From Chloroflexota bacterium (lineage in GTDB: Bacteria > Chloroflexota > Dehalococcoidia > Lucifugimonadales > Australimonadaceae): a DNA stretch of 34,911 bases. A program made the translations under genes and the position numbers. The stretch is taken from contig JADFQE010000013.1 in NCBI GenBank assembly GCA_022561985.1, positions 1 through 34,911 on the forward strand. Reading direction: 5' to 3'. Below are positions 1 to 34,911 of this stretch, one piece after another (within the stretch, counting starts at the first letter, position 1; each line of letters opens with the position of its first letter). A model generated the notes under the pieces. It saw only the letters and a program-made list of their open reading frames with translations, was not told where the DNA came from and did not search any database.

Positions 1-2
1 TC

Positions 3-1091
3 CAGGCGGAATGGGATGCGCTGATTGCAGCCGCGAAGGACGAGGGCCAAGTGGTCTTGGTGTTTGGCGGCGCGGCGGGACGGAATTACCGTCCGGTGGC
101 CGCGTTCTTCCAGGAGAAGTTTGGCATCGAAGCCGTCGTCTCGACCGGCAGCGGCAGCGCGCAGTCAGATCGGATCCTGGCCGAGCGGGAGGCCGGGCAA
201 TATCTGGTGGACGTCATGTGGGTGGGTGGGGGCTCAGCGAACGCACGCCTGGTCCCCGCGAATGCGCTTGATCCCATCGCGGACCTGTTCATCCACCCGG
301 AGGTGACGGATCAGTCACTCTGGTTCCGGGGGAAGCACTGGTACGCGGACGAGCCACAAAAGTACGTGTTCTCTTTGTCAGCAGAAACTGGCCCGATAAA
401 GGACATGCGGTACAACACGAACTTGGTGACCCAGGAGGACCTGGATGGCATCAACTCCGTGTTCGACTACCTGGACCCGAAGTGGAAGGGCAAGATCGTG
501 GCACTCTCTCCCATCGGCGGGTCCGTAACCTTCTTCACATCGTATGTCCACCCCGAGATCGGCAAAGAGTGGATTGATAGATTCGTTTCGCCGGAGTTGG
601 ACGTTACCTTCCTCCGGGATTTCCGTCAGATCGTGGACGGCATTGCAAAAGGTAAGTTCCATTTCGGCATCGAGATTGGCGGCGCTGGCCGCGACCTCGA
701 CGCGCTGGCGACGCTTGGAGCGCCGGTCGAAAAGTTCCCGTGCACCGTGGCGAACGTGTGCGTCAAGGAATTAAAAGAAGCTGGTGTCATAAGCTCCACG
801 GATAGCTCGAACAACATGATGGTCCCGACCAATCGGCCGCACCCTAATGCGGCGAAGCTGTTTGTCAACTGGTTCCTCACGAAGGAGGGACAGACGATCA
901 TGCACACGCTGTCCGGGGAGAACCCGGAGCAGACGCTACGGATCGATGTGACCGACCTTGGCAAGACACTCCCGTACCAGCGCAGAGACCCAAATCGCGA
1001 ATACTTCTTCTTCAGCGCCGACCCGGTCTACGTGGCCAAGCGGGCAGAAGCGCTCGACTACGCGAAGGCAGCCTATAACGCAACACACTAG
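3..1091 (+). CDS. Extracellular solute-binding protein, ABC type (5' truncated)
   Basis: This is the C-terminal part of a periplasmic-type substrate-binding protein of the family that includes Fe(3+)-type binding proteins (SBP_bac family). Its true start lies left of the window and the frame is open from base 3. It aligns along its whole length with the complete lipoprotein at 23811-25037. Shared stretches include EGQVVL.FGG.AGRN, the ANALDPIA.LFIHP segment and FDYLDPKWKGKIV. The missing part should therefore be the signal peptide, lipobox and linker. No permease or ATPase gene is adjacent. A Rieske oxygenase starts 143 bases downstream on the same strand, so the two may be co-transcribed and the ligand may be that enzyme's substrate (inference). 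The ligand cannot be told from sequence. The family is fairly certain. Confidence 0.85.
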   Translation, partial: QAEWDALIAAAKDEGQVVLVFGGAAGRNYRPVAAFFQEKFGIEAVVSTGSGSAQSDRILAEREAGQYLVDVMWVGGGSANARLVPANALDPIADLFIHPEVTDQSLWFRGKHWYADEPQKYVFSLSAETGPIKDMRYNTNLVTQEDLDGINSVFDYLDPKWKGKIVALSPIGGSVTFFTSYVHPEIGKEWIDRFVSPELDVTFLRDFRQIVDGIAKGKFHFGIEIGGAGRDLDALATLGAPVEKFPCTVANVCVKELKEAGVISSTDSSNNMMVPTNRPHPNAAKLFVNWFLTKEGQTIMHTLSGENPEQTLRIDVTDLGKTLPYQRRDPNREYFFFSADPVYVAKRAEALDYAKAAYNATH

Positions 1092-1210
1092 AGCCGAAAC
1101 CCACCGGCACGCCGACGGGCGGCGGAGAGGGCTTCCTTGGTCGGATAACGTGGAGGGGGACGACGGAAAACCGCGTGGAGGCGCCTGCGAGATTGTAGGG
1201 ACCCTCTAGG

Positions 1211-1227
1211 TACAATAGTGTAGGAGG
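1211..1227 (+). promoter_or_regulatory. Possible -10 element and Shine-Dalgarno of the first Rieske gene
   Basis: TACAAT at 1211-1216 matches a bacterial -10 box, and AGGAGG at 1222-1227 lies 7 bases before the ATG at 1235. No good -35 box is visible at the usual distance. The short spacing means a transcript from this -10 would begin almost at the Shine-Dalgarno. The ribosome site is convincing; the promoter is weak. Confidence 0.4.
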
Positions 1228-1234
1228 TCGCGGT

Positions 1235-2386
1235 ATGGCAAACGAGACATCATCGAGTGAGCCCCGGGCAGCGTCCACGAAGGAAGAATGGAACGAGTTC
1301 GCCTATATGGGGCCTGGAACTTTAGCGGGGCGCTACATGCGTCTCTTTTGGCATCCGGTCTATGTCTCGGACGATCTGCCGATCGGACGGCCCAAGCCCA
1401 TCCGGATCTTGGGGGAGGACTTCACTCTTTATCGAGGAGAGTCCGGTGCGGCGCACGTGGTCGACTTCCGGTGTGCACACCGGGGCACCCAGCTGTCCAT
1501 CGGCTGGGTGGAGGGCGACGACGTGCGGTGCCGCTACCATGGCTGGAAGTACGGTCCGGACGGTCAGTGTACCGAACAGCCGGGGGAGCCGGAGCCGTTC
1601 TGCGAGAAGGTCCGGATCAAGAGTTACCCGACGCAGGAGTACCTGGGATTCGTCTTCGCCTACCTGGGCGAGGGCACTCCCCCCACATTCCGGCGTTACC
1701 CGGCGTTCGAGCGAGACGGAGTGCGACTCGTCACCCATTGGGAGCGTGGGTATAACTACTTCAACGCGGCCGAGAACGACGCCATCCATGTCTTTTTCAC
1801 CCATCACCGTACCCACGGCAGTTGGCGAGACATGCAACTCCCTCGCATAGAGGCCGAGGAAACGCCTTCCGGTCTCGCCACGATTAGGGTATGGCCGGAC
1901 GGGAGAAGAACTCAAACGCGCACGCTCATGCCCAATATGAGTTATCGCAAGGCTCGTAATTCCAATGCTGGTCGAGGGAACAACCTCTCCTGGAAAGTCC
2001 CTATCGATGACCACCACTTCAGTCAGTTCAACCTGGAATGGTTTCCCTTTGGCGAGAAGGCCGAGCGCTACGTTCAGCGGCGCAAGGAGTTCGCAAAGGA
2101 CCAGACGTTCGTAGACGAGCTCGTTGCGAAGGTCTTCAGTGGGGAGCTCCATTTGGATGACATCCCGGTCGAAGGTGCGGACGTCCACACCATCAACCAA
2201 GTGGAAGACGGGTCCACGCAGCGCGGGCAGGGTGTGATAGCGGACCGCACGGCCGAGCGCCTAGGGCGGACCGATGCGCCGGTCATCCTCCTACGGCGCA
2301 TATGGCAGCGGGAGCTTCGGGCGCTCGCCGAGGGGCGGCCGCTCAAGCAGTGGGAGCTGCCTGAGGATGATGAAGCAGCGGATTGA
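1235..2386 (+). CDS. Rieske [2Fe-2S] ring-hydroxylating oxygenase, large subunit
   Basis: This is a 383-aa oxygenase component that should insert O2 into an aromatic or related organic substrate using electrons from a reductase not encoded here. The N-terminal Rieske domain has the full ligand set C80-x-H82 and C99-x2-H102. The catalytic mononuclear iron site is visible as N177, D182, H185 and H190, in D-x2-H-x4-H spacing. The C-terminal QGVIADRTAERLG stretch matches the second Rieske protein at 25156-26400. That stretch is typical of phthalate-4,5-dioxygenase/VanA-like enzymes acting as homo-oligomers without a beta subunit. The ATG has an AGGAGG site. The gene follows a solute-binding protein. 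Codon use looks less GC-extreme than in the rest of the window. Family certain, substrate unknown. Confidence 0.92.
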   Translation: MANETSSSEPRAASTKEEWNEFAYMGPGTLAGRYMRLFWHPVYVSDDLPIGRPKPIRILGEDFTLYRGESGAAHVVDFRCAHRGTQLSIGWVEGDDVRCRYHGWKYGPDGQCTEQPGEPEPFCEKVRIKSYPTQEYLGFVFAYLGEGTPPTFRRYPAFERDGVRLVTHWERGYNYFNAAENDAIHVFFTHHRTHGSWRDMQLPRIEAEETPSGLATIRVWPDGRRTQTRTLMPNMSYRKARNSNAGRGNNLSWKVPIDDHHFSQFNLEWFPFGEKAERYVQRRKEFAKDQTFVDELVAKVFSGELHLDDIPVEGADVHTINQVEDGSTQRGQGVIADRTAERLGRTDAPVILLRRIWQRELRALAEGRPLKQWELPEDDEAAD

Positions 2387-2798
2387 ACAGGTTGATGACC
2401 GTATGGGAACCTGAGGTAGCTTGTTTACCTGGCACCGGTCCACGAGTTCAAGCACCCGGCCTGGTCCCATGGAAGCCGGCCTCCGCGCGTAGAGGGCCGA
2501 CGCCGTTTTACCGCACGGTGACCGGCGGGATGGAGGGTAACAGTCGCCGTCCAACGACGGGGTCCACGAGTGAATCCACAGTGCGAAGCTGCGCATAGCC
2601 ACTATGGGCTGCGTAGGCGTGCGCTGGCGCTAGACGCGCCTTAACCGGCTAAACTGAAGCGGATCTCGAAAGTTCTTGCTATTGTCCTGTCAGGCCCACC
2701 AGGCAGTGCAACCGTCACTCCCACAACCCGCGAGCGGTGCGCTCTCTCCTCCTAGTGTAGGGGTGCATGCCGTCGCCGGTGGTCGCGCTCCGTCTCAG
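2387..2798. other. 412-base intergenic region with one copy of a 36-nt repeat
   Basis: No convincing gene is present. The only open frame (2383-2598, plus) has no ribosome site and an arginine/proline-rich low-complexity product. The region lies between the convergent ends of the Rieske gene and the minus-strand dehydrogenase. Its one clear structure is a 36-nt sequence at 2669-2704 repeated at 4264-4299. No terminator hairpin with a T-run was found. Confidence 0.6.
2669..2704 (+). repeat. 36-nt direct repeat, copy 1
   Basis: This copy matches 35 of 36 bases with the copy at 4264-4299 in the same orientation; the one mismatch is T versus C at 2683. Similarity stops abruptly on both sides. 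It contains CCTGTCAGG, a short palindrome around a central T. The two copies bracket the minus-strand Gfo/Idh/MocA dehydrogenase. Function unknown. Confidence 0.9.
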
Positions 2799-4085
2799 CT
2801 ACGTCGGCTCAGCCGCTGACTCGGTGGCCAGCTCGGCCCGACCCTGACCGCTCAACAGGGCACTGACATCGCGCTTGAGCGGCACCTGGTGCTTCAGGAA
2901 AACCTCGGCCCTGGTCCGGCCGGACTCAAGCACCGCCAGCGTCAGCTCCAGGGTCGCGGTCGACCACTCACCGTCATGGATCGCCGGCTCACCGTGGACG
3001 ACCGCACCGTAAAGCTCATCCAGGACGCCGTCGCGGCCGGTTCTCGACGCCGGCAGAGGCGCGTCTATCTTGGCCACTTTGCCGTACACGATCAAGCCGT
3101 CGGCGGACTGCCTGATGTCGCCGTCCTCGCAGCTCACGATGGTGAGCCCGTAGAAGGGCTGGTGGCGCGTGGCGCGCTCCCGCGGCCTCGACTCCTCCTG
3201 TCCGTAGCCACGGAGCTTCTTGAGCTCCGCGTCCTTGCCGGCATCCGAGGCCTGCCGGGCCCTCCGGGAGGCCGCGTACTCGGCATGGTCCTCCACCGAT
3301 CCCCCTTGGCCTATCCCGAAGGTCAGCTCCGAGGAGTGGAAGTGGTCGTAGCCGTTGAACACAGCCGTGGCGACCGTTCCATCCTCGAAATCCAGGAAGG
3401 CGACGTGCGCTCCCTCCGTGGGGCGCTCCGGGTCCCAGGCGCCCGTCATCGCCCGGACGCTGCGTACCAGCCCACCGCCGATCAGCCTCAGGATGTCGAA
3501 CTGATGGGCGCCTTGGCGGAACGTCGCCCCGCCGCCGAGGGCAGTGTCGAGCTCTTCGGGCGTCCTCGGCTGATAAAGCCATGCGCCGTACTGCCAGTTG
3601 TGGATCATCCGGAGCCTGCCGAGCTCGCCCCGCTCGACGATCGAGCGCATGCCGAGCACCGGCGGGTCCATGCTCTGCGGGTGCGCCTCGACGAGCGTGA
3701 CGCCGGCGCGCTCAGCCGCCTCCAGCATGACCTCGGCGTCACGGAGGGTCGTGGCCATCGGCTTGGCCACGAGGACGTGCTTGCCGTGCTGCATCGCCAG
3801 CAGCACGTGCTCGGTGTGGAACTCCGTGGGCGTCGCGACGTAGACGACGTCGACGCTCGCGCTGCTGCAAAGCTCCTCGGGGCTCGCGTAGAGCTCCGCA
3901 GGCACGTCCTGCGCGAACCGCTCGCGCGTGTCGGGCCGCAGGTCGGCCGCTGCGGTGATGGTCGTGCCGGGGTGGCTGAGGATAGGACGGACGAAGGCGC
4001 TTCCCGCTCGGCCGAGACCGAGGATACCGAAGCGCAATGGCGATACTTTGCTGACGCTTGGATCGTGAGCGTCTGTTGTGCTCAA
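2799..4085 (-). CDS. Gfo/Idh/MocA family dehydrogenase, dihydrodiol-dehydrogenase-like
   Basis: This 428-aa NAD(P)-dependent oxidoreductase starts with a Rossmann fold containing GLGRAG at residues 23-28. The cofactor-binding EKP motif appears as VAKP: the lysine is kept but the glutamate is replaced by alanine. A QGAHQFD segment matches the family's catalytic histidine motif. The long C-terminal half, ending in a DELYGAVVHGEPAIHDG-type stretch, recalls phthalate 4,5-cis-dihydrodiol dehydrogenases (Pht4/OphB-like). A role in rearomatising the product of a neighbouring Rieske oxygenase is therefore plausible but inferred. The most upstream usable start is TTG at 4085 with no good ribosome site, so the exact start is uncertain. 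A 36-nt repeat lies on each side of the gene. Confidence 0.88.
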   Translation of the reverse strand: MSTTDAHDPSVSKVSPLRFGILGLGRAGSAFVRPILSHPGTTITAAADLRPDTRERFAQDVPAELYASPEELCSSASVDVVYVATPTEFHTEHVLLAMQHGKHVLVAKPMATTLRDAEVMLEAAERAGVTLVEAHPQSMDPPVLGMRSIVERGELGRLRMIHNWQYGAWLYQPRTPEELDTALGGGATFRQGAHQFDILRLIGGGLVRSVRAMTGAWDPERPTEGAHVAFLDFEDGTVATAVFNGYDHFHSSELTFGIGQGGSVEDHAEYAASRRARQASDAGKDAELKKLRGYGQEESRPRERATRHQPFYGLTIVSCEDGDIRQSADGLIVYGKVAKIDAPLPASRTGRDGVLDELYGAVVHGEPAIHDGEWSTATLELTLAVLESGRTRAEVFLKHQVPLKRDVSALLSGQGRAELATESAAEPT

Positions 4086-4246
4086 GCTTGAATACCCCGA
4101 TCGAGCTGCCTGGAGCGAGGCAACGCCCCATCCTCAGCGAGGGCGATGGTAGTTTCACTCGCCAACGCCGTCAACCTCGATGCCTGGATGGAGATCCGTC
4201 GTCGCTCTGGTGCTGAAAGAAAGGCTTACCGCGGCTCGACGGTGAG

Positions 4247-4261
4247 GCTTGAACGTCAAGC
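4247..4261. promoter_or_regulatory. Inverted repeat, candidate operator
   Basis: GCTTGA and TCAAGC form a perfect 6-base dyad around ACG. It directly abuts the second 36-nt repeat in the divergent region between the dehydrogenase and the hydrolase. No T-run follows on either strand, which argues against an intrinsic terminator. Confidence 0.35.
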
Positions 4262-4263
4262 GA

Positions 4264-4299
4264 AAAGTTCTTGCTATCGTCCTGTCAGGCCCACCAGGC
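4264..4299 (+). repeat. 36-nt direct repeat, copy 2
   Basis: Second copy of the repeat at 2669-2704, with 35 of 36 bases identical. It lies 179 bases upstream of the minus-strand dehydrogenase start and about 180 bases upstream of the preferred hydrolase start on the plus strand. It could therefore be a shared regulatory element or the scar of an insertion or duplication. Confidence 0.9.
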
Positions 4300-4476
4300 T
4301 CCCAAGTCGCCTCGACAGTCGCCGGCTGTGCTACCTTCGGACTCAGCTCGTCACCTCGTAACAAGGAACCGCACCTTGGCCAGGCTGACCGTTGCAGACC
4401 TCGTAGAAGACCTGGTGTGAAGAGTATCGGGGATCAGGACCAGCAGCCCATCGCAGGCTGGGGAAGGTCGAGTGAC

Positions 4477-5349
4477 TTGACCGAGGAAGACCACCACGGC
4501 TATCTGGGTATCCCGGGTGCCCGGACGCACCTCGTCGAGACGCGCTCCGGGCGCGCCGCTTTTATCAAGGTGGGCTCGGGCCCGCCGCTCCTCCTGCTCC
4601 ACGGCCTCGGAACGTCGTCCGAGACGTGGGAGCCCACGATCCGAGCGCTGCTGGGTCGCTTCACCGTGATCGCGCCGGACCTTGCCGGCCATGGCCGGTC
4701 GTCTGGTGCCTCGCTTCGGGGGTCCGTCGAGCCGCTCGTGAAGGCGCTCGACGACCTCTGCGCGACGCTGGGGCTCGAGACCGCCGCCGTCGTGGGCCAT
4801 TCGTTGGGCGGCCTTGTGGCGGTGCGGTTCGCGCTCAATCATCCGGACCGCGTGAGTCACCTCGTGCTCGTTGACGCGGGCGGCATCGGCGAGGAGATGT
4901 CGTGGCTGCTACGGCTCGCCGCGATACCGCTGCTGGGCAAGCTCGTTTTCGGGCCGAGCAGGTTCTGGCTCAAGCACTACCACGACCGCCTGTTCGTGCC
5001 GCCAGGGGATGTCGATACGAACTTGCTGAGGTCGCTCCACCAGTCGCGCACGCTGCACGTGACGGCCGATTTCATGCGCCGGGCCGTAGGATCGAGCGCG
5101 GATCTGCTCGGGCCGGTGGAGTCCGCGTACCTCCTTCCGCGCTTGGGCGAGATCGCGGCGCCGGTGCTCGTGCTCTGGGGCGAGCAGGATCGGCTGTTCC
5201 CCGTGGAGCAGCTCGATAGGCTCCGTGAGACCTGTCCGCTGGTGGAGATACACACGTTTCCCGACGTGGGGCACTGGCCCTATGCCGAGGTGCCCGACGG
5301 GTTCAACGCCACGCTGATCGATTTCCTCGAACGCCGAGCGAACGGCTAG
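4477..5349 (+). CDS. Alpha/beta hydrolase
   Basis: This 290-aa serine hydrolase of the alpha/beta fold has an HGLG oxyanion region near residue 42 and the nucleophile elbow GHSLGG with S109. The acid is in WGEQD and the catalytic histidine is in the C-terminal VGHW motif. It resembles C-C bond hydrolases and haloperoxidase-like esterases, but the substrate is unknown. I prefer the TTG at 4477, preceded by GGGAAGG at 4461-4467. A GTG at 4417 and an ATG at 4249 are also in frame, but the N-terminal part they add has no family similarity and covers the 36-nt repeat. The histidine kinase frame begins 34 bases after the stop, suggesting co-transcription. Confidence 0.85.
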   Translation: MTEEDHHGYLGIPGARTHLVETRSGRAAFIKVGSGPPLLLLHGLGTSSETWEPTIRALLGRFTVIAPDLAGHGRSSGASLRGSVEPLVKALDDLCATLGLETAAVVGHSLGGLVAVRFALNHPDRVSHLVLVDAGGIGEEMSWLLRLAAIPLLGKLVFGPSRFWLKHYHDRLFVPPGDVDTNLLRSLHQSRTLHVTADFMRRAVGSSADLLGPVESAYLLPRLGEIAAPVLVLWGEQDRLFPVEQLDRLRETCPLVEIHTFPDVGHWPYAEVPDGFNATLIDFLERRANG

Positions 5350-5383
5350 CGTCGAGCTGAGTGACGACTTCACTCCGGAGCGA

Positions 5384-6205
5384 GTGCGGCTTCTGGCGGC
5401 CATCGCCGACGGGATAGGCACCTTCCTGGCCAGCGCCAGCTTCCGGGAGGCTGCCCGCCTGCGAGGCGAAGAGGTGGCGACAGCCTTGGAGCGCTTGAAA
5501 TCCACTCAGCAACAGCTCATCCAATCCGAGAAGCTTGCCGCCGTAGGCACGCTGATCTCCGGCGTCGCTCATGAGATCAACAACCCCCTCGGGAACATCC
5601 GCGGCCTCGTGGACCTGTCACTACAGGGGGACCTCGACGAGACCCTCAAGCGTGACTTGCAGACGATCCGTGCCGAGGACGAGCGGGCCATCCGTATCGT
5701 CCGGAACCTCCTGTCGTTCACCCGCGAGCACAAGCCGGAGACGACGCTCGTGTCGCTCAATGACGCCCTCGACCACGTGCTGGAGCTCCGGGCCTACGAG
5801 CTCAGGGTGAGCAACATCGAACTGCGAAAGGACTTCGCAGCGGACCTTCCCGAGATACCCGCCGACCCCCATCAGCTCCAGCAGGTCTTCCTGAACCTCG
5901 TCATCAACGCCGAACAGGCGATGACGGCGGCCCATGGCCGTGGAGTGCTGTCGATCACGACGAAGCGGGTGGGCGAGGCCCTCCACGTCGTCGTGACCGA
6001 CGATGGGCCTGGGATCCCAAGCGAAAACCTCGGCAGGGTGTTCGACCCCTTCTTCACGACGAAGGAAGTGGGGGCCGGGACCGGTCTCGGATTGAGCGTG
6101 TGCTACGGGATCATCCAGGAACACGGGGGGGAGATACGCGTGGCCAGCGAGGAGGGTCGAGGCACCACCTTCGTCGTCGAGCTGCCGGTGGGAGACAGGG
6201 ACTGA
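5384..6205 (+). CDS. Sensor histidine kinase with truncated GAF remnant
   Basis: This 273-aa kinase has a HisKA dimerisation domain with phosphoacceptor H63 in GVAHEINNPLGN, the NtrB/AtoS type of H-box. An HATPase domain follows with the N-box NLVINAEQAM, DDGPGIP and GTGLGLS. It has no membrane segment and no complete input domain. The residues before the H-box, ERVRLLAAIADGIG, match the last helix of a GAF domain. The same element occurs as ERVDLLTAIAGALG in the complete GAF kinase at 16398-17777. The frame is open back to a stop at 5315-5317 but offers only this GTG (CCGGAG just upstream) or a CTG at 5357. The gene looks like a 5'-truncated GAF kinase. It should phosphorylate the regulator encoded next. 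Confidence 0.88.
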   Translation: MRLLAAIADGIGTFLASASFREAARLRGEEVATALERLKSTQQQLIQSEKLAAVGTLISGVAHEINNPLGNIRGLVDLSLQGDLDETLKRDLQTIRAEDERAIRIVRNLLSFTREHKPETTLVSLNDALDHVLELRAYELRVSNIELRKDFAADLPEIPADPHQLQQVFLNLVINAEQAMTAAHGRGVLSITTKRVGEALHVVVTDDGPGIPSENLGRVFDPFFTTKEVGAGTGLGLSVCYGIIQEHGGEIRVASEEGRGTTFVVELPVGDRD

Positions 6206-6264
6206 CGCTGCGCTCGGCCCCGCGGTGTGCAGATCGAAGCCATGGAACGAACGAGAGGGACACG

Positions 6265-6903
6265 ATGACGAGCTCCATCAGGCGGAAGATCCTCGTGGTC
6301 GATGACGAAGCAACCGCGCGCGACGTCCTCCAGCGCGCCCTGGAGAAGGGCGGGTACGCCACCACGACCGCGGCCGACGGACAGGAGGCCTTGGACGCAG
6401 CGTCGAAGGAGACCTTCGACCTCGTCCTCATGGATATCAGGATGCCGCGCATGTCAGGCCTGGAGGCGCTGAGCCGGCTTCGCCTGCGGTACCCCGACAC
6501 GTACGTCATCATGCTCACGGCGGTCGACGAGGTGGACACCGCGATGGAGGCGATCCGGAAGGGGGCGGACGACTACATCGCCAAGCCGCTGAGCCTCGAT
6601 CTCGTGCTGCTCCGCGTTGAGAAGGCGCTGGAGCGCAGGCGGCTGACGCTGAGGGACAAGGAGTCGCGGCAGATGTCGGAGCAGCGGCTCGGTGAGGCAG
6701 TGGCCCGGCAAGAGCAAACCTTCGCCGAGCTCGTCAGATCGATGGCTCGGGAGCATGCGAGACTGTTCGGGACGGAGGAAGCGACGAGGTTGGGTGGAAA
6801 GCCCACGATCACGGGTCTGCCACCGGAGCTCCAACGTCCACTGTCGTCGGTCGAGGAGTTCCGGGAGGCGCTGATCAGGATATTGAAACGGACACCGGTG
6901 TAA
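6265..6903 (+). CDS. Response regulator with uncharacterised C-terminal region
   Basis: This is a 212-aa protein. Residues 7-125 are a canonical receiver domain with acidic residues D13/D14, phosphoacceptor D57 in LMDIRMP, switch T85 and K107 in AKPLS. The remaining 85 or so residues contain no recognisable DNA-binding or enzymatic output domain. They start with a charged, probably coiled-coil segment (about 115-155) and continue with a proline-containing tail. The ATG at 6265 has GAGAGGGA just upstream. The gene lies 59 bases after the histidine kinase and is almost certainly its partner. The output could be a protein-protein interaction with the small protein or TPR lipoprotein encoded next; this is inference. 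Confidence 0.9.
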   Translation: MTSSIRRKILVVDDEATARDVLQRALEKGGYATTTAADGQEALDAASKETFDLVLMDIRMPRMSGLEALSRLRLRYPDTYVIMLTAVDEVDTAMEAIRKGADDYIAKPLSLDLVLLRVEKALERRRLTLRDKESRQMSEQRLGEAVARQEQTFAELVRSMAREHARLFGTEEATRLGGKPTITGLPPELQRPLSSVEEFREALIRILKRTPV

Positions 6904-6978
6904 CCCGATGAGCAACGCCAGCATCCTCAGCGCCGCCAGCCGCCCGTCCGACCCCGATAGGTGCGCAGGAGACGAACG

Positions 6979-7254
6979 ATGAGTCAGGCAGACCGCATCG
7001 GCTGGGTCTTGCAGAAGTTCCCCGAGGGGGACTACCTGGTCGGCTTGACGCCGCCCTACGAGGGGTTGCCGCAGGTTCTCGTGCTCACCGGCATCGGCCA
7101 GGTCTGGCCGGCAACCGACGAGTCTCTTCAGTCGGCGCAAGAGTCCGACCCAGAGTCGCCGCTATTCACCTTCGAGCCCCGGATGTCGCTCGAGGACGTC
7201 CTGCACGATATGGGGTACGGATTCTCCACCACGGAGCCGGCCCAGTCCGTCTGA
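6979..7254 (+). CDS. Hypothetical 91-aa protein
   Basis: I do not recognise this small soluble protein. It is acidic, with no signal peptide, no membrane helix and no cysteines. The ATG at 6979 follows AGGAGA with good spacing and is preferred over the in-frame GTG at 6961. It sits between a response regulator (75 bases upstream) and a TPR lipoprotein (10 bases downstream) on the same strand. That placement suggests a role in the same signalling operon. Confidence 0.65.
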   Translation: MSQADRIGWVLQKFPEGDYLVGLTPPYEGLPQVLVLTGIGQVWPATDESLQSAQESDPESPLFTFEPRMSLEDVLHDMGYGFSTTEPAQSV

Positions 7255-7264
7255 GGTCAAGGTC

Positions 7265-8266
7265 TTGCCAACGCTCGCCGCTGGAAGAAACGGTGGTCCG
7301 TCGGCCCCGGCCGGAGCCCTGGGTCTCCGGGGCGTCGCCGGGCTAACGGCGCTGGCGTTGCTGATCGTGCTCGCGGGTTGCGGCGGCCTCAGCGCGGCCG
7401 AGGTGCAGAACAATGCCGGAGTCGAGCTGCATCGGCTGGCGCGTTACGACGAGGCGATAGCGGCGTACGACGAAGCACTCCTCATCGCGCCGGACCTTGC
7501 GGTGGCCTACTACAATCGCGGCCTGATCCACGCGAGACTCCAGCGGTTCGAGCTGGCCATCGTGGACTACGATGAAGCTATCAGCCTCGAGCCACGTCGC
7601 CCGCAGCCGTACCGCGCTCGGGCCCTGGCGTTCGACGCCGTCGGCCGGCGCGCTCTCGCGGCCGCGGACTTCGGCGAGGCCGACCGCCTCCTCTCCCAGC
7701 CCGGGGCTGCCGAGGGCCGCTGGAGGGGGGCATACGAGGATCTGCGCCGGATCCGCGACGACCTCTCGATGTATTGGGCCCCGTTCCTGGGAGCGATCGG
7801 GGCCGGACTCATGGTTGTCGCCGTTCCCGTGGCGTTCTTCTTCCTGAGATGGTGGGCCGGCCGGCCGCTGCTGAAGCCGCGGGCCAGGCTGGACTATCTG
7901 CACGACCTCCACGGATCCGACGGCGTGCTGACGCTCTTCTTGGAGGCGAGGAATCCTCGCTCCAAGCACGTCACGGTCACGTCTTTCGGCCTGGAGTTGG
8001 ACTCGGAGACGAACTCCCTGATACCGCTCGCTTCGCGGGCCGGCTACGTGTATCCCCACGAGGTCGCCAAAAGTCAATCGATCATCGAGTGGTGCGAGGT
8101 TCCAAACCTGGTCGATATACTCGACGAGCTGGGCCGAACGCCATCCGACCTGAGACGCGTCTGGTTCAAGGCCTTGTCCGGCGAGCGCTATTGGGCGCGG
8201 CTTGACCGTCACGTCATCGACGGTCTGGCTCAATATCGAATCTCGACGACGACGGCCGCTCCTTGA
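7265..8266 (+). CDS. TPR-repeat lipoprotein with internal membrane helix
   Basis: This is a 333-aa protein. The N-terminus has a signal sequence with a lipobox-like LAGC ending at C39. Residues 45-113 form two clear tetratricopeptide repeats (the YDEAIAAYDEALLIAP and FELAIVDYDEAISLEP types), followed by a degenerate third. A hydrophobic helix at about 171-195 leads to a C-terminal soluble domain of about 135 residues that I do not recognise. The only start in frame near the signal peptide is a TTG at 7265, just after the previous gene. TPR repeats mediate protein binding, so this may be the envelope partner of the upstream two-component system (inference). Confidence 0.75.
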   Translation: MPTLAAGRNGGPSAPAGALGLRGVAGLTALALLIVLAGCGGLSAAEVQNNAGVELHRLARYDEAIAAYDEALLIAPDLAVAYYNRGLIHARLQRFELAIVDYDEAISLEPRRPQPYRARALAFDAVGRRALAAADFGEADRLLSQPGAAEGRWRGAYEDLRRIRDDLSMYWAPFLGAIGAGLMVVAVPVAFFFLRWWAGRPLLKPRARLDYLHDLHGSDGVLTLFLEARNPRSKHVTVTSFGLELDSETNSLIPLASRAGYVYPHEVAKSQSIIEWCEVPNLVDILDELGRTPSDLRRVWFKALSGERYWARLDRHVIDGLAQYRISTTTAAP

Positions 8267-8308
8267 TCCGCCCGGCCGCTTCTCGCGCCGATATCGAGGC
8301 CAGTCCTC

Positions 8309-8536
8309 CTACCCTGGACCGCTGACCCCGCCACCGACGACGACTGGCGTCGCTATCGCGGTGCCGCACTGGCTACAGGTCCGTGCCGGAAACGCTCGCT
8401 CGGTCTGCCGCGGCGGAGCGCCTGCGAGCTGCCCGAAACAATCGGGGCAGAACGGGCTGTCGCACTCCGCGCACCCTTGCCAGGTGAGACGGCCAAGCAT
8501 CCCGCGCATCCTTCCGCAACCTACACACTGAAGCAT
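8309..8536 (-). CDS. Small four-CxxC zinc-ribbon-like protein
   Basis: This 75-aa protein has cysteine pairs at C4/C7, C22/C25, C30/C33 and C54/C57. Such an arrangement normally binds two zinc ions in ribbon or treble-clef fingers. The ATG at 8536 has a strong Shine-Dalgarno (GGAGGT, plus-strand positions 8543-8548), which rules out the longer open frame reaching 8803. It is convergent with the TPR lipoprotein gene. It could be a nucleic-acid or protein-binding adaptor. The specific function is unknown. Confidence 0.65.
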   Translation of the reverse strand: MLQCVGCGRMRGMLGRLTWQGCAECDSPFCPDCFGQLAGAPPRQTERAFPARTCSQCGTAIATPVVVGGGVSGPG

Positions 8537-8578
8537 GGTGTCACCTCCACTCTGCCGACGAGAGAGTAGCAGAGGCAG

Positions 8579-8606
8579 CCCTGGTCCGGTGCCCGTCAGA
8601 CCAGGG
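8579..8606. promoter_or_regulatory. Inverted repeat upstream of the zinc-ribbon gene
   Basis: CCCTGGTC at 8579-8586 and GACCAGGG at 8599-8606 form a perfect 8-base stem around a 12-base loop. It lies 43 bases upstream of the minus-strand zinc-ribbon start. It could be an operator or 5'-leader hairpin of that gene. No T-run follows on the minus strand. Confidence 0.4.
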
Positions 8607-8792
8607 AGTTTCGTGGGGACGCCGGACCCCGTTCCTGGCCCCGGTCCGGCCGCGACGCACGGCGCCGCATCGTCGAGATGCCCGAGGAGCTGTTCGAACG
8701 ATGAGCGTCTGCTCCAGGCACCACTACTTCCGTGAGCGCATCGAATGGTCAGAGGCACCAGCGCCTGGCTGGCCGCCCAAAGGGGGAAAGCG

Positions 8793-8954
8793 ATGACGTC
8801 CAAGAAAGCGCGAAAGCCGACAGAGACCGAGGATCGAGGAGGGTCTCAGGTCCCGATATCCGGTTCCTACGACGGCGCCGACGCCGTCACTCAGATGAAG
8901 GCGATCAAACGGGCGCTGGACGCCTATCGCAGCGTCGCGGACCGAGACGACTAG
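8793..8954 (+). CDS. Hypothetical 53-aa protein
   Basis: This is a short, very hydrophilic protein with a lysine/arginine-rich N-terminus and an amphipathic C-terminal helix (about residues 30-48). The ATG at 8793 is preceded by AGGGGGAAAG, a usable ribosome site, whereas the in-frame start at 8745 has none. It precedes the two membrane-protein genes by 162 bases on the same strand. I do not recognise a family. Confidence 0.45.
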   Translation: MTSKKARKPTETEDRGGSQVPISGSYDGADAVTQMKAIKRALDAYRSVADRDD

Positions 8955-9116
8955 CACGTCCGTATGGAAGCATGAGAACCGTGAGAAGCATCGACCGGAC
9001 AAGACTCGGCTGCTCAGCGCGGAACGTGCAAGACCGCACCTGTTATCGCACCCAAGCATCGAATCCGTTGAAGTGACCCGTGCCGCCGCCCGTTCCCGGG
9101 CATAAGGAGATGATAA

Positions 9117-10103
9117 ATGGCAACGCACAGAGGCATCGTCCAACCGGGGAGCACCATCAGACCGCCGACGACAGCGGACTGGCTCCCGAAGTCCACTCAC
9201 GCGAAGGTCGGTCTCGGTCTCGCGGCGGCCGGCATCATGGTCGCGATGGTCGCGCTGATCGGCGCGATCATCAGGGCGAGCTTGATCGCCGACGACGGTT
9301 CCGGCGACACGACGGTGCTGTCGCTCACCGCGTGGACATTCGGCGTCGCGACCGCCGGTATCGGCACGGTCAAGCTGGGGATCGCTCTGATCCTCTGGGG
9401 CGTCGTCCGCGGACTCTGGATACGCATCGAGAGTACGAAGGTCGGTCTCGCCAAGCTCGTACCCAACGCCGAGAACAAGGGTGACGTCGCCTCGGCGAGC
9501 GCCGATAACCCCTACGTGAAGATCTCGGTCACGGAAAAGCCGGTGCCGCCCTACCTTCTCCATCGCATGGCCTACGCCATGTGGGCTCCCATGCTGCTCA
9601 TGGGGGTGATGGTGGTGCTGGCCGGGCTGGTCTTCTCGTTCATCGAGGCCGCCGCGGGAGCGGACGGCGACACGGCCGACTTCCTCACGTTCAGCGCGCT
9701 TGCTCAGGGCACCGAGTTCCTTGGCGAGGCATTCCTGCTCGCCGGCATCTCCTTCCTGCTCGGCAGCATCCTCGGCTCTCTCCGGCAGGGTGGTGGAGAG
9801 GTCCAGGAGTCCCTCGGCGTGGTGATCAAGACACCGATCATGCCGGCGACGGGGAAGCTCTTCGTCGTGCTGATGGCCATGGGCCTGATGCTGGCGATGC
9901 TCCAGTTCGTCCTCTACCTGATCGTGGCGGGGATCGACGATCCCGATTCGATCAGGGCCTGGTTCGCATGGCTCGGCCCGCTGCGTGAGGCTGCCCTCGG
10001 CATCATGCTTTCCGGCATCGTCCTCGCGCTGGCCACCATCGGCACGAAGGTCCTGCCGTTCCAGTTCTGGCGGATCCAAGAGCTCATCCGGACCGGGAAG
10101 TAG
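9117..10103 (+). CDS. Multi-spanning membrane protein, paralogue of the next gene
   Basis: This 328-aa integral membrane protein has about six hydrophobic segments (around 30-54, 70-98, 152-176, 197-219, 246-272 and 288-312). The region from residue 151 onward is paralogous to the downstream protein. Both share a W-P-M-LMG-M helix, then LG(S/A)(L/F)R(Q/E)GGG..QE, then MPAT.K and a methionine-rich helix. The extra N-terminal helix pair is absent from the second protein. The Shine-Dalgarno AAGGAGA at 9103-9109 supports the ATG. No family is recognised. Tandem paralogues suggest a heteromeric membrane complex (inference). Confidence 0.8.
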   Translation: MATHRGIVQPGSTIRPPTTADWLPKSTHAKVGLGLAAAGIMVAMVALIGAIIRASLIADDGSGDTTVLSLTAWTFGVATAGIGTVKLGIALILWGVVRGLWIRIESTKVGLAKLVPNAENKGDVASASADNPYVKISVTEKPVPPYLLHRMAYAMWAPMLLMGVMVVLAGLVFSFIEAAAGADGDTADFLTFSALAQGTEFLGEAFLLAGISFLLGSILGSLRQGGGEVQESLGVVIKTPIMPATGKLFVVLMAMGLMLAMLQFVLYLIVAGIDDPDSIRAWFAWLGPLREAALGIMLSGIVLALATIGTKVLPFQFWRIQELIRTGK

Positions 10104-10134
10104 CAAGAGAAGCGAGAGAAAGAAGGCAAACGCA

Positions 10135-10794
10135 ATGGCTTCCAAAGCAACCACGCGTGAGCGCTACGCCGACTTCAACGTCGAGGTCAGCGACCACAAC
10201 CTGGGACTGAACCTCCCGCAGAGGATGGGCAAGCGCCTCTGGCTCCCGATGTTCCTCATGGGCATCATGGCCTTCCCCATCGCAGCCATCCTGGGCATCG
10301 TCCGGGCGCTGGAGGTCTCCGACGGCGACGTGGCCACGGCCACAGCCCTGGGCCATGTGACGACGGGCGTCATGTTCATCGGGTTCACCAGCGTGTTCTC
10401 GGCGATCGTGTTCGCCATCGCTCGCATCCTCGGAGCCTTCCGAGAGGGGGGCGGAGGGATACAGGAGACCGCGGGGCGCCGGGTGCTGACCCTCGTGATG
10501 CCCGCTACCGCCAAGGCCATGCTCGGGCTGATGATGATGGGGATGATGATGCTCGTCTTCGGGGTCGTCGCCGAGTTCGTCCTCGCAGCGGTCGCGGGGG
10601 GTGCGGTGACCGACGGGGACGCTGGGCTGGTCCAGACCACGCAGTCGTGGGGCGCCTGGGTCGAGGGGGTGCGGCGACTCGGCGTCGCCACGTACCTGCT
10701 CTCGTTCGCGCTGGGCCTCTACACGATCGTGACCGTCATCCGCCTTCAGTCGCGGCGCATCCGCGAGCTCGCAGACGAGCCCACCCGCGGCTAG
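10135..10794 (+). CDS. Membrane protein, shorter tandem paralogue
   Basis: This 219-aa protein has about four transmembrane helices (35-58, 74-97, 125-153, 180-200). It matches the C-terminal two-thirds of the preceding protein, with shared LGAFREGGGGIQE and MPATAK motifs at residues 99-127. A very methionine-rich helix (LMMMGMMML) follows the motif. The ATG at 10135 is preceded by AGAAGGCAAA and lies 31 bases after the previous stop, so the two are surely co-transcribed. The in-frame extension to 9985 overlaps the upstream gene and is rejected. Function unknown. Confidence 0.8.
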   Translation: MASKATTRERYADFNVEVSDHNLGLNLPQRMGKRLWLPMFLMGIMAFPIAAILGIVRALEVSDGDVATATALGHVTTGVMFIGFTSVFSAIVFAIARILGAFREGGGGIQETAGRRVLTLVMPATAKAMLGLMMMGMMMLVFGVVAEFVLAAVAGGAVTDGDAGLVQTTQSWGAWVEGVRRLGVATYLLSFALGLYTIVTVIRLQSRRIRELADEPTRG

Positions 10795-10826
10795 GGAGAG
10801 CCGGCGCACCCGGCGGCGGCCGCCAA

Positions 10827-10853
10827 GCGAGGGGAGGACGGCCCTCCCCTCGC
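10827..10853 (+). terminator. Strong hairpin after the membrane-protein pair
   Basis: A perfect 11-base stem, GCGAGGGGAGG with CCTCCCCTCGC around a 5-base loop, begins 33 bases after the stop of the second membrane protein. No T-tract follows, so it is a non-canonical terminator or transcript-stabilising hairpin rather than a textbook intrinsic terminator. Confidence 0.55.
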
Positions 10854-10949
10854 GGCATGCCTGGCGGGACGCGTGCCGCCAGCGGCGGCGTGGCCTGCGC
10901 ATCCGGTACAATCGCAAGCGTTGGCAAGCCGTTGGTGGGCAGGTAGCAC

Positions 10950-11138
<189 letters not shown>

Positions 11139-11196
11139 GGGTGCTTGCTCGGTCCCCAGGTGTGGTCCGAGGTGCCGGGTGCGCTGACCGCCGACG

Positions 11197-12513
11197 CTAG
11201 CCGCCCGAGACGGTCCGCTGAGCGTAGGTCGCGTTCGCCTCGGTGACGATCCGGCGGAGCCCACGGATGTCCGGGCTGACGACATAGACGAGCAGTCCGA
11301 TCACAGCCAGCATGGCCCCGGCGAAGCCGACGGCGAGGGGGGTGCTGGACACGGACGCGATCACCCCGGCCTGGAGACTCCCCAGCGGTGCCAGGCTGAA
11401 CATGATGCCCCGGAACCCCATGATCCTGCCGCGGTACTCGTCGGGCACCAGCAGGTTCATGGCGGTGCTGGTGGCCACCTGGAATACCGCGAACGACCCG
11501 CCGATCACGACCATGAAGGCCATCGCCAGGACGTAGGACTGCACCATCGCGGTGGTGACCGCGAAGAGGACCATCGTGCTTCCCGCCAGCGTGAGGCTGC
11601 CGATGATGAGCCACGGGCGGTCCTGATACTGCCCGAAGGAGGCCACGCCCATCATGCCCACCAGGCCGCCGATGCCGGCCATCGACAGGAGCGCGCCGTA
11701 GCCGCCGGGGCCAACGCGCAGATAGTCCTCCGCGAACACCGGCATGAGGTAGATGTAGGAAAGGCCGAAGTACCCGGCGGATAGCGACAGCGCCAACAGG
11801 TAGAGATGGACGCGGTTCCGGCGCATGAACACGAACCCGTCCACGATGTCATGGAAGACGGTCGCGCCCCGCGAGCGCTGCGCGGGCGCGACCCTGACCA
11901 TCCGCATGGCGATCACCATGGTGAGGAAACCGGCAAAGGCGACGTAGAAGCCGGCACCGGCACCGACCCGATCGTCGTTGGCGAGGCTGCCCACGGAAGC
12001 GATGATGGCCCCGGCCAATGCCGGTGCGGCGATATGGGTCACGTTCCATATGCTCGAGTTCACCGAGATCGCGAAGAGGAACTTCTCCCGGGGCACCATC
12101 GGCGCCCATATCGACCGCCGCGCCGGTGAATCGAACGCCTGTGTGATGCCCGTGAGGAAAGCCACCACTATGATGTGCCATACCTGCACCAAGCCCGTCG
12201 CGACGAGCGTCGCCAGCACGAGCAGGAGCAACGCCGACGCGGCTTCTGCTGCCAGGATGATGCGGCGGGGGTCGAAGCGGTCGGCGAGGGCTCCGCTGAA
12301 GAGCGCGACGAGGATCCCCGGGACTGCGTGAGCGCCCCCCACCACACCGAGCGCGAGGGGCGAGCCTGTCATGTCGTAGACCAGCCATGCCTGCGTCACG
12401 ACCAGTATCTGACGACCGAGCACGGTGGTCAGCAAGCCCGCCGAGAAGATCCGGAAATCACGGACGGCCAGGACCGACAGGAACGCGGTCCGTCTGCTCA
12501 GCGTCTGGAACAC
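11197..12513 (-). CDS. MFS transporter, enterobactin-exporter-like (MFS_3 type)
   Basis: This 438-aa major facilitator has about 11-12 predicted helices. It has the cytoplasmic loop GALADRFDPRR after helix 2 and a conserved PDEYRGRIMG loop in the C-terminal half. The lack of solute signatures and the overall pattern fit the EntS/DUF894-like efflux subfamily. The start is a GTG at 12513 just after a G-rich ribosome site. It is divergent from the acyl-CoA dehydrogenase at 12643 across 129 bases, so the two may share control. Two further members of the same subfamily lie at 18808-20103 and 29094-30386. Confidence 0.88.
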   Translation of the reverse strand: MFQTLSRRTAFLSVLAVRDFRIFSAGLLTTVLGRQILVVTQAWLVYDMTGSPLALGVVGGAHAVPGILVALFSGALADRFDPRRIILAAEAASALLLLVLATLVATGLVQVWHIIVVAFLTGITQAFDSPARRSIWAPMVPREKFLFAISVNSSIWNVTHIAAPALAGAIIASVGSLANDDRVGAGAGFYVAFAGFLTMVIAMRMVRVAPAQRSRGATVFHDIVDGFVFMRRNRVHLYLLALSLSAGYFGLSYIYLMPVFAEDYLRVGPGGYGALLSMAGIGGLVGMMGVASFGQYQDRPWLIIGSLTLAGSTMVLFAVTTAMVQSYVLAMAFMVVIGGSFAVFQVATSTAMNLLVPDEYRGRIMGFRGIMFSLAPLGSLQAGVIASVSSTPLAVGFAGAMLAVIGLLVYVVSPDIRGLRRIVTEANATYAQRTVSGG

Positions 12514-12642
12514 TCCGTCTCTCCCCCCGGTGCTTTGGCGGCATCCTAACAGCCGATAGCCTTCGCCCGTGCACCGCGCCCGTTGGGCGTCGGAGACCGC
12601 ATGGCGCTAGCCAGTTCGCTTCCGGTTGGCTAGGCTGAGCGC

Positions 12643-13806
12643 ATGGCATACCAGCCCATCGACCTGCTCGATCTCGACGCACAGCTCACGGAGGAGGAGC
12701 GCCAGGTCCGCGATGCGGTCCGGAGCTTCGTCGAGCGCGAGGCCGGCCCGGCCGTCAGGGACCACTTCCGCGAGGGGACGTTCCCGATGCACCTGGTCCC
12801 CCCCATGGCGGCCCTCGGCATCTTCGGCGCGCCGATCGAGGGCTACGGCTGCGCCGGGCTCGGACCGATCGCGCACGGGCTCATCAACCGGGAGCTCGAG
12901 CGCGCCGACTCCGGGTTCCGCTCCTTCACCTCGGTGCAGTCCTCCCTGGCGATGGGCGCGATCCACCTGCACGGCTCCGAGGAGCAGCGGGCGCGCTACC
13001 TCCCGGAGATGGCCGCGGGGCGCATCCTCGGCGCGTTCGCCCTCACGGAGGCCGAGCACGGCAGCGACCCCGCGAGCATGGAGACGCGCGCACTCAAGGT
13101 GAGCGGCGGCTACGAGATCACGGGCTCGAAGCACTGGATCACCAACGCGGGCATCGCGCACGTCATCATCGTCTGGGCGAAGCTCGACGGTACGATCCGC
13201 GGCTTCATCGTGGACACGACGCTCCCGGGCTTGCACACCCACGACATCGACAACAAGCTCTCGATGCGCATGGGCGTGACGAGCACGATCGGCCTGGAGG
13301 GTGTGGTGGTCCCGGAGGAGTGTTTGCTGCCGGGGACGAAGGGCCTCGGGTCGGCGCTGGCGTGCCTGAACACGGCGCGCTACGGCATCATCTGGGGGGT
13401 GACGGGCGCCGCCTCGGACTGCCTCTCCCAGACGCTCGAGTACACGAAGGCACGCCACCAGTTCGGCAAGCCCCTCGCGTCCTTCCAGCTCGTGCAGGCC
13501 AAGCTCGCGGACATGGCGACCGCGCTCTCGCAGGCGCAGCTCCTGGCCTTCCAGATCGGCCGCCTGAAGGAGGCAGGCAAGCTGCACTGGTCGCACGTCA
13601 GCATGGCGAAGTACAGCAACGTGCGGGTGGCACTCGATATCGCGCGCACCTGCCGCGACCTCCTGGGCGCCGCCGGCATCACCGACGACTTCTCGCCGCT
13701 CCGCCACGCGCTCAACCTGGAGACGGTCTCCACCTACGAGGGGACGCAGCACATGCACCAGCTCATGCTGGGCCGCCACCTCACGGGGTTCGACGCCATC
13801 TCGTGA
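12643..13806 (+). CDS. Acyl-CoA dehydrogenase, glutaryl-CoA-dehydrogenase-like
   Basis: This 387-aa FAD flavoenzyme has the usual acyl-CoA dehydrogenase domain order: helical N-terminal, beta middle (ALTEAEHGSDPASM) and helical C-terminal. The catalytic base is E366 in TYEGTQHMH, the position used by glutaryl-CoA dehydrogenase. R93 in FRSFTSVQSSL corresponds to the arginine that holds the gamma-carboxylate of glutaryl-CoA. These points favour a glutaryl-CoA or other dicarboxylyl-CoA substrate, a reaction used at the end of benzoyl-CoA, lysine or tryptophan degradation. A C-C hydrolase-like gene follows by 93 bases. Family certain, substrate probable. Confidence 0.9.
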   Translation: MAYQPIDLLDLDAQLTEEERQVRDAVRSFVEREAGPAVRDHFREGTFPMHLVPPMAALGIFGAPIEGYGCAGLGPIAHGLINRELERADSGFRSFTSVQSSLAMGAIHLHGSEEQRARYLPEMAAGRILGAFALTEAEHGSDPASMETRALKVSGGYEITGSKHWITNAGIAHVIIVWAKLDGTIRGFIVDTTLPGLHTHDIDNKLSMRMGVTSTIGLEGVVVPEECLLPGTKGLGSALACLNTARYGIIWGVTGAASDCLSQTLEYTKARHQFGKPLASFQLVQAKLADMATALSQAQLLAFQIGRLKEAGKLHWSHVSMAKYSNVRVALDIARTCRDLLGAAGITDDFSPLRHALNLETVSTYEGTQHMHQLMLGRHLTGFDAIS

Positions 13807-13899
13807 CGGTTTGCCGTGCGGACAGCCCGCATCGATAATGGCGCCGCTCCGGCCCAGGCCGGGCAGCGAGGGCCCAGGCTTGCCCAGCGAGGAGACACC

Positions 13900-14730
13900 A
13901 TGACGGTGACCATCGGCACGCACGAGATCCCGAACGCGGAGGAGCGCTACGTCAAGCTCAACCACGGGACCACCCGCTACATCGAGGCGGGCTCGGGCTA
14001 CCCCACGATCCTGGTGCACGGGGTCGGCTACACGGGAGGGGCCCACAACTGGCTCCTGAACATCGGCCCGCTCTCGTCCAAGCTGCGGGTGCTGGCGGTG
14101 GACTGTCCCGCGTGGGGCAAGGGCGAGGGGCAGCTCGGCCAGGAGTACTCCTTCGCCTACCTGGTCGACTTCATCCGCGAGTTCCAGGACGCCCTCGGGC
14201 TCGAGAAGACGAACCTGGTCGGCCACTCGATGGGCGGCTGGCTCGCCTCGCTGTTCGGGTACGAGAGCCCGAACCGGCTCAACAAGCTCGTGCTGGTGGC
14301 CAGCGGCGGCGCGATGCCCCGGCAGCTCAAGACGATGGTCGAGTTCAAGCCGCCGGAGCGCGACCAGATCCTCGATGGGTTGAAGCACACGGTGAAGGAC
14401 GCGAGCGTGGACCTCGAAGCGCTGGCGGACTACAACTTCGCGCTGACGGACAACCCCGCCCGCCTCGCGGCCTACCGGAACGTGCTCACGCACATGAACA
14501 ACATGGAGACCCGCGAGCGCTACAACACGGTGCGGCGGTTCGGCCACATCGATGTGCCGACGCTGGTGGTCTGGGGCCGGAACGACCAGACGAACGCGCT
14601 GGAGATGGGCGAGATGACCCACCGGGGCATCCCCGGCTCCAAGATGGTGGTCTTCGACTGCGGGCACTTCATCCCGACCGAGGCCCCGGACGAGCTGAAC
14701 GCGGCGCTGCTGGACTTCCTGCCGGACTAG
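13900..14730 (+). CDS. Alpha/beta hydrolase, C-C bond hydrolase-like
   Basis: This 276-aa hydrolase has HGVGYTGGAHNW at the oxyanion region, nucleophile S110 in GHSMGGW, acid D229 in WGRNDQ and base H256 in CGHF. This organisation is shared by meta-cleavage-product hydrolases (MhpC/BphD type) that cut vinylogous 1,5-diketones in aromatic degradation, but also by simple esterases. The ATG at 13900 has GAGGAG at 13889-13894. The longer frame back to 13816 has no such site. It lies directly downstream of the glutaryl-CoA-dehydrogenase-like gene, which fits a catabolic operon. Confidence 0.85.
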   Translation: MTVTIGTHEIPNAEERYVKLNHGTTRYIEAGSGYPTILVHGVGYTGGAHNWLLNIGPLSSKLRVLAVDCPAWGKGEGQLGQEYSFAYLVDFIREFQDALGLEKTNLVGHSMGGWLASLFGYESPNRLNKLVLVASGGAMPRQLKTMVEFKPPERDQILDGLKHTVKDASVDLEALADYNFALTDNPARLAAYRNVLTHMNNMETRERYNTVRRFGHIDVPTLVVWGRNDQTNALEMGEMTHRGIPGSKMVVFDCGHFIPTEAPDELNAALLDFLPD

Positions 14731-14826
14731 GCCGAAGGCGCGCGGACAGCGGTCCGGCCAGCGCTCACCGGGGGTTTCCGTCAGCCTCGCTCTGCGCTGG
14801 CGAGTGGGTGCAGGGCTGTGCCCTGC

Positions 14827-15765
14827 TCAGCCGATCGCGATCATCCGCTCGATCGGCAGGCGCGCCCGCGCGGCGATCTCCTCCGGCACGGTCACCTCGA
14901 AGACGTCCTCCTCCAGCGAGCGGACGAGCTTCTCCAGGGTGATCATCTTCATGAAACGGCAGACCATCGACTCGGCGACCGGGTGGAAGGTCTTGGCCGG
15001 GTTGTGCTTGCGCAGCGTGTGCAGGATGCCGGTCTCCGTCGCCACGACGAACTCGCTCGCCGCCGACTCTTTCGCGTGCCGGAGCATGCCGCCGGTGGAG
15101 AGGATGTGCGCGCCGTGCATGGAGGGGTCCTCCGTCGCGGCGTAGTACATGGCGGGTGTCGTGCAGCCGCATTCGGGGTGCACCATGAACTCGGCGTCGG
15201 GGTGCTCGTCGCGCGCCCGGAGGATGTCGGCGGGCCGCACGGCGGCGTGCACGTGGCACTCGCCCCACCAGACCAACATGTTCTTGCGTCCCGTCAGCTT
15301 CCGGACGTGGTTCCCGAGGAACATGTCCGGGAGGAAGAGCACCTCGCGGTCCTCCGGGATCGACTGGACGACCGCCACGGCGTTCGCGGAGGTGCAGCAG
15401 TAGTCGCTCTCGGCCTTGACCTCGGCGGTGGTGTTCACGTAGGAGACGACGACCGCGTCCGGGTGCTCGGCCTTCCAGCCGCGGAGCTGCTCGGCGGTGA
15501 TGGAATCGGCGAGGGAGCAGCCCGCGTCGAGGTCCGGGATCAGGACCCTCTTGCCGGGGGAGAGCACCGCGGCGGTCTCGGCCATGAAATGCACGCCGCA
15601 GAAGACGATGACGTCCGCCGTGGTCACGGCGGCCTGCTGGGAGAGGCCGAGCGAGTCGCCCACGTAGTCGGCGACGTCTTGGACCTCGCCGAGCTGGTAG
15701 TTGTGGGCGAGCACGACGGCGTTCCGCTCGCGCTTGAGCCGAGAGACGTCGTCGGCCAGGGACAT
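14827..15765 (-). CDS. nadA: Quinolinate synthase A
   Basis: This 312-aa [4Fe-4S] enzyme condenses iminoaspartate with dihydroxyacetone phosphate to quinolinate in NAD biosynthesis. The cluster cysteines are C83 in DAGCSLAD, C170 in WWGECHVH and C269 in SMVCRFMK, matching the three known ligands. H21 in LAHNYQ and the HPECGC stretch at 196-201 are also conserved. The ATG at 15765 has AAGGAGAAG upstream on its strand and is preferred over the frame reaching 15873. NadB and NadC are not in the window. A CBS-domain protein and a histidine kinase lie upstream on the same strand, and a perfect inverted repeat at 15865-15884 sits in the leader. Confidence 0.95.
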   Translation of the reverse strand: MSLADDVSRLKRERNAVVLAHNYQLGEVQDVADYVGDSLGLSQQAAVTTADVIVFCGVHFMAETAAVLSPGKRVLIPDLDAGCSLADSITAEQLRGWKAEHPDAVVVSYVNTTAEVKAESDYCCTSANAVAVVQSIPEDREVLFLPDMFLGNHVRKLTGRKNMLVWWGECHVHAAVRPADILRARDEHPDAEFMVHPECGCTTPAMYYAATEDPSMHGAHILSTGGMLRHAKESAASEFVVATETGILHTLRKHNPAKTFHPVAESMVCRFMKMITLEKLVRSLEEDVFEVTVPEEIAARARLPIERMIAIG

Positions 15766-15864
15766 ACGCACTTCTCCTTGAGCGCCCCGGAGGGCGTTGG
15801 CGCCCGGAGGCGCCGGCGGGAACGTGCGTGAAGCATAACCGGCGCGGGACCCCACTTTGTTCCC

Positions 15865-15884
15865 ATCCGTCACAAATGACGGAT
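15865..15884. promoter_or_regulatory. Perfect 8-base inverted repeat upstream of nadA
   Basis: ATCCGTCA and TGACGGAT flank a 4-base loop. The dyad lies 100 bases upstream of the nadA start and 79 bases past the CBS gene stop. Neither strand has a T-run after it, so an operator is more likely than a terminator. Control by NAD status is possible but not shown. Confidence 0.5.
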
Positions 15885-15962
15885 TTCACAAGCGGGCTCG
15901 ACGGGGCCGTGGGGCTGCGGACGCCACCCGGAGCGGTGCGCACATCCGGCGCCGCGCGGCGC

Positions 15963-16355
15963 TCAGCCCATGAGCACGAAGCGCGGGGTGAGCATCGCCC
16001 GGATGACGTCTCCGCGGGCGACCACGCCGACCAGCCGCCCCTCCGAGGTCACGGGGACGCGGATGATCTGCTCGGTGTCCAGCGTCTCCATGACCGTCTC
16101 GACGTCCTCCTCGGCATCGACGGTGATGACGTCGGACGTCATGATCTCGGCGGCGAGTGTCACCTCCAGGTCCCTGCCCGCGCGGATCGCCCGGATCAGG
16201 TCAAGCTCGGTGACGATCCCGATGAGCGCACCGGCATGGTCCACGATGGGGAAGCCGCTGATCCTGCTCATCAGGAGGTTGACGGCGACCTCACGGGCGG
16301 TGGTCGTCGGCGTCGCCGAGTAGACGGGGCGTTGCATCACATCTGCGACTTTCAT
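15963..16355 (-). CDS. Two-CBS-domain protein
   Basis: This 130-aa protein consists of a tandem CBS pair (Bateman module). CBS 1 spans about 1-58 (MKVADVMQRPVYSATP..., GFPIVDHAGALIGIVTE). CBS 2 spans about 70-124 (IMTSDVITVDAEED, RVPVTSEGRLVGVVARGD). Such modules bind adenosine nucleotides such as AMP, ATP or NAD-type ligands and work as energy sensors. GGAGGAA upstream of the ATG fixes the start. It begins 42 bases after the histidine kinase stop, so kinase and CBS protein probably form one operon. Confidence 0.9.
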   Translation of the reverse strand: MKVADVMQRPVYSATPTTTAREVAVNLLMSRISGFPIVDHAGALIGIVTELDLIRAIRAGRDLEVTLAAEIMTSDVITVDAEEDVETVMETLDTEQIIRVPVTSEGRLVGVVARGDVIRAMLTPRFVLMG

Positions 16356-16397
16356 GGGTGTTCCTCCGGTCTTACGATTTCGCGTGGGGACTGTCTG

Positions 16398-17777
16398 CTA
16401 CCGAGAGCGCTCGCGCGCGGCGCCCGGGCGCAGTGCGCCCATCGCGGAGGGGCCACCCATGAACTCCTGGATCCGGTCGTACGGCGGCAGGATCGCGAAG
16501 GGTGGCTCCTCGTCGGGACGCGGCGCGGCGGTGGGGAGCGAGAAGGAGAAGGTCGATCCGCGGCCGCGCCTGCCGCGGACCCATATGTCCCCGCCCATGA
16601 GCTCGACCAAGGACCTGACGACATGGAGGCCGACCCCCGTCCCGCGGATGTTGGCCGTCTCCGCCGTCCGCACCCGCTCGAACATCTCGAACAGCCGGGT
16701 GCGGTCGGCCGGGGCGATGCCGATCCCCTCGTCGCTCACGGAGGTGACGACCCGGCCCCTGGGCGCATCCAGCCTGAACGAGATCGAGACGCGCCCGCCG
16801 GCCGGGCTGTATTTGACGGCGTTGTCGACGAGGTTGACGAGGATCTGGTGGACCTTGTCCCGGTCGGCGAGGACCACCGGGAGGTTCTTGCCGGGCGCGA
16901 CCGTGATCCGGTGGATCGGCGAGCCCACCCCCTGGCCGCGGACCACCTCGGCGGCCAGCGCGCCCAGCGCGACGGGCTGCGGGTTCACCCGCACGATGCC
17001 CGAATTGACGCGCGCGACGTCGAGGAGCTCATCGAGTATCTCCGTGAGACGCTTGCTCTCGGCGTTGATCAGACCGAACCACTCCCGGCGCACCTCGGGG
17101 CCCGGCTCGTCCATCAGCAGCAGCTCGGAGTAGCCCATCAGCGTGGTCATCGGCGTCCGCAGCTCGTGCGACGCGATGGAGACGAAATTGTCGACGCGCG
17201 TGCGGGTGGCCCGCTCGACCTCGAGGGACTCGCGGAGCTGCGCGTTCTCGATCAGCGCGCCGAGGGCCCCGGCGATCGCGGTGAGCAGGTCGACCCGTTC
17301 CGGGGAGAAGAAGCCGGGCGTGGCCGAGCCGACATCGAGCACGCCCGAGACCGTCTCCCCGGAGAGCAGCGGCAGCGCGACGGAGGAGCGCACGCCGCGC
17401 CCCTGGATCACCCGGCCCGTCCGCCCTCCCGGCCGGTGGTCGTTCTCGACCACGACCTCTTTGGCCCGGTACGCGCGCTGCGTCGGCCCGCCGCGCCTCG
17501 TGACGGCGGCGGGTGGATGGGTCCGCATGAGCGGCCCGACCGTTGCCACGGTCACGAGGTCGCCCGATCCGGGCTCGGGCAGACGCAGCACGGCGCGGTC
17601 CGCATCGACGACCTCGAGCATCACCTCGAGCATCTTGCGGGCGTTGTCCCGGAAGCGGCCGGGGGCGCCCAGCAAGCTGGCGATGCGGAACAGCGCCTGG
17701 AGCTGCGCGGTCCGTCCGCTCCCGGCCGGCGGCGCCGGCTCATCGGGAGACCAGGACGCTGGGGATGCTGCCTGCAC
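16398..17777 (-). CDS. GAF-domain sensor histidine kinase
   Basis: This 459-aa soluble kinase has an N-terminal GAF domain (about 25-185), then a HisKA domain with phosphoacceptor H204 in ASHELRTPMTTL. An HATPase domain follows with DNAVKYS, DEGIGIA and GTGVGLHVV. It lacks transmembrane helices, so it should sense a cytoplasmic ligand or redox state. The start is GTG at 17777 with GGAG upstream. No response regulator is adjacent, so its partner must be encoded elsewhere. A CBS-domain protein follows at once. Confidence 0.92.
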   Translation of the reverse strand: MQAASPASWSPDEPAPPAGSGRTAQLQALFRIASLLGAPGRFRDNARKMLEVMLEVVDADRAVLRLPEPGSGDLVTVATVGPLMRTHPPAAVTRRGGPTQRAYRAKEVVVENDHRPGGRTGRVIQGRGVRSSVALPLLSGETVSGVLDVGSATPGFFSPERVDLLTAIAGALGALIENAQLRESLEVERATRTRVDNFVSIASHELRTPMTTLMGYSELLLMDEPGPEVRREWFGLINAESKRLTEILDELLDVARVNSGIVRVNPQPVALGALAAEVVRGQGVGSPIHRITVAPGKNLPVVLADRDKVHQILVNLVDNAVKYSPAGGRVSISFRLDAPRGRVVTSVSDEGIGIAPADRTRLFEMFERVRTAETANIRGTGVGLHVVRSLVELMGGDIWVRGRRGRGSTFSFSLPTAAPRPDEEPPFAILPPYDRIQEFMGGPSAMGALRPGAARERSR

Positions 17778-17939
17778 GTTTCACTCCACGCCGGGGAGTG
17801 CGCATCGGTCCCGGCGCAGATCCCAGCGTAGCCGGGACAGGACCGCGCCGATTGCGGGCGCCCACCCCAATGGCAGGGGTGCAAGCATGCAATCGGCACG
17901 CTTCGGCCAGCCCGTGCGCGAGCCAGGGAGCGTGGGGGG

Positions 17940-18365
17940 CTAGGAGCCGACGGTGAGCTCGGCGCTCATGCCCGCCGCCGTGTGGCCGCTGATGGGGCAC
18001 ACCAGCCAGTAGCTACCGGGATCGAGAGACACCTGGAGCGCGTCGGTGCCGTCCGCCCGGATGTTCCCCGTCCTCCCGATCAGCTCCCCGCCGTCGATGG
18101 AGTCGCCGCTCAGGGACCCGCCCCGGTAGATGGCGAGCTGATGGACCGTCCCGCCGCCGTTGGTGACGTTGAAGCGCACCTCGCCGCGCCCGACCGACGC
18201 TTCCGCGCCGACGGCCCATTCGCTGAGCGCCACGGCAACCTCGAAATCGGGCGTCACGGACGGCTCCTCCGTCGTCGTCGTCGCCGCCGTCGTCTCACCA
18301 TAGCCGCAAGCGCCAGCGACGAGCAGCAACGCGAGCAGGCCGGCCATCACCTTCAAAGAGCGCAT
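17940..18365 (-). CDS. Cupredoxin-like lipoprotein
   Basis: This 141-aa exported protein has a signal peptide and a lipobox ending in GAC with C20, then a Thr/Ala-rich linker. The rest is a plastocyanin-like beta domain. The likely type 1 copper ligands are H75 (GTVHQL), C123, H128 and M133 in CPISGHTAAGM. The spacing fits a blue-copper electron carrier or nitrosocyanin-like fold. The ATG at 18365 is preferred because AAGGAGGGG directly precedes it. The GTG at 18380 lies within that ribosome site. It may carry electrons at the membrane surface or bind copper. It ends 162 bases before the histidine kinase gene on the same strand. Confidence 0.85.
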   Translation of the reverse strand: MRSLKVMAGLLALLLVAGACGYGETTAATTTTEEPSVTPDFEVAVALSEWAVGAEASVGRGEVRFNVTNGGGTVHQLAIYRGGSLSGDSIDGGELIGRTGNIRADGTDALQVSLDPGSYWLVCPISGHTAAGMSAELTVGS

Positions 18366-18562
18366 CTTCCCCTCCTTCACGAACGAACATCACCGCGAAG
18401 ACTCACGCGCGACAGCGCCGCGCCGCACATCGGGTCATACGGGCCGAACGGGGCCAGGCGCGTTGTGGGGCGCGAGGCTCGGGCGGCCGGAGCATCCACA
18501 CGCCCCCGCGCGCCGGTCCGGCTCACGGCCCAAGATCAGGCCCAAGGGTCAGAGAGAAAGCT

Positions 18563-18639
<77 letters not shown>

Positions 18640-18648
18640 GCGCCAACC

Positions 18649-18678
18649 ATGTTATGCAAGCGACCGCATGGCGGTCAA
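18649..18678 (-). promoter_or_regulatory. Probable tRNA-Lys promoter with overlapping inverted repeat
   Basis: On the minus strand TTGACC (plus 18673-18678) and TAACAT (plus 18649-18654) are 18 bases apart. This places transcription start just before the tRNA. A perfect dyad, GACCGC-ATG-GCGGTC at 18662-18676, overlaps the -35 box. Confidence 0.55.
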
Positions 18679-18703
18679 TGCGCGGCGCTCGGCGGGCGCG
18701 CCG

Positions 18704-18733
18704 TTGACTCTCCCCGGAGCACGCCCCTAGACT
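18704..18733 (+). promoter_or_regulatory. Sigma-70-type promoter of the MFS gene
   Basis: TTGACT at 18704-18709 and TAGACT at 18728-18733 are separated by 18 bases. Transcription would begin near 18740, about 68 bases before the preferred ATG at 18808. This argues against the upstream ATG at 18649. Confidence 0.6.
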
Positions 18734-18807
18734 GGGCCCGCCCCCATCCGGCAGGAGTTCCCAGCCCAAGCGCGGGCGCCGCCTCCACGGGCGCCGCGCG
18801 GGCGCGT

Positions 18808-20103
18808 ATGCAACGCTCAGACCCCACCGCCGGCTCAACTCCAGAGTCCCGAAAGGGCCAGGAGCCCCGCCGGGCGACCGGCTGGGCCCAGACCTTCGAG
18901 GCGCTCCGTTACCGCAACTACCGGCTGCTGTGGACCAGCACGCTGCTGATCAGCGGCGGCAACTGGCTCCAGCAGGTCACCCTCGGGTGGCTGGCCTACG
19001 AGCTCACGAGGTCCCCGCTCCAGGTCGGCATCATCATGGGGCTGCGCACGCTCCCCCTGCTGCTCTCGCCGCTGACCGGCGTGCTGGCGGACCGCTTCGA
19101 GCGGCGCCTCATACTGCTGATCGACCAGGCCGTCCTCGTCGTCCTCGCGGTGGGCTTCGCCTCCCTGCTGCTCTTCGGGGAGCCCGAGCCGTGGCACCTG
19201 TACGTCTTCGCGGTGGCGGTTGGGCTGGCGTGGGCGACGAACAACCCCGTGCGCCAGGCGCTCGTCGCCAACTCGGTGCCCAAGACGAGCCTGATGAACG
19301 CGGTCGCGCTCAACTCGGTTGCCTTCAACCTGATGCGGACCGTCGGGCCGGCGGTCGGCGGCGCGTTCATCGTCGCCTTCGGGCCCGGCGTGAACTTCAT
19401 GCTCCAGGCGTTCCTCTACATCCTCGTGTTCGCGCTGATGATCCCGTTCCGGCCCGTCTACGCGACGGCCGACCGCGAGGAGGCCCGGAGCGCGCCGATC
19501 CTCCGCAGCATGGGCGAGGGCTTCCGGTACGTCGCGCACGAGCCGACGACGCTGATCGTCACGGCGGTGACCCTGCTGATGACGCTCACGATGATGTCCT
19601 TCGTGATGAACCAGCTCCCGGTCTACGCCGCGGAGGTCCTGGGCGCCCGCGGAGGGAACGTGCTGGGGCTGCTGCTCATGTCCATGGGCATCGGCGGCTT
19701 CACGGGCACGATCCTCATGGCGCGCTTCGGCAACTACGAGCGCAAGGGGCTGATCATGATCTTCGGCGTCGTGGGCGCGGGGCTCGCCATCCTGGCGCTG
19801 GCCCTCGCGAGCGTCCTCTGGCAGGCGATGGCTGCGCTCATCGTGCAGCAGGCGTTCATCATGGTGGTGATGACGACGAACAACACCATCGTCCAGACCA
19901 TCACGCCCGATGCGATCCGCGGCCGGGTGATCGGCGTCTACATGATGGAGATCGGCATGATACCGATCGGCGGGGTGGCCGCCGGAGCCATCGCCAGCCG
20001 CTTCGGCGTCGAGACGGCGTTCGTGGTGGGCGCGACCGCGGGGCTCGTCGCGATCGGGCTATTCGCGGCCTTCGTCCCCCGGCTCCGGCAGCTGCGCCTC
20101 TAA
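18808..20103 (+). CDS. MFS transporter, MFS_3 type
   Basis: This 431-aa major facilitator of the EntS-like efflux type has helices beginning after FEALRYRNYRLLW. The motif GVLADRFERRLIL follows helix 2, NNPVRQALV lies between helices 4 and 5, and PDAIRGRVIG sits in the second half. The in-frame ATG at 18649 would add 53 residues without similarity and lies upstream of the promoter, so ATG 18808 is chosen. The stop overlaps the selA stop by 3 bases in convergent orientation. Substrate unknown. Confidence 0.88.
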   Translation: MQRSDPTAGSTPESRKGQEPRRATGWAQTFEALRYRNYRLLWTSTLLISGGNWLQQVTLGWLAYELTRSPLQVGIIMGLRTLPLLLSPLTGVLADRFERRLILLIDQAVLVVLAVGFASLLLFGEPEPWHLYVFAVAVGLAWATNNPVRQALVANSVPKTSLMNAVALNSVAFNLMRTVGPAVGGAFIVAFGPGVNFMLQAFLYILVFALMIPFRPVYATADREEARSAPILRSMGEGFRYVAHEPTTLIVTAVTLLMTLTMMSFVMNQLPVYAAEVLGARGGNVLGLLLMSMGIGGFTGTILMARFGNYERKGLIMIFGVVGAGLAILALALASVLWQAMAALIVQQAFIMVVMTTNNTIVQTITPDAIRGRVIGVYMMEIGMIPIGGVAAGAIASRFGVETAFVVGATAGLVAIGLFAAFVPRLRQLRL

Positions 20104-21488
20104 CCCAATGCGCGGGAGACGGCGACGGCGAGCTCGGCGTCGCGCCCCGGCGGGACCGTGCGCGGGTCCAGCAGCACGCGGCCGTCCTCGATCCGCGCGA
20201 CGATGGGCGGCTCGCCCGTGCGCAGACGCCTCGTCAGCTCCTCGGCGCCGCCCGGCACGTCCTTCGCGTCCAGCACGACGAGGCGCGTCTCGAGCTCGTC
20301 GCCGGGGAGGCTCCCGCCGCCGAGGGCCGAGGTCCCGGGCTGCACGCTGGCCCGCTTGCCGATCAAGCTCGCGAGCGCGCCGGCCCGCGCGGCCAGCTCG
20401 TCGGCGCTCACGCCGATCATGCGCCAGACGGGCAGCGCCTCGGCCGCCTCGCCGCGGACGTAGTGCAGCAGCGTCGCGTGGAGCGCGGCCAGCGTCAGCT
20501 TGTCGGCGCGCAGCGCCCGGGCGAGCGGGTGCGCGGCGAGCCGGTCCACCAGCGCGGCCGACCCCACGACGATCCCCGCCTGCGGCCCGCCCAGGAGCTT
20601 GTCGCCGGAGAAGAAGACGAGGCTCGCCCCCGCCGCGAGGCTCTCCTGGGGCGTCGTCTCGTGCGTCAGGCCGTAGGCGGCCGTGTCCAGCAGCGCGCCG
20701 CTGCCGAGGTCGTGCAGCAGCGGGATGCCGTGGGTGCGCGCGACGGCGGCGACCTCGCCGAGCCCGGCCTCGTGGGTGAAGCCGACGACCTGGAAGTTGC
20801 TGCGGTGCACCACCAGCAGCGCCCCCGTCTCCGGGGTGACGGCGCGCTCGTAGTCGTGGGCGTAGGTCCGGTTGACGGTGCCCACCTCCACGAGGCGCGC
20901 GCCGCTTTGCGCCAGCACGTCGGGGATGCGGAAGCCGCCGCCGATCTCGCTGGCCTCGCCCCGCGAGACGACGACCTCCCGGCCCGATGCCACGGCCGCG
21001 AGCCCGAGCAGCATGGCGCCGGCGTTGTTGTTGAGCGTGATCCCGGCCTCGGCTCCGATGAGCTGACGCAGCAGGTCGGCGATGGCCGCATGGCGCGACC
21101 CGCGCCCGCCGCTCTCGAGGTCCATCTCCAGGTCGGCATAGCCCTCGGCGCTGGCCGCGACCGCGCGGGAGGCCGCTTCGGAGAGCGGCGCACGCCCAAG
21201 GTTGGTGTGCAGGATGACACCCGTGGCGTTGATGACGGGCGTCGGCCACGCCCCCGCCCGCTCCTCCAGCCGCGCGGCGACGGCGCGCGCGACGCCGTCG
21301 GAGGACGGCACGCTCCCACCACCGGCGGCGGCCTCGCGGGCGGTTGCGAGGTCGTCGCGGACCGCATCGACGACGAGGTCGCGCCGGTAGCGCTCGAGCG
21401 CGGCGGCCAGCGCCGGCTCGGCGAGCACGCGGTCGACGCTGGGCAGGGCGCGGAGCGACGCGGCGGGGTTGTCGGCGGCCTGGGACAT
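20100..21488 (-). CDS. selA: L-seryl-tRNA(Sec) selenium transferase
   Basis: This 462-aa PLP enzyme converts seryl-tRNA(Sec) to selenocysteinyl-tRNA(Sec) using selenophosphate. Diagnostic blocks are NATGVILHTNLGRAPL (87-102), LNNNAGAML, the SRGEASEIGGGFRIPD block and FSGDKLLGGPQAG with PLP lysine K297. Length and block order match bacterial SelA. The ATG at 21488 (MSQAADN) is chosen over the longer frame to 21530, because family similarity begins right after it. No selB, selD or tRNA-Sec is in the window. selB often follows selA, but here the convergent MFS gene lies directly downstream. The genome should therefore carry the rest elsewhere. Confidence 0.95.
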   Translation of the reverse strand: MSQAADNPAASLRALPSVDRVLAEPALAAALERYRRDLVVDAVRDDLATAREAAAGGGSVPSSDGVARAVAARLEERAGAWPTPVINATGVILHTNLGRAPLSEAASRAVAASAEGYADLEMDLESGGRGSRHAAIADLLRQLIGAEAGITLNNNAGAMLLGLAAVASGREVVVSRGEASEIGGGFRIPDVLAQSGARLVEVGTVNRTYAHDYERAVTPETGALLVVHRSNFQVVGFTHEAGLGEVAAVARTHGIPLLHDLGSGALLDTAAYGLTHETTPQESLAAGASLVFFSGDKLLGGPQAGIVVGSAALVDRLAAHPLARALRADKLTLAALHATLLHYVRGEAAEALPVWRMIGVSADELAARAGALASLIGKRASVQPGTSALGGGSLPGDELETRLVVLDAKDVPGGAEELTRRLRTGEPPIVARIEDGRVLLDPRTVPPGRDAELAVAVSRALG

Positions 21489-21562
21489 GCGGGCATGATA
21501 CCAGCGGCGCGGGGCGGCGACCGGCCACACGCGGGGTGCTACGATTGCGGCCTCCGCACGGG

Positions 21563-21650
21563 GCCGAGGTGGCGGAACGGGAGACGCGGCGGACTTAAAA
21601 TCCGCTACCGCGCAAGCGGTGTGTGGGTTCGACTCCCACCCTCGGCACCA
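21563..21650 (+). tRNA. tRNA-Leu (UAA), CCA encoded
   Basis: This is a class II tRNA. The acceptor stem GCCGAGG/CCTCGGC has 7 pairs. The anticodon stem GCGGA/TCCGC encloses CTTAAAA with anticodon TAA. A long variable arm, CCGCGCAAGCGG, is followed by T-arm GTGGGTTCGACTCCCAC, discriminator A and CCA. A TACGAT sequence at 21540-21545 could be its -10 box. The 7-base acceptor and TAA anticodon exclude tRNA-Sec despite the neighbouring selA. Confidence 0.96.
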
Positions 21651-21710
21651 ATGGCCTGGTAGGCGAAGCGGGCTCCGGGCTCGCTCCTTCCGCGAACATC
21701 GCTCCGCGCA

Positions 21711-22367
21711 CTAGCGAGTGAAGGCGGCCGACGTCGCCTCACGGACCCCAGCCAGGAGGAATAGCGCGCCGCCCGCCAGCAGGACGAGCCCTCCACCGAG
21801 CGCCGGGACGAGCTCCAGACCAAGCGCCAGCCGGCTGGTCACGGTCCCGGAGTCCAGAGATCCGGCCGCGACGGTGGCCCCGTAGAGGAGAGCGACCCCG
21901 ATCAGGGTCAGGAGCAACCCCAGGGAGAAGACCCAGGCGTATTGCGAGACGGTCAGCGGTGTGACCCGCGACCCGGCCACGCCGCCCTCCCCTCCACCCG
22001 GCCAGCGAGGACGGCCGAAGGCTCGCACCGCCGCCCAGGCGCCGAGGCGGAAGCGATGGCCAACGACGGCAAGCACCTCGAGGAACACGAGGTCTGCCTG
22101 GCGCTTGCTGTATCCGTATCTCTCCCGACCCGCCGGCGTGTAGAGATAGTCGTGCACGACGGCGGCGCGGGCCGTCTTCTTCCATGTCGACATGAGAGCC
22201 CGAGCGGGGCCGGGAACGCTCGCGAAGTCCGTGGGGAAGCCGCTCTCGACCTCGATGACTTCAGGGCTGTCCTTCGACCCGACCCGGTACTCCAGCGGCT
22301 GCGTGAGGGCCCACCCCGTCCCTCTCTGATTCAAGATAACGGAGAGGTCATCCAAGATCCTGGCCAT
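21711..22367 (-). CDS. DUF1353-like protein with two C-terminal membrane helices
   Basis: This is a 218-aa protein. Residues 1-115 fit the DUF1353 family, typical of phage and phage-derived genes, with GFPTDFASVPGPAR (43-56), AAVVHDYLY (68-76) with H72/D73, and ADLVFLEVL. The C-terminal part adds two hydrophobic helices at about 143-165 and 187-207. DUF1353 proteins are usually about 100-150 aa without membrane segments, so this is a fusion or a membrane-anchored variant. The ATG at 22367 has AGGAGGAG upstream. It lies next to tRNA-Leu, a common integration target, but I see no att repeat. Confidence 0.75.
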   Translation of the reverse strand: MARILDDLSVILNQRGTGWALTQPLEYRVGSKDSPEVIEVESGFPTDFASVPGPARALMSTWKKTARAAVVHDYLYTPAGRERYGYSKRQADLVFLEVLAVVGHRFRLGAWAAVRAFGRPRWPGGGEGGVAGSRVTPLTVSQYAWVFSLGLLLTLIGVALLYGATVAAGSLDSGTVTSRLALGLELVPALGGGLVLLAGGALFLLAGVREATSAAFTR

Positions 22368-22516
22368 CGCTCTCCTCCTGTGCCGGGTCCTGTGTCGGGA
22401 TGCGAGATCCCATCGGTCGAACACGACCTTCGCTCCCGCAACGCAAGCGGTATGGCGATCGCAACCCCACCCGGCGGTGGACGACCACCTGCTCCAGGGG
22501 GGATCGGGCGCAACGG

Positions 22517-23689
22517 CTAGGGCACCGGCTTGATCTCAGCGATGCGCTCCAGGCGCTCGGCGGCGAGGCTCTGGGGCACCACCGGCTCAGTGGGACGCTC
22601 GAAGGCGGGGAAGACTTCCTCCGCGAAGAGCCGGATCGAGCGCTCGACGAGATCGGCCGGCATCATGCCGATGCGGTGGTTGGCGACGAAGACGGTGAAG
22701 CCGATACGCGCCTGCTTCTCCGCGATCTGACGCGCGACCGTCTCGGGACTCCCGATCAGGGCGAGCCCTTCGTCGATCCAGAAGTCGTAGGAGTTCCGAG
22801 ACTGCGCGAAGATGCGCGCGTTCGCCCTGCTGTACCGGTTGTTCTCCTTGCCCTTCCCCCGGGGGTGGGTCCCCACCCCGACCCTCGTATCGACGACCAT
22901 CTCCCGGCCGAGGCGCATCGACTCCATCAAGTAGCGCTCGGCCTCCTCCCTGGCCTTGGCGTCCGTCTCCGCGATGTGGACCGGGCGGACGAGCATCTGC
23001 CGGGGCATCGGGCCGGGGTACTCGCACTCCGCCCAGACCTTGCGGTAGTGGGTGAACTTCTCGACCATCTCGTCGTCCGTCGAGACGTTGGAGGCGACGT
23101 CGTAGTTCTGCTCGGCGGCCCACTCGAAGGCGCGGAGGCTGTGCGCCGCGATCCAGATGGGCGGGTGCGGCTTCTGGTAGGGCAGCGGCCGGGGCAGCAT
23201 CTCGTTGAACTTCCAGAACCGCCCGTCGTAGGTCACCTCGGGCAACGTCCAGGCCCGCTCGATGATCTCCAGCGCCTCCTCGCCCATCTCCCTGCGCTGG
23301 TAGAAGTCCAGCCCCATCCTGATGAACTCGTGCTCGGCCATGCCGATCCCGGTCCCGAACTCGACCCGGCCGTGGGAGAGGTGGTCGAGCATCGCCACCT
23401 CCTCTGCGAGCTGGACGGGGTTGTGGAAGGGGAGCACCCAGATCATCGCGCCGATACGGATCCGCTCCGTCTCCCTCGCCACGGCCGCCAGGAACACGCT
23501 GGGGGTGGTGATGGCGCCCACGTAGGAGGCCTGGTGCTCGATGATCCAGTAGTACTGGTAGCCAAGCTCGTCCAGCAGCCGGGCCTCGCGGATGTCCGCG
23601 TCGTAGGCCTCGGCGGCGACCCCGCCATGCCGCTCTTCGATGATCACGGGTCTGAGCGCGGCCCAGGCCCCGAATTCGAGTGTCGTCAT
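22517..23689 (-). CDS. LLM-class flavin-dependent oxidoreductase
   Basis: This 390-aa luciferase-like TIM-barrel monooxygenase needs reduced FMN or F420. Family features are the N-terminal LEFGAWA strand, ARLLDELGYQYYWIIEHQ, HLSHGRVEFGTGIGMAEHEF (the conserved SxGR-type block) and GSPETVARQI near the C-terminus. The ATG at 23689 is preceded by GAGGTAG. It lies 121 bases downstream of the solute-binding lipoprotein on the same strand and may be co-transcribed. Such enzymes cleave C-S, C-N or C-C bonds or oxidise aldehydes. The substrate cannot be told here. Confidence 0.9.
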   Translation of the reverse strand: MTTLEFGAWAALRPVIIEERHGGVAAEAYDADIREARLLDELGYQYYWIIEHQASYVGAITTPSVFLAAVARETERIRIGAMIWVLPFHNPVQLAEEVAMLDHLSHGRVEFGTGIGMAEHEFIRMGLDFYQRREMGEEALEIIERAWTLPEVTYDGRFWKFNEMLPRPLPYQKPHPPIWIAAHSLRAFEWAAEQNYDVASNVSTDDEMVEKFTHYRKVWAECEYPGPMPRQMLVRPVHIAETDAKAREEAERYLMESMRLGREMVVDTRVGVGTHPRGKGKENNRYSRANARIFAQSRNSYDFWIDEGLALIGSPETVARQIAEKQARIGFTVFVANHRIGMMPADLVERSIRLFAEEVFPAFERPTEPVVPQSLAAERLERIAEIKPVP

Positions 23690-23714
23690 GCCACTACCTC
23701 GCTTCGCGCAAGAC

Positions 23715-23745
23715 GTTCACAGCCTGCCCTGAGCCCGTCGAAGGC
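23715..23745. repeat. Possible fragment of a dispersed intergenic repeat
   Basis: The segment CCTGCCCTGAGCCCGTCGAA (from 23723) lies in the gap between the solute-binding and LLM genes. It resembles a short CCTGAGC..GTCGAAGG repeat that I recall from many environmental genomes, including Chloroflexota. Only one copy is in this window, so repeat status is unproven here. Confidence 0.35.
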
Positions 23746-23810
23746 CCAGCGTCACATGTCCCGCGCGCCGGAGCGCTCCGCCCGGTCCGCCAGCGCGATG
23801 CCCCCCATAG

Positions 23811-25037
23811 CTAGCGCGATGCTTTGAAGGCGTCGGCCGTGAATGCGGCCGCCTCCAGACGCTGCGCAACGAGCTCGGGGTCGGCGTCGAAGAAGTAGTA
23901 CGACTTCCCCTCCACGCGCCGGAACGGCTCGGAAACCTTACCCCAGTCCGCCACGTCCAGGCGGAGCGTCGGCTCCGGCTCTATCTCGGCGAGCGTGTGC
24001 ATGAGCGTCTGACCCTCCTGCGAGAGCCACCAGTTCACCCACAGCTTCGCGGCATTCGGGTTCGGCGCGTTTTTCGGGCGGGTGATGAGGTCGAGACTGC
24101 TCGATGCGCTGAGCTCCGCGCCCTCCTTGAAGTCCTTGAGGAGCCGCTTGACCGGCGCGCCGAGGGTTGCGAGCGAGTCGAGGTCCGTCAGGGCGCCGCC
24201 GAGGGCGATGTGGAACTTGCCCTTGGCGAGCCCATCAACCATGAAGGTACGGCTGTCGGAGAAGGTCACCGCCAGGTCCGGCGAGAAGAACGCCTCCGTC
24301 CACTCCCTGCCGATGTCCGGGTGGACGTACACGGTGTAGTACGTGTTGCCACTGCCCCCGGCGGTGGGATTGAGCGAGACGATCTTCCCCTTCCACTTCG
24401 GGTCCAGGTAGTCGAAGACGGAGTTGAACCCGTCGATGTCCTCCTGCGTGACGAGGTCCGTGTTGTACCGCATCCCGAGCGTCATCGGGTCCGGGGCCGC
24501 AGCGAAGGCGAAGATGTACTGCTGCCCCGGGTCCGCGTACCAGTGCCTGCCTCCGAACCAGAGGGACTGATCCAGCACGTCCGGGTGGATGAACAGCTCC
24601 GCGATGGGGTCGAGTGCGTTCGCCGGGATCATCCGCGTGTTCACCGACGTCGCACCGCCGTACATCGCATCCACCAGGTACCGGCCGGCCGTCTGCTCGG
24701 CCAGCACTCGGTTCACGTGCGCGCTGCCGCTGCCGGTGGCGACCACCGTCTCGACGCCGAACTTCTCCTGGAAGACGTCGGCGATCGGACGGAAGTTGCG
24801 GCCGGCAGACCCGCCGAAGGTCAGGACGACCTGACCCTCCGCCTGCGCGGCCTCGATCAGCGCGGCCCATTCGGCCTCGAACAGGGCGGCCGCGTCGGGC
24901 GTGGGGGCCGCCTGGGGGGGCGGCGTTGCGGTGGGCGCGACCGTCGGAGTGGCCGTGGGGTCACCGCCGCAGGCCGCGAGCGAGAGCGCCATCGCCACAG
25001 CGGTGAGGCTCAGGAGTCCGAGATGCTTCCCTCTCAT
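23811..25037 (-). CDS. Extracellular solute-binding lipoprotein, ABC type
   Basis: This is a 408-aa complete paralogue of the truncated protein at the left edge. The signal peptide ends in the lipobox LSLAAC with C23, followed by a Thr/Pro-rich linker (about 26-50). The binding domain then starts with EAEWAALIEAAQAEGQVVL. The fold is that of Fe(3+)/anion-type binding proteins, but no iron-binding tyrosine pair can be assigned with certainty. The ATG at 25037 has GGAGGG upstream. There is no permease or ATPase nearby. It is divergent from a Rieske oxygenase across 118 bases, a second pairing of these two families in the window. Confidence 0.92.
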   Translation of the reverse strand: MRGKHLGLLSLTAVAMALSLAACGGDPTATPTVAPTATPPPQAAPTPDAAALFEAEWAALIEAAQAEGQVVLTFGGSAGRNFRPIADVFQEKFGVETVVATGSGSAHVNRVLAEQTAGRYLVDAMYGGATSVNTRMIPANALDPIAELFIHPDVLDQSLWFGGRHWYADPGQQYIFAFAAAPDPMTLGMRYNTDLVTQEDIDGFNSVFDYLDPKWKGKIVSLNPTAGGSGNTYYTVYVHPDIGREWTEAFFSPDLAVTFSDSRTFMVDGLAKGKFHIALGGALTDLDSLATLGAPVKRLLKDFKEGAELSASSSLDLITRPKNAPNPNAAKLWVNWWLSQEGQTLMHTLAEIEPEPTLRLDVADWGKVSEPFRRVEGKSYYFFDADPELVAQRLEAAAFTADAFKASR

Positions 25038-25088
25038 GATGTGACCCTCCCACCGCTGGGCGCTTGCCGGCGCGCGGATTCGCACGGC

Positions 25089-25109
25089 AGTATAGCGCGC
25101 CTGAGGCGC
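25089..25109 (-). promoter_or_regulatory. Candidate promoter -10 and operator of the solute-binding gene
   Basis: The minus strand carries TATACT (plus 25089-25094), a good -10 box about 50 bases before the ATG. Three bases upstream of it lies a dyad, GCGCC-TGA-GGCGC at 25097-25109, in the position of a repressor site between -10 and -35. No clear -35 is seen. Confidence 0.4.
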
Positions 25110-25155
25110 AAACAGCTTAAAGTAGGGGCAGAATGCAAGTTACGGAGGTGCGCGG

Positions 25156-26400
25156 ATGCTGGCGACCGCTGACAACGACCTGATCACACAGACGGGACCG
25201 GGCACGCCCATGGGCGATGTGTTCAGGCGGTACTGGCATCCCGTGGCGCTCTCCGAGGAGATCCCCACGCCCGGGGGGAAGCCGGTGCAGCTCAAGGTGC
25301 TCAGCGAGGACCTCGTGCTCTTCCGCGACGATTCCGGCCAGCCGGGGCTGCTGGGGCTGCGCTGCTCGCACCGCCTCACGTCGCTCGCCTACGGGCGGGT
25401 CGAGGACGGCGGGATCCGCTGCCCCTTCCACGGGTGGCTCTACGACGTCTCGGGGCGGTGCTTGCAGCAGCCCGGCGAGCCCGAGGAGAGCTCCTTCAAG
25501 GACAAGATCCGTCACACGGCGTATCCCTGCCGGGAGATGGGCGGGATGATCTTCGCCTACATGGGCCCGCCGGAGAAGCAGCCGCCGCTCCCGCGCTTCG
25601 AGACGTTGGTGCGGGAGGATGGGTCACGGAAGACGGACTACTACCCCATCAACTCCAACTACCTCCAGAACCTGGAGGGGGCGCTTGACCCCATCCATTC
25701 GACGTTCCTGCACATGGACAAGTGGTCCGAGGTGAAGGACGCGGTCCTCGCGCGGCCGTATAAGGACGTGGACCTTGCGGTGACCGAGTGGGGGGTGTGG
25801 CGCCGCTCCCTCCTCCGGCGCGCGGACGGCGAGGACCTCGCCTCCTACGGCCATTTCTTCATGCCCGGCGGGTTCATGGGGATCCGCGTGGCGGGAGAGC
25901 CCGCGCCCATCGAGGGTGCCGGACCCGTGGTCCGGAAGCTCCAGTCGTGGTACGTGCCCGTCGACGACGAGCACTGCAAGCGGTTCATCGCGGCCTTCGT
26001 CTCCCTGGCCCAGACGGACGGCGCCGAGGTCGACCTGGGCGCATCGAGAGAAGCCGTCTTGAACCCCCTGGCCATTCCCGGCCCCGAGAACGACTACTTC
26101 AGGGACTACGAGGGGGTGGACACGATCTGCGGCATCCCGCTGCGGACCGCCCACGACATGGGCTCCCTCAAGGGATACCTCGCCCAGGACAGCATGGTGA
26201 ACGAGACGCAGGGAGCCATCGCGGACCGCAGCCGGGAGCACCTCGGCGTGGGCGACCGGCTGCTGATCATGACCCGCAAGCAGCTCCGGCAGGCGGTCGA
26301 GGACGTGGGCAACGGCCTGGACCCGCGCTTCGCCAACCCGGAGCCCGACGACGAGGGGCTCGTCCGCGTGAATGGGGCCGATGCGATGGAGGCGCGCTAG
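25156..26400 (+). CDS. Rieske [2Fe-2S] oxygenase, phthalate-4,5-dioxygenase-like
   Basis: This is a 414-aa oxygenase large subunit. Rieske ligands are C70-x-H72 and C89-x2-H92. The mononuclear iron site is D178, H181 and H186 within NYLQNLEGALDPIHSTFLH. The N-terminal FRRYWHPVALSEEIP and the C-terminal TQGAIADRSREHLG stretches are typical of the phthalate-4,5-dioxygenase OphA2/Pht3 group. GGAGGTG at 25144-25150 fixes the ATG. The next gene is a convergent SDR whose stop lies 3 bases away. A reductase partner is not encoded in the window. Substrate unknown; a carboxylated aromatic is a reasonable guess. Confidence 0.93.
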   Translation: MLATADNDLITQTGPGTPMGDVFRRYWHPVALSEEIPTPGGKPVQLKVLSEDLVLFRDDSGQPGLLGLRCSHRLTSLAYGRVEDGGIRCPFHGWLYDVSGRCLQQPGEPEESSFKDKIRHTAYPCREMGGMIFAYMGPPEKQPPLPRFETLVREDGSRKTDYYPINSNYLQNLEGALDPIHSTFLHMDKWSEVKDAVLARPYKDVDLAVTEWGVWRRSLLRRADGEDLASYGHFFMPGGFMGIRVAGEPAPIEGAGPVVRKLQSWYVPVDDEHCKRFIAAFVSLAQTDGAEVDLGASREAVLNPLAIPGPENDYFRDYEGVDTICGIPLRTAHDMGSLKGYLAQDSMVNETQGAIADRSREHLGVGDRLLIMTRKQLRQAVEDVGNGLDPRFANPEPDDEGLVRVNGADAMEAR

Positions 26401-26402
26401 CC

Positions 26403-27221
26403 CTACTCCTTCACGATCACGACCTTGCCGTCCGTCACGACGACCTGGTGGCCGCTCAGCTCCATCCCCGCCTCGGCGGCGAGCACGTAGCGGTTGCCGA
26501 CGGTCTCGACGCGCTTGCTCAGCCCCGCCTCGTGCGCCCACGCGGGGGAATCGTCGGTGATGATGCCGGCGCGGGTGAGTCCGGGGCCGATCAAGGGGCC
26601 GCCGGAGCCGTCGGTCCCCGGCCCCATGCTCATGATGCAGATGTTGAACCGCTGCTCCTCCTCGGCGACGCCCCGCGTGAAGGCGCGGATGGCGATCTTG
26701 GAGACGGCGTAGATGCACGAGCCGACGTTCGGCGGGTGACCTGGGCTCTCGACCGACAGCGGCCGCTCGGTGAGGCTCCCCTGACCGAAGTTGATGATGT
26801 GGCCCTCCTGGAGCGACTCCATGTACGGGATCACGTGCTTGGTGCACAGGAAGGTGCCGACGAGGTTCGTGTCGATCACCTTCTGGAAGAACTCCCGCGG
26901 CATGTCCCGGATGCCGGGCCACCGGGGTCCTCCGACGGCGAAGTGCGTGACGATGCCGGCGTCGTTGATGAGCACGTCGATGCGCCCCCACCTGCGGTAG
27001 ACCGTCTCCACCATCGATCTGACGGACGCCTCGTCGGTCACGTCGGTCTTGATGGGCAGTATCTCCGCGCCGCGCTCCTCGACCTCCTTGATGATCGTGT
27101 CCATGGGCGCGATGTCGGCGACCGCGATCCTCGCCCCCTCCTCGGCGAAGGTCCGGGCCACGTACCGCCCGACGCCCTGCGCCCCGCCCGTGATGATGAC
27201 CACCTTGTCTTTGACCGTCAT
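26403..27221 (-). CDS. Short-chain dehydrogenase/reductase
   Basis: This 272-aa classical SDR has the cofactor motif TGGAQGVG (11-18), the structural motif NDAG (86-89, usually NNAG) and the catalytic pair Y171/K175 in YAVSK. The catalytic serine is probably S149 in GQGSL. It sits 22 rather than the usual 13 or so residues before the tyrosine because of an insertion of about nine residues. Acidic D36 in AVADIA after the second strand favours NAD(H). GAGGAGG precedes the ATG at 27221. It is convergent with the Rieske gene and divergent from the PqqC-like pair. A dihydrodiol or alcohol dehydrogenase role is plausible. Confidence 0.9.
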   Translation of the reverse strand: MTVKDKVVIITGGAQGVGRYVARTFAEEGARIAVADIAPMDTIIKEVEERGAEILPIKTDVTDEASVRSMVETVYRRWGRIDVLINDAGIVTHFAVGGPRWPGIRDMPREFFQKVIDTNLVGTFLCTKHVIPYMESLQEGHIINFGQGSLTERPLSVESPGHPPNVGSCIYAVSKIAIRAFTRGVAEEEQRFNICIMSMGPGTDGSGGPLIGPGLTRAGIITDDSPAWAHEAGLSKRVETVGNRYVLAAEAGMELSGHQVVVTDGKVVIVKE

Positions 27222-27390
27222 GGTGTCGACCTCCTCGCTTCGGCTGTGCATGGTGTCCGCGGCCCTCACGCTTCGCCCTCGGGCAGCGCGGACGGGGCGT
27301 GAGTATACCTTCACATGGCGCCCACGTTGAGGGCACATGGCGCTCGCGTTGACGGCGCCGGGCGGTGGTGGTAAGAACGGAACACTGCGC

Positions 27391-27435
27391 CGCACGGAGC
27401 GCACGGAGCGCAGGGAGCCCAGGAAGCGCAGGGAG
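27391..27435 (+). repeat. Five imperfect 9-base tandem units before the PqqC-like gene
   Basis: The units are CGCACGGAG twice, CGCAGGGAG, CCCAGGAAG and CGCAGGGAG. The last unit runs into the Shine-Dalgarno GGGAGAAGG of the gene starting at 27446. Unit length is a multiple of three, but no gene appears to be translated through them. Confidence 0.8.
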
Positions 27436-27445
27436 AAGGCGCACC

Positions 27446-28243
27446 ATGAACAATCCCCCCTTCGGGCCCGAGGACCTCAAGGAGCCGCCGCTCAGCGGGC
27501 CGGACTTCCTGCGGCTCCTGAGCGCCGAGCGCCAACGCCTGTACCCGGACCCGCCGCCCTTCTATCAGGAGCTGTCCAAGGGGACGCTCGCCCGCGAGCT
27601 CGTCGGGCTCTGGGTCAAGAACCAGTACGTCTACTGGGAGAGTGACCTCGTCTACAGCACGGCCGCCATCTTCTGCAAGACCAACGAGGAGGACACGAGG
27701 ACCCACATCCTCCGCAAGATGGTCTGCATCGAGGGCAGGGAGATCGTCAACGACCTCGTCGGGTGGACGACCCCGGCGTACGAGGAGCTGTGGCTCCGCC
27801 TCGGCGAGGCGCTCGGGGTGAGCCGGGACGAGGTCGCCGCCTGGGACACGTTCACCCGCACCCACTTCGCCACGTCCACCCTGCGGCTCCTGTCGCGCTA
27901 CTGGGAGTGGACCTGGCTGGACGGGGTCGCTGGCCTCTATGCGGGCGACCTCCTCGGCCGGGACCACCTCGGCGCGGCGCGCGACGCCCTCGAGCGACAC
28001 TACGGCCTCTCCGGCGACGCCCTCGCCTTCTTCGACGCCTACCTGGGCGACGTGGGCGAGGACATACCGTGGGAGGAGGAGACGCTGGCGCACTGGGCCT
28101 GCACGCGCGAGCGGCAGCTCACGGCGGCGCGCGCCTTCCGCAACCGGCTCGACATCGAGTACCAGATGGTCCTGCCGCTGCACGCGGCAGCCACGGGGAC
28201 GACGCCGCTTCAGGTCCCGGCCGGGACCACGCCAGGAGTGTAA
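27446..28243 (+). CDS. PqqC/TenA-like helical-bundle protein
   Basis: This 265-aa protein matches PqqC along its length: a FYQELSKGTLARELVGLWV segment, VKNQYVYWESDLVYSTAAIF, then a C-terminal FRNRLDIEYQMVLPLH. The heme-oxygenase-like seven-helix fold of PqqC, TenA, CADD and diiron oxygenases is therefore expected. PqqC's active-site histidine run is not conserved, so pyrroloquinoline quinone synthesis is unlikely. No other pqq genes are present. The ATG at 27446 has GGGAGAAGG upstream. The next gene, 29 bases on, encodes a second probable member of the fold. Together they may form a heteromeric oxidase acting on the product of the Rieske or SDR steps (inference). Confidence 0.75.
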   Translation: MNNPPFGPEDLKEPPLSGPDFLRLLSAERQRLYPDPPPFYQELSKGTLARELVGLWVKNQYVYWESDLVYSTAAIFCKTNEEDTRTHILRKMVCIEGREIVNDLVGWTTPAYEELWLRLGEALGVSRDEVAAWDTFTRTHFATSTLRLLSRYWEWTWLDGVAGLYAGDLLGRDHLGAARDALERHYGLSGDALAFFDAYLGDVGEDIPWEEETLAHWACTRERQLTAARAFRNRLDIEYQMVLPLHAAATGTTPLQVPAGTTPGV

Positions 28244-28272
28244 GCGGCTGGGGTTTGAGAGGAGGCACGCGC

Positions 28273-29013
28273 ATGGCAGCCAGCAAGAGCGAGACGAGGG
28301 CAGCGTCACCCGAGGAGTTCATCGAGGAGCTCGAGCGCATCCGCACCGAGTTCCTGGACGGCGCTTCGCCCTGGGGCCGCGGACGCAAGCGCGGTGCCCA
28401 GACGAAGGACGAGATCGCGGAGGGCAAGCGCAGGAGCCACGTGGGCGCCGACGGCAACCACCGCTTCGAGGGCGAGCGCTACCTCAACGCGCAGGACAGG
28501 GCCGTCCGGCGCCAACAGCTCCGCAAGCTCGTGGACGAGGGCGGGCAGACCTCCGTCGGCGGGCCGCTGCCGAGCCATCCGGCCATGAGCAAGTGGCACT
28601 CCAACGAGTTCGGCGTGAGCGACGAGGAGATCGCCGGGCTGGAGATGGAGGACCTGAGCCCCGAGTCGCTCGTCGCCCTGGGCTGGTGGTACCTGCTCCA
28701 GCGGACGTCGCCCTGGGCCGTCGCCCTGGGCAGCGCGCTGGTGGGCGAGGGCTCCAAACGGCTCCCCGGCGCCCACGAGCACTTCACGCTGCTGATCGAC
28801 GAGGCCCGCGCCGAATACGCCAAGCTGGGGATCAAGGACATCGACCGGGCCGTCCAGCTCATGATCGAGCACGCGCCCTTCGGCGTGGACATGGAGCACG
28901 CGATGTTCGCCGAGGAGATCGTGAGGGAGTTCATCGACACCCCGGAGCTCCAGGACGAGATGCGCCGGGCGTTCATCCTGACCCTCGCCCGCAACTCGCG
29001 GGGGCGCATCTAG
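28273..29013 (+). CDS. Second TenA/PqqC-like protein (iron-containing redox enzyme-like)
   Basis: This 246-aa protein has a charged, Arg/Lys-rich N-terminal 95 residues without recognised domain. An all-helical C-terminal part starting near LVALGWWYLLQRTSPW carries IEHAPFGVDMEHAMFAEEIV. The H-x5-D-x2-H pattern there resembles metal-binding helices of heme-oxygenase-like diiron enzymes. GGAGG at 28261-28265 supports the ATG at 28273. It lies 29 bases after the first PqqC-like gene and is surely co-transcribed with it. The family call is less certain than for the first gene. Function unknown. Confidence 0.6.
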   Translation: MAASKSETRAASPEEFIEELERIRTEFLDGASPWGRGRKRGAQTKDEIAEGKRRSHVGADGNHRFEGERYLNAQDRAVRRQQLRKLVDEGGQTSVGGPLPSHPAMSKWHSNEFGVSDEEIAGLEMEDLSPESLVALGWWYLLQRTSPWAVALGSALVGEGSKRLPGAHEHFTLLIDEARAEYAKLGIKDIDRAVQLMIEHAPFGVDMEHAMFAEEIVREFIDTPELQDEMRRAFILTLARNSRGRI

Positions 29014-29093
29014 CGCCGCGCCCGGCCTCAAGACGCCCGCCCCGCGAGCGCAGCCGCCCCGGCGACTTATACTGTCGTGGCTTGCGCTCCACC

Positions 29094-30386
29094 ATGAAGA
29101 AGACCATCGGCGCCATCGCCGCCCACTTCGTCCGGCTGTTCTCGCCGCTGCGCCATCGGAACTTCCGTTTCTACTGGGCCGGCCTGGTGGCGCAGGTCGG
29201 CGGACAGCAGATGATGGCCGTCACGCTGGGCTGGCTGGCGTTCGACCTCTCGGGGTCGCCGCTCACGCTTGGCATGATCAACCTGCTCCAGGCGGCGCCG
29301 CGCATCCTGCTGAACCTCCTGGGTGGCGCGATGGCGGACCGGTTGGACCGGCGGTTGATCATCACCCTCGGGCAGACGGGGGCGGCGCTCGTCATGGTGA
29401 CGCTGGCGGTCCTCACGACGACCGGCGCGATCGAGATCTGGCACCTCGGCGCCGGCGCGGTGGTGATCGGCTTCGTCCTCGCCTTCGACGAGCCGAGCCG
29501 CCAGGCCCTGCTGCCGAGTCTGCTGCCCAACCGGTCGATGCTCGCAGAAGCCATCCCGGTCGTGTCGATCGCATGGCAGCTCAACCGGATCGTCGCGCCG
29601 GCGGTCGCCGGGTTCGTGATCGCGGCCTCCGGCGCCGGCACGAGTTTCTTCATCTCGGCGGCGGGGGCGGCGACGATGGCGGCCCTCGTGCGGATGATCC
29701 GCCTCCCGCACGTCTCCAGACGCTCCAAGCAAAGTTTGCTGCGCACCGCCATCGAGGGCGCGGTCTACGTCCGGCGGAACCCGGTCTTCCGCGTGGTTAT
29801 CGGCTTGGCGTTCTTCAACAGCATCTTCGCGCTGGGCTACATGCTGATGATGCCGGTGTTCGCCGCCGACGTTTTCGGGGTGGACTCCCGCGGTCTGGGG
29901 GTGATGTATTCGGCGGCCGGAGCGGGCGGCATCTTAGGCCTGCTGACCGTCTCGCCCCTGGTGCGCGGGTTGGGGCCTGGGCGCGTGATCGTCGGCGGTC
30001 TCGGTCTCTTCGCGGGCTCGCTCATCGCCTTCGCCCTGAGCCCCACCTACCTGCTCGCCCTGGGATTCTTGGCGGTGGCCGGTTATGCGGGCCACCTCTA
30101 CACGACGAGCGGCGACATGGTCCTCCAGATGTTCGTGCCCGACGCGCTCCGGGGGCGTGTGATGGGGCTCTACGCGATGCTGTGGGCCGTCATGCCGCTG
30201 GGCGCCGCGGGCCTGAACACGGCCGCGAGCTTCATCGGCGCGCGGTACGCGCTCGCCGGCGGCGCGAGCCTGGTGCTGCTCGCGGCGATCACCGTCGCGG
30301 CGGTGGCGCCTGGGCTCCGGCGCGTGCGCCTGCCCGACGCCCCAGCGCCTGCCGACGAGCCCGCAGCGCAGCCGGCGCGGCCATGA
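29094..30386 (+). CDS. MFS transporter, MFS_3 type
   Basis: This 430-aa major facilitator of the EntS-like efflux group has the N-terminal FSPLRHRNFRFYWAG, loop motif GGAMADRLDRRLI, AFDEPSRQALLPSLLP between helices 4 and 5, and PDALRGRVMGLY in the second half. About 11-12 helices are predicted. The long plus frame reaching back to 27939 is a shadow of the preceding genes. The ATG at 29094 is the first sensible start, and a TATACT at 29068-29073 may be its -10 box. It may export the substrate or product of the adjacent oxidation cluster. Confidence 0.88.
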   Translation: MKKTIGAIAAHFVRLFSPLRHRNFRFYWAGLVAQVGGQQMMAVTLGWLAFDLSGSPLTLGMINLLQAAPRILLNLLGGAMADRLDRRLIITLGQTGAALVMVTLAVLTTTGAIEIWHLGAGAVVIGFVLAFDEPSRQALLPSLLPNRSMLAEAIPVVSIAWQLNRIVAPAVAGFVIAASGAGTSFFISAAGAATMAALVRMIRLPHVSRRSKQSLLRTAIEGAVYVRRNPVFRVVIGLAFFNSIFALGYMLMMPVFAADVFGVDSRGLGVMYSAAGAGGILGLLTVSPLVRGLGPGRVIVGGLGLFAGSLIAFALSPTYLLALGFLAVAGYAGHLYTTSGDMVLQMFVPDALRGRVMGLYAMLWAVMPLGAAGLNTAASFIGARYALAGGASLVLLAAITVAAVAPGLRRVRLPDAPAPADEPAAQPARP

Positions 30387-30467
30387 CGCCCCACCCACAC
30401 GACCGCCTCCCTCCGAACGATCCCCCTCGCGCCTCTCACCGGGCGCGGGGTTAGCTCGGCGTCCTCG

Positions 30468-31373
30468 TTGTCCTGGATCGCCATCGCGCTGGTCGCCGCG
30501 GCCATCTCCGCGGTCGTTAACATCCTCGACAAGACGGTCATCCACCGCTACGCGACCTCCCCGCTCACGCTCCCCCTGCTCATCGGTATCTCGCAGACGG
30601 CCGTCGGACTGAGCGTGCTCGCCGCCGTGGGCACGCCGCCCGAGGCGACGCCGCAGGCGGCCGGGTGGGCGGTCGGGTCCGGCGTGCTCTTCGGCCTCGG
30701 CGGCCAGCTCCTCATCCGGACGCTGTTCACGCAGGAGGTGTCGAGGGCGATCCCGGTCTATCAGACGTTCCCCGTGTTCGCGGCGCTCATCGCGGTCGTG
30801 TTGCTGGACGAGGTGGTCACGACGCCGCAGTGGGCGGGGATCGGGGCCACGGTGGCCGGTGCGGTCGCGCTTTCTGTGCGGACCGACGCGGGATACCGGA
30901 CGCTGTTCCTCCACCGGAGTTTCGCCGTCCTGATGCTCGCGAGCCTGCTCACGGGAGCCGCCCACGTCACGGGGAAGGCGGCCGTGAGCGAGCTGCCGGT
31001 CCTCTATACGCACGGGCTCCGGATGCTGGCGCTGGGGGCCGTGTTCTTGGCCTTCAACCTCCGGGCGGTACCGCTACGGGAGGTGGCCGGCTTCGTCCGC
31101 ACACGCAGCCCGGCGCTGCTCTTCGTCGGGGCGAACGAGCTCCTCATCGCGAACGGCAGCCTGCTGCTCACCCTGTGGGCGCTCTCGCTGGGGCCCGTCT
31201 CGCTGGTGAGCGCGCTCATCGGCACGCGGGCGCTCTACGTCGTCCTCTACAGCACCGGACTCGCGCTGGTGTGGAAGGGGGCGCTGGGGGAGGAGACGTC
31301 GCCGCGATCGGTCGCGGTGAAGGCAGGCTCGACGGCGCTGATCGTGGCGGGCGTCGCCGGCGTCGCGCTCTAG
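30468..31373 (+). CDS. EamA/DMT-family transporter
   Basis: This 301-aa drug/metabolite transporter has about ten hydrophobic helices arranged as two five-helix halves. The first half includes the VYQTFPVFAALIAVVLLDE stretch and the second half includes GPVSLVSALIGTRALYVVL. This is the typical EamA pattern. The start is a TTG at 30468; no better codon is available after an in-frame upstream region without similarity. It lies 81 bases after the MFS gene on the same strand. Substrate unknown. Confidence 0.85.
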   Translation: MSWIAIALVAAAISAVVNILDKTVIHRYATSPLTLPLLIGISQTAVGLSVLAAVGTPPEATPQAAGWAVGSGVLFGLGGQLLIRTLFTQEVSRAIPVYQTFPVFAALIAVVLLDEVVTTPQWAGIGATVAGAVALSVRTDAGYRTLFLHRSFAVLMLASLLTGAAHVTGKAAVSELPVLYTHGLRMLALGAVFLAFNLRAVPLREVAGFVRTRSPALLFVGANELLIANGSLLLTLWALSLGPVSLVSALIGTRALYVVLYSTGLALVWKGALGEETSPRSVAVKAGSTALIVAGVAGVAL

Positions 31374-31513
31374 GCCGGCGCGGCAACCGGCGGCGGCCCG
31401 CACCGCTCGCGACCGGACAGGCATCTAAGCAAGAGGTTTGCACACCGCCACGTCCGGCGCCATGCCGCTTCTGGTGCCCGCGGGCCACGACACGAACGAG
31501 GGAGGATGAGCGC

Positions 31514-32551
31514 ATGAGCATACGCCGGCCGCTGTGGAGCACCACCGCAATGGCAGTCGTGGTCGTGACCGCACTTGCCGTCGCGGCGTGCGGCACGTCG
31601 GAGCCCACGCCCACCCCAACCCCCACCACGCGTCCAGCGGCGACCCCAACGCCTCCCACGACCGCTCTGAGCGCCGGGGAGGTGGAGTACTTCGAGCAGG
31701 TGAAGGCCGCACAGGGGCTGATGGAGAGCAAGTTCGAGAATTTCGGCGGGCTATTCAGCCGGTCTTGGCCGCTCCGCTCGCTGCTGATTGATGCGCTGCT
31801 GGAAGCGGGGGTGGGCACCGCGTTCACGGGAACGTTGGAGGCTCTCGAGGGGCTCAGCCCGCCCGAGCGCTTCAGGGCCGACCATGAGCGCATGGTGGAG
31901 TCCACGAGAGAGTTGGTCCGCCTGGATGGCGAAGCTGCCCAGGCAGTCAAGGACGGGGACCTGGGGCGGTTCGTGCTCCGGAACGGCGATCTGGGCCTGG
32001 TGAGCGCCACGGCCTCCCTGGGGTTATCCGCGGCCTTCTGCGAGCATTCGCGCGACGCGGACGACCCGGGTTTCGGTTTCACTCTCTGCGGTCCGGCCGG
32101 GCCGCTTCCGGGCGGCGAGTACGGCGGGCGGCTGAACGACGCGCTCCGCCGATTCGAGCCAGGGTTCATGTCCGCGACGGGCGTGTTTGCGTTCCCGCTG
32201 TCGCTGGAACCCGAAGAGCAGGCCCAGGTGTTGGCGTCCCAGGCACCGCTCTTCGCGGAGCAGCTGCAGGAGGTCCGCGCTCAGATGGGAAGCCTGACCC
32301 CGCCGGAGGAGCTTCGCGCCGACCACGACCGTCTCGCCGCCTACTACGACGGGTTCATCGATGGGGTCAACGAGCTGATGGCGGCGGCCGAAGCAGGCGA
32401 TCTGCAAGCCGCGCAGGGCCAGCTCATCGGTTTCCTAACCGGGTTCTGTGAAACGCGGCAGAGCTTCTCGTCCTCGCAGTTCAAGGAGCTGGTCACCGTC
32501 CACTTCAAGTTCGCGGCCCCCAGGAATCCCTGCGAGGAAGCGCCATTCTAG
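31514..32551 (+). CDS. Lipoprotein with internal duplication
   Basis: This is a 345-aa exported protein. The signal peptide ends in VAAC with C26, followed by a Thr/Pro-rich linker to about 50. The mature part is all-helical and has two related halves. LSPPERFRADHER (114-126) corresponds to LTPPEELRADHDR (261-273). The segments ending AAFCEHS (C176) and TGFCETR (C312) also correspond. The GGGAGGA site at 31499-31505 supports the ATG. I do not recognise a family. The helical pairs with HxR could bind a ligand or metal. It stands alone between the transporter and the convergent transglutaminase. Confidence 0.75.
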   Translation: MSIRRPLWSTTAMAVVVVTALAVAACGTSEPTPTPTPTTRPAATPTPPTTALSAGEVEYFEQVKAAQGLMESKFENFGGLFSRSWPLRSLLIDALLEAGVGTAFTGTLEALEGLSPPERFRADHERMVESTRELVRLDGEAAQAVKDGDLGRFVLRNGDLGLVSATASLGLSAAFCEHSRDADDPGFGFTLCGPAGPLPGGEYGGRLNDALRRFEPGFMSATGVFAFPLSLEPEEQAQVLASQAPLFAEQLQEVRAQMGSLTPPEELRADHDRLAAYYDGFIDGVNELMAAAEAGDLQAAQGQLIGFLTGFCETRQSFSSSQFKELVTVHFKFAAPRNPCEEAPF

Positions 32552-32618
32552 GTCCGGCGGGGGCGGCACCGCGCTCGCTCGGCATTCTCGGGCCCCTCCC
32601 CGGAGGCCAAGGAGCGCT

Positions 32619-34823
32619 CTAGCCCGGCGCCGAGCCGAACAGGCGCGCGAGCAGCGCCCAGCGCAGCCGCTTCCACGCCTCCTCGGCGTCGCGCAGGTCC
32701 GAGAGCGGCACGCCACGGCCCCGGTAGCGCCGGCGGACGTAGGCCTGCGCGATCGCGTCGACGTCGGACGCGTGGCCGGGCACCTGGCGCCCGAGCGAGG
32801 CGGCGTACTCGTAGGCCGTCTGGTGGGCGCGCTGCGGGAAGCCGAGCAGCGTCGCGAGGCGCAGCATCTTCGCGTACATCTCGTCCGCCAGCCCCAGCCT
32901 CCGGAGGCTCCACCACCCTCGGTACCACACGGCCAGCAGGGTGAGCGCGGCCACGCCCCCGACCACGCCGAGGATCGTCGCGCCGTTCACGATGGGGGGG
33001 CCGCTCGGGCGGAACTCGCCGACGAATTCGTCCAGGTCCTCGTCGTCGTCCGCGATCAGACCGGCGATGAGCCCCGGCGCGTCCAGGACGTTGGGGGGCA
33101 CGATGGTGTCGCCGCGGCCGAACTCGACGGCATTGGGGGGCGTCGGCTCGAAGGGGATCCAGCCGTAGCCGGGGAAGTACGCCTCCACCCAGCTGTGGTA
33201 GTTGAGATCCAGCACCTCGAAGGGGCCGCTCCCGCCCTGACGCCTCCCGCTGGCGTAGCCGAGCACGTAGCGCGACGGGATGCCCAGGGTCCGCAGCAGC
33301 ACCGCCATGGACGAGGCGTAGTAGTCGCAATAGCCCTGCCGGAGGTCGAACAGGAAGTAGTCGACGCCGTCGCGGTCCTCCGGCGGCGCGGCGATGTCGA
33401 GGTTGTAGCGGAACGTGATGACGTGGTCGCGGAGCGCGATCGCCTGGTCGTAGGGGTTCTCCTCCCCACCGGCGACGATCCGGGCGAGCTCGTACACCCG
33501 CTCGGGCAGCGTGAGGGGGAGCTGGAGGTACGTCTCGGCGACCGCGTCCGGGTACTCGGCCGGGGCGTCGCGGAGGTCGCCGGGCGTCGCGAAGGACTCG
33601 CTCGCAACGCTCAGGTACCGGAGGTTGGTCCGCGTGGGGAAGAACTCACGGCCCTCGCCGTAGCGCACCTGGAGCACGTCCTCGGGGGCATCGGGAGCGA
33701 TCAGCGCCTCGGCGGCCCGGTCGAAGCGGACGGGCAGACCGCCGCTGAAGAGCGTGTCGGTGGCGGCGCGCACGCGGAAGAAGTACTGGCTCGCGACACG
33801 CTTCTCGCCGGTGGAGGGCTCCGCGTCCAGGACGTCGACCCACTCCGCCTCCTCGAGCGTGTCCCAGCCCGTGCCGGTGTAGTTGGTGTAGGTGCGGGCG
33901 CGCCAGTAGGTGCCGCGGTCTCCCTCCACGGTGAACAGCAGCTCGTCCGTGAGGTTCGGGTTGCCGCTGAAGTGCGTCTCGTCCTCGAAGACGATGGTCT
34001 TGTACGAGAGGCGCGACGGCAGGCCGTTGAACAGCCGGGTGAACTGCTCCTCCACCGCCTCCACGGTCCCCCGGGCCCCCTCCGCGAGCACCCGCAGCGG
34101 CGTGGCGCGGGTCGTCGGCAGGACGGAGACGACGAGCACGACGCCGAGCCCGAACAGGAGGACGACCGCCGACTGCGAGAGGACGACGGTCGCCTCGAAG
34201 GACAGCGCCCGCGCGCGCCAGCTCACCATCCGGCGGGCCGTGCTCATGTGGATCAGCAGCAGGACGCTCGACCCCATGAACACCGCGAGCGCGAGCGCAG
34301 CGCCGCCGGAGACGTTGCCCAGGACGAGCGAGAGCACCAGGCCGCCCACCAGCACGCTGGACCACCCCTGCCGCCGGCGCAGGGCGTGCCAACCCGCGCC
34401 GAACCCAAGCGCCCAGAGCAGTGCGAGCATGAAGATACCGAACTCCACGACGCCCCCACGGAGCTCCTCCGTGAACACGCCGCCGAACCAGAAGTCCAGC
34501 TCGCGCGCGAGGCTGAAGCCACGGTCGATCACGCCGGTGGCGGGCGTCATGGCGAGCGCCGAGAGAACGACCACGGCGGCCCCGGCGCCCGCCCCCAGCA
34601 GGTGCGCCCGCAGCGCGCTCCGGCCGCTGCGCGCGAGCACCACGGCCAGCGCGAGCCCGAGCAGGGCGACCATCGTGGCCGGCGGCATGTTGGGGACCCA
34701 CTGGGCCTGCTGGATCGGCCAGGCGACGGCCAGCGCGAGGGCCGCGGCGAGGGTCACGGTGAGGCCGTCCCCGCCGACGTACTGCTCCCAGGCCGAGTAG
34801 GTCCGGGCGGCCGGTGCGTTCAC
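32619..34823 (-). CDS. TgpA-like membrane transglutaminase-domain protein
   Basis: This is a 734-aa membrane protein. Residues 20-235 hold about six to seven helices (TgpA/DUF3488-like), followed by a large extracytoplasmic region. The transglutaminase core has C499 in RQGYCDYYASSMA, H543 in NYHSW and the acidic position E559 in PFEPTP, where many enzymes of the superfamily have Asp. One helix (616-636) precedes a cytoplasmic DUF4129-like C-terminus. The role may be cell-surface peptide crosslinking or proteolysis. The GTG start at 34823 overlaps the stop of the upstream gene by 4 bases, showing translational coupling. In known clusters the partners are a DUF58 protein and a MoxR ATPase. Confidence 0.9.
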   Translation of the reverse strand: MNAPAARTYSAWEQYVGGDGLTVTLAAALALAVAWPIQQAQWVPNMPPATMVALLGLALAVVLARSGRSALRAHLLGAGAGAAVVVLSALAMTPATGVIDRGFSLARELDFWFGGVFTEELRGGVVEFGIFMLALLWALGFGAGWHALRRRQGWSSVLVGGLVLSLVLGNVSGGAALALAVFMGSSVLLLIHMSTARRMVSWRARALSFEATVVLSQSAVVLLFGLGVVLVVSVLPTTRATPLRVLAEGARGTVEAVEEQFTRLFNGLPSRLSYKTIVFEDETHFSGNPNLTDELLFTVEGDRGTYWRARTYTNYTGTGWDTLEEAEWVDVLDAEPSTGEKRVASQYFFRVRAATDTLFSGGLPVRFDRAAEALIAPDAPEDVLQVRYGEGREFFPTRTNLRYLSVASESFATPGDLRDAPAEYPDAVAETYLQLPLTLPERVYELARIVAGGEENPYDQAIALRDHVITFRYNLDIAAPPEDRDGVDYFLFDLRQGYCDYYASSMAVLLRTLGIPSRYVLGYASGRRQGGSGPFEVLDLNYHSWVEAYFPGYGWIPFEPTPPNAVEFGRGDTIVPPNVLDAPGLIAGLIADDDEDLDEFVGEFRPSGPPIVNGATILGVVGGVAALTLLAVWYRGWWSLRRLGLADEMYAKMLRLATLLGFPQRAHQTAYEYAASLGRQVPGHASDVDAIAQAYVRRRYRGRGVPLSDLRDAEEAWKRLRWALLARLFGSAPG

Positions 34824-34909
34824 GGCAGCACGCCCGCGGGGTCGCCTTCGAGCCCCTGGGGCGAGCCGTGCAGCCGGTGGTCCACCCGCTGCGTCATCTC
34901 GTGCCCCCG
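34820..34909 (-). CDS. C-terminal tail of a gene coupled to the transglutaminase (partial)
   Basis: A minus-strand frame is open from the window edge to a TGA at 34820-34822, ending in the residues GDPAGVLP. It overlaps the transglutaminase GTG start by 4 bases (GTGA), a typical coupled operon junction. Only 29 codons are visible, too few to identify. A DUF58 protein is expected at this position from the usual gene order (inference). Confidence 0.5.
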   Translation of the reverse strand, partial: RGHEMTQRVDHRLHGSPQGLEGDPAGVLP

Positions 34910-34911
34910 GT

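What the first reader, a model, noticed from the sequence alone, without database searches (positions are those of the whole stretch)
27446..29013. Two consecutive PqqC/TenA-like genes without pqq or thiamine context
The first protein follows PqqC closely but lacks its active-site histidines. The second has a strange basic N-terminus and an H-x5-D-x2-H helix like heme-oxygenase-like diiron enzymes. Only 29 bases separate them. A complementary pair, one degenerate and one with a metal motif, suggests a heteromeric enzyme of new function.
Basis: partly seen in the sequence, partly recalled or inferred. Interest (0 to 1): 0.62.

Follow-up and report, generated by a model that had tools for sequence, protein, structure and literature searches.

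The report
Paired diiron-type oxygenase with degenerate partner
Two neighbouring genes in an uncultured SAR202-type bacterium encode related helical-bundle proteins, one keeping all six metal-binding residues of a known iron-oxygenase family and the other having lost them, and they are so consistently inherited side by side that they probably form one two-part oxygen-using enzyme for breaking down carbon compounds.

Summary
Gene A (27446-28243, 265 aa) is a PqqC/CADD-fold protein with no invariant histidine in 20 homologues. Gene B (28273-29013, 246 aa) matches no curated family, but profile comparison and structure prediction place it in the same fold. It carries all six ligands of heme-oxygenase-like dimetal oxidases (HDOs): E89, H102, E159, H200, D206, H209, invariant in 20 homologues. 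The window's H-x5-D-x2-H is the standard H-x3-D-x2-H with a two-residue insertion; distant homologues have the standard spacing.

A and B lie 2-106 bp apart in 20 loci from Chloroflexota and Acidimicrobiaceae, in either gene order. They co-occur across surveyed genomes, and a natural B-A chain co-folds with pTM 0.86. Rieske oxygenases, Amidohydro_2 enzymes, LigB, UbiD, or CoA-linked acid-degradation genes surround them.

Best explanation: B is an O2-activating dimetal subunit, and A is a metal-free paralogue completing a heterodimer where known HDOs are homodimers; it probably acts in catabolism of aromatic or carboxylic compounds. Metal, complex and reaction are unproven. New variant of a known kind: no heteromeric HDO turned up in the papers searched, and a 2026 review says the HDOs studied need no protein effector.

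The parts
27446..28243 (+). Gene A: PqqC/CADD-fold protein, 265 aa, without the HDO or PqqC histidines; proposed metal-free partner subunit
   Evidence: PF03070 46 bits and TIGR02111 52 bits; profile match to HDO set 99.5%; A part of fused model Z 27.6 to PqqC 1otw, 25.1 to CADD 1rcw; no invariant His in 20 homologues
28273..29013 (+). Gene B: HDO-fold protein, 246 aa, with the complete six-residue dimetal ligand set; proposed catalytic subunit
   Evidence: profile match to HDO set 97.7%, E 1.6e-12; model pLDDT 83.4, Z 17.5 to PqqC 3hlx and 16.9 to CADD 1rcw; six ligands invariant in 20 homologues
28537..28539 (+). codon of B E89, first proposed metal ligand (DEGG motif)
28576..28578 (+). codon of B H102, second proposed ligand (SHP motif)
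28747..28749 (+). codon of B E159, third proposed ligand (GEG motif)
28870..28899 (+). codons of B H200 to H209: H-x5-D-x2-H, last three proposed ligands (H200, D206, H209), with the two-residue PF insertion
25156..26400 (+). Rieske oxygenase with LigXa-type C-terminus, probable pathway neighbour
   Evidence: PF00355 and PF19301; a Rieske gene directly follows the pair in L072, L079, L080, L095
26403..27251 (-). short-chain dehydrogenase between the Rieske gene and A; link to the pair not shown
   Evidence: PF00106
23811..25037 (-). solute-binding protein of an ABC importer, divergent from the Rieske gene; possible substrate uptake
   Evidence: PF13416 just under its cut-off, 26.0 against 27; related genes near the pair in L048-L050 and near the lone B in L090

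Best explanation
A and B are the two subunits of one heteromeric enzyme built on the heme-oxygenase-like (PqqC/CADD) fold. B binds a dimetal centre (Fe/Fe or Mn/Fe) through E89, H102, E159, H200, D206 and H209 and activates O2. A is a paralogue that lost the histidines; it takes the place of the second protomer of the homodimer seen in known HDOs and is kept for structure, substrate pocket or gating. The enzyme most likely carries out an O2-dependent oxidative step (C-C cleavage/decarboxylation, desaturation or hydroxylation) on an aromatic-derived or carboxylic acid substrate, in catabolic islands that also hold Rieske oxygenases, Amidohydro_2 enzymes and CoA-linked acid-degrading enzymes. 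Shown here: shared fold, ligand set in B, its loss in A, conserved pairing, recurrent neighbours. Inferred: metal, complex, reaction. Separate estimates: B is a dimetal HDO-type protein 0.85; A and B form a complex 0.75; catabolic oxidative role 0.55; any particular reaction 0.2 or less.
For: B aligns with CADD-like HDO profile A5 (97.7%, E 1.6e-12) with all six ligands on ligand positions; all six invariant in 20 homologues. A aligns with the same profile (99.5%) but has Y/W, D, Y/F/L/V/I, V/A/L/I/S, D/H/N at five of those positions. Folds. Adjacent in 20 loci in two phyla with the order reversed in some; 11 of 11 A-bearing genomes of the order have B; distance matrices correlate, r 0.78. Natural B-A readthrough chain of L056: pLDDT 88.5, pTM 0.86 over 510 residues. 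Known HDOs are homodimers (PMC11363339). Neighbours.
Against: No control pairing was folded, and AlphaFold2 may dock any two homologous bundles. The window clade's two-residue insertion breaks the helix carrying H200-D206-H209. One genome (G159) has an extra B without an adjacent A. A has 48 invariant positions, so it may have an activity of its own. Neighbour genes differ between lineages, which weakens any claim of one reaction.
Confidence: 0.6

Rival explanations
1. A and B are two separate enzymes doing consecutive steps, each a homodimer, as FlcE and FlcD do; A would be a metal-free PqqC-like oxidase or other enzyme with a site of its own.
For: A is as strongly conserved as B (48 and 37 invariant positions), including many charged and aromatic residues; FlcE/FlcD are a precedent for two HDO-fold enzymes in one pathway (PMC11363339); G159 has a second B with no adjacent A.
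Against: A shows neither the HDO ligands nor the PqqC histidines; the near-perfect pairing across changing neighbours and the confident co-fold favour a complex.
Confidence: 0.25
2. B has lost catalysis in the window's lineage: the two-residue insertion spoils the metal site, and the pair is a scaffold, binding or regulatory protein.
For: The helix carrying H200 and D206-H209 is broken at 200-204 in the model, and the spacing departs from H-x3-D-x2-H.
Against: All six ligands stay invariant in the insertion-bearing sequences; variable ligand spacing and flexibility of this helix are described in HDOs (PMC11363339; PMC13108848).
Confidence: 0.1
3. A is a true PqqC or TenA homologue serving PQQ or thiamine metabolism, with B an unrelated neighbour.
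For: A matches TIGR02111 over nearly full length and PF03070 above its cut-off.
Against: 52 bits against the PqqC cut-off of 240; PqqC H24 and H84 positions are P and I; no histidine is invariant; none of the neighbours scanned is a pqq or thi gene; A travels with B.
Confidence: 0.03

Closest known systems
HDOs of the CADD / 4-aminobenzoate synthase group (CtCADD, NePabS), with UndA, BesC, SznF, HrmI
   Same: Fold and the six-ligand 3H/3C set in B
   Different: Known ones are single-gene homodimers needing no protein effector (PMC11363339, PMC13108848) and mostly biosynthetic; B has a longer E-to-H loop, a two-residue insertion in the last motif in the window clade, and a constant degenerate partner
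PqqC (TIGR02111)
   Same: A and B share the fold; A aligns over nearly full length
   Different: A is far below the PqqC cut-off and lacks its histidines; PqqC works without metal, while B has a full ligand set; no pqq genes seen nearby
FlcE/FlcD pair of fluopsin C biosynthesis
   Same: Two heme-oxygenase-fold enzymes in one pathway, one with a changed ligand set (PMC11363339)
   Different: FlcD keeps a mononuclear iron site and is a homodimer; A has lost the histidines, and the surroundings here are catabolic

Membership tests
[quoted passage not shown]
   Window-B model: Z 17.5 (3.0 A, 211 aligned) to PqqC 3hlx, 16.9 (2.8 A, 202 aligned) to CADD 1rcw, 14.0 to UndA 4wwj
[quoted passage not shown]
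   Profile alignment to HDO set; E89, H102, E159, H200, D206, H209 invariant in 20
[quoted passage not shown]
   Window B has H-x5-D-x2-H; L054, L056, L078, L079, L080, L090, L091, L093 B's have H-x3-D-x2-H; variable spacing is reported for HDOs (PMC11363339)
[quoted passage not shown]
   Needs protein
[quoted passage not shown]
   No Pfam match for B, nor usefully for any of 14 B homologues, at E up to 1-10; the profile is one route to the family, not the ligand-based definition
HDO, for A | Six-residue ligand set | tested here: not met
   H to Y/W, E to D, H to Y/F/L/V/I, D to V/A/L/I/S, H to D/H/N; no invariant His
PqqC (TIGR02111), for A | Score above the equivalog cut-off of 240 bits | tested here: not met
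   52.4 bits
PqqC (TIGR02111), for A | Active-site histidines (H24, H84, H154 of K. pneumoniae PqqC; roles of H24 and H84 from my own knowledge) | tested here: not met
   P34, I95 and non-conserved H174 in the alignment; conservation
TENA/THI-4/PQQC superfamily PF03070, for A | Score above the gathering cut-off | tested here: met
   46.3 bits against 22

The most novel reading that the evidence does not exclude
The first obligate heterodimeric HDO: a dimetal O2-activating subunit that works only with a degenerate paralogue, in an undescribed oxidative step of aerobic breakdown of aromatic or carboxylic organic matter by SAR202-type bacteria and some Acidimicrobiaceae.
Probability: 0.42. Interest if true: 0.75.

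Novelty: new variant of a known kind. Interest (0 to 1): 0.56.

Why it matters
HDOs are known mostly as single-gene biosynthetic enzymes acting on amino and fatty acids. A heteromeric version in catabolic islands would extend the family to organic-matter degradation, show that an HDO protomer can become a non-metal partner, and give a protein marker (NHRFEGERY...LRKLVDEGG) for following it in metagenomes. SAR202 bacteria have been proposed to oxidise resistant dissolved organic matter (PMC6946804), but which enzymes do so is largely open; this pair is small and testable.

Tried and rejected
Direct Pfam, NCBIfam and PADLOC scans and PDB sequence searches with B gave no usable match; relatedness came from profile-profile comparison and folding. 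BLASTP of A against B shows no significant similarity (E 0.26), and their direct profile comparison is weak (75.7%), so their relation rests on both matching the same HDO profile and on fold.

My first two translations were off by one base and were repeated. A plasmid search with B found nothing.

G131 (L060), a B without A, was rejected as evidence that B lives alone: upstream of B the contig carries genes that read like a phage terminase and portal protein (my reading of the sequences, not searched), so it is a chimeric assembly or an insertion. The A hit in G152 (L098) is an 81-residue remnant in an 82-residue open frame, not an intact A without B.

In the joint MAFFT alignment the first-glutamate column is shifted by a gap, so for E89 I rely. 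Some minus-strand gene-caller choices (overlapping antisense ORFs in GC-rich DNA) were discarded where homology decided.

Paper searches for heteromeric HDOs, or HDOs in aromatic degradation, gave none; the library holds open-licence papers only.

Full report
What is there. Two ORFs on the + strand, A 27446-28243 (265 aa) and B 28273-29013 (246 aa), are separated by 29 bases, each with a ribosome-binding-site-like stretch before its ATG. Overlapping antisense ORFs of similar length exist in this GC-rich DNA, but homologues elsewhere settle the frames.

What each protein is. A reaches PF03070 (46.3 bits, cut-off 22) and aligns with PqqC over nearly its full length, but at 52 bits against an equivalog cut-off of 240. 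B matches no curated family. Seven single-gene proteins from related genomes, each with H-x3-D-x2-H, served as a yardstick; their profile hits solved 4-aminobenzoate synthases, PqqC, BesC and UndA. Against this profile B scores 97.7% (E 1.6e-12) and A 99.5% (E 7.9e-23). Folding agrees: the window-B model matches PqqC and CADD, and the A part of the fused model matches them more strongly.

The metal site. In one search E89, H102, E159, H200, D206 and H209 of B fall on the six ligand positions, and all six are invariant in 20 B's. The window's H-x5-D-x2-H arises from a two-residue insertion (PF); B's from L054, L056, L078, L079, L080, L090, L091 and L093 have the standard H-x3-D-x2-H. In the model the insertion breaks the helix between 199 and 205. 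The 2026 HDO review notes that this core helix is flexible in many HDOs (PMC13108848), and the FlcD paper notes variable ligand spacing (PMC11363339), so the insertion does not exclude a site. In A the positions other than the first are Y/W, D, Y/F/L/V/I, V/A/L/I/S and D/H/N, with no invariant His. A is not decaying: 48 of its positions are invariant.

The pair. Strong A hits occur in 11 of 147 genomes of the order, all with B; B occurs in 12. The twelfth, G131, has phage-like genes joined upstream of B. A collection-wide pattern scan found 17 B loci, in Chloroflexota/SAR202/Dehalococcoidia and Acidimicrobiaceae. In the phylum and Acidimicrobiia samples every genome with intact A has B; G152 keeps only an A fragment. 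In the 20 loci with both genes the gap is 2-106 bp; the order is A-B in the window's genus and in L091, and B-A in the rest. G159 has one extra B without an adjacent A. Three genomes of genus g3 carry two diverged pairs, each with its own A and B. Distance matrices of A and B correlate (r 0.78, none of 2000 permutations as high), though shared descent alone can give this.

Complex. In L051, L054, L056 and L058 B and A are in the same frame, so reading through the stop gives a natural B-linker-A chain. AlphaFold2 on the L056 chain gave pLDDT 88.5 and pTM 0.86 over 510 residues, with low confidence only at the N-terminus and the linker. A pTM that high means that the relative placement of the two domains is predicted with confidence. 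Interface details could not be read, and no control pairing was run.

Surroundings. Recurrent neighbours are Amidohydro_2 enzymes (next to the pair in L048-L050, L091, L095; near it in L051-L053, L055, L079); Rieske oxygenases, some with LigXa-type C-termini (directly after the pair in L072, L079, L080, L095; one gene away across an SDR in the window; near it in L048, L050, L057); a LigB ring-cleavage-type dioxygenase (L080; farther off in L054 and L056); and UbiD (L050). In L051-L053, L055 and L059 the pair sits among HbpS-like, CoA-transferase III, acyl-CoA dehydrogenase, CitE-type lyase, MaoC/mesaconyl-CoA-hydratase-like and MmgE/PrpD genes. These are catabolic neighbourhoods; SAR202 genomes are known for expanded ring-hydroxylating dioxygenases (PMC6946804).

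How it most likely works. B binds two metals and activates O2; A replaces the second protomer and shapes or gates the site. [quoted passage not shown] A heteromer with a metal-free partner would therefore be a new variant. The reaction is not determined: known HDO chemistry plus these neighbours suggests oxidative C-C cleavage/decarboxylation, desaturation or hydroxylation of an acid, and I give no single reaction more than 0.2.

Limits. Metal, complex and reaction are inferred. The literature search covers open-licence papers only. Gene neighbours were called with a simple script of my own and checked by Pfam for 40 genes, so some gene boundaries may be off.

Noticed in passing
window 3-2386 and 23811-26400: The window holds two modules of a solute-binding protein gene with a Rieske oxygenase gene; the members fall in the same clusters.
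   Followed up: partly
L060:1-1703: In genome G131 the 5' part of B is joined to genes that read like a phage terminase and a portal protein: a chimeric contig or an insertion.
   Followed up: partly
L098:1498-1743: Genome G152 keeps only the last 81 residues of A, with no B found by the profile search: a decayed remnant of the pair.
   Followed up: partly
L053:3501-14432: A conserved operon of PEP-mutase/ICL-type lyase, HbpS-like, CoA-transferase III, acyl-CoA dehydrogenase, CitE-like, B, A, MaoC, MmgE/PrpD, SDR and FAD-dehydrogenase genes may be an undescribed CoA-linked acid-degradation pathway.
   Followed up: partly
L007:9237-9989: The window's own genome has another single-gene HDO-like protein with HISVDEEH, close to two Rieske genes and a solute-binding protein on contig C127.
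   Followed up: partly
window 29094-31373: An ORF of 430 aa (29094-30386, reads like an MFS transporter) lies between B and an EamA-like gene in the window; in L047 and L060 the EamA-like gene directly follows B.
   Followed up: no
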